In this document: positions 1 to 64,000 of the stretch, one piece after another
Layout: every line of letters begins with the position of its first letter
Position numbering within the stretch: the stretch's first letter is position 1
Source of the DNA: Haloglomus salinum
GTDB lineage: Archaea; Halobacteriota; Halobacteria; Halobacteriales; Haloarculaceae
Assembly (NCBI RefSeq): GCF_024298825.1
Contig: NZ_CP101153.1
Coordinates: 682,001-746,000, forward strand
Direction of reading: 5' to 3'
DNA length: 64,000 nucleotides
Translations under genes and position numbers: made by a program
Notes under the pieces: model-generated
Database searches by the model: none
What the model was told of the DNA's origin: nothing
The model's input: the letters and a program-made list of their open reading frames with translations, nothing else

Positions 1-358
1 CAGCCTCGCGGGCCTCGTAGTGGGACATGACGCCCTGCGAGGTGGTGACGACCAGGGCACCGTAGTCACGGGCCGGGAGGAATCGTTTCTCCCAGCGCTC
101 GAACTCGTCGGCGCCTGCCGAGTAGCGCGGCTTCACCGCGCCACACTGGTTGATGGCTCCCTTCAGTTCGACCTCGAACAGGCCGGCCTTCCCGTCGTCG
201 ACGTACTGGAAGCCGTCGACGTACCCGCGGTCGTAGAGGACCTCGAGCACGGAGCCGATCTCGTTCGAGGCGGGCTCGACCTCATGCGTCAGGTGGCCGA
301 CTCGCTCGGCGTTGTCGATGCCGGACAGCGCGGCGGCCAGTGGATCGTTTCCTGTCAT
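1..358 (-). CDS. rps8: Ribosomal protein uS8 (C-terminus cut by window edge)
   Basis: Small-subunit ribosomal protein uS8, which binds the central domain of 16S rRNA. About 119 codons are visible, beginning [19 protein letters not shown] and running off the window at the C-terminal side. The conserved late region [17 protein letters not shown] identifies the family, so only about ten residues should be missing. The ATG overlaps the uS14 stop by one base (TGATG on the minus strand), which suggests translational coupling. It is the last visible gene of the S10/spc operon. Confidence 0.96.
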
Positions 359-549
359 CAGTTGTACTTCTCGAACCCCATACCGCGGGCGATCTCCCGG
401 AAGCACTGCCGGCAGAGCCAGATGTCGTACTTGCCGACCAGGCCCTGCTCGCGACCGCACCGCTGGCAGGCCTCCTGCGCGCCGGTGCGCTTCGCGGCGT
501 TCTCGCCCGTGGGTTCCTCGTGCTCTTGTTCCGTTTCGCTCTCGCTCAT
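358..549 (-). CDS. rps14: Ribosomal protein uS14, zinc-binding type
   Basis: Small-subunit protein of the 30S head, 63 residues. Cys28, Cys31, Cys46 and Cys49 form the CX2C-X14-CX2C zinc site of the short archaeal/eukaryal form of uS14. The first 20 residues are an acidic Glu/Thr-rich extension typical of halophiles. The start overlaps the uL5 stop by four bases. The family assignment is secure from the cysteine layout, the length and the position between uL5 and uS8. Confidence 0.96.
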
Positions 550-1076
550 TCGTTGACCTCCGCGTCGAACTCGCTCTCGACGAACGCCACCGCGTCGGCC
601 GCATCGAGGCGGTGGCGCGGCGGGATGTCGCTCGTTGCCTTGTCGCGCTTGCGGACCCGGTAGCCCGGCCGGACGAGGTTGACCGTCACGTCCAGCCCGT
701 AGATACCGATGCTCGGGTCGTACTCCTGGCTCGGGAAGTCGGTGTGCTCCTCGACGCCGTAGGAGAAGTTCCCGAACTCGTCGAACTGGCTCGCCGACAG
801 CTCGACGAGCGGCAGCGACGTCTCGAGGAACTCGCGGGCCAGGTCGTCGCGCAGGGTCACCTTCGCGCCGATCGGGTCGCCCTCGCGGACGCCGAACTCG
901 GCGATGGTGCCTTTCGCGGTCGTCCGGACGGGATCTTGCCCAGCGACCTCAGCCAGGATCTCCTCGGCGTTGGCGAGCTCGCGCCCGCCCTCGCCGACAC
1001 CCATGTGGACGACGACCTTCTCGATGCGCGGCTTGCGCATCTCGTGGAACTCTCCGCCCTCGGCTTCACTACTCAT
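546..1076 (-). CDS. rpl5: Ribosomal protein uL5
   Basis: Large-subunit protein that binds 5S rRNA in the central protuberance, 176 residues, the normal archaeal length. The opening [20 protein letters not shown] is followed by the family core [11 protein letters not shown] and later [14 protein letters not shown]. The start at 1076 overlaps the end of eS4 by eight bases, and the stop overlaps uS14. A later Met at the HEMRKP segment would remove only a short acidic leader, so the exact start is slightly uncertain. Confidence 0.96.
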
Positions 1077-1899
1077 CGTCGCTCACCTCCTCGGCGTCGT
1101 CGGCCTCGGGTTCGTCGTCCGTGCCCGCGTCCGCCTCGTCCTCGTCGGCTGTCGCCGACTGCGACGTGTCCTCGTCGGTGGCGGTGACGTCGGGCTCGGC
1201 CTCACCCTCGTCGTCGGTGAAGTTCTCGTCGATGACGACGACGTAGTCCTCGACCGTCTCGAAGCGGCCGTCGTCGCCCTCGATGAGGACGTTGTTCTTC
1301 GAGGAGCCGGGGGTGACCTGGATCTGGTCGATGCGGCCGATCTCGCCGGCGTGCGTGCCGCGGACGGCCGTCACTAAGGCCCCCTCCTCGTACGGGAAGT
1401 GGGCCACGATGGACTTGTCGTCGTTCGAGACGACGACGGAGTCGTTGGGCGAGATCTGGTCGTCGCCGGACCGGAGCGTGGCGCCGTCGTGCAGGGTGAG
1501 CTGCGTGTGGCCGCCAGCCTCCTGGGTCTTGCCGACGACCTTGCCGAGGCGCGAGCCAGCGCTGTCGGCGTCGATGGCGGTCAGCGCGAGCCGACCGCCC
1601 TCGTCGGGGAAGACCCGATAGTGCTCGTCGCGCTCGGTGAACTCGAGGATGTCGAACATCCCGATGGGGCGCTCCTCGTCGGAGGCCGGCTCACCGTTCA
1701 CGAGCACGTTGTCCTGCTCGAGCGCGTAGCGGGTCTCCTTCCGGGAGTCCGCGTAGTCGAGCACGTCACGCAGGACGATGAGCAGCGGGACCCCGCTCTC
1801 ACCGTGCGGGCCGGCGTCGGCCTTGACGGTGTAGGTGGCGGTCTTGCGCTCGACGGGCCACGACTTCGGCACGGAGAGTCGCTTCTGGTGGCGCGTCAT
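1069..1899 (-). CDS. rps4e: Ribosomal protein eS4 with acidic C-terminal tail
   Basis: Archaeal/eukaryal small-subunit protein eS4, 276 residues. It begins [19 protein letters not shown], a strongly conserved family start, then an S4-like RNA-binding segment (about 45-100) and a KOW-like segment near 175-205 ([15 protein letters not shown]). From about residue 228 the protein becomes a tail of Asp, Glu, Ala and Thr some 45 residues long. The core matches archaeal eS4; the tail is an extension beyond the usual fold. Translationally coupled to uL24 upstream (four-base overlap) and uL5 downstream. Confidence 0.95.
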
Positions 1900-2270
1900 T
1901 CGTCGTCACCTCCCTCGTTCTCGGTCTGTTCCAGCCGCTCCTCGCGCAGGTCGTCCTCGAGGTCGAGACTCGTCACGACGAGGTTCGACGCGTCGAGGTC
2001 ACGGGGAACCTCCTCCCCGTCTGCCTTCTCGACGGTCACGTCCTCGACGTTGATGGTCGCCGACCGGAGATCGACGTCGACGACCTCGCCGGTCTCTCCG
2101 GCGAAGTCGCCACGCTGGACCTCCACGGTATCGCCCGCGTTGACGCGGACGGACCGCTGGCCGTACTCCTCTCGGAGGTCCTCCGAGAGGTGGGCACGGA
2201 CCTGCTTCTGCTTCTCGTGGAGCGGCGCACGTCGCTGTCGTGTCCGCTGTTTGGATGGCTGCTTGCTCAT
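1896..2270 (-). CDS. rpl24: Ribosomal protein uL24
   Basis: Large-subunit assembly protein uL24, 124 residues, located at the exit-tunnel side of the 50S subunit. The N-terminal basic stretch [20 protein letters not shown] is characteristic of archaeal uL24. The KOW motif follows at about 40-70 ([20 protein letters not shown]). The C-terminus is acidic, ending in ENEGGDDE. The gene overlaps uL14 and eS4 by four bases on each side. Confidence 0.96.
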
Positions 2271-2665
2271 ACTATCATCGTCGCGGTGGACGCGATGGAG
2301 CCGAACCGCTCGGCCACTTCGCGTGCGATGGGGCCCTTGAGTTCGGTCCCGCGGGGGTCCTCGTTGTCGTCGACGACGACCGCCGCGTTGTCCTCGAACT
2401 TCACGCGCGTCCCGTCGGGACGGCGGATGGGCTTGCGCTGCCGGATGATGACCGCAGGCAGGACCTGCCGTCGCATCTCCGGGGTGCCCTTCGTGACGGA
2501 GACGGTGACCTTGTCACCGAGTCCGGCCTTCGGGTGCCGGTTCTTCGTGCCGGACTGGCCGGCCACGCTGATGACCTTCAGCTCGCGGGCACCGGTGTTG
2601 TCCGCACACCGGATGAGCGAGCCCTTCTCCAGGCCGGGCGTGACGTCGGCGTTGAGCGCCTCCAT
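2267..2665 (-). CDS. rpl14: Ribosomal protein uL14
   Basis: Large-subunit protein uL14, 132 residues, located at the subunit interface. Family signatures are [20 protein letters not shown] near residue 15 and [20 protein letters not shown] near 52-71, followed by [20 protein letters not shown]. The length is normal for archaea. The start codon shares one base with the uS17 stop and the 3' end overlaps uL24 by four bases. This is an ordinary operon member with no irregularity seen. Confidence 0.97.
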
Positions 2666-2991
2666 CAGTCGTCACCCTCCTTGATGTCTATCACGACGTG
2701 GCTCTTCGTCTTCGAGAGCGGTCGTGTCTCTGCGATACGGACCGTGTCGCCGACCTCTACCTCGAGGCACGGCGGGTGGTGTGCGGATACCCGCGACCGG
2801 CGTTTCATCAGCCGGTCGTACTTGGGTACCGTCACGTCGTACTCCCGCTCGACGACGACGGTCTTGTCCATGTCTGTCGAGGCTACCTGTCCCTCGATGA
2901 CCCCGCCCCGCACGGAGAGCTCCCCGTGGAAGGGACAGTTGGGGTCGGCACAGGCCGCCTCAGGTTCGGTTGCGTTCAGTCCTAGCGCCAT
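2665..2991 (-). CDS. rps17: Ribosomal protein uS17
   Basis: Small-subunit primary 16S rRNA-binding protein uS17, 108 residues. The N-terminal segment [18 protein letters not shown] is the archaeal/eukaryal extension. The OB-fold core follows with [19 protein letters not shown] and [20 protein letters not shown]. The start lies inside the end of Rnp1 (ten-base overlap), so the two are probably translationally coupled. The alternative Met at TDMDKTVV is internal to the core and can be excluded as a start. Confidence 0.96.
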
Positions 2992-3359
2992 ATCGAATCA
3001 CCTCTATGTTCGGTCCGTCGGGCCGGGCGGGCGACGAGTCGCTCACCTGCCACGGTCACGAACGCGTCCTCGGCCTCCTGCACGCCACCGGGGCGTGCCG
3101 AGGCGTCATCGCTCGGGGTCGTGTCCGCAGGCAGGCGGAACTCGAACGTCGCCGCCGCCTTCGGGACCTGCCGCACGCTGGCCCCCGAGTCCTGCGCACC
3201 ACCGACAGCGTCGCTGCTCTCGACGAGCAGCGTCCGCTCGGTCTCCTCGACCACCCGCCCCGCGATGCCGACGTACCCGTCGTGGGTGGCGTCGGCGACG
3301 CGGACCGGCAGGCCGGTGAGTTCGTGGCGCGGCAGCGTCTCGGGGGTCAGCATCGTCAC
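2982..3359 (-). CDS. rnp1: RNase P protein component 1 (Rnp1/Rpp29/Pop4)
   Basis: Protein subunit of archaeal RNase P, homologous to human Rpp29, which works with Rpp21 on the RNA specificity domain during tRNA 5' processing. It has 125 residues. The family core is [20 protein letters not shown] then [16 protein letters not shown], with the C-terminal [20 protein letters not shown]. Its place between uL29 and uS17 is the conserved archaeal position for this gene. The RNA subunit is encoded in this same window at about 57 kb. Confidence 0.93.
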
Positions 3360-3559
3360 TCGTCAGCCTCCTCGTTCTGGATCGTCTTGATGCGGGCGAT
3401 GGCCTTCCGGAGCTCCGGGATCCGCCCGGGGTTGTCCGGCGCGCCACCGGCCGCCTGCACGGCCCGCGCGTTCAGGAGCTCCGTCTCGAGCTCGTCGAGC
3501 TCGGACTCCCGCTCGGCGGGCGTCATGTCGCGGATCTCCTCGACGTGCAGGATGGTCAT
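3356..3559 (-). CDS. rpl29: Ribosomal protein uL29
   Basis: Large-subunit protein uL29, 67 residues, a two-helix hairpin near the exit tunnel where SRP docks. The sequence shows [20 protein letters not shown] then [20 protein letters not shown] and the family end [20 protein letters not shown]. The Gly/Ala-rich turn between the helices is normal for archaea. The ATG overlaps the uS3 stop and the stop overlaps Rnp1, each by four bases. Confidence 0.96.
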
Positions 3560-4557
3560 TCGTCGTCACCCTCCTCGTCCTCGTCCTCGTCGGCATCCGC
3601 CGACTCCGAGTCGTCCTCGGCCGGGGCCTGTGCGCCCTCGTCGGCCTCGTCGGGCATCTGCTCCATCAGGTCGTCGGCCTCCTCCTCGACGGACTCCTCG
3701 AGCTCCTCGAGGTCGTCCTCGATCTCCTCGTCGGGCTCGACGGCCGGGGCGGGCTCCTCCTCGTCCTCGAGGACCTCCTCTTCGATGTCCGCCTCGTCGA
3801 GGACCTCCTCCTCGGTGTCGGCGGCGTCGCCCTCGGTGGTCTCCGCGAGGTCCTCGGGCTCGCCCTCGCCAGCCATGCCGGCGTCCTCGGGCGCGTCGCC
3901 CTCACCCTCGAGGAGCTCCTCGACGCTCTCGTCGGACTCCTCGATGTAGTCCTCGACCTCGACGTCCTCGTAGACCTCGAAGTCGTCGGGGAGCACGGCG
4001 TCGGGGCCGATGATCTTCACGTCGACACCGATGGTGCCGAGCTTCATCACGGCGACCCCCTGACCGTGGTCGACCACGGTCTCGGCGGGCTCGCCGTTGT
4101 GCTTGATGTAGCCGCGGTTGAACTTCTCAACGCGCGACCGGGCGCCCGTGACCTTCCCGCTCAGGACGATCTCGGCGCCCTTCGCGCCGGACTCCATGAT
4201 GCGGTCGATGGTCGTGTGGCCGGCCTTCCGGAAGTACCAGCCACGTTCGAGCGCGTTCGCCAGCCGGTCGGCGACGATCTGCGCGTTGAGGTCCGGCTCG
4301 TCCACCTCCTGGACGTCGATCTGCGGGTCGTCCATGTCGAAGCGGGACTCGAGCTCGGAGGTGATCTTCCGGATGTTCTTTCCGCCCTTGCCGATGACCA
4401 TCCCGGGCTTCTCGGCCTTGAGGACGATCTGGGTCCCCATCGGGGTCTGGGCGACATCCATGCCGCCGTAGCCCGCTCGGGACAGTTCGGACTGGAAGAA
4501 CTCGTCGATCTGGGTCCGTTCGAGGCCGTTCTCGATGAACTGGTGTTCGTCTGCCAT
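3556..4557 (-). CDS. rps3: Ribosomal protein uS3 with a very long acidic tail
   Basis: Small-subunit protein uS3, 333 residues when started at [20 protein letters not shown]. An upstream in-frame Met (4614) would run into uL22, and the chosen ATG shares one base with the uL22 stop. The KH domain is visible at about 45-80 ([19 protein letters not shown]), followed by the C-terminal domain with [20 protein letters not shown]. From about residue 205 to the end, some 125 residues are almost wholly Asp, Glu, Ala, Gly and Ser. Short acidic tails occur in haloarchaeal uS3; this one is long. Confidence 0.95.
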
Positions 4558-5021
4558 TATTCGGTCTCCTCCTGGGTCAGGATCATCTCGACGTCGACCT
4601 GCGGGGTGTTCCACTCGGAGGCGCGTCCGAACGCACGGGGCTTGCGCCCCGGGGACTCGCCCACCTTGTGGGCGGCGACGTGCATGATGGCCATGCTCTC
4701 GCCGTCGAACCCCTGGTGGTCGGCGTTGCCGATGGCGTTCTCCAGCAGGTCGAGGAAGGCCTTGCTGGCCTTCTCCGGGTATCGACCCGCGTCCCAGCCA
4801 TCGATGTCGTTGCGGTGACCGACCCCGGAGTTGTGGGACTTGAATGGGACCGACGTCTCGCCGGCGATCACCTCTTCGAGGTAATCGATGGCGTCGCCGG
4901 CCGTCATGCCCTTGATCTCGCGGGCGATCTCCTTGCTGTGCTTGTGGCTCATGTGCCGCTCCCGGAGCATCGCTTTCGCCGTCGAGTCCGGGTCGGCATC
5001 GACCGAGTAGCTGATTCCCAT
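4557..5021 (-). CDS. rpl22: Ribosomal protein uL22
   Basis: Large-subunit protein uL22, 154 residues, with the beta-hairpin that lines the exit tunnel. It begins MGISYSVDADPDSTAKAMLR, typical of archaeal uL22, and contains MSHKHSKEIAREIKGMTAGD and the conserved GESPGRKPRAFGRASEWNTP near the tip region. The C-terminus QVDVEMILTQEETE completes the family fold. Three bases separate it from uS19 upstream, and its stop overlaps the uS3 start. Confidence 0.96.
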   Translation of the reverse strand: MGISYSVDADPDSTAKAMLRERHMSHKHSKEIAREIKGMTAGDAIDYLEEVIAGETSVPFKSHNSGVGHRNDIDGWDAGRYPEKASKAFLDLLENAIGNADHQGFDGESMAIMHVAAHKVGESPGRKPRAFGRASEWNTPQVDVEMILTQEETE

Positions 5022-5024
5022 GGT

Positions 5025-5453
5025 TTACTTGAGGGGCACGAACTTCGAGGACCGGGTCGCGCCGATGCCGGCCTGGCCGTGTTCGACCGAGGTCCGGGTG
5101 AGGGTGAACTCGCCCAGGAAGTGGCCCAGCATCTCCGGCTCGACCAGAACGCGCTCGAACTCGTGGCCGTTGTACACCTCGAAGGTGAGACCGACCATCT
5201 CGGGGACGATCGGCATGTCACGCAGGTGCGTCCGGAGCGGGTTGTTGGCCGTCGCTTCCTCCTCGGCCTCGCGGGCGTCCTCGAGCAGTTTCTGCTGCTC
5301 GGTCGTCAGCCCTCGGGTGATGCTCCGCCGCTGGCGGGCGGGCAGCAGTTCGGCGACCTCCTCCAGCGACAGCTCCTGGAGCTCGTCGAGCGTGTGACCG
5401 CGGTACGTGAACTCCTCGTCCTTGTCGCGGCCGATCTGGTATTCGGAACTCAT
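5025..5453 (-). CDS. rps19: Ribosomal protein uS19
   Basis: Small-subunit head protein uS19, 142 residues. The N-terminal half ([20 protein letters not shown]) is the archaeal extension. The core follows with [20 protein letters not shown] and ends in the conserved [19 protein letters not shown]. Length and motif order fit the archaeal family. The start overlaps the uL2 stop by four bases. Confidence 0.96.
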
Positions 5454-6187
5454 GATTTGTCTCGGCCCCCTTTGCCCCCGCGGCCCGTCCGCCGCGAGGA
5501 GATGTCACCGACCTTGCGTCCCGGCGGGGCGTTCCGGGAGATACTCTTCGGCTTGCCGGGGTGCTGGCGGCCACCGCCACCGAACGGGTGGTCGACGGCG
5601 TTCATCGCCACACCACGGACGGTGGGGTACTTCCCACCGCGCGCTCGCATCTTGTGGTGCTTGTTGCCGGCCTTGACGAACGGCTTCTCCGTTCGGCCGC
5701 CGCCGGCGACCACGCCGATGGTGGCGCGGCAGTCCGGCGAGAGGCGCCGGACCTCACCGGAGGGGAGCTGGACCACGGCCGCGTTGCGGTCGTGGGTCAG
5801 GAGGTCCGCGCTGACGCCGGAGGCGCGCGCGAACTTCCCACCGTCGCCGGGCTGGCGCTCGACGTTGCAGACCGGGACCCCTTCCGGAATCTCGGCCAGC
5901 GGGAGCGTGTTGCCCGGTGCCACCTCGGCGCTGACGCCGAGCTGGAGCGTGTCCCCGACGGCGATGCCCTCGGGAGCGAGCACGAGCCGGCGGTCGCCGT
6001 CCTCGAACTGGATGTCCGCGACCGGCGCGCTACGCGCGGGGTCGTGCTCGATGCCGACGACCTCCCCGGAGATCACGTCGCCGTCTTCGACCTTCCGGTG
6101 GGAGAGGTCGGCCTTGTAGCGGTGCGAGGGCGCACGGAACGTGGGGGTACCGCGCCCACGCCGCTGGCCCTGGATACGACGCCCCAT
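5450..6187 (-). CDS. rpl2: Ribosomal protein uL2
   Basis: Large-subunit protein uL2, 245 residues, required for subunit association and close to the peptidyl-transferase centre. It starts [20 protein letters not shown] and shows the conserved [20 protein letters not shown], where the histidine loop approaches the catalytic rRNA. The C-terminus [18 protein letters not shown] is basic. It directly abuts uL23 (6188), and the length is normal for archaea. Confidence 0.97.
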
Positions 6188-6445
6188 TCAGAACACCCCC
6201 ACGCGGGACGCGACGTCCTGTGCGTCGTCGTCCTCGTGTAGCGTGATGGTCGCCTTCTTGTGACCCTGCATCGTGTTCTGGGTGTTGACGTTCGTGACGC
6301 GCACGTCGAAGCGCTCCTCGACGGCGGCCGCGATCTCGTCCTTGTTCGCGCCCATGTCACAGACGAACTCGAGCTTGTTCTCGAAGTCCATCTTGTTCAT
6401 GGCCTTCTCCGTGACGAGCGGGTGCTTGACGACATCTCCCGTCAT
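6188..6445 (-). CDS. rpl23: Ribosomal protein uL23
   Basis: Large-subunit exit-tunnel protein uL23, 85 residues, starting MTGDVVKHPLVTEKAMNKMD. The open frame extends far upstream, but this ATG overlaps the uL4 stop by four bases and gives the correct family length. The core FVCDMGANKDEIAAAVEERF then VTNVNTQNTMQGHKKATITL is diagnostic. uL23 is part of the docking platform for SRP and the Sec translocon. Confidence 0.96.
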   Translation of the reverse strand: MTGDVVKHPLVTEKAMNKMDFENKLEFVCDMGANKDEIAAAVEERFDVRVTNVNTQNTMQGHKKATITLHEDDDAQDVASRVGVF

Positions 6446-7188
6446 CGTCCGCTCACCCCCTCGATGGCGGATTCGGTGAACAGCGTCAGGCGGCCCGGAT
6501 GCGTACCAGGCGCGAGGTCCTCCGCGTTGACCTCGTCGGCCGTCGCGACGTCGACGCCCGCGAGGTTGCGGGCGGCGCGCGAGGGTTCCTCGCTGGTCAC
6601 GACGAGCACGGACTTCGGGCTCTTGTACTTCCGACCGCGGCCCTTGCCCTTGCCGGCGCGGACCTTGCGGCCCTCGTCGGCGCGCTCGACGTCGTCGGCG
6701 ACGCCGAGTGCCTCCAGCACACCCAGGGCCTCCTGGGTCTTCTGCAGGTCCTCGAACTCGTCGGAGACGACGAGCGGGAACGCGACGTCCTCGTCGAAGT
6801 CGTGGCCACGCTCGGCGACGAGCTCGCCGTCCGTGGTGGCCGCCAGTGCCGAGCGAACGGCGAGCTGGCGCTCCTTGTCGTTGATGTCGAGCGTGCGGTC
6901 CTTCTCGGCCTTCGGCGGGTGCGCCGGGCGCCCACCCACCGTCTGGGGGACGCGCTTGGCGACGCCGTTCTGCCGGGGGACGTGCGCCATCCCACGGCCG
7001 GAGCCGGGGGACTCGGCGGGCGTCCGCAGGCCCGCGAACTCGTCGGTACCGTAGTCCTGTCGTCGGTTGGCCTGGGCGGCGAGCACGGCGCGCTTGATGA
7101 GGTCCGGTCGGTGGACCGTCTCGAACACGTCTGGCAGCTCGATGCTGCCAGCGTCCTCGCCGTCCAGGTCGCGTACTGTTGCTTCCAT
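6442..7188 (-). CDS. rpl4: Ribosomal protein uL4
   Basis: Large-subunit protein uL4, 248 residues, whose extended loop reaches into the exit tunnel. It starts MEATVRDLDGEDAGSIELPD, a typical archaeal opening, and has IKRAVLAAQANRRQDYGTDE and the tunnel loop GRGMAHVPRQNGVAKRVPQT. The later part includes KGKGRGRKYKSPKSVLVVTS. Three bases separate the start from the uL3 stop and four bases overlap uL23. In many bacteria uL4 represses its own operon; nothing here tests that for this species. Confidence 0.96.
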   Translation of the reverse strand: MEATVRDLDGEDAGSIELPDVFETVHRPDLIKRAVLAAQANRRQDYGTDEFAGLRTPAESPGSGRGMAHVPRQNGVAKRVPQTVGGRPAHPPKAEKDRTLDINDKERQLAVRSALAATTDGELVAERGHDFDEDVAFPLVVSDEFEDLQKTQEALGVLEALGVADDVERADEGRKVRAGKGKGRGRKYKSPKSVLVVTSEEPSRAARNLAGVDVATADEVNAEDLAPGTHPGRLTLFTESAIEGVSGR

Positions 7189-7191
7189 GAT

Positions 7192-8199
7192 CTATCCCTG
7201 GTTGGATTCCGTGGAGACGTACCGCACCTCGGGGTCGAGGGGCGGCTGCTTCGTCGCGCGGACCGCGGGGCGGAGACGCAGGAGGCGCTTGTTCGGGCCC
7301 GGAACGGAGCCCTTCACCAGCGCGTACGACCCGTCGACCTCGCCGTAGTTGACGAAGCCGCCGTCCGGCGCCATCTCGCCCTCGTCCAGCGCGAGGAGTC
7401 GCTTGTTCAGTTCCGTCCGCTGGCTGTAGCCCATCTGGCCCTGCTGCGGGACCGTCGAGCGGACGCGAGAGGGGTTCCACGGACCGAGGTTGCCGATGCG
7501 TCGGCGCCACCCCTGGCGTGCGTGCTTGCCCTTCCGCTTCTGGACGCCCCAGCGCTTGACCGGGCCCTGGGTGCCCTTGCCCTTCGTGACGCCCGAGATG
7601 TCGGCGTACTCGCCGGCACGGAAGACATCGGTCACGTCGTGTGCGCCACCCTCCTCGAGGAGGTCCATGGCGAACTCGACGCGTGCGTCGACGGACGGGC
7701 CGCCGACACGCGTCTCCATGACATCCGGGGTCGTCTTCGGGACGCTCGGGAGCTCACCGGGGACGGTGTGCGTGATGAGGCGCACGTCGTCCACGCGGCC
7801 CTCGTCGAGGGCCGTCTGGAGGTCCGAATCGTCCATCTCGTCCGGGGCGGAGACCGCACGCGAGAGGTCGTCGTGACGGTTCTCGGCGTCGGCCCACACC
7901 TCGGTAATCGGTCGCTGTCCGTACGGCGTCGACTCGTAGGCTCGCAGGGCGGCCGCCCGGACGGGCGGCGTCTCCACGACCGTCACGGGGACGGTCTCCT
8001 CCATCCCCTCGCGGGGGGAGTCGGGTTCGTCGTTGATCATGACGACGTGCGTCATGCCGGCCTTGTAGCCGGCGAACCCCTGGATGGCAGCCTGGTCGCC
8101 GTCGGCCGGCCAGGTCGAGATGCGAGGCACCTCGCTGTCCGTCCGCGACCGGGGGCTGTAGCCCATCGAGCCCTTGCGTGGTCTGCTCGGTTGTGGCAT
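7192..8199 (-). CDS. rpl3: Ribosomal protein uL3
   Basis: Large-subunit protein uL3, 335 residues from MPQPSRPRKGSMGYSPRSR, the conserved archaeal start. A longer frame to 8277 adds residues with no family character and was rejected. Features include the GFAGYKAGMTHVVMINDEPD segment and the tryptophan-finger region GVTKGKGTQGPVKRWGVQKR, followed by RQGWRRRIGNLGPWNPSRVR. It lies 129 bases downstream of the SPOUT methyltransferase gene, so it may be co-transcribed from the promoter near 9335 or have its own start in that gap. Confidence 0.96.
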   Translation of the reverse strand: MPQPSRPRKGSMGYSPRSRTDSEVPRISTWPADGDQAAIQGFAGYKAGMTHVVMINDEPDSPREGMEETVPVTVVETPPVRAAALRAYESTPYGQRPITEVWADAENRHDDLSRAVSAPDEMDDSDLQTALDEGRVDDVRLITHTVPGELPSVPKTTPDVMETRVGGPSVDARVEFAMDLLEEGGAHDVTDVFRAGEYADISGVTKGKGTQGPVKRWGVQKRKGKHARQGWRRRIGNLGPWNPSRVRSTVPQQGQMGYSQRTELNKRLLALDEGEMAPDGGFVNYGEVDGSYALVKGSVPGPNKRLLRLRPAVRATKQPPLDPEVRYVSTESNQG

Positions 8200-8328
8200 G
8201 TGTTGTGTTCCTCTGTCTGCTGTCTGGTGGGCGCCTCGTATGGGGTGCGAGAGGGCCGAATCCGCCCCGCGCAACAACGCACGTGGGCGTCCCTCGTCGC
8301 ACCGTGGAACTCGACGCCCCCGAACCCC

Positions 8329-9276
8329 CTACTGCCGGGGGAGACGCAGGGACGAGAGCGTTGCGAACATCGCCTCTTCCGTTCGCACTGTCTCGCTTCC
8401 CTGGTCGGGGACCGTGTTGAGCCAGAGGTCGAACCGCGGGTCGCGCGGTTCGTTATCGGTGGCGCCACCTGCCTCGCCGGCGGGTGCGCCGTCGTCGTCG
8501 GTGTCGGTGTGGCCGGCCACGGCCACGGTACCAGTCTCACTCGGAGTCCCCTCGCGCGCCGCATCCTCGATGTCGAGGATGGCGGGGAGCCCCCGTTCGG
8601 GAGCCCCGAAAGCCACCGTCCAGCCGCCGGCCGACTGACACTCCCCGCGAAGGGAGTCGAGTCGGGCGACGGTGAGCCGCTCCCCGAAGCGCGACGCGGC
8701 GATACGGACGCCGGCGTCGGCTCGGGTGAGCGTGGTGGCCAGGTCCGCGCGTTCGACGTCGAACCCCGGCTGGGGTTCGTCGACGAGCTTCGCACGGACC
8801 GGTTCGCGTGAAGAGACCCTGACGGTCACGCGTTCCCCCTCGCGCGGGGCCGCCATTCCTGGCGGCACCGGCAGGGAGATCGGGTGTTGCAGGCCGCAAT
8901 TGACCCGGACGCGCTCCTCAGGTCCGACCTCGGTCACGATGCCCTGTCTTGACGACCCCGAACCGTTCGATCCGGAGCCGGTCTGTGCACCCAGGTGGAG
9001 CGGCGGCAGCACGCCCGCGTACTCCAGTTCGCTCCGCCTGCCCCAGGCCTCCTTTCGGAGGTAGGGCGCCGTGGCGGCGTACGCGAGTACGGTGTGCACG
9101 AACCCGCCGTCACCCCAGCTGGCGTCACGCTCCCCGACGGGGTCGGGGTAGACGACCAGCCGGTCGACCCGGAAGACCGCCGCCGCGCGGGCGACGGAGC
9201 CGAGTTTGCGGGTCGCAGCCCGCTTGTCCTCGGCTTCCCGGACCAGTGACGACGGCACGAGCACGCTGCGTGTCAT
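8329..9276 (-). CDS. SPOUT-family RNA methyltransferase (COG2106-like)
   Basis: Probable SAM-dependent RNA methyltransferase of the SPOUT class, 315 residues from MTRSVLVPSSLVREAEDKRA. The N-terminal part reads KLGSVARAAAVFRVDRLVVY, and an OB-like insert follows near 110-180 (QGIVTEVGPEERVRVNCGLQ). The C-terminal part has GGWTVAFGAPERGLPAI and FDLWLNTVPDQGSETVRTEE, resembling the knotted SAM-binding end of this family. Archaeal homologues commonly lie next to rpl3, as here. Whether it modifies 23S rRNA is inference. The open frame extends upstream, but this ATG gives the family start and follows a TATA box. Confidence 0.85.
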   Translation of the reverse strand: MTRSVLVPSSLVREAEDKRAATRKLGSVARAAAVFRVDRLVVYPDPVGERDASWGDGGFVHTVLAYAATAPYLRKEAWGRRSELEYAGVLPPLHLGAQTGSGSNGSGSSRQGIVTEVGPEERVRVNCGLQHPISLPVPPGMAAPREGERVTVRVSSREPVRAKLVDEPQPGFDVERADLATTLTRADAGVRIAASRFGERLTVARLDSLRGECQSAGGWTVAFGAPERGLPAILDIEDAAREGTPSETGTVAVAGHTDTDDDGAPAGEAGGATDNEPRDPRFDLWLNTVPDQGSETVRTEEAMFATLSSLRLPRQ

Positions 9277-9331
9277 GCCGTGGCGCTTCCACGCCGGGCC
9301 ACTAGACTGTGCCGGTCGTACCGAATCCGCG

Positions 9332-9340
9332 CATAAAAGG
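9332..9340 (-). promoter_or_regulatory. TATA box for the SPOUT-S10/spc operon
   Basis: Read on the minus strand the sequence is CCTTTTATG, an archaeal TATA element in a GC-rich setting. It lies about 56-64 bases before the methyltransferase ATG at 9276, so transcription would start near 9305-9310 with a leader of roughly 30 bases. No other TATA-like element is visible just upstream of this operon. Confidence 0.5.
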
Positions 9341-9575
9341 ATAGTGTTTCTACACGGCGTCTGTGGCCGTCTCGCACGGGTTTCGCCGTGGGAACGCGTG
9401 TCGTGGTCGCGGTAAACAGTGCCGGAACATGGGTGTGTCGGTCGTGCGGTTCGCGGGCACCCGGAAGATGCTGCAACCCTCTCGGGAGCCCTCGACCGCT
9501 CGAACGACGACAGCGACCGAAAGGAGTTCCCCAACGACAGCGACCCAAAGGACACCGACGAGCAAAGGACACCGA

Positions 9576-9920
9576 CGAAGCCCTCGCGCGCTCAGGGGCC
9601 CGCGACTCGCTGCGGTCCTCGGTCGCTCACTCCGTTCGCTCCCTGTGGTCCTTGCGTCGCCGGGGGCCCGCTGAGCGCGCTCGCCCTTCGATTCCGCCAG
9701 GGCGTCGATGTGTCACGGTCAGGTCGCCCTGCCCTTCCCCGAGTCGCGCGGGCCTCCCTTGCGGTCGGCCACGCGCTCCCGGCCCGTGGACTACCGAGAA
9801 TCGCGCAGCACCGTCAGTCCGATGGGCGCGCGCTGGCGCTCCCGCTCCGGCTTCCGTGAGCGAGTTCATCTCGCGAGCACCACGCCGGAGCCGGAACGCC
9901 GGCACCGCGCGAGGGCTTCG
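9576..9920 (+). repeat. Repeat copy 1 with 14-bp inverted ends (carries a nested hairpin insert)
   Basis: CGAAGCCCTCGCGC at 9576-9589 is the exact reverse complement of GCGCGAGGGCTTCG at 9907-9920. The interior shares blocks with the region at 56.5-56.8 kb in the same order: CCCTGCCCTTCCCC (9727-9740), a 23-bp identical block (9768-9790) and GCGCGCGCTGGC (9826-9837). The last two have identical spacing in both copies. No coding capacity is recognised. It resembles a MITE-like or intergenic repeat rather than an insertion sequence, since no transposase is present. Confidence 0.7.
9591..9679. repeat. 89-bp hairpin insert nested in repeat copy 1
   Basis: Compared with the copy at 56.5 kb, copy 1 has about 89 extra bases between its terminal CTCGCGC and the shared CTCGCCCTTCGA block. 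The extra piece begins CTCAGGGGCCCGCG and ends CGGGGGCCCGCTGAGCGCG, an imperfect inverted repeat that could form a long stem. The precise boundaries are uncertain by a few bases. Confidence 0.55.
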
Positions 9921-10004
9921 GAGGAGGCCCTTGACGAACAGAATCCAGAAAACATCGCCTAGAATCGAATTATGATTGGAAAAAGCGGAACAAGTGATTG
10001 AAAC

Positions 10005-10026
10005 GCCCATTAAATGTCATATAACG
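10005..10026 (+). promoter_or_regulatory. Candidate promoter for the lipoate-ligase family gene
   Basis: An AT-rich stretch with ATTAAATG and CATATAAC, unlike its GC-rich surroundings, lies 60-80 bases before the ATG at 10084. Either element could be the TATA box. No Shine-Dalgarno-like sequence is seen before the gene. Confidence 0.35.
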
Positions 10027-10083
10027 GTGTTCTCCGGAACCCGCCAATCGCATGTAGCCACCCCCCGAACGTACACCCGTCTT

Positions 10084-10773
10084 ATGCGAGTCGTACGCGG
10101 GCGCGCGACGGACATCGAGGAGGACCGGGCCGTCACGGAGCATCTGGTCACCGATGCCGCCGAGACCGGCGTGCCCGCGGTCCGGGTCTGGACCCCCCAT
10201 CGGCAGGTCGCGTTCGGCCGGCGCGACGCGCGGGAGCCGGGCTACGAGGGGGCGCGCGCGGCCGCCCAGGACCACGGCTACCCGCCCCACGAGCGCGAGA
10301 CCGGTGGGCGTGCAGTCGCCTACACGGGGAACACGGTCGCGTTCACGCGCGTCGAACCCATCGAGGAACTCCGAACGGGCATCGAGGAACGCTACGACGA
10401 GGTCGTCTCGCTCGTGAGAGCCGCGCTGGCCGACTGCGGCGTCGACGCCGAGCGCGGTGAACCGCCGGACTCGTTCTGCCCGGGCGCGCACTCGCTATCG
10501 GCCGACGGGAAGCTATGCGGCATCGCCCAGCGCGTCGGTGGGGAGGTGGCCCGCGTCGGTGGCATCCTCGTCGTGCGCGACCACGCAGCGGTCGCCCCCG
10601 TGCTGGCATCCGTCTACGACGCGCTGGGGGTGCCGTTCGACCCGGCGACCGTAGGGAGCGTCGCGCGAGCCCGCGGGGTCTCACCTGACGCCGTGGACCC
10701 CGAGGCGGTCGCCCGGACGCTGGAACACCACCTCGTCGGGAACGCCACGACCACCGTCGAACATCTCGACTGA
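10084..10773 (+). CDS. Lipoate--protein ligase A family protein (biotin/lipoate ligase fold)
   Basis: 229 residues from MRVVRGRATDIEEDRAVTEH. It has the LplA/LipB fold signatures RETGGRAVAYTGNTVAFTRV near 71-90 and the catalytic lysine region SADGKLCGIAQRVGG with Lys143. The family transfers lipoyl or octanoyl groups to E2 or H-protein lysines. In haloarchaea several paralogues exist, so the exact substrate is not fixed. The canonical GGGAV glycine run reads GGRAV here. The ORF is open further upstream through the AT-rich leader; the ATG at 10084 fits the family start. Single-gene unit. Confidence 0.8.
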   Translation: MRVVRGRATDIEEDRAVTEHLVTDAAETGVPAVRVWTPHRQVAFGRRDAREPGYEGARAAAQDHGYPPHERETGGRAVAYTGNTVAFTRVEPIEELRTGIEERYDEVVSLVRAALADCGVDAERGEPPDSFCPGAHSLSADGKLCGIAQRVGGEVARVGGILVVRDHAAVAPVLASVYDALGVPFDPATVGSVARARGVSPDAVDPEAVARTLEHHLVGNATTTVEHLD

Positions 10774-10961
10774 GGGGCTGCTGTCATCGACCGTGCGGAA
10801 CCGCCACCGACCGAACGAGAGCACGACTGACCGCGGATGCCGGGACGTCCCCCACCTGACGGTTCGTCGCCGAGCATGGCGCCGACGCCGTCCGCTTCGA
10901 GCACCACACCGCGAGCGTGGCGGCCGTCGGGTTTATTGCCGGTCGTACAGGACATCGTAGC

Positions 10962-11114
10962 ATGGATTCCTCCGGCCACGGCAGTCGCGGTACCACGAAC
11001 GGGTCCGAGGTCGGTGTGACCTGGTTCCTGAAAGTCGCACTGCTCTTCGCCCTCATCCTCGCGGTCGCGCTCGGTCTCGGCATCGGCCTCGGCGTCATCC
11101 CCGTCGGCCTCTGA
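10962..11114 (+). CDS. Small single-span membrane protein (50 aa)
   Basis: Short ORF of 50 residues: a polar Gly/Ser/Thr N-terminus of about 18 residues, then a hydrophobic segment VTWFLKVALLFALILAVALG continuing to the C-terminus VIPVGL. It would be a one-helix membrane protein. A TATA-like GTTTATTG lies at about 10930. The ATG at 10962 is preferred over an upstream Met because the latter would sit on the TATA element. Function unknown; small size lowers confidence. Confidence 0.55.
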   Translation: MDSSGHGSRGTTNGSEVGVTWFLKVALLFALILAVALGLGIGLGVIPVGL

Positions 11115-11202
11115 GGCGATGGAGCGACCCTTCGGGCCGCCGTCCAGCACGACTCACCCCCCATATGCCTACTTTCTTGAGGACGCCACGAGAGGCAAGC
11201 GT

Positions 11203-12303
11203 ATGCTCGGACCACTCCGTCGACATCCGCTCGCGACGGGCGGACTCCTGCTCGGCGCGGTCGCCGCCGCCGGTTCGCTCGCCGACTCACGCCTCGACCC
11301 CGTCGGCTGGCACCCGCCCGACCCGCCCCCGATGGCGGGCGCACTGGAGCCGGACCACGCGCTGGCCGACGCCGACCGCGTGCTGACCGCCGACGGCCCG
11401 GAGGACACCGCGTTCGACGCCGAGGGGCGGTGCTACACCGGCGCCGACGACGGCGTCGTCTACCGCACCGTCGAACCGGTCGATGGCCGCACGGACTGCC
11501 CGGTCGAGCCGTTCGCCCGCGTCGGCGGCCGCCCGCTCGGCCTCGTCTTCGCGGACGGTATCGACGAGGGCGAGCCGGGCTCGGACCTCATCGTCGCCGC
11601 CGAGGACGCCGGCCTCGTGAGCGTCTCGCCCGACGGCGACGTGGAGACGCTCACCGACAGCGCCGCCGGCCAGCACACCCAGTTCGCCGACGACCTCTAC
11701 GTCCACGACGGCGTCGTCTACGTCACGGACGCGACGGTCCACGACATCTTCCAGGACGAACTGTTCGAGCTGCAGGACACCGGCCGCCTGCTGAGCTACG
11801 ACCTCGAGACGGGCGAGACGACGGTCGAGCTGACGGGACTGGGCTTCGCCAACGGCGTCGCGCCCGGCCCCGACGGGGAGTCGCTGCTGGTCAACGAGAC
11901 CTCGCGCTACCGCATCCGCCGCTACTGGGTCGAGGGTGACCGCGCCGGCGAGGACGAGGTGTTCGTCGACAACCTCCCCGGCTACCCCGACAACGTCGAC
12001 GTGGCCAGCGAGGGTGGCTACTGGGTCGCCATCCCCAGCATGCGCGACGAATCGCTGGAGGCGCTCCAGCGCCGTCCGTGGGTGAAACGACAGCTCGGCA
12101 AGCTGCCCGAGTCCGTCCTCCAGCAGGTCAGCGGCGACGCGTACGGGCTCGTCCTCCGCGTCGACGAGTCCGGTGAGGTCGTCGACTCGCTCCACGACCC
12201 CGCTGGCGGCGTCTTCGGTGTCACCTCCGCGACGGAGTACGACGGCGACCTCTACCTGGGTTCGCTGTTCAACGACTACGTCTACCGGTACGACCTCGAT
12301 TGA
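11203..12303 (+). CDS. Strictosidine synthase/SMP-30-like beta-propeller protein
   Basis: 366 residues from MLGPLRRHPLATGGLLLGAV, with a hydrophobic N-terminal segment (about 12-28) that is either a signal peptide or membrane anchor. The rest is a six-bladed propeller of the SSL/gluconolactonase type, showing DGPEDTAFDAEGRCYTGADD, GRPLGLVFADGIDEGEPGSD, LTGLGFANGVAPGPDGESLL and NLPGYPDNVDVASEGGYWVA. The last two match the adipocyte membrane-associated protein group. It probably acts outside the membrane as a hydrolase or lactonase of unknown substrate. The start at 11203 was chosen over 11119 because the upstream residues lack family character and an AT-rich patch lies at 11162-11180. Confidence 0.82.
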   Translation: MLGPLRRHPLATGGLLLGAVAAAGSLADSRLDPVGWHPPDPPPMAGALEPDHALADADRVLTADGPEDTAFDAEGRCYTGADDGVVYRTVEPVDGRTDCPVEPFARVGGRPLGLVFADGIDEGEPGSDLIVAAEDAGLVSVSPDGDVETLTDSAAGQHTQFADDLYVHDGVVYVTDATVHDIFQDELFELQDTGRLLSYDLETGETTVELTGLGFANGVAPGPDGESLLVNETSRYRIRRYWVEGDRAGEDEVFVDNLPGYPDNVDVASEGGYWVAIPSMRDESLEALQRRPWVKRQLGKLPESVLQQVSGDAYGLVLRVDESGEVVDSLHDPAGGVFGVTSATEYDGDLYLGSLFNDYVYRYDLD

Positions 12304-12535
12304 GCGGGGGGTCACGGCACACGTCACCGACGGCCGACAACACGGCGGTCATCCGTGTGGTTGAGGGTGGACACCACGGCAGACCGGTTCGTGAACCGAC
12401 AGCCGGGCGAAGCCGCCTGCTCGCGTCGGTCCGGGACCGGTCGTTCGACGATGTGGCATTCGGGTCGCGACAGGTCGCGGCGCCCCCCGCGAGGAGGATG
12501 GTCGCACGGTGACCTCCGCACCGGAATGAGAACGA

Positions 12536-12608
12536 TGGGACCGCCCGGATTTGAACCGGGGTCACGGGCACCCAAGGCCCGAAGTATACCATGCTAACCC
12601 ACGGTCCC
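12536..12608 (-). tRNA. tRNA-Pro (anticodon UGG)
   Basis: Read on the minus strand the acceptor stem is GGGACCG/CGGTCCC with discriminator A. The anticodon arm is CGGGC-CTTGGGT-GCCCG, giving anticodon UGG. The T arm is CCCGG-TTCAAAT-CCGGG. The length is 73 bases without an encoded CCA and no intron is present. The D loop keeps the GG pair. The gene lies between the beta-propeller gene and the SLC13 permease gene. Confidence 0.95.
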
Positions 12609-12659
12609 GCAGGGAACTCTACTGGAAGCCGGTGGGAAAGCGTTTCGCTCCCTCTCCGC

Positions 12660-14507
12660 TCACACCCCGACCAGAACCGAGATGCCGGCCGTCGTCACCA
12701 GAGCGAGCAGTATCTGCAGCGGCGTGCCCACGCGGAGGTAGTCGGTGAAGCGGTAGCCGCCGGGGCCGTAGACGAACAGGTTGGTCTGGTAGCCGACGGG
12801 TGTCATGAACGCTGTCGAGGCGGCGAACGTCACGGCGAGGACGAACGGGTACGCGGCGCTCGGTTGAATCTGGAGCGCGGCCTCGAACGCGACCGGGATC
12901 ATCAGCACGACCGCGGCGTTGTTGGAGATGATGTTGGTCAGGACGGCCGTGACGACGTACATCAGGCCGAGGACCGCCACCAGCGGCAGCGACCCGGCAG
13001 CGATGACGATGCCTTCGGCGATGAAGTCGGCACCACCGGTCTGCTCCATGGCGATTCCTAGCGGGATGACGCCCGCGAGCAGGAAGATGACGTCCCACTG
13101 GACGTCCTCGTACACCTCGGTCGGCTTCAGGCAGCCGGTGAGGACCATCAGCAGCGAGCCAGCGAGCGCCGAGACGACGATGGGGAGGATGTCGAGCGCG
13201 GCGACGCCGACGACAGCAGCGACGATGCCGACCGCGACCGGGATGCGTGACTGCCGGAAGTCCGGGCGCTCGACCTCCTGGGCGACGATGAAGTCCCGGC
13301 GGTCGGCGAGGCGCTCGATGGAGTCGGCGGTGGCCTGGATGAGCAGCGTGTCACCCACCTTGAGGCGAGTGCGGTCCATCCGCTGGCGGATGAGTTCGGG
13401 CCCACGGCGGAAGGCGAGGACGCTGGCGTCGTAGCGCTGGCGGAAGTTGGTGGTCGCGAGCGTCTCGCCGACGAGGAACGAGCCAGGGGCGACGACCACT
13501 TCCACGAGGTTCTCCCGGCCCTCCTCCGCGGCCTCCAGTTCGGCCTCGTCGACGGTGCGGGCGACCAGGTCCAGCCCGTCGACGTCCATGATCTCGACCA
13601 GCGTGTCCCGGTCGGTCCGCAGCGCGAAGATGTCGCCGGGCTGGATGGTCTTCGGCCCGAGCGGTTCGAGGAACACCTCGTCGCCGCGGATGAGCTGGAC
13701 GATGTCCACGTCGAAGTCCGTCTCCACCAGCGCGTCCCGGATGGTGTCGCCGACGATGGGGGAATCCTCTCGGACCGTCACCTCCGTCAGGTACTCGCCC
13801 ATCTCGAACTCCTCGGTCAGGTCCTCGCGGGCCTTGATGCGCTCGGGCGTGAGGTACTGGCCCAGCGTGAACAGGTAGATGGTGCCTGCGATGCTGACGA
13901 GGATGCCGAGCGCGGTGAACTGGAACATCGAGAACGGCGCGTTCGGAACCCCGAGGTCCGCGGCCACCTCGCTGGCGAGGATGTTGGTCGAGGTGCCGAT
14001 GAGGGTGAGGGTACCGCCGAACATCGAGGCGTACGAGAGCGGGAGCAGTAGTTTCGACGGCGAGGTCCGTCCCTCGTGGGCGATGTCGGTCACCATCGGG
14101 AGGAGGATGGCGACGGCGGCGGTGTTGTTGATGAACCCGGAGATGGGGCCGACGGCGCCGATGGTGGCCCCGAGCTGTCGCGTCTCGCTCTCGCCGGTCA
14201 GCGAGGACAGCTTCCGGCCGAGAATCTGGACCACGCCCGTCCGCTGGACGCCGGCGCTCAGGATGAACATCGCCAGCACCGTGATGGTCGCGCCGGAGGC
14301 GAACCCCGAGATGCCCTGCTGGGGCGAGATGCCGGTCAGGTCCAGTGGGCCGGCCGTCCCGAGCACCATCAGCGAGACCATCACCCCGATGGCCGTGATG
14401 TCGATAGGGACCGGCTCCGTCGCGAACAGGACCAGCGCCACGAGGATGATGGCGAACACGGCCAGCATCCCGGGCGTGACCGGCGGTAGTGCCACGCCGT
14501 CCGGCAC
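12660..14507 (-). CDS. SLC13-family permease with two RCK_C domains
   Basis: 615 residues. Membrane halves at about 12-215 and 415-615 show the DASS/SLC13 hallmarks: SGFINNTAAVAILLPMVTDI with TLIGTSTNILASE in the first half, and TNIISNNAAVVLMIPVAFEA with FMTPVGYQTNLFVYGPGGYR in the second. Between them lie two TrkA-C/RCK_C domains (about 235-310 and 325-405), as in SAC1-type transporters. Likely sodium-coupled uptake of sulfate or another anion, with regulatory RCK domains on the cytoplasmic side. The substrate cannot be read from sequence. Single-gene unit facing the tRNA. Confidence 0.9.
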   Translation of the reverse strand: MPDGVALPPVTPGMLAVFAIILVALVLFATEPVPIDITAIGVMVSLMVLGTAGPLDLTGISPQQGISGFASGATITVLAMFILSAGVQRTGVVQILGRKLSSLTGESETRQLGATIGAVGPISGFINNTAAVAILLPMVTDIAHEGRTSPSKLLLPLSYASMFGGTLTLIGTSTNILASEVAADLGVPNAPFSMFQFTALGILVSIAGTIYLFTLGQYLTPERIKAREDLTEEFEMGEYLTEVTVREDSPIVGDTIRDALVETDFDVDIVQLIRGDEVFLEPLGPKTIQPGDIFALRTDRDTLVEIMDVDGLDLVARTVDEAELEAAEEGRENLVEVVVAPGSFLVGETLATTNFRQRYDASVLAFRRGPELIRQRMDRTRLKVGDTLLIQATADSIERLADRRDFIVAQEVERPDFRQSRIPVAVGIVAAVVGVAALDILPIVVSALAGSLLMVLTGCLKPTEVYEDVQWDVIFLLAGVIPLGIAMEQTGGADFIAEGIVIAAGSLPLVAVLGLMYVVTAVLTNIISNNAAVVLMIPVAFEAALQIQPSAAYPFVLAVTFAASTAFMTPVGYQTNLFVYGPGGYRFTDYLRVGTPLQILLALVTTAGISVLVGV

Positions 14508-14546
14508 TCGTAGCGGCGAGGAAAAGGTTGCGGCCTCGGCGCGGCC

Positions 14547-15233
14547 TCAGACGCCGAGTTCCGCAGCCAGCGCGTGGAAGTCGTCGACCGTCAAATCCGG
14601 GTCACCGGCGAAGTCGTCCCACGGCTCGCCGCCGCGGGCGACCCGCACGGCCTGCATCCCGGCGTTCATCGCGCCGTACACGTCGAAGAAGGGGCCACAG
14701 ACGTGTGCGATGCGGTCGATGGGGGTCCCGGTTCGGGCGGCGGCGTGGCGGTAGATTTCAGCGTCGGGCTTGAAGCTCTCGACCTCGTCGGCGCTGATGG
14801 TATCCTCGATGACGTCGCCGATATCCGCCGCCTCGACCATCGAATCGAGCATATCCGGGTTCCCGTTGGAGACGACGTAGCAGTCGTAGTCGGCGGCGAG
14901 TGCGGCGATGCCGTCGGCCACGTCGTCGAACACGTCGAGGCCGTGGTAGGTCTCGAGGACGGCCTCGCGCTCGGCGGCATCGGTCTCGACGCCGTGGGCG
15001 GCGAGCGCGTGGGTCAGCGCGGCCCGGTTCAGCTCGTAGAACGGCTGGTAGGCGTCGATGGCGTTCGCGACCATCGTGTACAGCAGCGAGCGCGAGCGCC
15101 AGTGGTTCGAGACAGGTTCGGGGTCGGTCACGCCGTCGACGTTCGCGAGCGCCGCCTCGACGGCGGCCACGTCGACGAGGGTGCCGTACGAGTCGAAGGT
15201 CAGCGTCTCCACACGGTCGGGGTCGAAAGGCAT
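14547..15233 (-). CDS. HAD-superfamily hydrolase, haloacid dehalogenase type II-like
   Basis: 228 residues from MPFDPDRVETLTFDSYGTLV. The DSYGTL motif carries the nucleophile Asp14. A cap with LLYTMVANAIDAYQPFYELN follows, then motif II CYVVSNGNPDMLDSM and motif III ESFKPDAEIYRHAAARTGTP. The order and the YGTL signature match 2-haloacid dehalogenase type II and relatives. Actual substrate unknown; many such proteins are phosphatases. A longer frame to 15392 was rejected because the added residues have no family resemblance. Confidence 0.85.
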   Translation of the reverse strand: MPFDPDRVETLTFDSYGTLVDVAAVEAALANVDGVTDPEPVSNHWRSRSLLYTMVANAIDAYQPFYELNRAALTHALAAHGVETDAAEREAVLETYHGLDVFDDVADGIAALAADYDCYVVSNGNPDMLDSMVEAADIGDVIEDTISADEVESFKPDAEIYRHAAARTGTPIDRIAHVCGPFFDVYGAMNAGMQAVRVARGGEPWDDFAGDPDLTVDDFHALAAELGV

Positions 15234-15288
15234 GGCTGGGCCGTCGACCGGCGCCGAGTTAGTTCTCCGGGGCACGGAGGACCCGCGC

Positions 15289-15558
15289 TCACCGTGCCTG
15301 TCGGTGCTCCATCGCCGTGACCACGCCGCGGACGGCGACCCACGGCAGCAGGACCGGCACCGTGAACAGGGCCACCGCAGCAACGCCCGCACCGAGCGGG
15401 CCGGTTGCGGCGGCCACGCCGACGGCGAACAGCGCGCCGACCAGCGCCAGCGGTGCCAGGACCGCGAGCGCCAGCGCCGTCAGGAGGGCGCGGCTCCGGT
15501 GGTGGTTGCCGCTCGATACCGTCGTCGTGCCGGGGGTGGAGGGGTGTTCGGTTCGCAT
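15289..15558 (-). CDS. Small two-helix membrane protein (89 aa)
   Basis: 89 residues with a polar Ser/Thr/His N-terminus, then two hydrophobic segments, ALLTALALAVLAPLALVGAL (about 24-43) and GAGVAAVALFTVPVLLPWVA (about 56-75), ending EHRQAR. No family recognised. An AT-rich region with TTACCATTATGG on the minus strand lies about 35-45 bases upstream and may be the promoter. It lies downstream of the P450 gene on the same strand, with about 140 bases between. Confidence 0.55.
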   Translation of the reverse strand: MRTEHPSTPGTTTVSSGNHHRSRALLTALALAVLAPLALVGALFAVGVAAATGPLGAGVAAVALFTVPVLLPWVAVRGVVTAMEHRQAR

Positions 15559-15697
15559 CTGTCTTCACTCGTACCCAGGACCCGGACGACCATAATGGTA
15601 ATCTGAATTACATTTCTGTATGCGAGTTTACTGGACCCTCCTTCTGTAACCAATCGGAGAGGAACCGGGCGGCGCAAGCAGGAAGACCAGCGGGGCG

Positions 15698-17158
15698 TCA
15701 GCGCTCGGTGACGAGGAACTCCTGGCCCTCCTTCATCCGGAGCGTCATCTGTGGCGAGAGCGGCGGGCCGTCGTGGTCGCCCTCCTCGCCGAGGTAGTAG
15801 AGTTCGTAGTTCCGTCCGATGGTGGCCAGCGAGAGTTTGGCCTCGAGCAGCGCGAACTGGCGGCCGATGCAGATGCGTGGGCCACCGCCGAACGGCGCGT
15901 AGGCGAAGTCGTGGAGGTTCTGCCGGAACTCGTCGGTCCACCGGTCCGGGTCGAACTCCTCGGGCTCGTCGAAGAACCGCGGGTCGCGCTGGATACGGCG
16001 GATGAGGACGCCGATGCGCTCGCCCTCGGGGACGCGGTAGCCGTCGAACTGCACGTCCTGGTCGGCGACACGAGGGAGCGCGTAGACGGGCGGGAACAGG
16101 CGGAGCGTCTCGGTGACTACCTTGTCGGTGAACTCCAGCCGCCCCTCCTCGATGTCCTCGGCCGTGGGCGGACCGTCCAGCGCGTCCACCTCCGCGTGGA
16201 ACCGCTCGCGGATGTCGGGGTGCTCGGCGAGCGCCCAGAGCGCGAACGTCAGGGAGGTGGTGGTGGTGTCGTGGCCGGCGAAGATGATGGTGACCATCTG
16301 GTCGCGGAGGTCCTCGTCGGTGAACATCCCCGAGTCGGCCATGCCGGACTCCCGGAGGCCGACGAGGAGGCTCATCAGGTCGTCGGCCTCCCCCGGGTCC
16401 GCAGGCGGGTTCCGGGCGGCCTCGTCGAGCAGTCGGTCGGCCTCCTTCTGGAGTGTCTTCTTGCCCTGCCTGAACCGTCGGCGGGCGGGCGTCGGCATCC
16501 AGCGCGGGAGCGGGTAGGAGGTAGGCAGGAACCAGTCGTGCAGCGCCTCGGCACCCTCGCGGATGTTCTCATCGCCGTCGAGTGCCAGTTCACGCCCCAG
16601 GATGGCCGCGAACAGCACGTCCAGCGTCAGGTCGGTCATCTCCGACTGGAGGTCGAGTTGCTGGCCACCCTCCCAGCGACCGACGCGGCGCTGTACCTGC
16701 TCGACCATCGTCTCGGCGTGACCCATCACGCTCTCGCGGACGAACAGCGGTTGCAGGGTCTTGCGCTGCTGGGCCCACTCTTCGCCCTCGACGGTCAGCA
16801 GGCCGTCGCCGAACGCGATGCCGAAGTCGTCGGACTTGCGGAACTTCTCGCGGTCGGTCAGCATGACACGCTTCATGTGGTCGGGGTGGGTGACCTGCGT
16901 CAGGTCACCGAGACCGGGGAGCCAGACGCGGTAGACGTCACGGACAGCCGCGGCCCGGTCGCTGAACCCGATGGGGTCCTGCACCTGTCGGAGGGCATGC
17001 AGCTTCGGATTCCCGAGGTTCGGCGGGTAGGGCGCCAGCGGCAGGTCCGATACCTCCTCGTCGGCCGCCGCTCCTGCCGAGTCGTCCTCCTCGTCGCGGA
17101 CTCCTCCCGACCCGACGGTGTCGATGCTGCCGCCAGTCGGCCCGGTGTCTGAACTCAT
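15698..17158 (-). CDS. Cytochrome P450
   Basis: 486 residues. Haem monooxygenase signatures are complete: I-helix FAGHDTTTTSLTFALWALAE, K-helix ETLRLFPP (ExxR), and the haem-binding loop FAYAPFGGGPRICIGRQFAL with Cys430 as axial ligand. The first 38 residues are a Gly/Ser/Asp/Glu-rich leader with no transmembrane helix, so the protein is likely soluble. It resembles CYP174-like haloarchaeal P450s and bacterial fatty-acid hydroxylases; substrate and redox partner are not encoded nearby. A TATA-like ACTTATCAAC (minus strand) lies at about 17181-17190. Confidence 0.93.
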   Translation of the reverse strand: MSSDTGPTGGSIDTVGSGGVRDEEDDSAGAAADEEVSDLPLAPYPPNLGNPKLHALRQVQDPIGFSDRAAAVRDVYRVWLPGLGDLTQVTHPDHMKRVMLTDREKFRKSDDFGIAFGDGLLTVEGEEWAQQRKTLQPLFVRESVMGHAETMVEQVQRRVGRWEGGQQLDLQSEMTDLTLDVLFAAILGRELALDGDENIREGAEALHDWFLPTSYPLPRWMPTPARRRFRQGKKTLQKEADRLLDEAARNPPADPGEADDLMSLLVGLRESGMADSGMFTDEDLRDQMVTIIFAGHDTTTTSLTFALWALAEHPDIRERFHAEVDALDGPPTAEDIEEGRLEFTDKVVTETLRLFPPVYALPRVADQDVQFDGYRVPEGERIGVLIRRIQRDPRFFDEPEEFDPDRWTDEFRQNLHDFAYAPFGGGPRICIGRQFALLEAKLSLATIGRNYELYYLGEEGDHDGPPLSPQMTLRMKEGQEFLVTER

Positions 17159-17261
17159 AGCCGGCGGTTGGGTGGTGTGTGTTGATAAGTCTCGTGCCCC
17201 GGATACGGGCGGGGGTCTTATGTCGGGGGCCGATGCGTCCGGAGCGACCGGGACGGCGGCG

Positions 17262-17573
17262 TCAACCGAGCCGGGTGTAGACGGCGGTCCCGACCCGCAT
17301 CGCCACCAGCGGGACGAACGCGAGTTGCGCCATCAGCAGCGTCCACGCCGCGACGACGACCGGAACGCTCTGCCCGTGGGAGACGGTGACGCCGATAGCC
17401 AGGCCGGCGACGGCCACCACGAGCAGGGCGACGAGCAGGACACAGCCCAGGACGAGCAGGTCGACGAGGAGCGCCCGGATGCGCGAGCGCGCCGCCTGCC
17501 GGCGCTCCCGCCCCGCGATGTCGACCGCCAGCGAGCGGGTGGCCGTCGACAGCCACCGTCGGAGGTCACGCAT
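17262..17573 (-). CDS. Two-helix membrane protein downstream of the winged-helix regulator
   Basis: 103 residues from MRDLRRWLSTATRSLAVDI. A basic amphipathic N-terminus is followed by two hydrophobic segments, LLVDLLVLGCVLLVALLVVA (about 35-55) and VVVAAWTLLMAQLAFVPLVA (about 70-90). No family recognised. It overlaps the end of the upstream regulator gene by eight bases, so the two are probably translationally coupled. The ORF is open to 17609, but the Met at 17573 gives a normal short overlap. Confidence 0.65.
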   Translation of the reverse strand: MRDLRRWLSTATRSLAVDIAGRERRQAARSRIRALLVDLLVLGCVLLVALLVVAVAGLAIGVTVSHGQSVPVVVAAWTLLMAQLAFVPLVAMRVGTAVYTRLG

Positions 17574-18561
17574 CCTGCGTCCCGAGCGGCTCCTCGGTGT
17601 CGCCGGCATCGGTCGGGGCCGCCGACTCCGTCGCCGCGTCGCTCGTCCGTGCCCGTCGCTCGGTGTGCTGGACGGCGATGTCGCCGTCGACGGTGACCCG
17701 GAGCTCCTCGTCGCCCAGCGGCACCGTCACCCGGAGCCGCCACGGCTCCCGGGAGAGGACCTCCAGGTAGCGGTCGCTGATGCACCACTCCAGCGTCCAG
17801 AAGCGGACCGTGTTCAGGTCGATACCGTGGTCCCGGTAGAAGGAGACGACCTCGGCGTCGTCCAGGAGCGTCAGCCCGACGGAGGAGACGATGTGGTTGT
17901 TGCACCGCTCGCACTCGTGGATGACGAACAGGTCCTGCTCGGCGATGGGTTTCACCTTGTCGGCGGGCAGCTCGTCGGGCTCGACGAGTTCGGTCGTCAC
18001 GCGCCCGTTACACTCCGGGCAGACCCCGTCGGCGGTGAGGCAGGCGAGGTGGCGGGCCCGCTGGTTGAACGCCGACAGCACCTCCTCGCGGGACCGGTCC
18101 TCCAGCCCTCCGGGTGGGAACGGGTAGGTACCGTGTGGCCGCTCGCACTCCACACACATGATGAGGAACGCTTCGTCGCGGTAGGAGGCCTGCAGACCGC
18201 CGCCGCAGGCGACACAGTCGCCCTCGACCGGGAACGGCTCCAGTTCCGGGTCCTGGTTGTACGTCCCTGCCAGCACCGCACGGACGATGGCCTTCCCCGC
18301 CTGGCGGAACTCGTAGCCCTCGTCGGTCTTGCGGACGAACTGGCCCCGGAGTTTGTCCAGGTGGTAGTTGAACTGTGCCGAATCGCGCATCCCCACCGCG
18401 CGCCGCAGGTCCGAGAACGCCGCGGGCCGGTCGGCCGCCCACAGCGCCTCCAGGATATGTAAGCGTGTCTCGTTCCCGACGATGGCGAAGGCGTCCGCCG
18501 GTGGGAGACACTCCTCGCACTGCAGGATGGAGTCCTCGGTCGCGCTGGCCTCGTCGCTCAT
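17566..18561 (-). CDS. Winged-helix transcriptional regulator with zinc-ribbon C-terminal half
   Basis: 331 residues from MSDEASATEDSILQCEECLP. An ArsR-type winged helix spans about 20-100 (FAIVGNETRLHILEALWAAD, then VGMRDSAQFNYHLDKLRGQF). The C-terminal half has three Cys pairs: CVACGGGL...CVEC near 130-155, CPEC near 200 and CERC near 240. This matches a haloarchaeal family of ArsR-like regulators with zinc-binding effector regions. It is divergent from the OpuAC-like lipoprotein gene, with a near-palindrome in the gap. The start at 18561 was chosen because the longer frame crosses that promoter region. Confidence 0.85.
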   Translation of the reverse strand: MSDEASATEDSILQCEECLPPADAFAIVGNETRLHILEALWAADRPAAFSDLRRAVGMRDSAQFNYHLDKLRGQFVRKTDEGYEFRQAGKAIVRAVLAGTYNQDPELEPFPVEGDCVACGGGLQASYRDEAFLIMCVECERPHGTYPFPPGGLEDRSREEVLSAFNQRARHLACLTADGVCPECNGRVTTELVEPDELPADKVKPIAEQDLFVIHECERCNNHIVSSVGLTLLDDAEVVSFYRDHGIDLNTVRFWTLEWCISDRYLEVLSREPWRLRVTVPLGDEELRVTVDGDIAVQHTERRARTSDAATESAAPTDAGDTEEPLGTQDA

Positions 18562-18610
18562 GGGTGTGCCAAGACGACCCACCCAGTAAAGCGTTCGCTG
18601 AAGCCGCTTT

Positions 18611-18628
18611 ATGTAACTATGGCTACAT
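18611..18628. promoter_or_regulatory. Near-palindromic candidate operator between divergent genes
   Basis: ATGTAACTATGGCTACAT is an 18-base near-dyad with matching ATGTA/TACAT ends. It lies between the winged-helix regulator (start 18561) and the lipoprotein gene (start 18672), just upstream of the TATA element GATTTATACC (about 18641-18650). The location suits a binding site of the neighbouring regulator; that link is inference. Confidence 0.4.
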
Positions 18629-18640
18629 TTCATGGGGTCG

Positions 18641-18650
18641 GATTTATACC
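18641..18650 (+). promoter_or_regulatory. TATA box of the OpuAC-like lipoprotein gene
   Basis: GATTTATACC lies 22-31 bases before the ATG at 18672. With the usual archaeal spacing, transcription would start at or next to the ATG, so a leaderless transcript is expected. Confidence 0.55.
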
Positions 18651-18671
18651 CGATTCGTGACACCTGGTACC

Positions 18672-19634
18672 ATGTCGAAGACACGGCGTGGCTGCCTCGA
18701 GCGAGGGGGCGCGCTCGGCCTCGCCCTCGTGGGGGGCCCGCTCGGGGGGTGTATCCATGTCGGCGTCCGTGACCAGCCCCGGACGACGGTCCGTGTCGGC
18801 TCGAAACCGTTCGCCGAACAGGAGATCCTCGGCTCCCTTGCCTACGAACGACTCCAGCACGTCGATGGCATTCAGGTCGTCAACGAAATCGGGTACGGTG
18901 GTTCGCTGGCGAACTGGGAGGCCGTCGTCGCCGGCACGAAGGACCTCTACTGGGAGTACACCGGAACCGCCTGGAGTCGGCTCCCGCCCCGACACACGGA
19001 GCGGATTACGGAGCCGGAGCGGCTCTACGAACTCGTCGCTGCGGACGCCCGGGCGCAGGGCGTCCGGATGGGCGAGCCGGCCCCCTTCTCGAACGAGTGG
19101 GTGCTGGTCGCCGACCGGGAGTGGAGCGAGCGGACCGGCGTCACCACCATCGGCGGGCTCGCCGACCATATCGACGACGGCGACACCGACTTCGGTATCG
19201 CGCTCAACGAGGACTTCTACCACCGAGAGGACGCCTGGAACGGCGTGGCCGACTACTACGGCATCGACTCGGAGGTGCGGACGAACCTGGAGGCCGGGAC
19301 GTTCATCGTCACCTCCGCCGGACTCACGTACGAACTGCTGCGGGACGGCCGGGTGCAGGTCGCGAGCGGCTTCGCGACCGACCCCCAGCTCGACCGGCCG
19401 TCGGTCGTCGAACTCGACGACGACCGGGACTACTTCCTCCCGTACCAGCCGATGCCCACAGTCCACGCGCCGACCGCCGAGTCCTATCCGGAGATTCTGG
19501 AGACGCTGGCACCGATTGCTGCGGCCCTGGACGGGTCGACTATCCGCCGCCTCAATCGGCGGGTACTCGTCGAGGACCACCAACCGGGCACTGTCGCCCG
19601 GTCGTACCTGGAACAGCTCGGTGAGGCCACATGA
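18672..19634 (+). CDS. OpuAC/ProX-like glycine betaine-type substrate-binding lipoprotein
   Basis: 320 residues from MSKTRRGCLERGG. A twin-arginine start and lipobox with Cys27 (GGPLGGC) predict a Tat-exported lipoprotein. The mature part reads TTVRVGSKPFAEQEILGSLA, then GGSLANWEAVVAGTKDLYWE and YTGTAW, the classic ligand-binding signatures of choline/betaine ABC binding proteins. No permease or ATPase gene is adjacent; instead a Cache-HAMP sensor kinase gene follows 63 bases downstream on the same strand. It may serve a transporter elsewhere or present ligand to the kinase. Confidence 0.85.
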   Translation: MSKTRRGCLERGGALGLALVGGPLGGCIHVGVRDQPRTTVRVGSKPFAEQEILGSLAYERLQHVDGIQVVNEIGYGGSLANWEAVVAGTKDLYWEYTGTAWSRLPPRHTERITEPERLYELVAADARAQGVRMGEPAPFSNEWVLVADREWSERTGVTTIGGLADHIDDGDTDFGIALNEDFYHREDAWNGVADYYGIDSEVRTNLEAGTFIVTSAGLTYELLRDGRVQVASGFATDPQLDRPSVVELDDDRDYFLPYQPMPTVHAPTAESYPEILETLAPIAAALDGSTIRRLNRRVLVEDHQPGTVARSYLEQLGEAT

Positions 19635-19697
19635 CCCGTTCCGTGACGTCCGGGCCGTGTCGCTCGATACGGCCCACTGCGGTACCGGAGCGAAGCG

Positions 19698-21551
19698 ATG
19701 AGTAGCGACCGCCCCTCGATACCCGGCGTTCGGCGGGTCGCCAGTGTCGTCCGGACCTCGTACCGCCGGAAGCTTGCCGCAGCACTGCTGGTGGTGCTCC
19801 TCATCGGCGGCACGGCCGCCGTCGGCCTGTACCTCCAGGTTGGCGCCCTGCTGGGGGAGAACGTCGAGCGGTCCATGACCGCCGCCACGAACGCCGAGGC
19901 CGGCGAGCTCACCGAGTGGAGCAGTCAGAACCGGCTGGCCGCACGGGTCCTCTCGGAGCATCCCGTCTACGCGACCGGAAACCAGACCAAGGTCCGTGAC
20001 TACCTCCAGCAACGGGTATCGGGCCGCGAGGAGTCGCATCTCGTCGGTGCGTACGTCCTCGACCGGCGGGACCTCGTCGTCGAGACGAGCGCTGCGCCGG
20101 CGCTGGAGGGGACGCCGGTTGCCGACCTGCCGTGGCAGGAACGATTTGCGTTCCAGAGCTTCGACGATGTCCGCATCACGCGCCCCCACCAGTCCCGGGA
20201 CGGGACGACGGTCGTCGGGTTCATCACGCCCATCCGTCAGGCACCGGGCCACCTGCTGGTCGTCACCGTCGACGCCACGAGCATCTTCGACCGGTTCGAG
20301 CACCCGGTCGCGGGCGGGTTCACGCGCGTCGTCGACTCAAACGGAACCGTCGTGTTCGCCGACAACCGCTCGGCGATGCTCCACCAGTACACCCCTGGAC
20401 CGCTCCGGGCCCCTGCGGTCAGCAGTGGGCTCCGCGGTGAATCGGGGTTCGTGGACGCCCCGCAGTACGAACAGTCGGCCACGGGGGAGTACGTCGTCGC
20501 CTACGCCCCGGTCGAGGGCACCGACTGGGTCGTCCTCGAGCACGCCCCGGTCAGCGAGGCCTACGCCATCACCAGACAGGTCGGGATGTGGATCGGCATC
20601 ATCTTCAGCATCGTACTGGTCGGGCTGTTCGGCGTGGTGAGCTGGCTGGGGCGGGACGTGAACAGCGCGCTGGCCGCAGTCTCCGGGCGAGCGGAGCGGA
20701 TCGAACGGGGCGAGTACGACGTGGCCTTCGACACCGACCGGCCCGACGAGTTCGGTGACCTCAACCGGACCCTCGAACGGATGGGCGACACCCTCCGGGA
20801 GCGGATCGAGGAGATCGAGGAGACGAAGAAGGCACTCGAGGCCACCAACGTGGCGCTCGAGACCCGCTCGACGATGGTGAGCGTTCTCAATCGCGTCCTC
20901 CGGCACAACGTCCGGAACGACGTCAACAACGTCGCCGGGCGAGCGGAGCTCCTGGCCGAGCGCGTCGACGACGAGGCCCTGCGCGAGGAGCTCGAGGTCA
21001 TCAAGCGGACGGCGCTCGCGCTCGCCACGCTCTCGGAGCGTACAGAGCGCATCCAGCAACTCCTCTCGGAGGACCCCTCCGAGCGGACCACCCTGCGCTT
21101 CCCCGACTGCCTGCAGTCGGCGCTCGAGAGCGTCCGGGCCGCCCAGCCGGACGCGACCGTGGCGCTACACGTCCCCGACGGCGCGACGCCGGTCGCGCAC
21201 GGGACCGCCTCCTTCCCGGTCGCCCTGGCCGACGTCGTCGACCAGATTGCCGCCCACAACGAGGGCCCCGTCCGTATCGACGTCACCGTCTCCCGGGAGC
21301 CGTCCGCGGGCGACGTGGGGGACGCGATACTCCTCACCATCGAGGACGACCGCGACGGCCTGCCGGCCCTCGACCTCGAAGCGGTCGGCCAGGGGGTCGA
21401 GACCCCGCTCAACCACGCCGAGGGGCTGGCGCTCTGGTGCCTCGAGTGGACCGTCACCCACGGCGACGGTGAGCTCCTCGTCGGCGCCACCGACGCGACG
21501 CTCCAGGTCCGGCTCCCGGCGGTCCCCGACGACCCGGACGCGCCGGAGTGA
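19698..21551 (+). CDS. Cache-HAMP sensor histidine kinase with atypical ATPase motifs
   Basis: 617 residues. TM1 is at about 27-47, an extracellular Cache-like sensor at about 50-290 (with [20 protein letters not shown] and [18 protein letters not shown]), TM2 at about 296-316, HAMP at about 317-370, and a coiled coil to 390. The H box [20 protein letters not shown] carries His403, in the RHNVRND form common in haloarchaeal kinases. In the C-terminal ATPase domain the N box reads [15 protein letters not shown] and the G1 box reads IEDDRDGLP, both unlike consensus. It probably belongs functionally with the preceding solute-binding lipoprotein. No response regulator is adjacent. Confidence 0.83.
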
Positions 21552-21667
21552 GGCCACGGACCGCGCCGCTGGAACCAGCACCCGGCCACCGCGCGTCCGT
21601 CGCTCGTGCGCCGACCCGCGGAGCCGGCGGCGACACTGCCGTTCGGCAGGAGTCCCGGTCCGGTACC

Positions 21668-21675
21668 CTTATACG
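21668..21675 (+). promoter_or_regulatory. TATA-like element for the aIF2-gamma cluster
   Basis: CTTATACG lies about 31-38 bases before the ATG at 21706, and a second weaker candidate, GGTATATTA, sits closer to the start. With standard spacing the leader would be absent or only a few bases long. Confidence 0.45.
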
Positions 21676-21705
21676 CTGCAGGGGATGATACCCGGTATAT
21701 TACTG

Positions 21706-22935
21706 ATGTCGAACACACACCGACAACCGGAGGTGAACATCGGACTGGTCGGCCACGTCGACCACGGGAAGACGACCCTGGTGCAGGCGCTCTCGGGGGA
21801 GTGGACCGACCAGCACTCCGAGGAGATGAAACGCGGCATCTCCATCCGCCTCGGGTACGCTGACGCCACTTTCCGCCGGATTCCGGGCGCCGACTCGCCC
21901 GAGTGCTACACGGTGGCAGAGGAGGTCGACGGCGAGGAGACCGACGTCGTCCGGACGGTCTCGTTCGTCGACGCCCCCGGCCACGAGACGCTGATGGCGA
22001 CGATGCTGTCGGGCGCATCCATCATGGACGGCGCCGTGCTGGTCATCGGCGCGAACGAGCCGGTGCCTCAGGCCCAGACCGAGGAGCACCTGATGGCGCT
22101 GGACATCATCGGCATCGACAACATCGTCATCGCACAGAACAAGATCGACCTGGTCCGCGACCGCGAGGCCGCCCTCGAGAACAAGACGCAGATAGAGAAC
22201 TTCATCGAGGGAACCGTCGCCGAGGGCGCCCCCATCGTCCCCGTCTCCGCCCAACAGGACGTCAACATCGACGTCCTCATCGACGCTATCGAGGAGCAGA
22301 TTCCGACGCCCGAGCGCGACGCGGACGCGGACGCACGGTTGCAGGTCGCACGCTCGTTCGACATCAACCGCCCCGGCACGGACGCCGGTGGGCTGATGGG
22401 CGGTGTGGTCGGCGGGTCGCTCTCGCAGGGTCGCCTCCACGTCGACGACGAGATGGAGATCCGCCCGGGCCGCGAGGTCGAGGAGGGCGGCCAGTCCGAG
22501 TACCGGCCGGTCGAGACCACCGTCCGGTCGCTGCAGGCCGGCGGCGAATCCGTCGACGAGGCCACGCCGGGTGGCCTCATCGGCGTCGGCACGGGACTGG
22601 ACCCCTCGTTCACGAAGGGCGACGCGCTGGCCGGGCAGGTCGCCGGGCCGCCGGGGTCGCTCCCACCGACCCGCGACTCGTTCGTCATGGACGTGGACCT
22701 GCTCGACCGCGTCGTCGGCGAGGACGCCGAGGAGATCGAGCCCATCTCGACGGGCGAGCCCCTCATGTTGACCGTCGGGACCGCCACGACCGTCGGCTCC
22801 GTCACCAGCGCCCGCGACGAGGAGTGCGAGGTCGCGCTCAAGCGGCCCGTCTGCGCACAGGAGGGGGCCAAGATCGCCATCAATCGCCGTGTCGGCTCGC
22901 GCTGGCGACTCATCGGCGTGGGGACGCTGCGATAG
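21706..22935 (+). CDS. eif2g: Translation initiation factor aIF2 subunit gamma
   Basis: 409 residues, the standard length. This is the GTPase core of the aIF2 trimer, which carries initiator Met-tRNA to the small subunit. The G1 motif GHVDHGKT is at 16-23, followed by switch [21 protein letters not shown] and NKID ([15 protein letters not shown]), then domains II and III with [20 protein letters not shown] and the C-terminal [20 protein letters not shown]. The start [16 protein letters not shown] was chosen over an upstream frame that runs into the previous gene. First gene of a five-gene translation/transcription cluster. Confidence 0.97.
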
Positions 22936-22936
22936 G

Positions 22937-23332
22937 ATGACCTCGGTCCTGCTCGACACCAACGCGCTCATGATGCCCGTCGAGTGCGACGTTCGCGTCT
23001 TCGAGGAACTCGACCGGGTGCTGGAGGACCCGGAACCGGTCGTTCCCGCCGCGTGCGTCGCCGAGCTGGAGAAGCTCAGCGAGGGGCAAGGCGAGGAGGG
23101 CGTCGCCGCGAGCGTCGGCCGCGACCTCGCCGACCGCTGCGAGCAGGTCGCCCACGTCGAGCAGTACGCCGACGACGCCGTCGTCGAAATCGCCACTCGC
23201 GACCCCGACGAGGGGACGACCGTCGACTGCGTCGCGACGAACGATGCGGACCTGCGCGACCGCCTGCTGGCCCGCGACGTACCCGTAATCGGTTTACGCG
23301 GGCGAAACGAACTCGCGCTCACTCAGCCGTAA
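22937..23332 (+). CDS. PIN-domain nuclease-like protein, aIF2-gamma-linked
   Basis: 131 residues from MTSVLLDTNALMMPVECDVR. The acidic metal-binding residues of a PIN domain are in place: Asp7 in LLDTNAL, the Glu in ACVAELEKL, and the Asp residues in VDCVATNDADLRDRL. It lies one base after the aIF2-gamma stop and upstream of rpo7. This FCF1-like archaeal PIN group is commonly found in this context, and a role in rRNA processing is suspected, not shown. No antitoxin gene is adjacent, which argues against a VapC toxin. Confidence 0.85.
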   Translation: MTSVLLDTNALMMPVECDVRVFEELDRVLEDPEPVVPAACVAELEKLSEGQGEEGVAASVGRDLADRCEQVAHVEQYADDAVVEIATRDPDEGTTVDCVATNDADLRDRLLARDVPVIGLRGRNELALTQP

Positions 23333-23393
23333 CGCCGCGACTCTCCCGGTTGCACACGAGAACACGACACCCGGACCACACACGATACAACCA

Positions 23394-23969
23394 ATGTACA
23401 AACGCGTTCGACTCAAGGACACCGTCGAGGTGCCACCCGAGCATCTGGCGGATGTCTCCCCCGACCTGGTGAAACGACTCCTGCAGGACAAACTGGAGGG
23501 CCGGATGGACGAGGACGTCGGCTCCGTCGTGAGCGTCATCGACATCCACGACATCGGCACCGGCGCCGTCCTCCCCAACCGCCCCGGCGTCTACTACGAG
23601 GCCGAGTTCGATGCGCTGACGTTCGACCCCGAGATGCAGGAGGTCGTCGACGGCGAGGTCGTCGAGGTCGTCAACTTCGGCGCCTTCGTCGGTATCGGCC
23701 CGGTCGACGGGCTGCTCCACGTCTCGCAGATCGACGACGAGTACCTCGCCTACGACGAGGAGAACCAGCAGCTCGCCTCGCGGGATTCGAGCCGCGTCCT
23801 CTCGGTGGGAGACTCCGTGCGGGCACGCATCGTCACCAAGAGCATCGACGAGCGCAACCCGCGCGACTCGAAGATCGGCCTGACGGCCAAGCAGCCCGGA
23901 CTGGGCAAGCACGAGTGGCTCGAGCAGGACCGCAAGCGCCGGGCCCAGCAGGGCCAGGCGGGTGATTAG
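23394..23969 (+). CDS. rpo7: DNA-directed RNA polymerase subunit Rpo7 (RpoE')
   Basis: 191 residues. This is the stalk subunit that pairs with Rpo4 and contacts emerging RNA. The N-terminal domain is MYKRVRLKDTVEVPPEHLAD with VVSVIDIHDIGTGAVLPNRP. The S1 OB-fold starts near 82 (VVDGEVVEVVNFGAFVGIGP) and continues GLLHVSQIDDEYLAYDEENQ. The stop codon is immediately followed by the ATG of spt4. It is 61 bases downstream of the PIN gene and may share its transcript. Confidence 0.96.
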   Translation: MYKRVRLKDTVEVPPEHLADVSPDLVKRLLQDKLEGRMDEDVGSVVSVIDIHDIGTGAVLPNRPGVYYEAEFDALTFDPEMQEVVDGEVVEVVNFGAFVGIGPVDGLLHVSQIDDEYLAYDEENQQLASRDSSRVLSVGDSVRARIVTKSIDERNPRDSKIGLTAKQPGLGKHEWLEQDRKRRAQQGQAGD

Positions 23970-24167
23970 ATGGCCGACCGACTCGTCTGCCGCGAGTGCC
24001 ACCGCGTCCTCGAGACGGACGATGGGGAGCAGTGTCCCGCCTGCGGTTCGACCTCCGTCACGGAGGACTGGGCCGGCTACGTCATCATCGCTCACCCCGA
24101 GGAGTCACAGATCGCCGAAGAGATGGGCGTGACCGAGCCGGGCAAGTACGCCCTCAAGGTCCGATAA
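23970..24167 (+). CDS. spt4: Transcription elongation factor Spt4 (RpoE'')
   Basis: 65 residues. Partner of Spt5 at the RNA-polymerase clamp. The zinc site is Cys7, Cys10, Cys22 and Cys25 (LVCREC, then EQCPACGS), followed by the family end VIIAHPEESQIAEEMGVTEP. It starts directly after the rpo7 stop, and its TAA shares one base with the next ATG (TAATG), so all three genes are tightly coupled. Confidence 0.96.
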   Translation: MADRLVCRECHRVLETDDGEQCPACGSTSVTEDWAGYVIIAHPEESQIAEEMGVTEPGKYALKVR

Positions 24168-24784
24168 TGGCCGACGGCGGGGATGCGAACGGCGCCACCG
24201 GCGACTCCCCGGACCCCGGCCAGCCCCGGGTCGTCCTCTCGCTGCCCGACTCGATGCGTGGCGAGCTGAAGGACCCACTCGGCCCCATCTACACCGACGC
24301 CGACGAACTGCTGGGCCAGTCGGGAAGCCCGCTCATCGCTGTCGGGGACATCGTCACCTACCACCTCCTGCTGGGCCACACCCGGCCGGCCGTCGCGCTG
24401 GTCGACGGGAAGACGAAGCGAGAAGCCGTCACCGCGGAGGTCCGGGACGCCATCGATACGGGAGCGTTCGACCACCACGTCCGGGTCCGGAACCCGGCCG
24501 GCACCCTGACCGCGGGCCTCCTCGAGGAACTCCGGGCCGCGCTCGACCGCGCGACCGCCGGCGAGGGCCAGTCGACGGTCATCGAGGTGACGGAGGGCGA
24601 GGAGGACCTCGCCGCGCTCCCGGCGCTCGCCGTGGCGCCGGACGACGCGGGTGTCGTCTACGGCCAGCCCGACGAGGGGATGGTTCTGGCGACCGTGGAC
24701 GACGAGGCCCGGGAGGGGGTCTGGGACCTCCTCGAACGGATGGACGGCGATATCGAGCGGGTCCGGGACCTGCTCGGGGCGTGA
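24167..24784 (+). CDS. GTP-dependent dephospho-CoA kinase (DUF359)
   Basis: 205 residues from MADGGDANGATGDSPDPGQP. The DUF359 family performs the last step of archaeal CoA synthesis using GTP. Core motifs are GPIYTDADELLGQ, IAVGDIVTYHLLLGHTRPAV and LVDGKTKREAV, followed by VRNPAGTLTAGLLEELRAAL and DEGMVLATVDDEAREGVWDL. The start overlaps the spt4 stop by one base. The first 20 residues are a haloarchaeal Gly/Asp-rich leader. Linkage to spt4 is common among archaea. Confidence 0.92.
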   Translation: MADGGDANGATGDSPDPGQPRVVLSLPDSMRGELKDPLGPIYTDADELLGQSGSPLIAVGDIVTYHLLLGHTRPAVALVDGKTKREAVTAEVRDAIDTGAFDHHVRVRNPAGTLTAGLLEELRAALDRATAGEGQSTVIEVTEGEEDLAALPALAVAPDDAGVVYGQPDEGMVLATVDDEAREGVWDLLERMDGDIERVRDLLGA

Positions 24785-24835
24785 GTTCGTCGCATCCGGG
24801 ACGCTCGAACCGTCTCTGACACCGCCGAGAACCAG

Positions 24836-25426
24836 TCACCTGTCGGTCTCGTAGTAGTCCTCCTTCAGCCACGCCAGTCCGGCGCCGGCGTCCTTCGCGG
24901 CCGCCTCGAGCCGGCGCGTCAGCAACTCGAACGCCTCCGAGTCCGAGACACCGGTTGTCTGTCGCGCCGTTCGGAGCACGTCGCGTCGGCGCTCCAGCGA
25001 GTGGTACTCGCGGACCGCCTTCCCCGCCTTCCGGAGGTGGAGCATCCGGTCGATGACGTTGAGCACCACGTCCTTCGTGACGGGTTTGGTGATGTAGTCG
25101 TCGAACGGGAGGCTGACGATATCCGGCCCAGGGTCCACCGCGGTCACCATGACGACGCGGGCGTCGTAGCCCTGCTCTTTCAGCTCGAGGAGGAACTCGT
25201 CACCGCCCATCCGGGGCATCCGCCGGTCGAGGAGAACCACGTCCACGTCCCCGGTGACGACATCCAGCGCCTCCTGGCCGTCGGCGGCGACGAGCGTGGC
25301 GTGGCGCTCGCCGACCCAGGTCGAGAGAATCTCGGTCATCGCCGCCTCGTCGTCGACGATGAGGACGGTCGTCTCCGGAGCGGTGGCGCCGGACCTCGGA
25401 GAAGAGTCGGTGTTGCTGTCAGACAT
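24836..25426 (-). CDS. Response regulator with HalX domain
   Basis: 196 residues. The receiver domain (about 20-125) has Asp25-Asp26 (VLIVDDE), the phosphoacceptor Asp67 in VVLLDRRMPRMGGDEFL, Thr95 (VVMVTAVDPG) and Lys114 (YITKPVTKD). A HalX domain follows at about 130-190 (EYHSLERRRDVLRTARQT, then RLEAAAKDAGAGLAWLKEDY). HalX proteins are haloarchaeal regulators of unknown output. Convergent with the CoA kinase gene. No cognate kinase is adjacent; the nearest in the window is at 19.7 kb. Confidence 0.93.
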   Translation of the reverse strand: MSDSNTDSSPRSGATAPETTVLIVDDEAAMTEILSTWVGERHATLVAADGQEALDVVTGDVDVVLLDRRMPRMGGDEFLLELKEQGYDARVVMVTAVDPGPDIVSLPFDDYITKPVTKDVVLNVIDRMLHLRKAGKAVREYHSLERRRDVLRTARQTTGVSDSEAFELLTRRLEAAAKDAGAGLAWLKEDYYETDR

Positions 25427-25562
25427 ACGCCGGTTACGGTTCCAATCTACCTTAATTTAGCGGTCAGTTGGCTATACACTATCACTCGTACTCGGCCGGT
25501 CCCGTATCGGCCAGCGGCGACGCCGAGGGACTGATACACCCCGGGCCCGTACGTGCGGGCGA

Positions 25563-25910
25563 ATGATCTCTACCGCCGACGTGGTCGGCCTGCTCGTCAT
25601 CCTCGGGGTGAACTCGGGGGCGGCCGCCCTGCTGACCCGCTTCTTCAGGGTCCGGCTCAACACCCGCTGGGGCGCGGCACTGTACGCCGTCCTGCTGGGA
25701 ACGCTGGTCCTGACGACCCTCACCATCGTCCTCGGCGGCGTGGGGCTCGGCCCGGACCTGGGCAACCCGGCTGCCGTCATGGGCCTGACGGTGGTCCTCC
25801 CGCTGGCGACCGGAATCGCCTTCGACTACTTCTGGATGCCCGCACCCGACGACGTGGACCTGCCCACCGAGTACAGCGGTTCCTCGCGGCGGGACCGCCG
25901 GGAGCTATAG
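25563..25910 (+). CDS. Small membrane protein with three helices (115 aa)
   Basis: 115 residues. Hydrophobic segments are at about 6-26 (VVGLLVILGVNSGAAALLTR), 38-60 (ALYAVLLGTLVLTTLTIVLG) and 72-92 (VMGLTVVLPLATGIAFDYFW), with a polar charged C-terminus ending SRRDRREL. No family name is secure. It is transcribed on its own toward the non-coding hairpin region. Confidence 0.65.
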   Translation: MISTADVVGLLVILGVNSGAAALLTRFFRVRLNTRWGAALYAVLLGTLVLTTLTIVLGGVGLGPDLGNPAAVMGLTVVLPLATGIAFDYFWMPAPDDVDLPTEYSGSSRRDRREL

Positions 25911-26523
25911 GGGACGTAGTTGGAGGGAGGTGTAGTCAATATCTCCCTGGAAGAAACCACCTCGGAAGCCCCTGACCGCTCGACCCGGCCGGGCCTCGCT
26001 GCGCTCCTCACGTCGCTCCCTTCGGTCGCTCGTTGCGGTGCTTGCATCGGCCGGGCCGGGTCGAGGCGGCCAGCCCCTTCCATTCCCACCCGAGATTGTC
26101 CGTTCCACGGGGCGCACACACCGAGCTAGCATGGTGTGGACGCGACCTCGGACAGCCACAGGGCGGGACTGAAAGGGGCCGCGGGCTCGGCGGGGCCCGG
26201 ACGACGCAAGCACCGCAGGCCGACCGCAGGGAGGCCGAGGAGCGCAGCGAGGCCCGGCCCCCCGAGCCCGCGGGGGCTTTCAACAGCTCCCTGTCTCAAC
26301 AGCTCCCTATCGGTGCTGTCAGCAGCAAACTCACCAAGCCAATCCAGTACCTACGCACGACAAGCCTACCGACAGGGTCCCGTACCGCGGCTAACGGCAA
26401 TGCATGTCTTCGACCCGCCAGATTAGCCGAATATACTCCGAACCTATGTCGAAAACGTCCTGCAACACTATTTTGTAGGTTTTTAGAAGGCAAACAATGC
26501 CATAACCACACGATATCCCGCTG
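25911..26523. other. Non-coding region: long inverted repeat then a low-GC stretch
   Basis: No convincing gene. The left part (25987-26259) is a long inverted-repeat structure. A tandem CAACAGCTCCCT follows at 26281-26292 and 26298-26309. From about 26310 to 26520 the base composition is visibly poorer in G and C than the chromosome, including TATTTTGTAGGTTTTTAG, and short frames there on either strand have no recognisable domain. The stretch may be decayed foreign DNA or the 3' flank and terminator of nadM. Confidence 0.55.
25987..26259. repeat. Long inverted repeat (23-bp perfect outer arms)
   Basis: 25987-26009 and 26237-26259 are perfect reverse complements over 23 bases (key part GGGCCTCGCTGCGCTCCTC). 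Inside them GCGGTGCTTGC at 26035-26045 matches GCAAGCACCGC at 26206-26216. Regions between the arms are also partly complementary, so a long imperfect stem with a loop of about 160 bases is possible. The loop includes GGGCGGGACTGAAAGGGG. Confidence 0.75.
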
Positions 26524-27048
26524 TTACTCTTCGGGGTCGTCCGAGTCCGCGACCTGTCGCAGGCGGGCCACGCCGTCACACTCCTCGAGTACGTCGACCA
26601 CGGGGTCGGGGACGAGCGACTGCCAGTCGCCGCCGTCGATGATGCGCTGGCGGACCTCGGTGCCCTGGAACTCGTCGCGGCGGTACATCTCGGACTGGCG
26701 GACCTCGATGCCGGCCTCCTCGAACAGGCGGATGACGAGCGGGTTGTTGGAGTAGGCCACGTCGAAGTTCGGGCTCATCGACTGGACGTGGCTCACCCAG
26801 ACCGCGTTGCGGTTGAGGTCCTCGATGGGGACCGCGTAGGTGAGGAGATCCATCTCCTGGGTGGCCTTCGTGATCATCATCACCCGTTCGCCGGCGGTGA
26901 ACGGGTCGTGGGGCGTGTGCGACTGGTCGGCGCTCCCGATGCCGAGGACGAGTTCGTCCACGTCCCGAGCGATGCGCTCGACCATCGCCTGGTGACCCTC
27001 GTGGTAGGGCTGGAATCGCCCGATGTAGAACCCTCGACTGGTTGCCAT
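26524..27048 (-). CDS. nadM: Nicotinamide-nucleotide adenylyltransferase (archaeal NadM type)
   Basis: 174 residues from MATSRGFYIGRFQPYHEGHQ. Converts NMN and ATP to NAD+. The nucleotidyl-transferase motif GRFQPYHEGH (HxGH type) is at 10-19, then LVLGIGSADQSHTPHDPFTA and the C-terminal VPDPVVDVLEECDGVARL. Length and motifs match the archaeal NadM family. A longer upstream frame was rejected as lacking family character. Divergent from lonB, sharing a 245-base spacer. Confidence 0.94.
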   Translation of the reverse strand: MATSRGFYIGRFQPYHEGHQAMVERIARDVDELVLGIGSADQSHTPHDPFTAGERVMMITKATQEMDLLTYAVPIEDLNRNAVWVSHVQSMSPNFDVAYSNNPLVIRLFEEAGIEVRQSEMYRRDEFQGTEVRQRIIDGGDWQSLVPDPVVDVLEECDGVARLRQVADSDDPEE

Positions 27049-27247
27049 CCTGTCTCCTCGGCCGATTGTGTGGCCCCATTCATAAGCACCCCGGGTCGCC
27101 GTCGCATGCGACGACCGCACGCGACCTCGCTCGCTGGCCGGTCCACGGGAAGCGCCGTGGGGCGCCGACAGCGGCTCGCACGGAAACTCGCGAGAGGGCC
27201 GCTTCCGCCCGGTTTGCGCGTGTACGGCAGCCACCAGGTGGGAGAAA

Positions 27248-27256
27248 GTATATCAG
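27248..27256 (+). promoter_or_regulatory. TATA box of lonB
   Basis: AGTATATCA stands out in GC-rich DNA about 38-46 bases before the lonB ATG at 27294. This would place the transcription start near 27275-27280, with a leader of about 15-20 bases. Confidence 0.5.
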
Positions 27257-27293
27257 TTGAAGGCCCTTCGCTAGCGGTGATAGCAACGGTTCT

Positions 27294-29402
27294 ATGAGCG
27301 ATGACAACAACGCGGATGAGCACCCCGGTCGCGGGTCCGAGGACGAGGTGCCCGAGGAGGAGCACCCCGACCCGGGCATCCCGCTCGACCGGGAGGAGAG
27401 CGAGACCCCGAGCGGGCCGCCGGCGCCCGCGGACGAGTCCGACGAACTGACGGACGGGTCGGACCTCGGGAGCGATGTCACCGTCGAGGCCGGCGCGGAG
27501 GTCGAAGCCGACGAGGAGGACGGGCTGCTCGGTGGCCTCCAGATCACCTCGACCGACGACATCGAGGTCCCCGACCGCCTCGTCGACCAGGTCATCGGGC
27601 AGGACGACGCCCGCGACATCATCCTGAAGGCGGCCAAGCAGCGCCGCCACGTCATGATGATCGGCTCGCCCGGAACGGGCAAGTCGATGCTCGCGAAGGC
27701 GATGTCCCAGCTCCTCCCGAAGGAGGACCTGCAGGACATCCTCGTCTACCACAACCCGGACGACGGCAACGAGCCGAAGGTCCGGACCGTGCCCGCGGGG
27801 AAGGGCGAACAGATCGTCGAAGCACACAAGGAGGAGGCCAGGAAGCGCAACCAGATGCGGAGCTTCCTGATGTGGATCATCATCGCCGTCGTGTTCGGCT
27901 ACTCGCTGCTCATCGCCGGGCAACTCCTGCTCGGCATCCTCGCGGCGGGTGTCATCTACCTCGCGTTCCGCTACTCCTCGCGGGGCAGCGACGCGATGAT
28001 CCCGAACCTGCTGGTCAACAACGCCGACCAGCAGACCGCGCCGTTCGAGGACGCGACCGGCGCGCACGCCGGCGCACTGCTCGGCGACGTCCGGCACGAC
28101 CCGTTCCAGTCCGGCGGGATGGAGACCCCCAGCCACGACCGCGTCGAAGCGGGCGCCATCCACAAGTCCAACAAGGGCGTGCTGTTCGTCGACGAGATCA
28201 ACACCCTGGACATCCGGTCCCAGCAGAAGCTGATGACCGCCATCCAGGAGGGCGAGTTCTCCATCACGGGCCAGTCCGAGCGCTCCTCGGGCGCGATGGT
28301 CCAGACCGAGGCCGTCCCCTGTGACTTCGTGATGGTCGCGGCGGGCAACCTCGACGCGATGGAGAACATGCACCCGGCACTGCGCTCCCGCATCAAGGGG
28401 TACGGCTACGAGGTGTACATGGACGACACCATCCGTGACACCCCGGAGATGCGCCGGAAGTACGCCCGCTTTATCGCCCAGGAGGTCGAGAAGGACGGCC
28501 GGCTCCCCGCGTTCGACGAGGGCGCGATGGAGGAGGTCATCCTCGAGGCCCAGCGGCGTGCCGGGCGGAAGGAGCACCTCACGCTGGAACTGCGGAACCT
28601 CGGCGGCCTCGTGCGGGTCGCAGGCGACATCGCTCGCGCCGAGAACGCCGAGTTCACCACCCGCGACCACGTGCTGCAGGCCAAGCGCCGCAGTCGCTCC
28701 ATCGAGCAGCAGCTCGCCGACGACTACATCGAGCGCCGGAAGGACTACGAGCTCTCCGTCTCGGAGGGCCAGGTCGTCGGGCGCGTCAACGGGCTCGCCG
28801 TCATGGGCGAGGACTCCGGTATCGTCATGCCCGTCATGGCGGAGGTCACACCGGCACAGGGTGCCGGTGAGGTCATCGCCACCGGGAACCTGCAGGACAT
28901 CGCCCAGGAGGCCGTCCAGAACGTCTCGGCCATCATCAAGAAGTTCTCGGACGAGGACATCGGCAAGAAGGACATCCACATCCAGTACGTCATGTCCTAC
29001 GAGGGCGTGCAGGGTGACTCCGCCAGCGTCACGATGGCCACCGCGGTCATCAGCGCGCTGGAGGACATCCCCGTCGAGCAGGACCTCGCCATGACCGGCT
29101 CGCTGTCGGTCCGTGGCGACGTGCTGCCGGTCGGGGGCGTGACCCACAAAATCGAGGCCGCCGCGAAGACGGGCCTCGACCGGGTCATCATCCCCGCGGC
29201 CAACGAGCAGGACGTGATGATCGAGGAGGAGTTCAAGGACCAGATCGAGATCATCCCGGTCACGCACATCAGCGAGGTGCTGGAGGTCGCGCTGGCCGGC
29301 GAGCCCGAGAAGGACTCGCTTGTCGACCGGCTGAAGAACATCACCGGCTCCGCGCTGGACCGGCAGGTCGGCCGGTCGAGCGGTTCCCCCTCGCCGCAGT
29401 AA
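27294..29402 (+). CDS. lonB: Membrane-anchored ATP-dependent protease LonB
   Basis: 702 residues. An acidic disordered leader (1-80) precedes the AAA+ domain with Walker A GSPGTGKS at about 124-131. Two adjacent transmembrane helices are inserted at about 190-226 (FLMWIIIAVVFGYSLLIAGQ), typical of archaeal LonB. Walker B is GVLFVDEINTLD. The protease domain ends the protein, with catalytic Ser576 (VQGDSASVTMA) and Lys619 (GGVTHKIEAAAK). It degrades unfolded and regulatory proteins at the membrane and is essential in some haloarchaea. The CPBP gene starts two bases downstream. Confidence 0.96.
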   Translation: MSDDNNADEHPGRGSEDEVPEEEHPDPGIPLDREESETPSGPPAPADESDELTDGSDLGSDVTVEAGAEVEADEEDGLLGGLQITSTDDIEVPDRLVDQVIGQDDARDIILKAAKQRRHVMMIGSPGTGKSMLAKAMSQLLPKEDLQDILVYHNPDDGNEPKVRTVPAGKGEQIVEAHKEEARKRNQMRSFLMWIIIAVVFGYSLLIAGQLLLGILAAGVIYLAFRYSSRGSDAMIPNLLVNNADQQTAPFEDATGAHAGALLGDVRHDPFQSGGMETPSHDRVEAGAIHKSNKGVLFVDEINTLDIRSQQKLMTAIQEGEFSITGQSERSSGAMVQTEAVPCDFVMVAAGNLDAMENMHPALRSRIKGYGYEVYMDDTIRDTPEMRRKYARFIAQEVEKDGRLPAFDEGAMEEVILEAQRRAGRKEHLTLELRNLGGLVRVAGDIARAENAEFTTRDHVLQAKRRSRSIEQQLADDYIERRKDYELSVSEGQVVGRVNGLAVMGEDSGIVMPVMAEVTPAQGAGEVIATGNLQDIAQEAVQNVSAIIKKFSDEDIGKKDIHIQYVMSYEGVQGDSASVTMATAVISALEDIPVEQDLAMTGSLSVRGDVLPVGGVTHKIEAAAKTGLDRVIIPAANEQDVMIEEEFKDQIEIIPVTHISEVLEVALAGEPEKDSLVDRLKNITGSALDRQVGRSSGSPSPQ

Positions 29403-29403
29403 G

Positions 29404-30222
29404 GTGCGGTGGGCCGCGTTCGCGGGCGTCGCGGTCGCGGTCACGCTGTTGCTGCTTCTTCTGGCGCGCGCCTCACAGGGAGCCGTCGGTACGCCGCCGG
29501 CCACGCCGGGCGAGGTGCGCTGGCTCGACCGGCTGGATGACGGTGCCGACCACCTCGACGCCGGTGATGCCCCGGAGCCCGCGCCCGCGAGTCCGCTCGA
29601 GGCGTCGATGGCCAGCTCGTCGTCGATGTCCCCGGTCGTCCTGCTGGTCAACGTCGCGTTCTCGCAGGGGCTGTTCGGACTCCTCCTCCTCGCTGGAGCG
29701 TGGTACACCGGCATCCCGGCGAGCGCGTTCGGCGCCGGGAGCGGCGATGTCGGTCTCGACGCGCTCGCGGTCGGCGTAGGCTTCGGCATCGCGCTCTCGC
29801 TGGCCAACGGCGTCGCGGGCGCCGCCGCGAGCGCGCTGGGTCGCGACCCCAGCGAGGACCTCCGTGCGCTGCTCGCCCCCGACTCGGCCGGGGGCTGGGT
29901 GCTCCTGCTGGGCGTGGTCCTGCCGCTCATCGCGGGCTTCGAGGAGCTCCTCTTCCGGGGGGCACTCGTCGGCGTCATGGCGACGGGCTTTGGCTGGTCG
30001 CCCTGGCTCCTCGCACTCGCCTCGTCGGCCGCGTTCGCACTGGGGCACGGCGCACAGGGCCCCGTCGGTATCGTCGTAACGGGCCTACTGGGATTCGTGC
30101 TCGCGGCCGGCTACGTCATCACGGGGAGTCTCCTCGTGGTGGTGGTCGCCCACTACCTGGTCAACGCCGTCGAGTTCGTCGCCTACGAGGGGCTCGACCT
30201 GGAGCCGCCGTTCGGCGGCTGA
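29404..30222 (+). CDS. CPBP-family intramembrane glutamic protease
   Basis: 272 residues from a GTG start just after lonB. Several hydrophobic segments are present. The CPBP/Abi motifs are complete: Glu180-Glu181 with Arg185 (FEELLFRGALVGVM), His215 (AFALGHGAQG), and His250 with Asn254 (HYLVNAVEF). These enzymes are Rce1-like membrane proteases. The tight spacing after lonB suggests co-expression of two membrane proteases. The first 70 residues contain one helix and a Pro/Asp/Ala-rich segment. Confidence 0.87.
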   Translation: MRWAAFAGVAVAVTLLLLLLARASQGAVGTPPATPGEVRWLDRLDDGADHLDAGDAPEPAPASPLEASMASSSSMSPVVLLVNVAFSQGLFGLLLLAGAWYTGIPASAFGAGSGDVGLDALAVGVGFGIALSLANGVAGAAASALGRDPSEDLRALLAPDSAGGWVLLLGVVLPLIAGFEELLFRGALVGVMATGFGWSPWLLALASSAAFALGHGAQGPVGIVVTGLLGFVLAAGYVITGSLLVVVVAHYLVNAVEFVAYEGLDLEPPFGG

Positions 30223-30235
30223 CGCGGGTTCGCCG

Positions 30236-30820
30236 CTACAGCCCCTCCAGCGACCGGAGCTTCTGCTCGACCTTCGGTGGCGCGGAACTCGGGCCGTCCC
30301 GGACCCGGTGGTCCGGGACGACAATCGGGACGGGGTTCGCGTCCAGCGCCATCCGCACGGTCTGGAGGTCGTCCCCATCGTCGTCATCGAGGCCGGCCAG
30401 CCGCGCCAGCCGCTCGACGGAGACGTCCTCGCCGTAGGGGACGTTCCGGAGTGCCTCTAGAACGGTCCGCTGCTCGGTCGGCACCGTCAGCGCGATATCC
30501 ACGTCCTCGAACTGGTCCTTCTTCCCCTCGAGATAGGCGAAGAGGCGCTTCAACAGCGGGTACTCGTCCTCCGCACCCTCGTTGGGCTCCGCCGGGAAGG
30601 AGACGTTGATGAGCTTCTCGCTCGCGACGCCCAGCTGGACGTGGCGGTCGAGGTACGGCGACTCGCGGGCGTAGATGCCCGTCTCGTAGTCCGGGCCGGG
30701 TGCGCCGTCGTCGGTCACATCGGCCGCGTCAGCCGAGACGGCCGAGGGGTCGGCGTCCTCGGCGTCCGCGTCGGCTTTCACCGACATGTCGTCCTCGGGG
30801 GCGTCTTCGGGGTCGGGCAT
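30236..30820 (-). CDS. MGMT/Ogt-like protein with Asp replacing the catalytic Cys
   Basis: 194 residues from the ATG at 30820; a Met at 30787 or an upstream TTG are alternatives. The C-terminal domain aligns with O6-alkylguanine-DNA alkyltransferase: VPTEQRTVLEALRNVPYGED, then ARLAGLDDD, VRMALDANPVPIVVPDHRV. In the active enzyme the last motif reads PCHRV; here Asp170 stands in place of Cys. It therefore cannot act by the usual alkyl-transfer reaction and resembles alkyltransferase-like (ATL) proteins, which bind lesions without repair. The acidic N-terminal 45 residues look disordered. It follows the MOT1-type permease gene at the end of the tungstate/molybdate locus. Confidence 0.78.
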   Translation of the reverse strand: MPDPEDAPEDDMSVKADADAEDADPSAVSADAADVTDDGAPGPDYETGIYARESPYLDRHVQLGVASEKLINVSFPAEPNEGAEDEYPLLKRLFAYLEGKKDQFEDVDIALTVPTEQRTVLEALRNVPYGEDVSVERLARLAGLDDDDGDDLQTVRMALDANPVPIVVPDHRVRDGPSSAPPKVEQKLRSLEGL

Positions 30821-30846
30821 GGACGGGGCATCGTCCGTCCGGGCAA

Positions 30847-31962
30847 TCAAGCTTCGCCCGCCGTCGTCCGTTCACGGAGTCGATCGTATGCCGCGTGTCC
30901 GCCGGCGGCCAGCAGGAAGGCGATGCCGACGTTCGCGAGGAGCGCGGCGGCGCCGGTCCCGACGACCACCGCGCCCTCGGCGGGCGTCTCGACCGATTCG
31001 AGCGCCACGCGGCCGAGGTGGACCGCCACGAGGACGAGCAGCACGCCCAGGGCGGCCATCGGGAAGCCGCTCCAGAGGCCGGCGACCAGCGCGGCACCGG
31101 CGTAGAGGGCCGCGAGGACGATGTTCGCGCCGGCGGTCCGCGCGCCGAAGGCGTGCTTGCCGGCGAGGCCACCGGAGCCGTGACACATCGGCACCCCGCC
31201 CAGCGGCACCGCGAGCAGGTTGGTGACGCCCATGCTCCGGGCGAGGCCGTCGGGCGAGATGTCGCGGCTGTAGAGGTCCTCGACCAGAAGCGCCGTCGCG
31301 ACGGCGGCGTTACCGACGGTCATGGCGAGCTGGCCGGCGAGGCCGGTCAGCGCGTCCTGCGTGACCATCGGGGTCGGGAACGCCGAGAGCGTGGGAAACG
31401 CGACTGTCGGCGTCCCGCCGACGGCGTAGAGCGCCGCGAGCGTGCCCGCGAGTAGCACCGCGGGCGCGGGTGCGCGACGGTCGACGAGCGCGGCGCCGGC
31501 GGCGACGGCGACGCCACCGGCTGCCACGACGGGCGCGCCGGCCGCGAGTTCGATGCCCGCGACGAGCAGGAGGAGCGCGACCGCGAACTGCACTCCGCGG
31601 ACGACCGGGCGCCCGACGAGGCGAGCGATACGGCCGACGAGCCCGGTCGCGCCCGCGACGAGCAGGACGCCGCCGGCGAGGAGGCCGGCAGCGACGAGTT
31701 CGCCGTAGCCGAGCGTCCCGGCGATAGCCAGGCCGGCGAGCGCCTTCATCGGCTCGACGGACATCGGCAGGCCGTAGTGGAGACCCCAGACGACCTGGAA
31801 GACCGCGAACCCGAGCAACACCAGGCCGAGCGAGGCGTCGGTCAGGGCGCCCAGCGCCACGACGAGCGGGAGGACCGTAATCGAATCCCCCAGCGCGCCG
31901 GCGACCTCGCCGCGGTCGAACCGGAGCGCGACCCGCCGTCCGAATACCTCGGCAGTGGCCAT
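30847..31962 (-). CDS. MOT1-type molybdate (sulfate) permease
   Basis: 371 residues, highly hydrophobic, with about ten to twelve membrane segments. The MFS_MOT1 signatures are present: GEVAGALGDSITVLPLVVAL near 19-38, HYGLPMSVEPMKALAGLAIA near 62-81, and VPLGGVPMCHGSGGLAGKHA with FGARTAGANI near 255-285. Family members transport molybdate. It lies 93 bases downstream of the Tup ATPase gene on the same strand, so it is probably in the same operon, giving two unrelated uptake routes for oxyanions in one locus. Confidence 0.88.
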   Translation of the reverse strand: MATAEVFGRRVALRFDRGEVAGALGDSITVLPLVVALGALTDASLGLVLLGFAVFQVVWGLHYGLPMSVEPMKALAGLAIAGTLGYGELVAAGLLAGGVLLVAGATGLVGRIARLVGRPVVRGVQFAVALLLLVAGIELAAGAPVVAAGGVAVAAGAALVDRRAPAPAVLLAGTLAALYAVGGTPTVAFPTLSAFPTPMVTQDALTGLAGQLAMTVGNAAVATALLVEDLYSRDISPDGLARSMGVTNLLAVPLGGVPMCHGSGGLAGKHAFGARTAGANIVLAALYAGAALVAGLWSGFPMAALGVLLVLVAVHLGRVALESVETPAEGAVVVGTGAAALLANVGIAFLLAAGGHAAYDRLRERTTAGEA

Positions 31963-32055
31963 TACCGCCCGGTAGCGGCCGCCACCACATGTCCCTTGTC
32001 AGGAACCCTACACAGATACGCGGCCGGGGGAGTGTAACCGTGAGCAGTTCCGCGT

Positions 32056-32934
32056 TCAGTAGACGAGCTCGCCCCGGACGAACGCGCGGGCCCGGTCGTC
32101 GTCCGGGTCGTCGAACACTTCCTCGGTCGGGCCCTGTTCGATGACCGTCCCGTCGAGCATGACCGCGCTCCGGTCGGCGACGCGGCGCGCCTGCGCCATA
32201 TCGTGGGTGGCGAGTACGACGGCGATGCCGCGGTCTCGGGCGTCGGCGACGGCGGTCTCGATGGCGTCGGTGTTCCGGGGGTCGAGGTTGGAAGTGGGCT
32301 CGTCCAGCAGCATCACGGCCGGGTCGGTCGCGAGCGCACGGGCGACGGCGACCCGCTGGGCCTCGCCGGCCGAGAGCGAGCGGGCATTCCGGTCGGCCAT
32401 CCCCCCCAGGCCGACCGTCTCGAGGGCACGGGTCACCCGCTCGGGGGAGTCGGGGGGGGCGACCAGCCCCCGGAGCCAGCGGGCGGCGCGCTCGCGCCAC
32501 GACCGGCGGACGGTGAGTCCGTACGCGACGTTCCGGGCGACGCTGCCGGTGAACAGCGAGCGGTCCTGGAAGACGAAGGCGATACGGCGGCGGAGCCGCA
32601 GGCGCTCCCGGTCGCCGAGCGTCCAGACGTCACGCCCGTCGACGGTGAGCCGTCCCTCGTCCGGCGGATCGAACAGCGCGAGTAGCCGCAGGAGCGTCGT
32701 CTTCCCGGTCCCCGAAGGCCCGACCAGCGCGACGACCTCGCCGGGCTCGGCGGCGAGGCTGGTGTCCGAGAGCACGTGCTGCTGGCCGTCGCTCCCCGCG
32801 TAGCCGTAGGTCACCCCATCCGCGACGACACGCGTGCCGTCCGCGGCGGGGGACGCGTCGGTCCCAGACGCGTCGGTCGGCTCGGCATCCCGGCGGCCGT
32901 GGGCGGCGCCCGTGTCGGGGCCGCTCGCGGTCAC
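32056..32934 (-). CDS. tupC: ABC transporter ATP-binding protein, tungstate type (TupC-like)
   Basis: 292 residues. ATPase motifs: Walker A GPSGTGKTT, Q-loop FVFQDRSL, signature LSAGEAQR, Walker B VMLLDEPTS, and the H-loop ATHD. The first 35 residues are a disordered Gly/Asp/Ala leader. The start overlaps the permease stop by four bases. With the permease and the binding protein it forms a complete importer; the metal assignment rests mainly on the TupA-like binding protein. Energises uptake at the cytoplasmic face. Confidence 0.9.
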   Translation of the reverse strand: MTASGPDTGAAHGRRDAEPTDASGTDASPAADGTRVVADGVTYGYAGSDGQQHVLSDTSLAAEPGEVVALVGPSGTGKTTLLRLLALFDPPDEGRLTVDGRDVWTLGDRERLRLRRRIAFVFQDRSLFTGSVARNVAYGLTVRRSWRERAARWLRGLVAPPDSPERVTRALETVGLGGMADRNARSLSAGEAQRVAVARALATDPAVMLLDEPTSNLDPRNTDAIETAVADARDRGIAVVLATHDMAQARRVADRSAVMLDGTVIEQGPTEEVFDDPDDDRARAFVRGELVY

Positions 32935-33668
32935 GAGTGCTCCCCCCGAGCACGGACCACGTTGCCGACGGCGTTGACCCCGAGCGCGAGCGCCAGCAGG
33001 ACCACGCCGAGCGCGATGCCGACCTCGTACTGGCCACGGCGGGCCTCGATGGTGATGGCGGTCGTCAGGGTGCGTGTGAGCGAGACGAGCTCGCCCGACT
33101 GGTTTCGGATAGCGATGTTGCCGCCGACGATGAGGACGGAGCCGACCTCACTGACGGCACGACCGAACCCCGCGAGGATAGCGGTGATGATACCGTAGCG
33201 GGCCTCCCGGAGGACCGCAAGCTGCACGTCGCGGCGGGTCCCCCCGGCGGCGAAAGCGGCGTCCCGGAGCGACTCGTCCACGTCCTCGATGGCCGACAGC
33301 GAGACGCTCGTGATGACCGGCACGGCGAGGATGCACTGGGAGACGACCATCGCCTCCTTCGTGAACAGGAGTTCGACACCGCCGAAGCGGAGCGGACCGA
33401 CGGCGAACCCCCCGCCGACCGGCCCCTGGTTCGACAGGAGCAGGAGGACCGCCAGTCCGACCACGACGCTGGGAAAGCCCATCCCCGTGTTGATGACCGT
33501 CTCGACCACACGCTTGCCGCGGAAGTCGACGAAGCCCATCGTCAGCGAGATAGCGAGGCTGATGAGGGTGCTGATGCCGACGGCGACGAGGCTCACCTGC
33601 AGCGTGACGAGCACCACGCTGATGAGATAGCGCGTGCCGAACTCGGAGAGCAGTCCTGCTCCTGCCAT
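32931..33668 (-). CDS. tupB: ABC transporter permease, tungstate type (TupB-like)
   Basis: 245 residues with five to six hydrophobic segments. Family features: VVLVTLQVSLVAVGISTLIS near 17-36, NTGMGFPSVVVGLAVLLLLS near 60-80, and the coupling loop DVDESLRDAAFAAGGTRRDV, which holds the EAA-like motif. The segment GRAVSEVGSVLIVGGNIAIR is typical of TupB/WtpB permeases. Gene order A-B-C is conserved, with 18 bases after tupA and a four-base overlap with tupC. Confidence 0.92.
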   Translation of the reverse strand: MAGAGLLSEFGTRYLISVVLVTLQVSLVAVGISTLISLAISLTMGFVDFRGKRVVETVINTGMGFPSVVVGLAVLLLLSNQGPVGGGFAVGPLRFGGVELLFTKEAMVVSQCILAVPVITSVSLSAIEDVDESLRDAAFAAGGTRRDVQLAVLREARYGIITAILAGFGRAVSEVGSVLIVGGNIAIRNQSGELVSLTRTLTTAITIEARRGQYEVGIALGVVLLALALGVNAVGNVVRARGEHS

Positions 33669-33686
33669 GCTGTCTGGGCGCCCCGT

Positions 33687-34754
33687 TCAGTAGTCGTTCG
33701 GGACGACAGTGTCTACCCAGTGCTGGTACCGACGCCGCCGTAACTCCTGTGCACTCCCGCCGTAGTCCTGGGGGACGTACTGGTCGAACTGCGGCTCCTC
33801 GGCCAGCGCGTTCGGGAAGAACAGCTGCGAGCCGTTCGCGGTGTAGTTCCCGATGGCCTCCTGGCCCGCCGGGCTCGTGAGGAATCCGACGTACGCCATC
33901 GCCGCCTGGTAGTTGACGTTGTCGTGGACAGCAGGGTTGACCGGGATGACGCCGTACGGGTTCCGCAGGATGGCCGGGCCGTCCTTGAGCGGCCCCTGAA
34001 CGTGGATGACGAGGTCGATATCGCTCTTGAGCGAGAGGTAGGTCCCCCGGTCGGCGAGCGTGTAGCCGCCGACCTGGTTGGCCTGGTTCAGCGTATCGCC
34101 CATCCCCTTGCCGGTCTCCTGGTACCACGACCCCGTCGGTGAGGCGCTGGACTGGTCCCAGATGGTGAGCTCCTTCTTGTTCGTCCCGGAGTCGTCACCG
34201 CGCGAGAGGAACGTCGATTCCGTCTCGGCGATGGTCGCGAACGCCTCCGTCGCGCTCGACATCCCGTTGATGCCGGCGGGGTCGTCCTGCGGGCCGACGA
34301 TGACGAAGTCGTTGAACATCACGTCGCGGCGGTTGACGCCGAAACCGTCCTTGAGGAACTGGTCCTCGGCGCCCCGCGCGTGGACGAGGATGATGTCGGC
34401 GTCGCCGTCACGCGCCGTGCGGATGGCCGCGCCGGTCCCCTGGACCAGCGGCTCCACCTGGATGCCGAACGTCGACTGGAACATCGGGTTCAGTTCGCCC
34501 AGCAGCCCCGTGTCGTACGTCGAGGTGGTCGTCGCGAGCGTCAGGGTCCCGTCGCCGACACTGTTCGAGCCACCACCGCCCCCGCCGTCGCCCCCGTCGC
34601 CGCCGTCGCCCCCGTCGCCCTGGTTCCCCATCGTACAGCCGGCGAGCGCGAGCGCGCCGCCGACACCGGCGGCCTGCAGCGCCCGCCGTCGCGTCGTCGA
34701 GCCCCAGCCCGTCTCGTCGTCAGCCTCAGGTCCCGTGTTCCGTTGTTCCGACAT
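33687..34754 (-). CDS. tupA: Tungstate-binding lipoprotein (TupA-like)
   Basis: 355 residues. A twin-arginine signal and lipobox ([10 protein letters not shown], then ALAGC with Cys40) predict Tat export and lipid anchoring. A Gly/Asp linker at about 46-62 consists of repeated GGD units. The mature domain starts [20 protein letters not shown], the TupA signature for oxyanion binding, and continues [20 protein letters not shown] and [20 protein letters not shown]. This combination marks tungstate-specific binding proteins; molybdate is the alternative. Divergent from the ModE-like regulator gene. Confidence 0.92.
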
Positions 34755-34760
34755 AGATAC

Positions 34761-34792
34761 AACGATGGTGCAGCGGCACCGTCATAATCGTT
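34761..34792. promoter_or_regulatory. Nested dyad overlapping the tupA promoter
   Basis: In the 64-base spacer between tupA and the ModE-like gene, AACGAT (34761-34766) pairs with ATCGTT (34787-34792). Inside, GGTGC (34767-34771) pairs with GCACC (34776-34780). On the tupA strand the same region holds a TATA-like GATTATGAC. The position suggests an operator covering the promoter; binding by the ModE-like protein is inferred. Confidence 0.5.
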
Positions 34793-34818
34793 TTGCCACC
34801 GGCTCCCACAGTGTGGAT

Positions 34819-35523
34819 ATGGACCCGAACGTGACCCCGGAACTGCGGGCCGGCACGGTGGCGTTCGGTGCCGACGACGCGGCGCTCCTCCGGGCCATCG
34901 ACGAACACGGGTCGGTGAACGCGGCCGCGAGCGCGCTGGAGCGGTCGCGAGCGCGGGCGACCGGCCGGCTGGACGACCTGGAGGCCGCGTTCGGCTCGCT
35001 GGTCGAGCGCACGCGGGGCGGGACGGGCGGTGGCGGCACGGAGCTCACCTCGGAGGCCCGGCGACTGCTCGCCCGGTTCGACCGCCTCGGGACGACGCTC
35101 TCGGGGGTCGCCGCGGCCGAGGAGTGCGTGCTGGAGGGTCGGGTCCTCGACCGGGACGGGGAACTGGCCACGGTATCGACCCCGGTCGGCGAGGTACGTG
35201 CGCTCGCCCCGGCCGGCGCCGACCGGGTGCAGGTGTCGCTCCGCGCCGACGCCGTGACGCTCCACGCGCCCGACGAGGCCCCACCCGCCGGCGGAACGAG
35301 CGCGCGGAACCGGCTGGTTGGGACGGTCAGCACGGTCGAACGCGGCGAGTCGGTCGCACACGTCCGGGTCGCCGTGGAGAGCACGGCCGAGCGCCCCGAC
35401 GGGACCGTCGAACTCGTCGCGCTGGTCACGCTGGAGAGCGTCGACCGGCTGGGGCTGGCCGAGGGAACGGCGGTCGTCGCGACGTTCAAGGCGACGGCCA
35501 CGCGGGCGACCAGTACGTCGTAG
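34819..35523 (+). CDS. ModE-like molybdate/tungstate-responsive regulator (HTH + TOBE)
   Basis: 234 residues from MDPNVTPELRAGTVAFGADD. An N-terminal LysR-type helix-turn-helix spans about 22-70 (LLRAIDEHGSVNAAASALER, then RLDDLEAAFGSLVERTRGG). A TOBE/Mop-like region follows, with RNRLVGTVSTVERGESVAHV near 162-181 and LGLAEGTAVVATFKATA at the end. This arrangement matches ModE. It faces tupA and probably represses the transporter genes when the oxyanion is plentiful. A much longer upstream frame antisense to tupA was rejected. Confidence 0.88.
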   Translation: MDPNVTPELRAGTVAFGADDAALLRAIDEHGSVNAAASALERSRARATGRLDDLEAAFGSLVERTRGGTGGGGTELTSEARRLLARFDRLGTTLSGVAAAEECVLEGRVLDRDGELATVSTPVGEVRALAPAGADRVQVSLRADAVTLHAPDEAPPAGGTSARNRLVGTVSTVERGESVAHVRVAVESTAERPDGTVELVALVTLESVDRLGLAEGTAVVATFKATATRATSTS

Positions 35524-35737
35524 TGTCCGAGCAGATTCCGAACCATGATGATAACTCGATAAATTGTTCCCCAATCCGAAAATATCAGACGTAATACGGC
35601 TACACCGTGCGACGTGGGCGCTCGCCGCGGCCTCGGTGGGGATGAACCCCTCCAGCACGGGAACGACAACCACAGCTCGCCGCGAACGTCGCCAGTCTCG
35701 AACGGCTTATGTCCCTTCCTCCCGAACTCTCCCGAGA

Positions 35738-37120
35738 ATGAGCAGTCCTGAACTCGATGTCGTCGAGTTTCTCCTCACCGCAGCGGTCTACACGGAGAAC
35801 GGTGACCTCGACGAGCGCGACCTGCCACCGCGGTACCGGCGGGTGTTCTGGTCGGAAGGCGAGATCGAACGGCCGCTGGCGACGACGGGGAACACCGCGG
35901 CCGCCGCGACCGGCGTCGACCGGCCGTGGGAGGCCGTCTCCGGCCTGATGTTCACCGAGCGCGACGACTTCTCGGGGACCATCGACCTCTCGGACCGGGA
36001 CATGGCCGAGTCGTGGTACGTCCAGCGCGTCGACACCGAGCGCATCCAGGAGAACCCCACACTGGCCTCGCACTTCGAGGCCGAGATGGACGGAGTCGAC
36101 TACCGGTCCGCCCGGGAGACGAACCGCCCGGTCCACGCCGACCGCGTCTGGATCGACTCCCTGCTCGACGAGATGTTCGACGAGGACGACGAGGAGATGC
36201 TGGACCTCGTCGAGGTCAAAGCGCCCGAGGAGGTCGAGATCACGATGAACGACCTCGTCCTCACGGAGGACCAGGAGGGCGAGATCGAGAAGGTCGTCAA
36301 GGCCATCGAGCACCGGGACTACCTCGCGGAGATCGGCCTGCGCGAGATCGGGAAGCTCCTGTTCGTCGGGCCGCCCGGCACCGGCAAGACCAGCGTCGCG
36401 CGGGCGCTGGCCCGGGAACTGGAACTCCCGTTCGTCGAGGTCAAACTGTCGATGATAACGAGCCAGTACCTCGGGGAGACGGCCAAGAACGTCGACAAGA
36501 CGTTCGAGGTGGCAAAGCGGCTCTCGCCCTGTATCCTGTTCATGGACGAGTTCGACTTCGTCGCGAAGACCCGCTCCTCGGACGAACACGCCGCCATCAA
36601 GCGCGCGGTCAACACGCTGCTGAAGAGCATCGACGAGGTGAGCCTCATCCAGGACGACGTGCTCCTCATCGGCGCGACGAACCACCCCGACCAGCTCGAC
36701 GCGGCGGCGTGGCGCCGGTTCGACGAGATCGTCAACTTCCCCAAGCCCGACGCCGGGATGCGTGCGGACATCCTCGATGTCGTCACCCGGCGGATGGATA
36801 TCGACGACTTCGACCCGCACGAGGTGGCCGAACTCACCGAGGGGCTGACCGGCAGCGACCTCCGGCTCGTCCTCCGCGAGGCCGTGCTGGACGCGCTGAC
36901 TGAGGAGCGGACCACCCTCACGCAGGCCGACCTCCGGCACGCCGTCGAGGGGTTCGAGGAGCGGGACAACCTCAAGAACATGGACGACTTCGACAACTGG
37001 AAGGGGACCCGCTCGGACGAGAGCGAGAACGGCGAAGGGGACTCGCACGACCACGACCACGACCACTCCGACCACGACCACACGCACGAGTCGACCGAGG
37101 TCGAACCGCCCTCCGAGTAG
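35738..37120 (+). CDS. AAA-family ATPase with His/Asp-rich C-terminal tail
   Basis: 460 residues from MSSPELDVVEFLLTAAVYTE. The N-terminal 170 residues are a haloarchaeal domain of unknown function. A single AAA module follows with Walker A GPPGTGKT (211-218), Walker B ILFMDE (266-271), sensor GATNHPDQLD and the arginine-finger region WRRFDEIV. The tail at about 436-450 alternates His and Asp (SHDHDHDHSDHDHTHE), a likely metal-binding segment. It resembles PAN/FtsH-type AAA domains but has no protease. An AT-rich spacer at 35524-35600 precedes it. Function unknown. Confidence 0.85.
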   Translation: MSSPELDVVEFLLTAAVYTENGDLDERDLPPRYRRVFWSEGEIERPLATTGNTAAAATGVDRPWEAVSGLMFTERDDFSGTIDLSDRDMAESWYVQRVDTERIQENPTLASHFEAEMDGVDYRSARETNRPVHADRVWIDSLLDEMFDEDDEEMLDLVEVKAPEEVEITMNDLVLTEDQEGEIEKVVKAIEHRDYLAEIGLREIGKLLFVGPPGTGKTSVARALARELELPFVEVKLSMITSQYLGETAKNVDKTFEVAKRLSPCILFMDEFDFVAKTRSSDEHAAIKRAVNTLLKSIDEVSLIQDDVLLIGATNHPDQLDAAAWRRFDEIVNFPKPDAGMRADILDVVTRRMDIDDFDPHEVAELTEGLTGSDLRLVLREAVLDALTEERTTLTQADLRHAVEGFEERDNLKNMDDFDNWKGTRSDESENGEGDSHDHDHDHSDHDHTHESTEVEPPSE

Positions 37121-37152
37121 GGGATACTGTCATCGGGGTGACCGTGGGCCAC

Positions 37153-40100
37153 TCACCCCGACCCGTCGCTCCGGTTCCCGCGTTCCTCCCGTTCGAACAG
37201 CGTGCCACAGAGCTTGCGGTGGCCGGCCCGGAGGTGCTGTGAGACGGTCGCATCGCCGATGGAGAGCGCGTCGGCCACCTCGCTGGCGTCGGTCCGTCGG
37301 GGCCACTCGTAGTAGCCCGAGACGTACGCCGTTTCGAGGGTCTGGCGCTGGCGCTCGGTCAGTTTCGACTCCACCTCGCCGACGTACTCGATACTGCTCT
37401 TCGATTCCAGGGTGACCTGCTGCTGGCTGACCAGTGAGGTGTCCGGATACTGCTCGGCGACGGCATCGACGACCGACCGCACGTCGCTCTCCGGCGGGAG
37501 TTCGACGGTGACGATGGCGCTCGATGGCTGGATGACGATCTCCCGGACCTGGCCGCCGCGCTCACCGAGCATCGAGAGTGTCGGCGGCTCGTCGAGCAAC
37601 CACTCGTACAGTCCGACGCCGTCGTGCTCGCCCACGTGCCGGAACCGGGCCACCGTGTCGGCCCCCTGCTCGATGAACGTCCGGACCGCCGACTCGGTCG
37701 TCCCGTCGGCGCTCGCGTAGACGAGGAACCGGCCGTCGTCGAGCGGGATGGTGCGCTCGACCTGGATGCGTGGTGTCGTGTCCCCGGACTCGTCGACCGG
37801 GAGGTCGTCACTCGGAATCGAGAGTTCCAGCTCGATGGCACTCTCGGCCATCAGGGCCTCCCGGTGTTCCAGGGCCGCGATAGCGTGGCCGATGCTCTCG
37901 CCGAGATGCGAGACGACGGTCCGTTCTCGGTCGTCGAACGCCGCCTCACGCCGGGAGTAGAGGGCCAGCAGGCCGTACTGGCGGCCGTCGTACCGGAGCG
38001 GAATCGCCGCAATGGCACGGAACCCGGCGTCGCGGGCCGCCACCTGCCACGCCTCGTCCGCGAGCCCGTCGATATCCCGTACCACCTGTGTCCGGCCCGT
38101 CTCCAGGGCGGTCGCGCCCGGCCCCGTCGGCTCGGTGTCCTCGCCGTACGGGATGGAGACGGCGTCCAGATACGCCTGGTGTGGCCCGGCACTCGTCCGC
38201 GGGACCACCTCGCCGGCCGTGGTGTCGACCTCGCCGACCCACGCGAAGGCGTACGAGTCCGCGCCCGCGAGCGTCTCGCAGACCCGTTCCTCCAGTTCGG
38301 TCCGCGAGGTGGCGTCGATGACGGCACCGTTGACCTCGCGGACGACCTCGTTCAGGTCGACGAGCGCCTCCAGCTGGTCGCGCTGCTCGCGGAGCCGGCG
38401 CTCGCGCTCCCGGCGCTCGGTCACCTCACGGGTGTTGACCAGGATGCCATCGACGTGGGGCTCGTCGGTGAGGTTGCGGGCGCTGGCCTCGACGATGGCC
38501 TTGGTTCCGTCCTTGCGACGGAGAGTGACCTCGATGGTCGGCTGCGAGGACGGGTCCGCCAGGAGTCCCTCGAGTTCCTGGGCCACGCCTTCGGCCTCCC
38601 CCTGGTCGAGGTACTCGAAGATTGGCTCGCCGAGGGCCTCGGCCGGCGTGTAGCCGAACACCTCCTCGACGGAGGGCGTGATGTACGAGATGGTGCCGTC
38701 CTCGTCGAGGATGGCGCTCACGTCAGTCGAACGTTCGAGCGCCACCTCGTACTGCTTGAGCCGCCGCTCGTAGGCCACCCGGTCGATGGCGGTCACCAGC
38801 ACGTTCGCGACGCTCTCGACGAACGAGGTATCGGTCCCGGCGAAGGAGCGCGGCGAGGTGTCGTGGACGCCGAGGATACCCCAGGGGTCGTCCGTCGGGC
38901 CGATGACGACGCTGATGCCGCTCTCCACATCGTGGTCGGTCAGGAGCGGTGGCGGGGCAAAGCGCGTCTCCTCGGCGAAGTCCTCGACCACGACCGGCTC
39001 CTCGGAGACCAGCGTGAACCCCGCCTGCGAGTCGCGACCGGTGTCGACCGCCGTCTCTCCGACGTAGCCGGGCTGCCAGCCCACACCGGCCCGCAGTTCG
39101 AGTTCCCCCGCCTCGGGCTGGAGGTCGAGCACCTTGCAGTAATCCGCGTCGAGCACGTCCACGACGGCCGAGACGGCGCTATCGAACAGGTCGTCCAGCG
39201 ACTCGCCGCCGAGTGCCTGTCTACCGAGGTCGGCGACGGCCGTCTGCTGGTCGACCCGTCGCTCCAGTTCGCGCTGCTGGGCCCGCCGCTCGGTGGTGTC
39301 GCGGACCACGCCGATACGCTCCAGCCCGGTCGCACTCTCGATGAGCGCGAAGCGGGCCTCGGCCGGGAACGTCGAGCCGTCGGCGCGTTCGACCTCGGCC
39401 CGGATGGTCGGCGAGACGCGCTCGCCGGCCGACATCTCGGCCTCGATATCGCGGGCCCGCTCGATGGTCCCCTCGTCGACGAGTTTCGAGACGTGCTCGC
39501 CGAGCAACGCCTCGCGGTCGTAGTCGGTCATGCGCGCGTACTCGTCGTTGACCATCGTGAACCGGCCGTCCTCGTCGACCGTGTACACCCCGTCGTTCAT
39601 CGCCTGGACGATGGTCTCGTACCGTTCGAGTTCGTGCTCGCGGCGCCTGGGTTCGGTGATGTCGGTGAAGTACACCGATAGCCCCGTCTCGGAGGGGTAG
39701 GCGTTCACCCGGAACCAGGTGTCGAGCGGGTCGTGGTAGGCCTCGAACGCCACCTGTTGGTGGGTCCGCATCGCCGCCTCGTACTCCTCCTGGAACGTCG
39801 TCCCCCGGGCCTCCGGGTACAGCTCCCAGATGTGCTCCCCCTCGATTTCGTCCGGGGAGTGGCCGAGCAACTCGCCCGCCCGCTCGTTCGCGTAGGTGAA
39901 CCGCCAGTCGTCGTCGAGTGCGAAGAACCCGTCAGAGATGCGGTCGAAGACCACCTCCGGGTTCTCGCCGGATTCGAACCCGGTCGCGTCGGTGTCGTCC
40001 GTATCGGCAGGAGATGTCTGTTCACCGTCGGCCGGCGTCACGAGGAGCGTCAGGCGCTCACCGTCCGGGTAGACCCGACCCGGACGGAACGCTTCGTCCG

Positions 40101-40353
40101 TCGCCGGAAGCCGAACCGTCGTCGCTGCCCCCTCATCCCGCGCCTCCCGGAGGCGGTCCGCGGCGGCCGTCCCCTGCAGGTCGGGCCACGCGTCCCAGAC
40201 GCAGCACCCCTCCAGGTCGGTCACCGTCCCCCCGATGAGGTCGCCCGCGGCGTCGTTGACGTACGTGAGCTGCCAGTCCGCGTCGAGCGACACGACGGGG
40301 TCGCTGATACACTGGAGCACCGCGGTCGGGGGGGCAGAGGTCTCACTCGGCAT
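37153..40353 (-). CDS. PAS/GAF multi-sensor transcriptional regulator with HTH_10 (Bat-like)
   Basis: 1066 residues. Domain order by motif: PAS about 5-110, PAS about 130-240 (FFALDDDWRFTYANERAGEL), PAS about 240-360 (GVYTVDEDGRFTMVNDEYAR), GAF about 370-525, PAS about 530-650 (ISYITPSVEEVFGYTPAEAL), GAF about 665-820 and a bacterioopsin-activator domain about 830-985. The last is an HTH_10 at about 990-1050 (LTERQRQTLETAYVSGYYEW, then EVADALSIGDATVSQHLRAG). There is no kinase domain, so it is a one-component soluble sensor. Ligands are unknown; similar proteins respond to light or redox. Divergent from the winged-helix gene at 40595. Confidence 0.92.
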   Translation of the reverse strand: MPSETSAPPTAVLQCISDPVVSLDADWQLTYVNDAAGDLIGGTVTDLEGCCVWDAWPDLQGTAAADRLREARDEGAATTVRLPATDEAFRPGRVYPDGERLTLLVTPADGEQTSPADTDDTDATGFESGENPEVVFDRISDGFFALDDDWRFTYANERAGELLGHSPDEIEGEHIWELYPEARGTTFQEEYEAAMRTHQQVAFEAYHDPLDTWFRVNAYPSETGLSVYFTDITEPRRREHELERYETIVQAMNDGVYTVDEDGRFTMVNDEYARMTDYDREALLGEHVSKLVDEGTIERARDIEAEMSAGERVSPTIRAEVERADGSTFPAEARFALIESATGLERIGVVRDTTERRAQQRELERRVDQQTAVADLGRQALGGESLDDLFDSAVSAVVDVLDADYCKVLDLQPEAGELELRAGVGWQPGYVGETAVDTGRDSQAGFTLVSEEPVVVEDFAEETRFAPPPLLTDHDVESGISVVIGPTDDPWGILGVHDTSPRSFAGTDTSFVESVANVLVTAIDRVAYERRLKQYEVALERSTDVSAILDEDGTISYITPSVEEVFGYTPAEALGEPIFEYLDQGEAEGVAQELEGLLADPSSQPTIEVTLRRKDGTKAIVEASARNLTDEPHVDGILVNTREVTERRERERRLREQRDQLEALVDLNEVVREVNGAVIDATSRTELEERVCETLAGADSYAFAWVGEVDTTAGEVVPRTSAGPHQAYLDAVSIPYGEDTEPTGPGATALETGRTQVVRDIDGLADEAWQVAARDAGFRAIAAIPLRYDGRQYGLLALYSRREAAFDDRERTVVSHLGESIGHAIAALEHREALMAESAIELELSIPSDDLPVDESGDTTPRIQVERTIPLDDGRFLVYASADGTTESAVRTFIEQGADTVARFRHVGEHDGVGLYEWLLDEPPTLSMLGERGGQVREIVIQPSSAIVTVELPPESDVRSVVDAVAEQYPDTSLVSQQQVTLESKSSIEYVGEVESKLTERQRQTLETAYVSGYYEWPRRTDASEVADALSIGDATVSQHLRAGHRKLCGTLFEREERGNRSDGSG

Positions 40354-40594
40354 GGTGGTCGTCTATCCGTCCGTGTCTCCACACGGTCGGGGGAGTGATA
40401 TCCCTCTTACGGCCGAACTGGTCGGATAACAGGGCCGACACGACAGAATCCGGGAGGCGACCGCTGATGAACTGCGAGACCAGTACCAAAACAGTTTGCC
40501 AGTACCGATATGACCCAGTCTATCCTGCGTTGCGATAGCGACGACTCGACGCGGACATCGAACGGGCAACGAACAACTATCGTCCACACAGCCA

Positions 40595-41047
40595 ATGAAC
40601 ACCGACCACACATCACTCAGAGACCACGTCACGACGATGTATGCGAGATTCCGTCGAGCCCTCGGAAACAGCCGTGACGACCGGCAGGGGACAGATGTCG
40701 GGGCGAGCTTCTCGGGGACCACCGAGACGGACCCCCCCGCGAGCACGACGGACACACCGACCATCGCCGATGGGTCGGGCACTGCCGAGACCCTGACGCG
40801 CTCGGAACTCGCCGGCGAGACCGGACTCCACCCGGAACAGTACATCCGGCAGTTGCTCGCCGCGCACGATGGCCGGCTCCGGCAGAGCGACGTGGGGGAC
40901 CTGGCCCGGCTGTCGGAATCGACGACGAGTCGGCTCCTCTCGGAGATGGAGGCCGACCAGCAGATCACGCGCGTATCCATCGGCCGTGAGAAGGTGGTCT
41001 GTCTCCCCTCCTCTGCGCCCGACGGCGCGAACGAGCGGGCGGTCTGA
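40595..41047 (+). CDS. Winged-helix DNA-binding protein (MarR/IclR-like)
   Basis: 150 residues. The first 65 are polar and probably disordered (Thr/Asp/Ser-rich). A winged helix covers about 70-140, with LTRSELAGETGLHPEQYIRQ and LLAAHDGRLRQSDVGDLARL then SESTTSRLLSEMEADQQI; the recognition helix is about 105-120. It ends with a wing, VSIGREKVVCLPS. It resembles haloarchaeal HTH proteins that often carry a membrane-anchored N-terminus, but no helix is seen here. Divergent from the large PAS/GAF regulator; regulatory target unknown. Confidence 0.78.
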   Translation: MNTDHTSLRDHVTTMYARFRRALGNSRDDRQGTDVGASFSGTTETDPPASTTDTPTIADGSGTAETLTRSELAGETGLHPEQYIRQLLAAHDGRLRQSDVGDLARLSESTTSRLLSEMEADQQITRVSIGREKVVCLPSSAPDGANERAV

Positions 41048-41116
41048 GAACTGGTCCCCCGGCGCTTCCGGCCCTCACCACGATACTTTTGCCCCGACAC
41101 CACGATTCGGGAACCG

Positions 41117-41938
41117 ATGGAGGTCACCCTCCTCGGAACTGGCGACACGACCGGCACGCCGACACCGGGCTGTTCATGCGACACCTGCGAGGCGGCCCGC
41201 GAGCGCGGCGTCGAGCGCTCGCGCTTCTCCGTCCACGTCCACAACGAGCGGACCGGTGAGTCGCTGCTCGTCGACGCCAGCCCCGACCTCCGCCAGCAGT
41301 TCCTCGACCACGACGTCGACCTGCCCGACGAGGTCGTCATCAGTCACATCCACTTCGACCATCTCGACGGGCTGGGCAACGCCTACCGGCTGTTCCCGGA
41401 GGTCCCGGTGTACGCCGCCGACGAGACCGACCCGGAGACCGACGAGAGCGTCGCCGGAACGGTCCGCCGACGCTACGACTACCTCGACACCGTCGTCGTC
41501 GAGCCCCGGACCCCGTTCGAGCCGTTCGAGGCCTGCGGGCTGGAGCTGACGCTCGTGCCGGTCGACCATCCGCCGCTCGTGTGCTACGGCCTCGCCATCG
41601 AGGACCCCGAGACCGGCGCGAAGCTCTCGCTCTCGGGTGATACGGGCTACGACATCCCCGCCGAGTCGCTCGATGTCCTCCGGGACCCGGACCTGCTGCT
41701 GGCCGATGGCATCGTCCCGGCGCACCTCTGTGAGTACCACCCGCTCGGTGGCGCCGACGAGGTCGACGGCGAGTTCATGACCTTCGGCACGAAGCACATG
41801 ACCTTCGAGGGCGCCCAGCGCCTCGGCCGGGACCTCGATGCCGACGAGACGCGCGTCGTCCACATCTCGCATTTCGTCCCGGCCGAGGAGGCGTTCGAGG
41901 AGCCACTGGCGGTCGACGGGGAGCAGTACGTCCTGTAG
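41117..41938 (+). CDS. MBL-fold metallo-hydrolase, PhnP-like
   Basis: 273 residues. Begins MEVTLLGTGDTTGTPTPGCS with Cys19, Cys21 and Cys24, as in PhnP-type proteins that bind an extra zinc. The metal motif SHIHFDHLDG gives His77, His79, Asp81 and His82. Later ligands include His195-region VDHPPLVCYG and Asp in LSLSGDTGYD, with a final HISHF near 255. PhnP is a cyclic phosphodiesterase, but archaeal homologues vary, so only the fold and metal centre are supported. No phn genes are nearby. Confidence 0.85.
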   Translation: MEVTLLGTGDTTGTPTPGCSCDTCEAARERGVERSRFSVHVHNERTGESLLVDASPDLRQQFLDHDVDLPDEVVISHIHFDHLDGLGNAYRLFPEVPVYAADETDPETDESVAGTVRRRYDYLDTVVVEPRTPFEPFEACGLELTLVPVDHPPLVCYGLAIEDPETGAKLSLSGDTGYDIPAESLDVLRDPDLLLADGIVPAHLCEYHPLGGADEVDGEFMTFGTKHMTFEGAQRLGRDLDADETRVVHISHFVPAEEAFEEPLAVDGEQYVL

Positions 41939-42121
41939 CTCAGAACGGCCGGGACGGGGCCGAGCCAAGGCTGGGGCGGGGCTGGGACGAGGCTGGGACG
42001 CCATGGTTGCCAAGGTTCTTGCGTCGAGGGCCGCTCTGTACAGGTATATGATTTCTCTGACACTTGTTGTGGGGAAGCGGACCCCTGTCAACAGCCACCC
42101 CGGGGCCGTCCGGGGAGACCT

Positions 42122-43183
42122 GTGAACCCGAGCCGGGTCGACTCCATCGTCGACCTGACGTACGGCCTGCTCATCGCGGCCTCGGTCGGACTCATCGTGG
42201 TCGCCGGGAACACCGTCGGACTGGCCTTCGGCTTTGGCGTCCTCCTCTCGTTCATGCTCCACGTCGTCTGGAAGATGGCACGGTTCGACCCGAACTGGAT
42301 GACCACGGAGGTCCAGCGAACGGTCGAGGAGACGGTCGACGAAACCGTCAGCGAGACGGTCGAGAAAACCGTCGGTGAGACGGTCGAGGAGAAGGTCGGC
42401 GAGACGGTCGAAGAGACCGTCGATGAAACCGTCAGCGAGACTGTCGAGAAGACGGTCGAAGAGACCGTGGACGAGACGGTCGGCGAGACGGTCGAAAAGA
42501 CCGTCGATGAAACCGTCAGCGAGACTGTCGAGAAGACGGTCGAAGAGACCGTGGACGAGACGGTCGGCGAGACGGTGGAGAAGACCGTCGACGAAACCGT
42601 CGGTGAGACGGTGGAGAAGACCGTAGAGGAGACCGTCGGCGAGACCGTCGAGGAAACGGTCGAAGAGACGGTCGGTGAGACGGTCGAGGAGAAGGTCGAG
42701 GAGACCGTCGAGAAGACCGTGGAGGAGACCGTGGGCGAGACGGTGGAGAAGACCGTCGACGAGACGGTCGAGGAGAAGGTCGGGGAAACCGTCGAGAAGA
42801 CGGTCGAGGAAACCGTCAGCGAGACAGTCGAGAAGACGGTCGAGGAAACCGTCGACGAGACGGTGGAGGAGAAGGTCGGGGAGACCGTCGAGACGACGGT
42901 CGAGGAGACGCTGGGTGCGCAGGTGGACTCGAAGTCCGGCGAGTGGGAGGACCGGACCGAGGAAGAGGTGTGGGACGACGAGGCGGCCGACGGCGAGTGG
43001 GAGGACGAGGACGAGCGGGAGGTGTGGGAGGACGACGAGGCGAGCGACAGCGAGGGAGAAGACGAAACGAACGACGACGGATCGGGTGCGACGAACGGCG
43101 AGGACGATGACAGCGACGAGGACGATGACAGCGACGAGGACGATGACAGCGACGAGGACGCGGACGACCCGGAGGACGCCTGA
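42122..43183 (+). CDS. Membrane protein with about 50 tandem tetrapeptide repeats, coupled to PiT
   Basis: 353 residues from a GTG start. Two transmembrane helices (about 10-30 and 32-50) are followed by a region in which Val occurs at exactly every fourth position from residue 64 to 260, in units of the type V-[EDGS]-[EK]-[TK]. This is 50 uninterrupted units, encoded by a 12-base periodic DNA repeat at about 42308-42914. The C-terminal 85 residues are acidic, with three copies of an 18-base repeat (about 43103-43158, DDDSDE units). The stop overlaps the PiT start (TGATG). No family recognised. The helix would present a highly charged rod at the membrane; a link to phosphate transport is inferred from coupling. 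Confidence 0.8.
   Translation: MNPSRVDSIVDLTYGLLIAASVGLIVVAGNTVGLAFGFGVLLSFMLHVVWKMARFDPNWMTTEVQRTVEETVDETVSETVEKTVGETVEEKVGETVEETVDETVSETVEKTVEETVDETVGETVEKTVDETVSETVEKTVEETVDETVGETVEKTVDETVGETVEKTVEETVGETVEETVEETVGETVEEKVEETVEKTVEETVGETVEKTVDETVEEKVGETVEKTVEETVSETVEKTVEETVDETVEEKVGETVETTVEETLGAQVDSKSGEWEDRTEEEVWDDEAADGEWEDEDEREVWEDDEASDSEGEDETNDDGSGATNGEDDDSDEDDDSDEDDDSDEDADDPEDA
42308..42914 (+). repeat. 12-bp tandem repeat array inside the membrane-protein gene
   Basis: About 50 in-frame units of 12 bases, mostly variants of GAGACGGTCGAG, GAAACCGTCAGC and GACGAGACGGTC. Synonymous differences (GTC/GTG, ACC/ACG, GAA/GAG) show the array is old enough to have diverged in codons while keeping the amino-acid pattern. 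Longer identical blocks of several units recur, as expected from duplication by slippage or unequal crossing over. Confidence 0.85.
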
Positions 43184-44358
43184 TGGTCGACCCGTTGCTC
43201 GTCGTCGGCGTCCTCGTCTCGATGTTCGTCGCGTACAACATCGGCGGGTCGACGACCGGGCCGGCGTTCGGGCCGGCGGTCGGCGCCGACGCCATCTCGA
43301 AGACGGCCGCCGCGGCGCTGATGTCGGTGTTCTTCTTCCTCGGGGCCTGGACTATCGGTCGGAACGTCGTGACGAAGCTCGGCACGGAGCTGGTCGCCGA
43401 CCCCGGCGTGTTCACGCTGGAGTCGTCCATCGCGGTCCTGTTCTTCATCGGCGTCGCGCTGCTGATGGGGAACCTCTTCGGCGTCCCGGCCTCCACCTCC
43501 ATGACGGCCGTCGGCGCCATCGCGGGACTGGGGCTCGCGGGTGGTGTGCTGGACTTCGCCGTCATGGGGGAGATCGTCATCTGGTGGGTCGTCTCGCCCA
43601 TCATCGGCTTCTGGGTGTCGCTCATCATCGGCCGGTACTTCTACGCGCGGCTCAACCGGATGATCGCGATGGAGCGCAGCACGGGCCCGCTGCTCGATGT
43701 CGACCGTTCGGGGCCGGTACCGGTTCCGCGCGTTCACGAGACGACCAACCGGCGTGAGCTGTACGGGACGATAACGGTCGTCGCCATCGGCTGCCTGATG
43801 GCCTTCAGCTCCGGCACGTCGAACATCGCCAACGCTGTCGCCCCGCTGGTCGGGAGCAAGGAGCTGGCGATGAACCCGGCCATCGTCTTCGGCGGCATCG
43901 CCGTCGCCATCGGCGCGTTCACCATCGCCCGGCGGACCCTGGAGACGATGGGCAGCGACATCACCGAACTGCCGCTGACGGCCGCCATCGTGGTCGCGTC
44001 GGTCAGCTCCACGCTGGTCGTCTTCCTCTCGACGCTGGGTATCCCCGCGAGCTTCGTCGTCATCGCCACCGTCTCCATCATCGGACTGGGCTGGGGCCGC
44101 GCGACCCGACCGATGACCGTCCCGGAGGCAGTCACCGCCGAGGACCCGCCCAGGGTATCCGTCGACGCGCTGGCCGCCGACGAGGAGGGCGAGGAACTGC
44201 CCCCCATCGGCGAGGAGGAGCCCGACGGACCCGACGCGGGCGACCTGTTCAACCCCGCGACGACTGCCCGGGTCGTCCTGATGCAGAACGTCGTCCCCGC
44301 CATCGCGACCGTCGGGGCGTATCTCACGTTCCGGTTCGTCCCGATATTCGGGTTCTGA
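43183..44358 (+). CDS. pitA: Inorganic phosphate transporter, PiT family
   Basis: 391 residues, about ten membrane helices. PiT signatures appear in both halves: AYNIGGSTTGPAFGPAVGAD near 17-36 and FSSGTSNIANAVAPLVGS near 205-222; a further repeat motif is GNLFGVPASTSMTAVGAIAG. A cytoplasmic loop rich in Asp/Glu lies at about 320-360. These are low-affinity, cation-coupled phosphate uptake proteins. The ATG overlaps the stop of the repeat-protein gene by one base, so the two proteins are likely made together. Confidence 0.93.
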   Translation: MVDPLLVVGVLVSMFVAYNIGGSTTGPAFGPAVGADAISKTAAAALMSVFFFLGAWTIGRNVVTKLGTELVADPGVFTLESSIAVLFFIGVALLMGNLFGVPASTSMTAVGAIAGLGLAGGVLDFAVMGEIVIWWVVSPIIGFWVSLIIGRYFYARLNRMIAMERSTGPLLDVDRSGPVPVPRVHETTNRRELYGTITVVAIGCLMAFSSGTSNIANAVAPLVGSKELAMNPAIVFGGIAVAIGAFTIARRTLETMGSDITELPLTAAIVVASVSSTLVVFLSTLGIPASFVVIATVSIIGLGWGRATRPMTVPEAVTAEDPPRVSVDALAADEEGEELPPIGEEEPDGPDAGDLFNPATTARVVLMQNVVPAIATVGAYLTFRFVPIFGF

Positions 44359-44449
44359 GGGCGTCACCGGTTCCCGGCGACGGAGCCCGTCCCGGACCCC
44401 GGCGGCGCGAGTGAGCAGCGTTTTGCCGAATCCGACCCCAGCACCGCCA

Positions 44450-45736
44450 ATGGTGTACGAGCTGAAGCCACCGGTCGAGGGGTCGCCGGGGCTGCTGATG
44501 TTCACGCACAAGGAGCGCCCCTACTTCCTCGACCCGCCCGAGCCGCTGGCCCGGCGGCTGGTCGCGCTGAAGGAGCGGTACGTCCTCGGGTTGCAGTGGG
44601 GGGCGTACCACGCCGACGTGGGCGAGACGCCGTACGTCGACTTCCAGATGGCCTGCCCCGGCACCGTCGACTGGGCGCCGGGCGCCGACCCTCGGCTCGT
44701 CGAGATGTGCTCGCGGGACTTCACCCCCGGCCGCTTCCGGCCGATTGACGTGCCCCAGCAGTGGGACGTGTTCAGCGTCGGCCACCCGATAACCATCAAG
44801 CGGTACTCGGAGCTCCTCGATGTCGTCCGGGAGTGCTTCGACCGCGGCGTCGACCTGGACGTGCTCCTCGTCTGTGCGGTGCCGGAGCCGCCCGACGACC
44901 TGGACGGCTACTGGGACACCGCGTTCTTCGAGAAGTACGACGCCGACTTCACCGACGCCGAGCGCGAGCATATCGACCTCGGGGTGCCGGTCGAGGCGTC
45001 GTTCGGCGACCGACCCCTGCATCCCATCCCGAACGAGGTGTTCCCGTACCTCTACAACGCCGCACGCGGGTTCGCGCTGTTCTCCCGCGAGGAGGGCCAG
45101 TCGAAGGTGGTCCACGAGGCGCTCTGCTGTGGGACGCCCGTGGTCGTCCACGAGGAGCTGAAGGGCGGCGGCCGGGACAAGCTGGACGAGACGAACTCGC
45201 TCCAGTTCGGCGACGTCGACGAGGCCGCGGACGCCTTCTGCGCGCTCGCCGCGGGCGACGCGCCGGCCTTCGACCCGGAACCGCTCCGCCGGGAACTGGT
45301 CGAGGAGTTCACCGCCCCAGTCTTCGAGGAGCGGGTGCGCGAGGTGTACGCCGACCTCGGACGCCCGTACGCGGGCGACCTGGAGACGACGGACCTGGCG
45401 TTCAAACTCGGGAGCCACACGGTCACGCTGCCCGAGTCGATGCGCTCGGGGAACACGAACGACCTGCGCTCGCGCGAGGCGTTCGTCCGGTTCGTCGACG
45501 ACAGACTCGACCGGACGACACCGCTGGCCGACCGCGCGACCGCTCGTCGGGCCGACGCCGAGGCGACCGTCGAGGCGATGCGCGAGGCGGGTCCGGAGGC
45601 CGTGGCGGGGCGCGTCCTCCGGGCGGTCGACCGGCGGGTGCCGGTCCAGCTCCACCGGACGGCGGCGCGCGCGTACCGGCGGGTGACTGGTGACGGGACG
45701 ACCGACGAGCCGGCCGGCTCCGAGAGCCGGAGTTAA
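44450..45736 (+). CDS. Glycosyltransferase-like protein
   Basis: 428 residues from MVYELKPPVEGSPGLLMFTH. The C-terminal part has the donor-binding pattern of GT-B enzymes: ARGFALFSREEGQSKVVHEA then LCCGTPVVVHEEL, with the Glu-x7-Glu spacing typical of GT4-like folds. The N-terminal half is less recognisable. Likely transfers a sugar from a nucleotide donor at the cytoplasmic face. It leads a putative cell-surface glycan cluster, with a deacetylase gene 25 bases downstream. The start at 44450 follows the AT-richer GTTTTGCCGAATC. Confidence 0.75.
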   Translation: MVYELKPPVEGSPGLLMFTHKERPYFLDPPEPLARRLVALKERYVLGLQWGAYHADVGETPYVDFQMACPGTVDWAPGADPRLVEMCSRDFTPGRFRPIDVPQQWDVFSVGHPITIKRYSELLDVVRECFDRGVDLDVLLVCAVPEPPDDLDGYWDTAFFEKYDADFTDAEREHIDLGVPVEASFGDRPLHPIPNEVFPYLYNAARGFALFSREEGQSKVVHEALCCGTPVVVHEELKGGGRDKLDETNSLQFGDVDEAADAFCALAAGDAPAFDPEPLRRELVEEFTAPVFEERVREVYADLGRPYAGDLETTDLAFKLGSHTVTLPESMRSGNTNDLRSREAFVRFVDDRLDRTTPLADRATARRADAEATVEAMREAGPEAVAGRVLRAVDRRVPVQLHRTAARAYRRVTGDGTTDEPAGSESRS

Positions 45737-45761
45737 GTCCGAGGCCGACGCACCGCCGTCG

Positions 45762-46583
45762 ATGAACGTCGGACGGTACGGCTACGGGGCGCTCTCGCGA
45801 CTCGGGATGGCTGCCCGCCTCGACCGGCCGGACTACCGCCACCGGAGCGCCGTCCTGATGTATCACTCCGTCCGACCCGCCGGCGAGTGTCGGCCCGGAA
45901 CGTCGGACGTGGCCGTCGAGGAGTTCCGGGCCCACCTCGAGTACCTCACCGCCAACTTCGAGGTGGTCGACCTGCCGGACGTCCGGCTGAACGACGGCCG
46001 CGGCGTCGGGCGCAAGCACGTCGCGCTCACCTTCGACGACGGCTACCGCGACTTCTACACTGAGGTCCGGCCGTTGCTGTACGAGTACGAGGTGCCCGCG
46101 ACGGTGTTCGTCTGCCCGGCGTTGCTGGACAACGCCTGCCGCCGCGAACAGGTGATGAACACCGGCCACCTGTTCGACACCCTGACGAGCGACCAGGTGC
46201 TCGAGCTGGCCGACGACCCGCTCGTCACCGTCGGGAACCACACCCGGACCCACCACAACGTCGGCGCCCACCACGACCGCGACATCATCCGCGAGGAGGT
46301 CGTCGGCGGGCAGCGCGACCTCGCCGAGCGGTTCGGCATCGACTGTGACCGCTTCTGCTACCCGAACGGCTCCTACAACGACACGTCGGTGTCCATCGTC
46401 CGCGAGACTCACGACATCGCGACGATGAACGAGTCCCGGCGGCCCCTGCTCGGCAGCGAGGACCCGATGTTCGTCCCACGGGTCGATGCGGGGCTCCCGT
46501 TCGGGCGCTGGCGCTGGCACATGAGCGACCTGAACGGGGAACTGATGCTGGCCGCCCGGATGGCCGGGTTCGGCGTTTCCTGA
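45762..46583 (+). CDS. Polysaccharide deacetylase family protein (NodB homology)
   Basis: 273 residues from MNVGRYGYGALSRLGMAARL. NodB motifs: VLMYHSV near 31-37, TFDDGYRDFY at 90-99 (metal Asp), VGNHTRTHHNVGAHHDRD with the two metal histidines, and the FCYPNGSYND motif. These enzymes remove N- or O-acetyl groups from polysaccharides. No signal peptide is evident, so the site of action is unclear. It probably acts with the preceding glycosyltransferase on a surface polymer or glycolipid. Confidence 0.88.
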   Translation: MNVGRYGYGALSRLGMAARLDRPDYRHRSAVLMYHSVRPAGECRPGTSDVAVEEFRAHLEYLTANFEVVDLPDVRLNDGRGVGRKHVALTFDDGYRDFYTEVRPLLYEYEVPATVFVCPALLDNACRREQVMNTGHLFDTLTSDQVLELADDPLVTVGNHTRTHHNVGAHHDRDIIREEVVGGQRDLAERFGIDCDRFCYPNGSYNDTSVSIVRETHDIATMNESRRPLLGSEDPMFVPRVDAGLPFGRWRWHMSDLNGELMLAARMAGFGVS

Positions 46584-46629
46584 CCAGGTTCGAAATCAGA
46601 CAGCCGTTTTCGATACGTATCTACCAGTT

Positions 46630-47394
46630 TTAGCGATTGCTCCGCCAGATGCCGAGCAGGCTCCGCGCGTTCTGCACCCGGTTGAACGCCGTCTTCGCTG
46701 TCTCCAGCGCGACGTACTTCGCCACGACACCGAGCGTCACGTCCGAGGAGTAGTACATCCGGCCGAGTTCGTCCTCGGGCACCCTCTCCGGCTCGCGGCC
46801 GGCGTCGAACCGCTGGACGGCGTCGGCCACGAGCGGGACGCCGGCGCGGTGCTTGCGCCCTTCGAGCTCCGACCACGTCAGGCAGTCCGCGAGGTCGACC
46901 TCGCGCTCGGCGGCGATGGCGCCGGCATCGAGGGCCTCGGTCAGCTGGAGCAGCGTCACGCCGCCCGTCGCCACGCGGTCGAGGTAGTTCCAGAGGTGGG
47001 TGTAGACGCCCCGGTAGCGCCGGATATCGCCGTGGTGGTAGGAGAGCACGCCGTGGTCGGGCGCCGTGAGCACGTCGCCCTTCAGGATGCCGACGCCGTT
47101 CTGGAGCGCGATGTCGGCGTCGGCGATGCGGTCGACGGTCGTCGCCGGGAACCGGACGCCCGGGCCGTCCGCGACGGGGTCGAGGGAGACGTAGCGGCGC
47201 TCCAGCTCGGGTGACCGGGCCGCGTCCGGGATGTCGACGCGTCCCCCCGAGCCCGGGTCGTGCCCGTCCGTGTCCGTGCGGACGACGAGCGTCACGCGGG
47301 CGTCCGTCCGGGCCACCATCTCCACGAGCGCGTCGGCGAACCAGTCGCGGAGGTGGTCCCGTCCGAGGAGGAGCGCGAGCCGCTCGATGGCCAT
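46630..47394 (-). CDS. Formyltransferase-family protein with altered catalytic Asn
   Basis: 254 residues. A methionyl-tRNA formyltransferase-like fold is suggested by ADADIALQNGVGILKGDVLT, the catalytic region VLSYHHGDIRRYRGVYTHLW and LTEALDAGAIAAEREVDL. Aligning with the usual NxHxSLLPxYRG, His120 and the later Asp156 are kept but the Asn is replaced by Ser118. Related proteins N-formylate amino sugars in surface glycans, which suits this neighbourhood. Loss of the Asn makes activity uncertain. Convergent with the deacetylase gene and followed downstream on the minus strand by nothing else. Confidence 0.75.
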   Translation of the reverse strand: MAIERLALLLGRDHLRDWFADALVEMVARTDARVTLVVRTDTDGHDPGSGGRVDIPDAARSPELERRYVSLDPVADGPGVRFPATTVDRIADADIALQNGVGILKGDVLTAPDHGVLSYHHGDIRRYRGVYTHLWNYLDRVATGGVTLLQLTEALDAGAIAAEREVDLADCLTWSELEGRKHRAGVPLVADAVQRFDAGREPERVPEDELGRMYYSSDVTLGVVAKYVALETAKTAFNRVQNARSLLGIWRSNR

Positions 47395-47448
47395 GTCCCG
47401 TCGGCGCCCGGACGGGGCAAGAGGCTACCGCTCGCGGGCAGTGTGGCG

Positions 47449-49365
47449 TTACTCCGGCGCGCCGCCGTCTGTCCCGTTTGCGCCGCTGTCCGTCCCGGTC
47501 GCACCACCGTCCGGCTCCGCGCGGGCCTCGCCGTCGCTCGCGACGCCGGCCTCGGCCTGGGTCGCGTAGAGGTCGGCGTACTGGCCGCCCTGCGAGAGGA
47601 GCTCCTCGTGCGGCCCGGCCTCGGCGATGCGGCCGGCATCGAGCGCGTAGATGCGGTCCGCGCCGACGACGGTCGACAGGCGGTGCGCGATGGCGACGAT
47701 GGCGTAGTCGCGCTCCATCTCCTCGATGGCGGTGTGGACGCGCTCCTCGAGGCCGGTGTCGAGGTCGGAGGTCGCCTCGTCTAGAACGAGCACGTCGGCG
47801 TCCTTCAGGAGTGCGCGGGCGATGGCGACGCGCTGGCGCTGGCCCCCCGAGAGCCGGACGCCGTCGTCGCCCAGCTGCGTCTCGAGGCCGGCGGGCAGGT
47901 CGTCGGCGAACTCCGTCACCTGCGCGATGTCACAGACCCGCCGGACCTCGGCGTCGGTCGCGTCCCGGTTGCCGACGGTGAGGTTGTACCGGAGGGTGTC
48001 GCTGAATATCCAGGGTTGCTGGCGGACGACGCTCACCCGGGAGCGCCACTCGCGCCGGTCGAACGCGCGGATGTCCGTCCCGTCGGCGCGGACGGCGCCG
48101 GAATCAGGTTCGTACAGACGCGTCAGCAGCGACACCACGGTGGACTTGCCGGCGCCGGACTGCCCGACGAAGGCGACGAACTCGCCGCGCTCGAAGCCGA
48201 AGGAGACACCGTCGAGAACCGTCTCGTCGGCCTCGGGATACGAGAAGCGAACGGTGTCGAACGCCACCTCGTCCACGGGTGTGGGAACGGGGTCCCCCGC
48301 GTCGGGTTCGGCGTTGGCCTCCAGCGAGTCGACGAACCGCTCCATCCGGACGACGTGGGGGAGGTCCCCCTCGGCGCGGTAGTAGAGGTCGTTCACGTCC
48401 GAGACCTTCGGCGCGAGCCGGAACATCGCGAACAGGAAGACCGCGAGCCGGGAGACGGGGAGGCCGAAGACGGCCAGGCCCAGGTACAGCAGCCCGAAGA
48501 CGGTCAGCGCGCTGATCCACTGGTATATCTCCTTGAACGCGGCCTGGTTCCGCCGGAGGAGGACGTTCGCCCGGGCGTAGGTGTCGACGGCGTCGCGGAA
48601 ATCCGTGAACAGCTCCCCGGCGACGCCGAACAGCTTCACGTCCCGGATGCCCTGGGTGCCGGCCTGGACCGACTCCTGGACGCGCTCGTTGGCGGCGGCG
48701 ATGCGGTCGCCGACCTCGTAGCCGGACTCGAACTGGGTGCGGACGAGGACGGTCGTGCTGCCGAGGACGGCACCCGTCAGGAACGTCAGCTGTGGCGCGA
48801 GGTACAGCGCCAGGCCGAGGTAGGCCGCCGAGACCAGCGTCGCCTCCAGCAGGCGGGTCCCGTTCTTGATGAACCCGCCCGCGTAGCGAGCCTGCGTGAC
48901 GATGGCGTTGAGTATCTCGTCGGAGCCGTTCCGGTCGTAGTAGCCGACGCGTGCGTCGAGCGCCCGGTCGAACGCGCGGGTCTGGAGGTCCCGGACGTAC
49001 GCGGTCTGGAGCACCGCCCGGAGGTACGCGACGACGAAGGAGGCGGCGTGGCGGGCGGTCATCACCACGGCCACCCCGGCCACGGCGGTCTCCAGCGTCA
49101 GCGGCACGCCCAGCAGGTCGTAGGTGGCGACGAACGCCGCGAGGATGCCGGTGGTGTCGCTGCTGGTTCCCTGCGCCAGCTCGATGATGGGGAGGATGAA
49201 CCCCGCGCCGACGCCGGAGAGGACGGCCGCGGCGACCGCCAGCACGACGACCGCGACGGTCGTCAGCGGCCGGTAGGCGGCGACGGCCCGGACCGCCGCG
49301 ACCTTCTCGCGGCGCCCCACGTCCGGGGCCTCGGGGTCCGGGTTCGGCCCGGCGTCCTCGCTCAT
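47449..49365 (-). CDS. ABC exporter (fused membrane and ATPase domains)
   Basis: 638 residues. Six membrane helices occupy about 30-330, then the ATPase domain with Walker A GQSGAGKST, Q-loop VVRQQPWIF, signature LSGGQRQR, Walker B VLVLDEATSD and the H-loop AIAHRLST. The half-transporter layout matches MsbA-like lipid or glycolipid flippases. The last 40 residues are a Gly/Asp/Thr/Ala tail. In this cluster the likely cargo is a lipid-linked glycan, which is inference. The formyltransferase gene lies 54 bases downstream on the same strand. Confidence 0.9.
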   Translation of the reverse strand: MSEDAGPNPDPEAPDVGRREKVAAVRAVAAYRPLTTVAVVVLAVAAAVLSGVGAGFILPIIELAQGTSSDTTGILAAFVATYDLLGVPLTLETAVAGVAVVMTARHAASFVVAYLRAVLQTAYVRDLQTRAFDRALDARVGYYDRNGSDEILNAIVTQARYAGGFIKNGTRLLEATLVSAAYLGLALYLAPQLTFLTGAVLGSTTVLVRTQFESGYEVGDRIAAANERVQESVQAGTQGIRDVKLFGVAGELFTDFRDAVDTYARANVLLRRNQAAFKEIYQWISALTVFGLLYLGLAVFGLPVSRLAVFLFAMFRLAPKVSDVNDLYYRAEGDLPHVVRMERFVDSLEANAEPDAGDPVPTPVDEVAFDTVRFSYPEADETVLDGVSFGFERGEFVAFVGQSGAGKSTVVSLLTRLYEPDSGAVRADGTDIRAFDRREWRSRVSVVRQQPWIFSDTLRYNLTVGNRDATDAEVRRVCDIAQVTEFADDLPAGLETQLGDDGVRLSGGQRQRVAIARALLKDADVLVLDEATSDLDTGLEERVHTAIEEMERDYAIVAIAHRLSTVVGADRIYALDAGRIAEAGPHEELLSQGGQYADLYATQAEAGVASDGEARAEPDGGATGTDSGANGTDGGAPE

Positions 49366-49496
49366 TGCGCCCGTTTCGGGCGGCTTCGCTCATAAACTCG
49401 GGTATTCGGCGATGCCGGCGTGGAATGTGGGGCGCTGGAAATCAACTGTCGTGATTCTTCTCGCGAAATCTGCCGATTATCCAAGATAGGGGCAAC

Positions 49497-49505
49497 ATTT
49501 ATACC
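49497..49505 (+). promoter_or_regulatory. TATA box of the DoxX gene
   Basis: ATTTATACC within an otherwise AT-richer intergenic patch (about 49440-49505) lies 37-45 bases before the ATG at 49542, giving a predicted leader of about 10-15 bases. Confidence 0.5.
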
Positions 49506-49541
49506 CTGTTCCCCCGCGCGCTCGAAGTGAGGCGTGATACC

Positions 49542-50075
49542 ATGACACAGAATGTGAAGACCCAGCTGCTCGGACGGAACGTCTCGTTCCCCGTCTCCGA
49601 GCCGTGGCTGGCGTACTGGCTGGTGATCATGCGGCTCGCGGTCGGGTGGTGGATGCTCCATGCGGGGCTCGACAAGTTCCTCGCCTGGCCGTTCGATGCC
49701 GGCTGGTTCGTCAGCGGCGCCGCGCAGGGGACCAGTCTCGGACCGATAGTGACCCTGTTCGCTGACGGCGCCCTCCTCTCGTTCGTCAACGTTGCCATCC
49801 CCCTCGGGCAGACGCTGATCGGCCTCGGGCTCATCCTCGGGGCACTGACCAGGCTGGCGTCGTTCTTCGGCGCCCTCCTGATGGCCTTCTTCTACTTCAT
49901 CAACGGGGAGACCGGCGGCTGGAATCACGGCGTCGTCACCGGTGAGCTGCTGGGACTCCTCATCTTCGCGATGATCGCCACGCTCGGCGCCGGGCGCGTC
50001 CTCGGTGTCGACGCGTACCTCGCGGAGTCGGACCTCGTCCAGAACCATCCGAAGCTCCGGTACATCGTGGGGTGA
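49542..50075 (+). CDS. DoxX/DoxD-like membrane protein
   Basis: 177 residues from MTQNVKTQLLGRNVSFPVSE. Four hydrophobic helices (about 20-45, 75-97, 100-122 and 128-150). The pattern YWLVIMRLAVGWWMLHAGLD then KFLAWPFD and NVAIPLGQTLIGLGLILGAL matches DoxX/DoxD, originally described as a subunit of the thiosulfate:quinone oxidoreductase and terminal oxidase of Acidianus. Here it is followed six bases later by a small membrane protein, likely its partner. The oxidised substrate is unknown. Confidence 0.85.
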   Translation: MTQNVKTQLLGRNVSFPVSEPWLAYWLVIMRLAVGWWMLHAGLDKFLAWPFDAGWFVSGAAQGTSLGPIVTLFADGALLSFVNVAIPLGQTLIGLGLILGALTRLASFFGALLMAFFYFINGETGGWNHGVVTGELLGLLIFAMIATLGAGRVLGVDAYLAESDLVQNHPKLRYIVG

Positions 50076-50081
50076 TACGTC

Positions 50082-50342
50082 ATGAGTGAACTCGACACGG
50101 CGGACAAGATCGCGGCGTACGGCGGCGGTGGCCTCGTGGTCCTCGGAACGGTGGTCATCGGCCTGCTCGAGGTGCTCGCGGGCTCACCACACCCGGTCGA
50201 CGGCGAAGGACAGATCGTCCACGAGGCGCTCGTCCCCCTCGAGATCCGCTCGTACATCATCATCCTCGGCCTGCTCATCTGGATGTTCTACGCGGTCTAC
50301 AGGGTGGTCGCGACCACGCCCGACACCGGGAGGGCGGCCTGA
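50082..50342 (+). CDS. Small two-helix membrane protein, DoxX partner candidate
   Basis: 86 residues with hydrophobic segments at about 13-33 (YGGGGLVVLGTVVIGLLEVL) and 56-76 (IRSYIIILGLLIWMFYAVYR). The segment between them contains a conserved-looking HPVDGEGQIVHEALVPLE that would lie outside the membrane. No known family. It starts six bases after the DoxX gene, so it is in the same transcript. Confidence 0.75.
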   Translation: MSELDTADKIAAYGGGGLVVLGTVVIGLLEVLAGSPHPVDGEGQIVHEALVPLEIRSYIIILGLLIWMFYAVYRVVATTPDTGRAA

Positions 50343-50511
50343 GGAACGAGCGACAGGGACGTTCGCTTCGTTCGCATGGATTACACCTGCATCGGCGCGC
50401 CGCAGGCGCGCCGTTCACCGCTGGCGAGCGAAGCGAGCCAGCGGCCTTTTTTCTGAACGTTTTTTGCGCAAGTGGCCGGCGCTCTTCGCCGACCACTTGC
50501 GCAAAAAAGCT
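50343..50511. terminator. Bidirectional terminator region between convergent genes
   Basis: Two stems lie between the DoxX operon and cdc48. The first, CGCTGGC/GCCAGCG, is followed by CCTTTTTTC and would end rightward transcription. The second is a perfect 16-bp inverted repeat, TTTTTTGCGCAAGTGG (50460-50475) with CCACTTGCGCAAAAAA (50493-50508); it gives a T run after a GC stem in both directions. Confidence 0.8.
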
Positions 50512-52737
50512 CTACTGGAACCCGATACGCCCGCCCCCCTGCTGTGGACCGGGCTCGGCGCCGCCGCCCTTGAAGTCCTCCTCGATGCGGTCGTAGTAGT
50601 CGCGGATGTCCTCGTTGATGGTGGGACGGACCGATTCGAGCGCCTTGCGGAAGTGGCGCATCTCGACCATCTCGGCGTCGTCGTCCTCGCGGAGTGCCTC
50701 GATGGCGGCCTCGCGGGCGATGGACTCGATGTCGGAGCCGACGTAGCCGCCCGTGAGCTCCGCGAGTTCACGGAGCGAGACATCCGGCGAGAGCGGCGTG
50801 TCGTCCGTGTGGATGCGGAAGATCTGCTCGCGACCGTCGACCTCCGGCTCGCCGATGTAGACGAGGCGGTCGAACCGGCCCGACCGGATGAGCGCGGGGT
50901 CGATCATGTCCGGGCGGTTGGTCGCGCCGATGACCATCACGTCGCCCATCTCCTCCAGGCCGTCGAGTTCGGTCAGGAGCTGGTTGACGACGCGCTCGGA
51001 GACGTTCGAGCCCACGTCACCGCCTCGGCCTGGCGCCAGCGAGTCCAGCTCGTCGAAGAAGATGACCGTCGGGGCCACCTGCCTCGCCTTGCGGAACGTC
51101 TGCCGGATGGCCTTCTCGGACTCGCCCACCCACTTCGAGAGGAGTTGCGGGCCACGGACGCTGATGAAGTTGGCGTTGGTCTCGTTGGCGACCGCCTTCG
51201 CCATCAGCGTCTTCCCGGTGCCGGGGGGGCCGTAGAGCAGCACGCCAGCCGGAGGCTCGACACCCATCCGCTCGAACTTCTCGCGCTGGGTCATCGGCCA
51301 CTCGATGGACTCCTGGACCTGCCCCTTCGCCTCGTCGAGCCCGCCCACGTCGTCCCAGTTGACCTTCGGGAGTTCGACCAGGACCTCCCGCATCGCCGAA
51401 GGGGAAACCTCGTTGAGGGCTCCGCGGAAGTCGTCGCGCTTGATGATCATCCGGTCGATGAGGCTCGGCGGGATGTCCTCCTCGTCGAGGTCGATCTCCG
51501 GGAGGTACCGACGCAGGGCCTTCATCGCGGCCTCCTTCGTCAGGGATTCGATGTCGGCACCGACGAAGCCGTGGGTCTCGTCGGCCATGTGGTCCAGCGA
51601 GACGTCGTCCGAGAGCGGCATCCCGCGGGTGTGTATCTGGAGGATCTCCTTGCGACCCGTCTCGTCGGGAACGCCGATCTCGATCTCGCGGTCGAACCGT
51701 CCGGGCCGACGCAGGGCGGGGTCGACCGAATCGACGCGGTTCGTGGCGGCGATGACGATGACCTGGCCGCGCGACTCCAGGCCGTCCATCATCGTCAGCA
51801 GCTGTGCGACGACCCGGCGCTCGACCTCGCCGGTCACGTCCTCGCGTTTGGGGGCGATGGAGTCCAGTTCGTCGATGAAGATGATGGAGGGACTCTCCTC
51901 GGAGGCGTCCTCGAATATCTCCCGTAGCTGCTGTTCGGACTCCCCGTAGTACTTCGAGATGATCTCCGGGCCCGCGATGGAGAAGAAGCTCGCGGAGGTT
52001 TCGTTCGCCACGGCCTTCGCCAGCAGCGTCTTCCCGGTACCGGGTGGCCCGTGGAGTAGCACCCCCTGTGGCGGCTCGATGCCGAGCTTCTTGAATATCT
52101 GCGGGTGCTTCATCGGCAGCTCGACCATCTCGCGGACGCGCTGAATCTCGTTGGAGAGGCCGCCGATGTCCTCGTACGTGATGCCGCCGCCGGTCTTCTC
52201 GAAGCCGCTGATGGGCTCCTCGCGGAGTTCGACCTCGGTATCCTCGGTGACGAGCACGACGCCCTCCGGGTCCGTCTCGACCGCGATGAGTGGAATCGCC
52301 TGGCCGGGCGACCGCATGAATGGGTGGTTCGTGGAGGACATCACCGGGACGATGTCGTGTTCGACGACGGGCCGCTTGAGGATCTGCCGTTTGACCATAC
52401 CCGCGGCGTCGGAACCGAACTGGACGCTGGCCTCCTCGGGCGGCGCCAGGACGAGCCGGTCGGCCTTGGTGGCCTCGGCCTTGCGGATCTCGACGCGCTC
52501 GCCGATGCCGACATCCGCGTTCTGGCGCGTGAAGCCGTCGATGCGGACGGTGTCCGTGTTCCAGTCCTGCCGGTCGGCGCGCCAGACCTTCGCCGCGGTC
52601 CGGTCACCGCCCTCGATCTCGATGATATCCCCTGGGCTCAGCTTCAGGTGCAACAGCGTGTCCGGGTCGAGGCGTGCGATGCCGCGCCCCGAGTCGTTGG
52701 GGTAGGCCTTCGCCACCTCCAGTTGAACCTCGTTCAT
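50512..52737 (-). CDS. cdc48: Cdc48/VCP-type AAA ATPase
   Basis: 741 residues. N-domain with double-psi barrel (about 1-90) and CDC48_2 region (about 105-165), then two AAA rings. D1 has Walker A GPPGTGKT at 230-237 and Walker B IIFIDE at 285-290. D2 has Walker A GPPGTGKT at 503-510 and Walker [11 protein letters not shown]. Both second-region arginine motifs are present (RRPGRFDR and RSGRFDR). The C-terminus is Gly/Gln-rich. Segregase that unfolds proteins for proteasomal degradation; archaeal CDC48 can feed the 20S proteasome. It sits alone between hairpins and a small spacer. Confidence 0.95.
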
Positions 52738-52876
52738 GATAGGAGTGGTATACCAGGGAAGTTAACGCCCGCGGCGATATGTCTTGTGTTCACACGGGGG
52801 ACGATGGCGCCGCCGGCCCCGACGTGGGGTGCCCGCGGCCACCTGGTTCCCGGGTGGGGGAAGGACGCCCGTCCAG

Positions 52877-53863
52877 TCAGTTGCCCTTCCCGAACTGCTC
52901 GTCGATTTCCTCCGGGGTGAGCGCGCCGATCGGCTCGTCCTCGGGTGAGTCGTCCGGCTCGCCGTCCGCCCCGTCCGAGTCGGGGCCCCCGGCGGCTCGT
53001 CGCGCTGCCACACTCGCGGCATCGATACCGGCGAGCTGGACGTAGACGCGTGCGGCGACCGCCGCGCCGAACGTGGTGACGACCGCCCCGAGGACGACGC
53101 CGAATGCGGCCGCGGCCGTCTCTCCGAGTGGGGTGACCTCGACCAGGCTCGTCGGGAGCGTCGCGACCTGCCCGACGAGCACCACGACGAGCAGGACGAA
53201 CAGGACCCGGATGCGGTGGCCCTTCACCAGCCGCCACGACCGGCGGAGCGCCGGCACGACGCCCGCGCCCTCCACGGCGACGGCGGCCCGGACGAGGTAG
53301 AACGCGACCGCGAGGAAGACTCCGGGGAGGATGAACGCGACGAAGCCGACGAACACCGCGACGGCGGCCAGCGAGTTCGCCACGAACGAGACGAGCGAGC
53401 GCGCCGGGAGGTCAGCCAGCGCCTCGCGCGGGAACTCGCGGGCGTCGCGCACGAACACCTGGATGGCGACGACGTTCAGCGTCTCGGCCAGCAGCGCGGT
53501 CACGAGCACCAGCCCGAGGGCCGTGCTCACCTCGACCGGGAGAGCGAGCGGCGAGGGGTCCGCCAGCGGCGGGAAGTCGGCCGGGGTCGCGGCCGAGTTC
53601 TCGATAATCACGGCCCGGACGCGGGGCACGAGGGTCGCGAACAGGCTGGTCGTGGCGACGGCGCCAGCGAAGCCGACCAGCAGGTAGCCGGCGACGAGCG
53701 CCAGCCCGATGGGGCGGACGAGCCGCGCGGCGGCGCCGCTCAGCGCATCGCCGACCGCGAGCGTGTCGCCGGGCTCCGGTCCGCCCGAACCAGGTCCGTC
53801 CGGGGGCGACTCGTCGGTGTCGTCCACCCACACGTCCGGCCCGTCACTGCTGTCGTCGGACAC
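52877..53863 (-). CDS. Haloarchaeal multi-span membrane protein
   Basis: 328 residues. Acidic, Pro/Gly-rich ends flank five or six hydrophobic segments between about 45 and 280, including LALVAGYLLVGFAGAVATTS, FVGFVAFILPGVFLAVAFYL and VLFVLLVVVLVGQVATLP. The loop RAAVAVEGAGVVPALRRSWR followed by LVKGHRIRVL resembles glycerophosphoryl-diester-phosphodiesterase-type membrane domains. No catalytic motif. It ends 140 bases before cdc48 on the same strand and starts next to the following small gene. Confidence 0.75.
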   Translation of the reverse strand: MSDDSSDGPDVWVDDTDESPPDGPGSGGPEPGDTLAVGDALSGAAARLVRPIGLALVAGYLLVGFAGAVATTSLFATLVPRVRAVIIENSAATPADFPPLADPSPLALPVEVSTALGLVLVTALLAETLNVVAIQVFVRDAREFPREALADLPARSLVSFVANSLAAVAVFVGFVAFILPGVFLAVAFYLVRAAVAVEGAGVVPALRRSWRLVKGHRIRVLFVLLVVVLVGQVATLPTSLVEVTPLGETAAAAFGVVLGAVVTTFGAAVAARVYVQLAGIDAASVAARRAAGGPDSDGADGEPDDSPEDEPIGALTPEEIDEQFGKGN

Positions 53864-53864
53864 G

Positions 53865-54287
53865 TCAGGGCCAGTCGTCGCGTTCGTCCTCGGTCGATTC
53901 GGGCGCGGCCTCCTCCTCCGGGTCCCCCAGCTCCCAGCCGGCTGCGTCGGCGGCCTGCTCGACGAGGAGGTACTCCCAGTCGACCCGGTCAGCGAGGTCG
54001 GCGTCCTCGTCGCTCGTACCGACGAGGACGTGCCGGTCCGTGTCGAACTGGCGTTTGACGTTCTCGAGGGACTCCTCGCGGCCCCGCGGGCCGGAGAAGA
54101 AGTCCTGCCGGATGCGATTCTTCCGGGTGAAGTTCGTCACCACGTAGGTCGGCTCCTCCGAGACGACGCCGACGTACTTGCTCCACGTGCGCGCGTCCGA
54201 GAAGACGGCGTCCGGCTCGGCCAGCCGCTTCAGGGCCGCCAACTCGAACGCGAGGGTCATGTCGCTCGAACCGCCGCCTCCGTCCAT
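53865..54287 (-). CDS. Conserved haloarchaeal protein of unknown function (140 aa)
   Basis: 140 residues from MDGGGGSSDMTLAFELAALK. The fold looks alpha/beta, with LAEPDAVFSDARTWSKYVGV then TYVVTNFTRKNRIRQDFFSG and ENVKRQFDTDRHVLVGTSDE, ending in an acidic tail. The internal Met at SDMTLAF is an alternative start. No named domain is assigned. It is followed by the multi-span membrane protein gene with only one base between them. Confidence 0.7.
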   Translation of the reverse strand: MDGGGGSSDMTLAFELAALKRLAEPDAVFSDARTWSKYVGVVSEEPTYVVTNFTRKNRIRQDFFSGPRGREESLENVKRQFDTDRHVLVGTSDEDADLADRVDWEYLLVEQAADAAGWELGDPEEEAAPESTEDERDDWP

Positions 54288-54374
54288 ACCGAGTGGGTCC
54301 CGCCCGCCGGAGAAAACGCTTTGGAAAGGGCTTGACGCTCGGTCCGGAAGCCCCGGGGAGTCGTGACCAGACTC

Positions 54375-54638
54375 ATGCCGTCCCCGGCGATACCGGCGGC
54401 CATGACCACCCACTCGGTCATCATCGCGGCGGCCGACGCGTTGCCGTTCGCCCTCGTCGGGGCCATCGTGGCCTTCCTCGGGGGGCGACGGCTCGCCGGC
54501 CCGGCGTTCGCCCTCCCCCTCGCGGGCCTCGTCGGCGTCGCCCTGCTGGCGAGCCTCGGCGCCATCAGCCTCTCGCGCGTCGCGGACCGCCCGTTCGTCT
54601 GCTGTCGGACGACGGCGAACGTCCTGTGGTTCTCCTGA
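54375..54638 (+). CDS. Small membrane protein (87 aa)
   Basis: 87 residues with hydrophobic segments at about 13-35 (SVIIAAADALPFALVGAIVA) and 42-66 (LAGPAFALPLAGLVGVALLA), and a C-terminus containing two adjacent Cys residues (PFVCCRTTANVLW). A GTG at 54363 in the same frame is an alternative start. No family recognised. The composition is otherwise normal for this genome, so a real but uncharacterised gene is plausible. Confidence 0.45.
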   Translation: MPSPAIPAAMTTHSVIIAAADALPFALVGAIVAFLGGRRLAGPAFALPLAGLVGVALLASLGAISLSRVADRPFVCCRTTANVLWFS

Positions 54639-54748
54639 GCCGGGCGACCCCCTCTCCCATGCCCACCCCTATTTAGGTATCGGCGTGGGAGCCCTGCGAA
54701 CAGTTGACGGGGGCTCCGTGCCGGGGGTTCATAGACCGGTTCGGCAAC

Positions 54749-54758
54749 ACTTATATAG
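54749..54758 (+). promoter_or_regulatory. TATA box of the thermosome gene
   Basis: ACTTATATAG at 54749-54758 is one of the strongest TATA boxes in the window, preceded by GGCAAC. It lies 27-36 bases before the ATG at 54785, so transcription should start at or near the ATG. Strong TATA elements are usual for haloarchaeal chaperonin genes. Confidence 0.65.
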
Positions 54759-54784
54759 AACCGCTGACTGATTTTCGAACGACT

Positions 54785-56362
54785 ATGGCACAGCAGCAGC
54801 GCATGGGCGGACAGCCGATGTTCATCCTCGCCGAGGACTCCCAGCGGACCCGCGGCGAGGACGCACAGTCCTCGAACATCCAGGCCGGGAAGGCCATCGC
54901 CGAATCGGTACGCACGACACTCGGGCCGCGCGGGATGGACAAGATGCTCGTGAGCGACGACGGCGACGTCGTCATCACGAACGACGGGGCGACCATCCTC
55001 GACAAGATGGATATCGAGCACCCGGCCGCGCAGATGATAGTCGAGGTCGCCGAGACCCAGGAGGAGGAGGTCGGCGACGGCACCACGACCGCCTCCGTGC
55101 TGGCGGGCCGGCTCCTCGCGCAGGCCGAGGACCTCCTCGAGGACGATGTCCACCCGACGACCATCGTCGAGGGCTACCACGAGGCCAGCGCACTCGCGCT
55201 GGAGGCCATCGAGGACATGACACTGGACGAGGAGCTCGACGACGACCTCCTGAAGAAGGTGACGGAGACCTCGATGACCGGCAAGGGTACCGGTGACATC
55301 GAGGCCGGCGCGCTCGCCGAGACCGTCGTCGGCGCCGTCCGCGCCGTCGAGGGCGAGGCCGGTGTCGAGCGCGAGAACATCACCGTTCGCACGCAGAAGG
55401 GCGCTTCCTCCTCCGCGACCGAGCTGGTCGAGGGCGTCATCACCGAGGAAGAGCCACTCCACGAGGACATGCCCCGCTCCGTCGAGGACGCGACCGTCGC
55501 CGTCCTCGACGTGGACCTGGAGATCCGCGAGGCCAACATCGACGCCGAGTACGACATCTCCGACGTCGACCAGCTGAACCAGGCCATCGAGGCCGAACAG
55601 TCCGAGCTCCGCGGCTACGCGGAGACCCTCGACGAGGCCGGCATCGACGTGGCCTTCGTCACGGGTGACATCGACGACCACGTGGGCACCTACCTGGCCG
55701 AGTTCGGCATCCTCGCCTTCGACTCCATCGGCGACGACGACGCCGGCTCCATCGCCCGCGCGACGGGCGCGAAGACGCTGGGCTCCGTCGACGACCTCGA
55801 CGGCGACGACTTCGGCCACGCCGACCGCGTCCGCGTCGAGCGATTCGCGGACGACGACCTCGCCTTCGTCGAGGGTGGCGCGGCCGCCGAGGCCGTCACC
55901 GTCCTCGCCCGCGGCGGCACCGAGCACGTCGCCGACGAGCTCGAGCGCGCCCTCAACGACGCCATCGACGTCGCCACCGCCGCGCTCGACTCCGGCGGCA
56001 TCGTCCCCGGCGCCGGCGCGAGCGAGATAGCCATCGCGGACCACATCCGCTCTGGCTCGGCCGGCATCGAGGGCCGCAAGCAGCTCGCCGTCGAGGCGTT
56101 CGCCGACGCGATGGACGTCATCCCGCGCACGCTCGCGGAGAACACCGGCCTCGACCCCATCGACGCGCTGGTCGACCTCCGCTCGCGCCACGAGGAGGAG
56201 GGCGTCGCCGGCATCATCTCCGAGGGACAGACCGGCCATATCGACGACCCCGTCGACTACGGCGTCTTCGACCCCGCCGCGGTCAAGCGCGAGGCCATCG
56301 AGTCCGCCACCGAGGCGGCCACGATGATCGTGCGCATCGACGACGTCATCTCGTCGAGTTAA
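54785..56362 (+). CDS. cct3: Thermosome (group II chaperonin) subunit lacking the Gly-Met tail
   Basis: 525 residues. ATP-binding motifs [20 protein letters not shown] and [15 protein letters not shown], apical and intermediate regions, and the late motif [20 protein letters not shown]. Folds proteins in double-ring complexes. Haloarchaeal Cct1 and Cct2 end in repeats of Gly-Gly-Met. This protein stops at [14 protein letters not shown] without them, which matches the shorter Cct3-type subunit. The start [20 protein letters not shown] is immediately behind the TATA box. Confidence 0.93.
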
Positions 56363-56972
56363 CGTCGCAGCTCCGCTCTCTCGGTCTCGGATTCTCGAAT
56401 ATCTTATTTATTCCACACGCATTAGATCATTCGCTGCATTCCGGAGATTGTTCCGGAGAGGTTAACGGACCCTACGAAGCCCTCACGCTCCCAGGACACC
56501 GCTGACAACCGAGACACCCTACGAAGCCCTCGCGCTCTCGCCCTTCGAGTCCACCAGGGACGTGGAGCGTTGCACGGAGCGGCGCCCCTGCCCTTCCCCG
56601 GGGAGCGCAGGCTCGCTTCGCTCGCCACGCGCTCCCGGCCCGTGGATTGTGACGGAGCGCGCATTCCCGTCAGTCGCACCGGCGCGCGCTGGCATTCGGG
56701 GGCTCGGCCTCCGCGAGCAGCGGGGCGCTACTACGCGCCCCGAGCGAACGGCGAAGCCGTGAGCGGCTTCATGCCGCGAGCTATCGGCCGAGCCCAACGT
56801 CTCTAAGGGCGTGAGGGCCGAAGCGCGTCGTCCGAGAGAGCGAGGCACTCTCCATCGTCGTCTCTATCCCCGTCTCCATCGTCGTCGCAGTCACTGGAAC
56901 AGCCAGAGAACGAACACCCACACGGAGAACCACCCTCTAGCGACCGAACCCCTCAAGACGGGCACCAGCCTA
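56363..56972. other. Non-coding region with low-GC patch and repeat copy 2
   Basis: The segment after the thermosome stop has an AT-rich patch (about 56380-56450, including ATCTTATTTATTCC) that probably includes the terminator. The repeat at 56474-56835 follows, then a stretch with GAGAAC and CACCCTCTAGCG before the RNase P RNA. Short frames on both strands across 56422-56848 mirror the repeat and show no domain. Confidence 0.6.
56474..56835 (+). repeat. Repeat copy 2, related to 9576-9920
   Basis: CGAAGCCCTCGCGC at 56522-56535 is identical to the left end of copy 1, and a variant CGAAGCCCTCACGCTC lies 48 bases upstream. Shared interior blocks are CCCTGCCCTTCCCC (56585-56598), 23 identical bases at 56623-56645 and GCGCGCGCTGGC (56681-56692); the last two have the same spacing as in copy 1. 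The right end, GCGTGAGGGCCGAAG near 56809-56823, is a degenerate inverse of the left end. This copy lacks the nested 89-bp insert. Confidence 0.7.
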
Positions 56973-57358
56973 CGTGTGGCTGGCAGAGGGAGCCCGGCTC
57001 CCGTGCGCGACATGGCGCACGAGGAAAGTCCCCCCACCGTCCGGGCAGGCGACCGGGCGCAAGCCCGGGACGGGAGACCGTCGGCTCTGGAACAGCAACG
57101 AGACCCCCCGGTCCGAGTGGTGATGCGCGAGGGGCCACGAGGCCCCCCGGCGCGAGCGGGCGTGACCCGCGAGCGTGCGAAGCGAGCCGCGAGGCGAGCC
57201 AGCTAACCTGCAGAACGTCGACGACCGGGAACGGATGGAACGGCGAATCCTCGCCGGTGCAAGCCCGCCGCGCTGGTAGCCCGGACGAGCGGCGGGCGCT
57301 CAGCCGAATGCCGGGACGAACAGAAGGGGGCTTACTCCCCTCAGCCGCCAGCACCACG
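56973..57358 (+). ncRNA. rnpB: RNase P RNA, archaeal type
   Basis: Catalytic RNA of RNase P, which removes tRNA 5' leaders. CR-I reads GAGGAAAGTCC at 57021-57031 and CR-V reads ACAGAAGGGGGCTTA at 57320-57334; these universally conserved strands form helix P4. GCTGGC (56979-56984) pairs with GCCAGC (57347-57352) as P1, and GAGGGAG (56986-56992) pairs with CTCCCCTC (57335-57342) as P2. A GTGCGC/GCGCAC hairpin just before CR-I fits P3. Ends are approximate to about ten bases. Confidence 0.92.
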
Positions 57359-57447
57359 GAGCAGCCGCTCTATCGGGTACTCGCCGGTGATTCCGGATGC
57401 TGGAACGCGCCGCCGGGCTTTTGACAGGGGGTCGCATACGGGCGGGT

Positions 57448-57618
57448 ATGGACTCCGTCCGAAAGGGACTCCGCTCCGAGCAGATCACGAAGGACACGTA
57501 CGAGCGGCTGGTGTGTGCGGAGTGTGGCGAGAACCTGGACACCCGCGACAACCCGGACGGCCTCGGGAAGGTCCGGTCCTGTCCGGAGTGCGGTCGGGAG
57601 TGGCAGCAGGTCGGGTAG
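57448..57618 (+). CDS. Zinc-finger mini-protein (HVO_0758-like)
   Basis: 56 residues from MDSVRKGLRSEQITKDTYER. Two CxxC pairs, Cys23/Cys26 (LVCAECGENLD) and Cys45/Cys48 (RSCPECGREW), make a zinc ribbon. This matches the haloarchaeal zinc-finger mini-protein family named after HVO_0758. The function is not established. An upstream Met in the same frame (57397) adds only non-family residues. It lies just downstream of rnpB. Confidence 0.82.
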   Translation: MDSVRKGLRSEQITKDTYERLVCAECGENLDTRDNPDGLGKVRSCPECGREWQQVG

Positions 57619-57720
57619 CACGGCAGGGGTCACCCGGGGCGGACCCGCGGTCCGGAAGCGGCGGACACGCGTCGGACGAGCCACCGAACGGTTTTGTGCC
57701 CACGTTACCCAGGTAGGACA

Positions 57721-58068
57721 GTGAGTATCGTTGCGGAGTGGACCGACGCGCTCGCCGAGGCCGGGGAACTCACCCCGGCCGTCGTCGACCGCATCATCGA
57801 GGCACACGGCAAGCGCGGCCGTCGCGCCATCGAGGCGGTCGGGGAGCGGCGCGTCAAGGAGTACCGCGACTTCACCGTCGTCGTCGGCCACACCGAGGAG
57901 TACGTCGTCGAGGACGGCGCCTGCACCTGCGAGGACAGCCAGTACAATCTCGACGCGGACGACCCCGAGGAACTCTGCTGGCACGTCATCGCCGCGAAGA
58001 TCGCCCCCCGCATCGACGCCGTCGACCACCACGACATGTGGTACTCCGACGTCCGGGAGTTCATCTGA
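57721..58068 (+). CDS. SWIM zinc-finger domain protein
   Basis: 115 residues from a GTG start. The SWIM pattern is complete: Cys68, Cys70, then Cys86 and His88 (GACTCEDSQYN and ELCWHVIAAK). A short helical N-terminus, LTPAVVDRIIEAHGKRGRRA, precedes it, with a beta segment DFTVVVGHTEEYVV. SWIM domains bind DNA or proteins; the role is unknown. It is followed three bases later by a small membrane-protein gene. Confidence 0.82.
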   Translation: MSIVAEWTDALAEAGELTPAVVDRIIEAHGKRGRRAIEAVGERRVKEYRDFTVVVGHTEEYVVEDGACTCEDSQYNLDADDPEELCWHVIAAKIAPRIDAVDHHDMWYSDVREFI

Positions 58069-58071
58069 GCG

Positions 58072-58416
58072 ATGGTCGAGGGCGACAGCGACGACGAGAC
58101 CAGCGCGGACCCACCGACCGTCCCTGTTCTGGGCCGGCCACTGGTTCGCGCGGAGTTCTGGGCGATTCTCCTCGCGCTCGCCGCCGTCGCCTTCGGGAGC
58201 CTCGCCGTCGCCCGCGCGCTGGGGGCGGTCGCCGGGGACCCGTGGCTCATCGGCGCGGCGGCCGTCGCACAGGCCGGTCTCGCCGGCCACTACGCCCGGC
58301 GGCCGGTCGGCTACGCGCGGGGGACGCTACCCGTTCCGGCACACTGGTATCGCATCATCGCCGTCCTCACGGCCGGAGTGGCGGCCGGCGCCGTCGCGGC
58401 GCTCCTGCTGGGCTGA
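58072..58416 (+). CDS. Membrane protein with three predicted helices (114 aa)
   Basis: 114 residues. Acidic N-terminus, then hydrophobic segments at about 28-50 (FWAILLALAAVAFGSLAVAR), 54-70 and 93-113 (IIAVLTAGVAAGAVAALLLG). No family recognised. Starts three bases after the SWIM gene, so it is in the same transcript and may be a membrane partner. Confidence 0.7.
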   Translation: MVEGDSDDETSADPPTVPVLGRPLVRAEFWAILLALAAVAFGSLAVARALGAVAGDPWLIGAAAVAQAGLAGHYARRPVGYARGTLPVPAHWYRIIAVLTAGVAAGAVAALLLG

Positions 58417-58458
58417 GTGGTGGCCGAGGTAGGGCGGGGACCGTAGTCGCCCCGCGAG

Positions 58459-59523
58459 TCACTCGCTGGTCTCGGTCGTCCCCTCGCGGTCTGTCTCCCG
58501 GAGGATGAACGGCCCGATAGAGAGGGTCCGTCCCGTGATGGTCGCGATGCGAAGGACGTACGACAGCAGGACGAGGAAGGGAACGAGCGCCAGCGCCGTC
58601 GCGACACAGACCACCAGCGACGCGCCGCCGATACCGAGGACCGTGGTCGTCGGGGCCGCCGATGCATCGAAGAAGGCCAGCACGGAGACCGTGACGACCA
58701 GCGACGGGAGCGAGGCGAACAGCACGAACCGCGAGAGGTCGACCAGCTCCGACTGGAAGTAGAGCGTCTTGAAGTGCTCACGGGCGGGGCCGAACAGCCG
58801 GAGCAGTCCCTCCAGTTCAGCCAGCGTCTCGCAGGTCTCGTCCGATAGCTCGTCGGCGTAAGCCGTCCGGAGCCGTCGGGCACGGTAGAGCTTCCGGGAG
58901 TACTCGAAGTCGAGCGCGGCGTCGACGACCTCGTACTGTCCGAACGTCGAATCCGAGAGCGAGTCGACCACCCCGTCGGCGGCCGTCGTCACGCCATCGG
59001 CGAGGTCGCGCACACCCTTCGTCGCCTCGTCGTCGGGGTCGTCGACCACGGAGTCGCCGAGGGTCTCGGCGCGAGCAGCGGTCGCCGTCACCATCGCCCG
59101 GAGGAAGGCGGAGGGCTCGGCGGGCGCGACAGGGTCCTCGAGGAAGTCGGCCACGTCCTGGCGGAACTCCATCGCGCCGTCCATCCGCTCGCGCTGGTCG
59201 CCCGCGGCCCCCAGCTCCTGCGAGAGGACGAGCTGGTTCAGCGTCAGGACCAGCGTTACACCCGTCACCGTGGCGCCGACCAGCGCCTGGAACAGCGTCT
59301 CGATGGGGTCGCTGCTACGGACCGCCGCCTCCGCCCCGGGCACGATGGCAACCACCAGCAGGAGCGACCCCAGCACCCCGGCCAGGAGTCCGGCCGTCAC
59401 GAGCCGCCGGTCGGCCTCGACGAGCAGGTAGGAGAGGCGGGTATCCCGGCCGGCCCGTTCGGCGATGGTCTCCTCGGCGTCCGCCCCGACGTCGTCGGTC
59501 GTCGCGCTGCCGCTCACTCGCAC
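58459..59523 (-). CDS. Large-loop membrane protein of unknown function
   Basis: 354 residues from a GTG start. Two helices in the first 120 residues (TAGLLAGVLGSLLLVVAIVP and LVGATVTGVTLVLTLNQLVL), a polar helical region at about 110-250, and two more helices near 265-330 (FASLPSLVVTVSVLAFFDAS and TALALVPFLVLLSYVLRIAT). The central part is probably cytoplasmic and rich in Asp and Ala. No catalytic motif. It is a haloarchaeal protein without a recognised domain; the start codon is the least certain part. Confidence 0.72.
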   Translation of the reverse strand: MRVSGSATTDDVGADAEETIAERAGRDTRLSYLLVEADRRLVTAGLLAGVLGSLLLVVAIVPGAEAAVRSSDPIETLFQALVGATVTGVTLVLTLNQLVLSQELGAAGDQRERMDGAMEFRQDVADFLEDPVAPAEPSAFLRAMVTATAARAETLGDSVVDDPDDEATKGVRDLADGVTTAADGVVDSLSDSTFGQYEVVDAALDFEYSRKLYRARRLRTAYADELSDETCETLAELEGLLRLFGPAREHFKTLYFQSELVDLSRFVLFASLPSLVVTVSVLAFFDASAAPTTTVLGIGGASLVVCVATALALVPFLVLLSYVLRIATITGRTLSIGPFILRETDREGTTETSE

Positions 59524-59670
59524 ACCACTCGCCGGGTCGGCGATGGCGCCACGGTGCTCATGCCACGGACGAGAGGCTTCGCCCTCTTAGTGCTTGATGA
59601 AGCCGAAACCGGACATCTCCGGCCAGAAGCAACGAGAGTCAACGGGTGATGGACCGGCAAGCCGCCCCGG

Positions 59671-60513
59671 TCAGTTCGACTCGTCCTCGGTCTCCTCGTC
59701 TTCCTCCTTCAGGTCGGCCAGCTCCGCCTCCAGCTCGGGGTCGGCGGCGTCGGTCGTCTCGTCGGCGTCCTCGCCTGCGGGCGGCTCCTCCGGGGCCGAC
59801 TCGACCTCCGTCGAGCCGCGCCCGGACTCGGCCTTCAGCGTCTCCAGCTCGGCCTCGACCTCGCTGTCACTGCGCATCTCGCGGAGCTCCCGGTCCAGTT
59901 CGTCCTCGTCGGAGAGGGCGTCGTCGAACGCGCCCGTCTCCTGGAGTTCGTCCATCGCTTCGGCGCGGGCCTCCATCTCGTCGGTCCGGTCGCGGGCGCG
60001 CTCGATGGCGCGGGCGGTCTCCTCCATCTCGTCGCCGACGCCGCTCATCGCCTCGGAGACGCGGGCGCTGGCCTCGGCGGCCTCGTAGCGCGCCTTCATC
60101 GTCTCCTTCTCCGTGCGGAACCGCTCGATGCGCTCCTGCAGCTCGTCCTTCTTCTCGACGAGGCGGTCCTGCGTGTTCTGCAGGTCCGCGATCTGCCCTT
60201 CGAGGTCCTCGATCTGGGTCATCTTCTGTTTCTTCTTCTCGAGCGCCCGGCGTGCGAGGTCGTCACGGCCCGCGTTCACGGCCTCGCGGGCCTGCTCGTT
60301 GTGCTTCTCGACGTTCTCCGCCAGCCGGCGCTTCTGTATCTCGAGGCGCTTCTTCTGGGTCGTCAGGTCCGCGATGCCCTGCTTGACGTCCTGCAGTTCG
60401 TCGCGCATCTTCTCGTAGCTGTAGTCCAGCGTCTCGGAGGGGTCCTCCTGACTGGAGACGATGGCGTTCAGCTTCGACCGGATGACGTACGAGGCCCGAG
60501 AGAGGATTCCCAT
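59671..60513 (-). CDS. PspA/IM30-family membrane-stress protein
   Basis: 280 residues from MGILSRASYVIRSKLNAIVS, the typical amphipathic start of PspA/Vipp1 homologues. A long coiled coil runs about 25-180 (EKMRDELQDVKQGIADLTTQ and KKQKMTQIEDLEGQIADLQN), followed by a strongly acidic tail of about 80 residues. These proteins bind and remodel stressed membranes. The TATA-like AAATTTATGC on the minus strand at 60538-60547 is 25-34 bases before the start, so the transcript is likely leaderless. Confidence 0.9.
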   Translation of the reverse strand: MGILSRASYVIRSKLNAIVSSQEDPSETLDYSYEKMRDELQDVKQGIADLTTQKKRLEIQKRRLAENVEKHNEQAREAVNAGRDDLARRALEKKKQKMTQIEDLEGQIADLQNTQDRLVEKKDELQERIERFRTEKETMKARYEAAEASARVSEAMSGVGDEMEETARAIERARDRTDEMEARAEAMDELQETGAFDDALSDEDELDRELREMRSDSEVEAELETLKAESGRGSTEVESAPEEPPAGEDADETTDAADPELEAELADLKEEDEETEDESN

Positions 60514-60719
60514 ACCCCGGCTTTCGCGGGCCGTGGGCATAAATTTCCCATGTCCGGCTGGTATCCATAGCCCGGCGGACCCGGGTCACGGGCGACACCG
60601 TCCGACCGTCGACGGCGCGCCCGGACCCGATGACCACCCCGGTCACGTTGGAGCCGTGAAGGGACCGGAGCCGTGACCGCGACCGACAGGGATTAGCGCA
60701 CGGCCCGCACAGAACGGGT

Positions 60720-61130
60720 ATGGCAGACGACGAAGCCGACGTGGAGGTGGACCTGAAGAAGCGACAGATGCGACTGATGGGCGTCGGCTCCGTCATCGCG
60801 GGACTCCTCGTCCTCGTCGCCGGACTCATCAACGAGGCACCCTACGAGCCGCTCGTCGGCATCCTCGGCTTCCTCGGCATCGCGGCGATAGTGTTCGAGT
60901 ACACGGAGAACATCCAGCGCGGGATCTCGCTCGGCTTCCTCGTCAGCGGTGTCCTCGTGTGGCTCTATCCGGTCGTGGTGCCGCCGTCGCAGGCCTCGCC
61001 GGTCTTCCTGGGGGCGCTACTGGCGATGGCCGGCGTGTTCAACGTCGTGTTCGGCCAGTTCACCGACCGGCTCCAGGAGTTCGGCGCGCGACTCGGCGGT
61101 GAGGGTGAAGAGGACGCCGAGGAGGCGTGA
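60720..61130 (+). CDS. Four-helix membrane protein of unknown function
   Basis: 136 residues. An acidic N-terminus is followed by hydrophobic segments at about 19-37 (LMGVGSVIAGLLVLVAGLIN), 43-60, 68-85 and 92-112 (ASPVFLGALLAMAGVFNVVF), with an acidic C-terminus. No family recognised. Divergent from the PspA gene across 206 bases. A shared role in membrane stress is only a guess. Confidence 0.72.
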   Translation: MADDEADVEVDLKKRQMRLMGVGSVIAGLLVLVAGLINEAPYEPLVGILGFLGIAAIVFEYTENIQRGISLGFLVSGVLVWLYPVVVPPSQASPVFLGALLAMAGVFNVVFGQFTDRLQEFGARLGGEGEEDAEEA

Positions 61131-61178
61131 GCGATGACGCGATAACGTTCATCGAGCGGAGCCAGAGACCGGAAGTCG

Positions 61179-62303
61179 CTACTGCGTCGCCTTCGTCGGG
61201 GCGCCGGTCGTCCCGGCCTCGGTCTCGTAGCCAGCCAGCGCCAGCACGTCGTCGAAGAAGTCCAGCGAGTCGTTCGGGCCCGGATTCGCCTCGGGGTGGT
61301 ACTGGCGGGTGATGATATCGAGGTCGTCGGATTCGAGGCCCTCGGGCGTGTCGTCGTTGACGTTGATCTGCGTGACCTCCAGCTGGTCGCCGGGCTCGTC
61401 GACGGTGTAGCCGTGGTTCTGCGTGGTCATCACGACGCGCCCCGAGCGCAGGTCGCGGACGGGCTGGTTGACGCCGCGGTGCCCGAACTCCATCTTCTCG
61501 GTGGAGCCACCGAGCGCGTTGGCGACGACCTGCTGGCCGAGACAGATGCCAGCGATGGGCGTCTCGCCGACGTACTCGTCGACCAGGGCGGCCGCGCGCT
61601 CGAAGTTCTCCGGGTCACCGGGACCGTTCGAGACGAACAGGAGGTCGGGGTCGACGGACTCGACGTCCGCGACCGTCGCGTCGTAGGGGAGGACCTCGAC
61701 GACGGCGTCGCGCTCGACGAGCGAACTGATGATGCTGCCCTTCGCGCCGCAGTCGACGAGGGCGACCGTGGGCCCGTCGCCCTCGCGATTGTGTGTCTCG
61801 CGGTCGGGGACGCTGACCTGCGAGCCGATGTCGGTGTGGTCGCTCATGGCGATGCACTGCTCGAGTTCCTCCGTCGCGGCCTCGGGGGAGGCGTCCGGGC
61901 CCGCGGAGATACCACACTTCATCGCGCCCTCCTCGCGGATGCCCGTGACGAGGTCGCGGGTGTCGAGGTGGTCGACGGCCGGGACACCCTCGTCGGCGAG
62001 CCACTCGGCGACGTCCTCGGTGAACTCCCGCGCGACGGCCCCACGCGGGTGGACGCGGTCGGACTCGAAGCGCTCCTCCCGGACCCCGTAGTTCCCGATG
62101 AGCGGGTAGGAGAACGTGAGAATCTGTTCCTCGTACGAGGGGTCGGTGAGGGACTCCTCGTAGCCGGTGTAGGCGGTCGTGAAGACGAGTTCGCCGCGGG
62201 TACGCCCGGGCGCACGGCTCCGAGCCTCCACGACCCGCCCACCCTCGATGGCCACGTAGGCGGTCGGATGCTCGTCGCCGTCCTCGGTTGCGGCGTCGGT
62301 CAT
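61179..62303 (-). CDS. carA: Carbamoyl-phosphate synthase small subunit (glutaminase)
   Basis: 374 residues. Hydrolyses glutamine and passes ammonia to CarB for pyrimidine and arginine synthesis. The N-terminal domain has VFTTAYTGYEESLTDPSYEE, the CarA signature. The class I amidotransferase domain has the nucleophile Cys254 (AGICLGQQVVANALGG) with His336 and Glu338 (RQYHPEANPG). carB is not in this window, which is unusual because the two are often adjacent. Divergent from an Lrp/AsnC regulator with a 17-bp palindrome between. Confidence 0.96.
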   Translation of the reverse strand: MTDAATEDGDEHPTAYVAIEGGRVVEARSRAPGRTRGELVFTTAYTGYEESLTDPSYEEQILTFSYPLIGNYGVREERFESDRVHPRGAVAREFTEDVAEWLADEGVPAVDHLDTRDLVTGIREEGAMKCGISAGPDASPEAATEELEQCIAMSDHTDIGSQVSVPDRETHNREGDGPTVALVDCGAKGSIISSLVERDAVVEVLPYDATVADVESVDPDLLFVSNGPGDPENFERAAALVDEYVGETPIAGICLGQQVVANALGGSTEKMEFGHRGVNQPVRDLRSGRVVMTTQNHGYTVDEPGDQLEVTQINVNDDTPEGLESDDLDIITRQYHPEANPGPNDSLDFFDDVLALAGYETEAGTTGAPTKATQ

Positions 62304-62316
62304 TACGATGCTCGTA
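62304..62316. promoter_or_regulatory. Secondary TACGA/TCGTA dyad at the carA start
   Basis: TACGA (62304-62308) and TCGTA (62312-62316) flank a three-base spacer directly before the carA ATG. The half-site matches the centre of the larger palindrome at 62354-62370, so it may be a secondary site of the same regulator. Confidence 0.4.
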
Positions 62317-62353
62317 TCATCGCCCCCGGAATAACCGTTGCGTTCGAAGCCGA

Positions 62354-62370
62354 ATTACGAATTTCGTAAT
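62354..62370. promoter_or_regulatory. Perfect 17-bp palindrome, candidate Lrp/AsnC operator
   Basis: ATTACGAA-T-TTCGTAAT is a perfect inverted repeat, 51 bases before the carA start on one side and 76 bases before the regulator start on the other. It is AT-rich in GC-rich DNA. Size and form suit an Lrp-family dimer site; the link is inferred from position. Confidence 0.65.
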
Positions 62371-62445
62371 CCGTAAGTGTACCCCCCCGGTAACCTCGCA
62401 CCTCAGTGGGGTCCTGCGGTCGACGACGCACCCCGCACCTACACC

Positions 62446-62859
62446 ATGGACAGCCTGGATCGGGAGATACTCGCCATCCTCCGGCGGGACTCGCGCACAC
62501 CGTACACGGAGATCGCCGACGAGGTCGGGACCAGCGAGGGGACCGTCCGGAACCGGGTGGACCGGATGCTGGAGGAGGGCGTCATCGAGCGGTTCACCGT
62601 CGCCACCCGGACGGGGAACGTGAAGGCGATGGTCGAGATCGACGTGGCCGTCGACGTCGACACCACGGAGATGTCCGACGACATGGCCGACTGGTCGGAG
62701 GTGGACTTCGTCTGGCAGGTCTCGGGCGAGGAGGACATCGTCGTGGTCGCGGACACGACCGACACGGACGCGCTGAACGCGCTCATCACGCGCGCTCGCG
62801 AACTGGACGAGGTGGTATCGACGAAGACACGGCTGATACTGGACGAGAAACTCGGGTGA
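62446..62859 (+). CDS. Lrp/AsnC-family transcriptional regulator
   Basis: 137 residues from MDSLDREILAILRRDSRTPY. The winged helix covers about 1-50 (EIADEVGTSEGTVRNRVDRM) and is followed by an RAM-like ligand-binding domain (VKAMVEIDVAVDVDTTEMSD, then VWQVSGEEDIVVVADTTDTD). Probably senses an amino acid or nitrogen-related metabolite. Divergent from carA, which suggests control of carbamoyl-phosphate synthesis. A longer upstream frame was rejected because it crosses the palindrome. Confidence 0.9.
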   Translation: MDSLDREILAILRRDSRTPYTEIADEVGTSEGTVRNRVDRMLEEGVIERFTVATRTGNVKAMVEIDVAVDVDTTEMSDDMADWSEVDFVWQVSGEEDIVVVADTTDTDALNALITRARELDEVVSTKTRLILDEKLG

Positions 62860-62945
62860 CCGGCCGGACGAACCCGTCACTCGACGAGGTGAAGAACAGC
62901 AGGTCCGGACCGTGGGGTCCGGCAGTGGGGGTCGGCGGCCGGGAT

Positions 62946-63632
62946 TCAGGCGGACTCGCTGGCGGCGCCGGGGGCGGCGGCGTCGAGGGACTCCTCGTGG
63001 AGGTTCCACTCGCCACCCGGCGGCAGCCCGTCCTCGACGTAGCAGGTCGCATCCGCGAGGTCGAGGAGCCCGTCCAGCCACTCGTGGTCCGGGGCGACCG
63101 GCAGGTGGGCGTGCACGACCGCGTTCGTCTCGAGAGCAGCGACACGGAGTTCGAGCAGGAACCGCTCCAGTTCGAACCGGTCGTCGGTCAGCGAGGTCAC
63201 ATCGCGCAGGCAGACGACGGGGCGTCCCTCGTCGCGGGCGGCGGTGATCTCCATCGCGTCGGAGACGGCGGCGCCGAGCGCGCGGAGCGAGCCGTTGACC
63301 TGGTCGACGGCTGCCCGAGTTGGGATGCCGTCGAACCGGCCGTCGTGGTCCGGGCCACGCGAGGTCCGGATGACCCGGACAGACGCCCCCGGTGGGACGG
63401 CGTCGACGTGGTGTTTCACTGAAGGTAGAGTCCGCGCCGGACTCACGAACAGGTGATGGTCTTCCTCGGGGGCCCGTGCGTGGAGTCGGCTGCTCGCCGT
63501 CGCGTGCGCCGGCGACTCCTCGCCGACAAACAGCGACAGACAGCCCTGTGTACCGAGCCGCCGCAACTCGGTCTCCTCCGCACCGATGTCCCCGCGGCCC
63601 ACACCGCCGGTGTCCACAGCTTCGTGTAGCAT
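62946..63632 (-). CDS. Haloarchaeal protein, possibly distantly RecA/KaiC-related
   Basis: 228 residues. It has TQGCLSLFVGEESPAHATAS and HHLFVSPARTLPSVKHHVDA near 30-75, RDEGRPVVCLRDVTSLTDDR near 135-155, and ALETNAVVHAHLPVAPDHEW near 168-187. This pattern resembles a haloarchaeal family loosely related to P-loop ATPases such as KaiC but without a Walker A glycine loop. The function is unknown. A TATA-like CATTTTATTCATG (minus strand, about 63656-63668) lies 24-36 bases before the start, so the transcript is probably leaderless. Confidence 0.6.
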   Translation of the reverse strand: MLHEAVDTGGVGRGDIGAEETELRRLGTQGCLSLFVGEESPAHATASSRLHARAPEEDHHLFVSPARTLPSVKHHVDAVPPGASVRVIRTSRGPDHDGRFDGIPTRAAVDQVNGSLRALGAAVSDAMEITAARDEGRPVVCLRDVTSLTDDRFELERFLLELRVAALETNAVVHAHLPVAPDHEWLDGLLDLADATCYVEDGLPPGGEWNLHEESLDAAAPGAASESA

Positions 63633-63969
63633 CCGTACACTCTACTACCGTCTACATGAATAAAATGCTGTGTACTAATCACCTAGAGCCACCTGGCGCT
63701 GGCGCCTGACACCATCCCCTGTCCCCACCAACCACGACATCGACACACATACACACACGGTCCTCTCGGGCGTCGAGGGGCCCGTCCTCGTGAACCGGCT
63801 ATCATAGTCGTGCCGGCATGCGCCGGCCGCACGGTCGGCAGCCACCCACCAGAACCGGAACCTGGCGCCGGAAGTGTTCGGCCATTTATATTCTCCGGCC
63901 ATTCGGGACCGCCCCGGAATCAGTCCGAGAAGCCGAAGCGGTCTTAAGGTGAACGGGCAAGCGACCACC
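63633..63969. other. Intergenic region with divergent promoters
   Basis: It holds the TATA element of the leftward gene (about 63656-63668) and, for the rightward gene, ATTTATA at 63884-63890. A CA-rich tract (ACACACATACACACACGG, about 63740-63760) and a GCCGGCATGCGCCGGC inverted repeat near 63814 are present. No ORF in the middle carries a recognisable domain. Confidence 0.5.
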
Positions 63970-64000
63970 ATGAGCACCGACGAGATCGACCCCGGCGGCG
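63970..64000 (+). CDS. Start of a gene cut by the window edge
   Basis: An ATG at 63970 opens a frame reading MSTDEIDPGG, with the acidic character of haloarchaeal N-termini, and runs off the window. A TATA-like ATTTATA lies 80-86 bases upstream. Only ten residues are visible, so no function can be given. Confidence 0.4.
   Translation, partial: MSTDEIDPGG

Follow-up and report, generated by a model that had tools for sequence, protein, structure and literature searches.

An MGMT-shaped protein shared by salt-loving archaea is probably not a repair enzyme

Within the window, i.e. the whole analyzed stretch of 64,000 nucleotides from Haloglomus salinum (contig NZ_CP101153.1, positions 682,001 to 746,000), a gene for an MGMT-fold protein is located between a molybdate transporter gene and a membrane protease gene (Table 1). 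Alternative starts are found at an in-frame ATG (30787) and at a TTG (30850), and the plus strand frame over the same interval is broken. Residues 1-45 of the protein form an acidic extension without conserved columns in the alignment. The cytidylyltransferase-like gene next to LonB, which we take to be NadM-like, occurs downstream of the family gene in at least 34 of 285 genome flanks, most of which are short. On the transporter side, an ORF on the plus strand (34800-35523) was read by eye as a ModE-type-like regulator, with a helix-turn-helix followed by TOBE-like stretches; it is divergent from a substrate-binding protein and situated beside tup-like genes.

Table 1. Positions, strands and supporting evidence of the MGMT-fold gene, its protein features and its neighbors in the window.
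Feature	Position	Strand	Evidence or remark
CDS, MGMT-fold protein, 194 aa	30236..30820	minus	ATG at 30820, stop 30236-30238
Two-domain alkyltransferase fold, residues 46-194	30239..30685	minus	AlphaFold2 model, VIA-align and alignment
P169-D170-H171-R172-V173 motif, Asp at the alkyl-acceptor Cys position	30302..30316	minus	sequence and alignment
N162, Asn hinge	30335..30337	minus	286/287 in alignment
E192, Glu of the old Glu-His-Cys triad	30245..30247	minus	286/287; alignment and structural match
Acidic insertion, residues 144-151, separating the two helices of the former DNA-binding helix-turn-helix	30368..30391	minus	
MOT1 molybdate transporter (PF16983)	30847..31962	minus	local neighbor, only here and in L001
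CPBP/Rce1-like membrane protease (PF02517)	29404..30222	plus	convergent neighbor
LonB protease	27294..29402	plus	linked in many members
Cytidylyltransferase-like gene (PF01467)	26524-27033	minus	next to LonB

Where MGMT has PCHRV, the minus-strand ORF reads PDHRV (in the context VPDHRV), as the sequence-only reading had noticed, and the codon of Asp170 is GAC (gtc on the plus strand at 30311-30313). Two base changes separate this codon from either codon for Cys, more than one misread base could account for, and the independent genome of Haloglomus halophilum (L001) also has PDHRV; a sequencing error was thereby ruled out. It had also been considered that the true Cys might lie elsewhere, but the window protein contains no Cys whatsoever and the alignment of 287 members places none at another position. 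The homology to MGMT was confirmed by a match to Pfam family PF01035 (36.7 bits against a cut-off of 27, only across residues 117-174), while the NCBIfam ogt model (TIGR00589) gave 29.5 bits, under its cut-off of 46.4. In the single contig of 4,190,378 bases (completeness 99.65%) this gene is the only PF01035 match, so the genome has no recognizable Cys-type MGMT, the separate repair gene for which a search had been suggested. A mobile or viral origin was rejected: the haloarchaeal protein found no match among phages and viral contigs, and the plasmid search returned one partial match (35.5%) in a Phocaeicola record.

By a protein search, 286 out of the 293 genomes of the order were matched, including all 255 of those with a completeness of 90% or more and a contamination of 5% or less. 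The family ORF itself was collected from 285 genomes. The eight others are all less than 90% complete, and in one of these (G016) the fetched match was the canonical Cys gene. With one copy counted per genome, residue 170 is Asp in 270 of the 285, Ser in seven, Thr in three, Ala and Cys in two each and Gly in one. Adding the named genomes of Haloglomus halophilum and Halococcus thailandensis (L002), both with Asp, gave the 287-row alignment, in which the motif column is D272, S7, T3, A2, C2 and G1. Asp is thus conserved, and as Trp is absent from all aligned members, it is indeed a variant other than the Trp or Ala of known alkyltransferase-like proteins (ATLs). Asp170 is encoded by GAC in 212 rows and GAT in 60, and the non-Asp codons are TGC, TCN, AGY, GCC, ACN and GGC; with these codons, a path from Cys via Ser and Ala to Asp would be possible by single steps. 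Judging from the sequences, the gene is under purifying selection (median dN/dS 0.14, maximum 0.40, in 86 independent close pairs). One genome (G015) carries two diverged family copies (L153 and L343), both with Asp. Literature searches, in which the Haloferax and Halobacterium locus tags were guesses, gave nothing recognizable on an Asp-bearing or Cys-less haloarchaeal MGMT, and no mention of alkyltransferase, methylguanine or MGMT was found in the available part of a Haloferax repair review (PMC7776575).

The AlphaFold2 model, made with 94 aligned members, had a mean pLDDT of 97.6 and a pTM of 0.89. Full-length AGTs were ranked first by both Foldseek and VIA-align, with no other fold close, and the best VIA-align match was SsOGT (4zyd; Z 18.1, rmsd 1.9, 139 aligned residues). 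The ATL of S. pombe matched over 75 residues only (Z 6.2). The N-terminal domain is present in the model at high confidence and aligns to full AGTs. With AGT/MGMT/OGT proteins such as SsOGT from Saccharolobus (4zyd/4zye), the family thus shares the two-domain fold, the Asn hinge, the PxHRV frame and the His and Glu of the triad. Over the 287 rows, Pro165 and His171 are invariant, Asn162, Arg172 and Glu192 are found in 286 each, Arg118 in 285, Pro169 in 282 and Arg189 in 276. The conservation of the His, Arg, Asn and Glu may serve folding alone. The fold could have been retained purely as a ligand-free protein-protein module, as the tolerance of substitutions at residue 170 and a shortened active-site loop would allow; we regard such a structural relic as rather unlikely, since few columns anywhere in the protein are as well conserved as those of the pocket residues, beyond any apparent need of a scaffold.

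In a tree of 90 rows, for which the bootstrap values are not fully settled, the family forms a single clade (100/99). A crown of 52 rows (100/93) has as its sister a group (94/87) of two lineages, f9 and f11, in which residue 170 is Cys or Ser. Cys170 is kept only in two genomes, both of the deepest lineages, and none was seen in the crown; this confinement to the deep sister clade indicates that the ancestor of the gene was an ordinary Cys enzyme of archaea. Among 93 crown rows, a residue-masked tree made by a quick method required at least eight changes between Asp and another residue. Asp hence appears strongly preferred, yet not absolutely required, and Cys was never regained.

The same organisms may also harbor a canonical Cys MGMT of the same superfamily (PF01035, PCHRV). 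A strong match to it, picked by E-value, was present in 109 of the 293 genomes, 107 of which also have the family gene, i.e. the two coexist and are not alternatives. In the loci that were fetched, where alone the motif was read, PCHR was found in 30 out of 30. For 178 of the 285 genomes with the family gene there was no strong canonical match. These canonical genes differ from the family in forming a separate clade (100/99), in retaining the Cys, Tyr, Gly131 and Lys, and in their patchy distribution. They are an unusual variant themselves (L034-L063), with Val or Ile instead of the Arg finger in 32 of 32 rows and a Cys at the Met134/Leu position.

For the residues by which MGMTs handle DNA, human numbering is used, with offsets between the anchored positions that we presume. 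The equivalences were derived from HMMER alignments, the VIA-align range (model 149 = human 174) and residue names in the available part of PMC10779285. We compared 92 crown, five deep, 19 other archaeal Cys and 32 canonical haloarchaeal Cys rows. At the position of the base-flipping Tyr114, Tyr is found in 5/5 deep, 19/19 other archaeal and 32/32 canonical rows, and the crown has mostly Val (65 of 92) or Leu (14). The Arg finger (Arg128) is present in 19/19 other archaeal rows, none of the canonical or deep ones and 23 of the 92 in the crown. At these two positions the window protein has V135 and Q153, respectively. Gly131 is invariant in the 51 Cys-group controls, whereas all five deep rows and 79 of the 92 crown rows have Arg there. 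Lys165 occurs in 19/19 other archaeal, 31/32 canonical and 5/5 deep rows. In most of the crown Glu or Ala takes its place, and the Leu169 position has also become Arg there (88 of 92). The alignment further shows an acidic insertion around residues 144-148 and the shortening of the active-site loop in the crown. Mean net charge over the 26 residues before the hinge was -4.2 in the crown (n=280), -6.0 in the deep lineages (n=5), -1.2 in the canonical haloarchaeal proteins (n=32) and +3.0 in the other archaeal ones (n=19). Halophily alone does not explain this difference, since proteins of the canonical type from these very halophiles are less acidic.

Confined to the crown are the change from Tyr to Val, the loss of the loop, the changes at Lys165 and from Leu169 to Arg, and the Asp itself. 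Arg131 and the acidic helix are already seen in deep Cys members, and both are therefore older than the loss of the Cys. Given these deep members, and canonical MGMTs without an Arg finger, such marks alone are no proof of lost DNA work. Still, the crown changes in the Tyr, Arg finger, Lys, Gly131, loop and helix are evidence against alkyl transfer as well as ATL-type damage sensing.

The latter had been proposed from the sequence, as sensing without repair, and would mean that O6-alkylguanine in DNA is bound unrepaired and passed to UvrABC. S. pombe Atl1 (3gva, 3gx4) likewise has its Cys replaced in an MGMT C-terminal domain and matches part of the fold, the pocket Pro and His are retained in the family, and Uvr proteins exist in Halobacterium, according to the available text of PMC7690668. 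However, the hallmarks of ATLs, as given in section 3.5 of PMC10779285, are an Arg finger, a flipping Tyr, and the lack of the N-terminal domain and Asn hinge; most ATLs have Trp in place of the Cys. In all four hallmarks the family is the reverse, as it has both the domain and the hinge and conserves neither the Arg finger nor the Tyr. Its helix-turn-helix is also more acidic than in canonical MGMTs of the same halophiles. The proposal thus found no support, and a sensor of this kind seems unlikely.

A parallel to the altered recognition helix is found in engineered tags. SNAP-tag and SsOGT-H5 have Lys-Thr at the positions of Gly131-Gly132, and where the tag reads V-K-T-A-L the family has mostly V-R-T-A-L. 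The available part of PMC7216122 describes SsOGT-H5 as having lost DNA binding. Unlike the family, these tags retain the Cys and react with free benzylguanine.

The run of tup and mot1 genes, at the end of which the sequence-only reading had found the position of the gene unexplained, turned out to be uninformative for the family. MOT1 adjoins the gene in only one of the 285 genomes, that of the window, and in the related Haloglomus halophilum, and a functional tie to tungstate or molybdate uptake was accordingly rejected. The usual neighbor is instead a head-to-head trpCBA operon. Since flanks often span only 1.5 kb, all neighbor counts are lower bounds: trp genes were found in at least 222 of the 285 genomes, with TrpC upstream on the opposite strand in at least 213, so the tup-mot1 setting is a local replacement. 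Spacing between the two ATGs had a median of 108 bp in 217 measurable genomes, with few above 1 kb and few overlapping. In Halobacterium salinarum, the operon trpCBA-OE1472F is induced without aromatic amino acids, as stated in the available text of PMC4162585. As for the deep lineages (L085-L089), LonB is near the gene in three out of four f9 genomes, in a context unlike that of the crown, and a THUMP/UPF0020 RNA methyltransferase is near the gene in L088.

The head-to-head trp arrangement, together with the helix-turn-helix ancestry, could point to a regulator of trpCBA, perhaps one whose former active-site pocket senses a ligand of aromatic or purine-like type. We consider this quite unlikely. 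In the genome of the window, trpC is located at 2.71 Mb, about 2 Mb from the family gene, and in f1, the family to which this genome belongs, trp genes are nearby in 20 of 60 genomes, whereas the gene itself is found in all 60. Moreover, an acidic helix is poorly suited to DNA, and the shared synteny also reaches CPBP (at least 148/285) and LonB (at least 105/285), nearly always convergent. The trp link is hence a lead rather than a result. An enzyme of nucleic-acid repair or processing, such as a glycosylase or deaminase, that works on single-stranded DNA or RNA through an Asp-His-Glu hydrolytic triad is very unlikely, for although Asp170, His171 and Glu192 are jointly conserved in most members and single-stranded binding would bypass the helix-turn-helix itself (PMC10779285, section 3.1), a catalytic Asp should not tolerate the repeated crown changes to Ser, Thr, Ala and Gly, and the surface is acidic.

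The same tolerance at residue 170 favors binding of a ligand, as by a sensor or regulator, over Asp-dependent catalysis, as far as sequences can tell. Suicide alkyl transfer requires a Cys. Without it the family protein would be incapable of this reaction, and it would no longer flip lesions out of duplex DNA. The reading we prefer, with moderate confidence, is therefore a conserved haloarchaeal pocket protein on an MGMT fold that would have been repurposed after vertical descent from an archaeal MGMT of the ordinary Cys type, no longer reading duplex DNA. Its preserved pocket, i.e. Asp170 with His171 and Glu192, would bind a free small molecule or else a partner protein. The ligand could plausibly be a heterocycle with an amino or NH group facing the Asp, where the O6-alkyl of guanine once faced the Cys. 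By analogy, single-stranded nucleic acid may be a candidate as well, as section 3.1 of PMC10779285 describes a way for AGTs to act on single-stranded DNA that does not go through the helix-turn-helix.

More tentatively, a new enzyme or metabolite sensor, now found across the order, might have arisen in the haloarchaeal ancestor from its DNA-repair alkyltransferase, with an Asp-His-Glu pocket for a free nucleobase, a nucleotide or a compound of the tryptophan pathway. This would have happened stepwise, from Cys to Ser or Ala and then to Asp, with the flipping residues and the lid loop being lost, and present-day deep lineages would still show these steps.

Pfam scores this gene as a methyltransferase domain. 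If the family protein does not repair O6-alkylguanine, 178 of the 285 genomes are without a visible direct-reversal enzyme of the MGMT type, and the function of this conserved haloarchaeal core gene would be one that its Pfam label does not give. Through the lineages in which Cys or Ser survives, each step in the loss of the catalytic residue and in the change of function becomes open to test.

Follow-up and report, generated by a model that had tools for sequence, protein, structure and literature searches.

Why should a permease gene of a halophilic archaeon be preceded, with overlapping stop and start codons, by a gene whose product repeats valine at every fourth residue fifty times over? 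The question is raised by a locus of Haloglomus salinum within the 64,000-nucleotide stretch of DNA analysed here (the window; RefSeq assembly GCF_024298825.1, contig NZ_CP101153.1, positions 682,001 to 746,000 of the forward strand), in whose coordinates all positions are given. An initial annotation had described the first gene as encoding 50 tetrapeptides in strict succession, framed by two membrane helices and an acidic tail, with its stop codon overlapping the permease start, and all of this holds to the letter: valine stands at residues 64, 68 ... 260 without a gap, and the hairpin, the tail and the TGATG overlap are where they were said to be (Table 1).

Table 1. Features of the tetrapeptide-repeat gene ("tetrad gene") and the adjoining permease gene
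Feature	Position	Strand	Basis
Membrane-anchored tetrapeptide-repeat protein	42122..43183, stop included	+	ORF, 353 aa, GTG start
Two-helix membrane hairpin, residues 2-54, family-defining	42125..42283	+	Conserved 65-aa domain; AlphaFold2 helices 2-27 and 29-53 (model beginning at residue 2)
Signature WKMARFDPNWM, residues 50-60, membrane exit	42269..42301	+	No variation at W, K, M, D, P, W, M across the aligned family
50 tetrapeptides V-[EGDS]-[EK]-[TK], residues 64-263	42311..42910	+	Sequence; low-confidence AlphaFold2 alpha-helix
Acidic C-terminal tail, residues 264-353	42911..43180	+	Sequence; nearest relative (L002) has a shorter tail
TGATG stop/start overlap of tetrad gene and permease (translational coupling)	43181..43185	+	
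PHO4/PiT-superfamily anion permease, CysP-like, 391 aa	43183..44358	+	PF01384, 146.6 bits (cut-off 33.7)
Permease N-terminal signature GGSTTGPA; TmPiT has GANDVANS (Asp to Thr)	43243..43266	+	6L85 alignment
Permease C-terminal signature GTSNIANA; TmPiT has GANDVANA (Asp to Asn)	43813..43836	+	6L85 alignment

The GTG start of the tetrad gene is backed by an [MV]NPxRVD N-terminus that is conserved among the homologues. A conserved hairpin domain with the family motif WKMARFDPDWM makes up residues 1 to 65; in it, D6, D10, Y13, G14, H46, W49, K50, M51, D55, P56, W58 and M59 (numbered from N2) are invariant, and from the charges around it, with R5 before the hairpin, K51 and R54 after it and none in the loop, we infer an N-in/C-in topology. 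In the DNA, the array is called by Tandem Repeats Finder at 42316-42910, and the acidic tail contains a perfect 18-bp tandem repeat (encoding DEDDDS, 43099-43160) that is unrepeated in the nearest relative and is a recent expansion. An antisense open reading frame (42088-44511, 807 aa) was considered as a rival gene and dismissed as the mirror frame of the acidic gene. Upstream on the same strand lies a metallo-beta-lactamase-fold hydrolase gene (41117-41938), for which no recurrent link to the tetrad/permease pair was seen.

It had been considered that the array might be a strain-specific repeat expansion, and this is ruled out by the distribution of the hairpin family, members of which are found in 60 of the 109 genomes of the window's own family (Haloarculaceae) and, in a sample of the phylum, in 41 of 53 Halobacteriales genomes but in 0 of 242 genomes outside that order. 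Some 200 loci were matched in GTDB; the 80 listed all come from haloarchaea or from uncultured archaea of the same setting, with that of Haloglomus halophilum the closest, and the pair with the permease is present also in Halobacterium salinarum (locus L154), a species that can be handled in the laboratory. The family can be read directly from these genomes, and a search of Pfam and NCBIfam with the hairpin family returned no model (Pfam gave no worthwhile match, NCBIfam none), while RefSeq plasmid records label its members "hypothetical protein". Viral contigs yielded one partial, unrelated-looking match, solved structures yielded weak matches only, to low-complexity or designed helical proteins, and the literature searched for this haloarchaeal gene and for coiled coils of four-residue period gave nothing specific. 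The middle region of CdrL (PF24252) scores 37.4 bits on the array, above the Pfam cut-off of 27, but this match, which covers 28 of 77 positions, seems to be an artefact of composition. Identity with CdrL was rejected, as the N-terminus is a membrane hairpin and not a ribbon-helix-helix, and the best CdrL_M match in the genome is another gene (G000:C1:1736266), the product of which has no tetrads. Since the model passes its curated cut-off on the array (42122-43180), it is a likely source of misannotation. DUF445 and other Pfam matches to the array stayed below cut-off and were taken as composition matches, and the NCBIfam matches to GvpQ and type III translocon proteins, far below cut-off, were rejected.

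The array itself carries marks of constraint. Its units are VEET (12), VEKT (10), VGET (10), VDET (8), VSET (4), VEEK (4), VQRT (1) and VETT (1), which are encoded by 30 distinct 12-mers, and the valine codons are GTC in 41 cases, GTG in 8 and GTA in 1. Positions 1 and 2 of the valine codons vary at 0 of 100 sites, compared with 37 of 300 for the other three codons (Fisher P ~3e-5, the units not being fully independent). Because there are so many different 12-mers, and because the first two valine positions are fixed while the third varies, the array is, judged by its sequence, more than chance or slippage. The same register is found throughout the family. In long members, valine occupies 1607 of 1740 positions (92%) when the register is counted in steps of four from the conserved W-M that marks the membrane exit, and in 128 non-identical members 3709 of 3982 consecutive V/I/L/M spacings (93.1%) are exactly 4, so that the initial annotation was right in calling this period neither a heptad nor a hendecad. 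The layers of an array number from about 8 to 64, and the unit varies at its three remaining positions; the unit sequences depend on the clade (SDTVSKEVEETV, TEEVTESVSDKV or, in L010, AEKAEEAVEEK), and the four-residue spacing therefore outlives the sequence. Among close relatives, array indels are multiples of four residues in 397 of 438 gaps, a count biased by the shared history of the pairs, by alignments that favour matching valines, and by 12-bp slippage, which also gives multiples of four. Several tetrads survive in even the shortest members, and in short members they run directly into 3-4-3-4 heptads (EVxERVDRRPR) in a segment that ends with RRPR.

It had been proposed from the window that the tetrad protein may be paired specifically with a PiT-superfamily permease, and the gene neighbourhoods bear this out. 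By coordinates, 36 of the 65 copies in the window's family have a listed permease no more than 2 kb away; after nine more permeases were added from flanking DNA, a PHO4 permease adjoins 45 copies, and 20 have no permease nearby. Adjacency by chance is expected in about 1% (an author estimate, from some 5 PHO4 genes per ~4 Mb genome). Among the 80 listed GTDB copies, a permease is found within ~0.7 kb of 58; 40 of these permeases follow the tetrad gene in the same direction, 17 lie upstream and diverge from it, and 1 converges with it. Stop and start overlap in about 25 of the 40 same-strand pairs. Homologues are thus not consistently found away from PiT genes, which would have spoken against the pairing. 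Ten Natrialbaceae loci among the listed GTDB matches have the order permease, tetrad gene, universal-stress-protein (USP) gene, second permease. Clusters of two different permeases, a USP gene and a tetrad gene (L063, L178 and L180; L140, L148, L151, L153, L158, L160, L161 and L163) suggest a multi-subunit or dual-permease system.

It is likewise directly visible that the tetrad gene and two clades of permease are inherited jointly. In a tree of 144 permeases, the linked ones fall into two distant clades with unlinked permeases between them, and the label "next to tetrad gene" needs 10 changes, compared with 37.8 after shuffling (0 of 500 shuffles as low). The tetrad protein occurs in 49 of the 50 genomes that have the window's permease clade and in 11 of the 59 that lack it (109 genomes, counts not corrected for phylogeny), and several of these 11 carry the second linked clade; in a few genomes (e.g. 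G024, G116, G118, G119) the tetrad protein is present and neither linked clade was detected. The co-occurrence persists where the genes are far apart (e.g. G006, G061, G017), and within one genus (coded g12) a single genome, G096, has the tetrad protein, and no other has the permease clade. When the neighbours of unlinked copies were inspected by eye, they had mixed functions, and no alternative partner recurred beyond close relatives. At one locus (L039 in G104), the permease beside the tetrad gene seems truncated or decayed, with 37% of the tree columns filled. As far as gene order and co-occurrence can tell, the linkage of the tetrad family to PHO4/PiT-superfamily permeases is real, and the three gene orders together with the joint presence within genus g12 argue for repeated joint gain or loss of the pair. 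It is thus very likely that the tetrad protein is a partner of the permease.

That the permease transports phosphate, as the initial annotation assumed, was not upheld. The protein matches the TmPiT structure 6L85 (5.6e-13) and belongs to PHO4, its signature regions being duplicated and inverted as in PiT/PHO4 and CysP proteins (TCDB 2.A.20), but the aspartates of the GANDVANA motifs, which are reported to be essential for phosphate transport (PMC5840216), are missing from both of its signatures. In the sulfate permease CysP of B. subtilis, the same aspartates are reported to be Gly and Asn (PMC5840216); the window permease shares the Asn in the C-terminal motif, whereas it has Thr in the N-terminal one. 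Its top NCBIfam model is CysP (NF053884) with 163 bits, under the equivalog cut-off of 400, and PitA scores near noise; in a control, TmPiT segments likewise favoured the CysP over the PitA model, if less lopsidedly, and the CysP-like affinity is therefore suggestive. As both aspartates are changed, the CysP score is below cut-off and the control leaves the affinity at that strength, the substrate could be phosphate, sulfate or another oxyanion. Canonical GANDVANA motifs are likewise missing from the genome's four further PHO4 proteins (L181-L184). The PitA that is described in the literature for Haloferax volcanii is a haem-synthesis protein and not this permease.

As for the structure of the array, AlphaFold2 was run on the monomer, as had been proposed, and returned helices 56-169 and 183-270 after the two membrane helices; a helix was thus obtained, but with poor confidence (pLDDT ~37-55, pTM 0.19), and short members also gave helices of low confidence. 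The array is probably alpha-helical, and since short members pass from tetrads into heptads, a helix together with an oligomer would be favoured. Valine and threonine are weak helix formers, and for this reason and because of the strongly negative net charge, disorder is possible. On an alpha-helix, a period of 4.0 produces a steep right-handed stripe with a pitch of ~39 residues. Right-handed coiled coils (hendecad 11/3, pentadecad 15/4, YadA 19/5) also have periods above 3.63 and hence a right-handed stripe, but in the tetrad array the period is exactly 4.0 over 200 residues, whereas in coiled coils 3.8 is the extreme seen, ~3.9 the expected limit and 4.0 outside the accessible range (eLife 2016, PMC4786415). 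The array therefore lies beyond the known coiled-coil periods of ~3.33-3.9 (limits from PMC4786415), within which the heptads of short members do fall, and either it is something other than a conventional rope or the limit does not hold. It is improbable that the array is one unbroken helical assembly whose period is truly 4.0 residues, packed beyond the stated coiled-coil limits and serving as the stalk in a novel class of permease accessory subunits; such an assembly would have one hydrophobic layer per turn and be strongly right-handed or locally pi-helical, with a pitch of ~59 angstrom by simple geometry.

The low AlphaFold2 confidence would also fit an extended, largely disordered acidic bristle that hydrates the membrane surface, holds complexes apart or acts as a cation buffer near the permease, with the four-residue spacing then stemming from a 12-bp origin. 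The composition beyond residue 60 (D+E 42%, K+R 6%) and the differing array lengths of near-identical relatives (353 and 321 aa) speak for such a bristle, but invariant valine codon positions 1 and 2 beside varying synonymous sites, a register kept despite units so unlike each other, and the transition into heptads speak against it, and we consider it rather unlikely. The long helices of the AlphaFold2 monomer could alternatively be taken at face value, as a single isolated charged alpha-helix that serves as a rigid monomeric spacer and does not self-associate. Known single alpha-helices have plenty of E and K in balance, whereas K+R is about 6% here and T/V are poor helix formers, and a conserved hydrophobic residue at each fourth position suggests a packing surface, which makes the isolated helix very unlikely.

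It is highly improbable that the array is low-complexity sequence driven by slippage and that little in the protein apart from the hairpin has a function: the wide range of lengths and the expansion between close species would be expected of slippage, but not the retention of the array in nearly all members across many families, with several tetrads even in the shortest, nor the constraint on valine at the codon level. Doubt of another kind concerns the partner, as the tetrad protein could be a general membrane-organising factor of haloarchaea, whose linkage to the permease is incidental synteny inherited in some clades. Unlinked copies do adjoin unrelated housekeeping genes, but the gene order takes three forms, the linked permeases come from two distant clades, and the genes co-occur even without linkage, so that we hold this to be scarcely more probable.

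In the best explanation, to which we give a little less than an even chance, the 353-aa protein serves a CysP-like PiT-superfamily permease of the Halobacteriales as its dedicated accessory subunit and has a cytoplasmic stalk; we propose tentatively that this stalk, formed by the array, associates with itself and acts in regulation or as a scaffold. The hairpin would sit beside the permease with both termini inside, and the array would leave the membrane as a long acidic alpha-helix on the cytoplasmic side, where its valine stripe, with one valine per four residues and the neighbouring threonines, would spiral right-handed and pack on its own copies or on another helix. The run of short members into an ordinary heptad coiled coil suggests that oligomers are formed. 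The most speculative step is that the stalk may cluster permeases or relay a signal to them, and USP might, also speculatively, act as a nucleotide sensor. There is a precedent in the PhoU-like DUF47 proteins (PF01865), which have an accessory role beside PiT permeases. The tetrad protein is also a non-transporter gene product next to a PiT-family permease, but it has no sequence relation to DUF47, and a search for PF01865 found no member in the window's genome and none among the Pfam matches of the tetrad protein.

With these findings, an uncharacterised, order-wide haloarchaeal family gains a specific, testable partner, and the substrate of a permease group that is annotated as phosphate transporters is put in question. 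All five PHO4 proteins of this genome are without canonical motifs, and the annotation of haloarchaeal PiT proteins as phosphate transporters may call for a second look. The arrays are natural proteins with up to ~60 strict four-residue layers, at a spacing outside the accessible range of current coiled-coil theory, and one solved array would tell whether the limit on the coiled-coil period is real.
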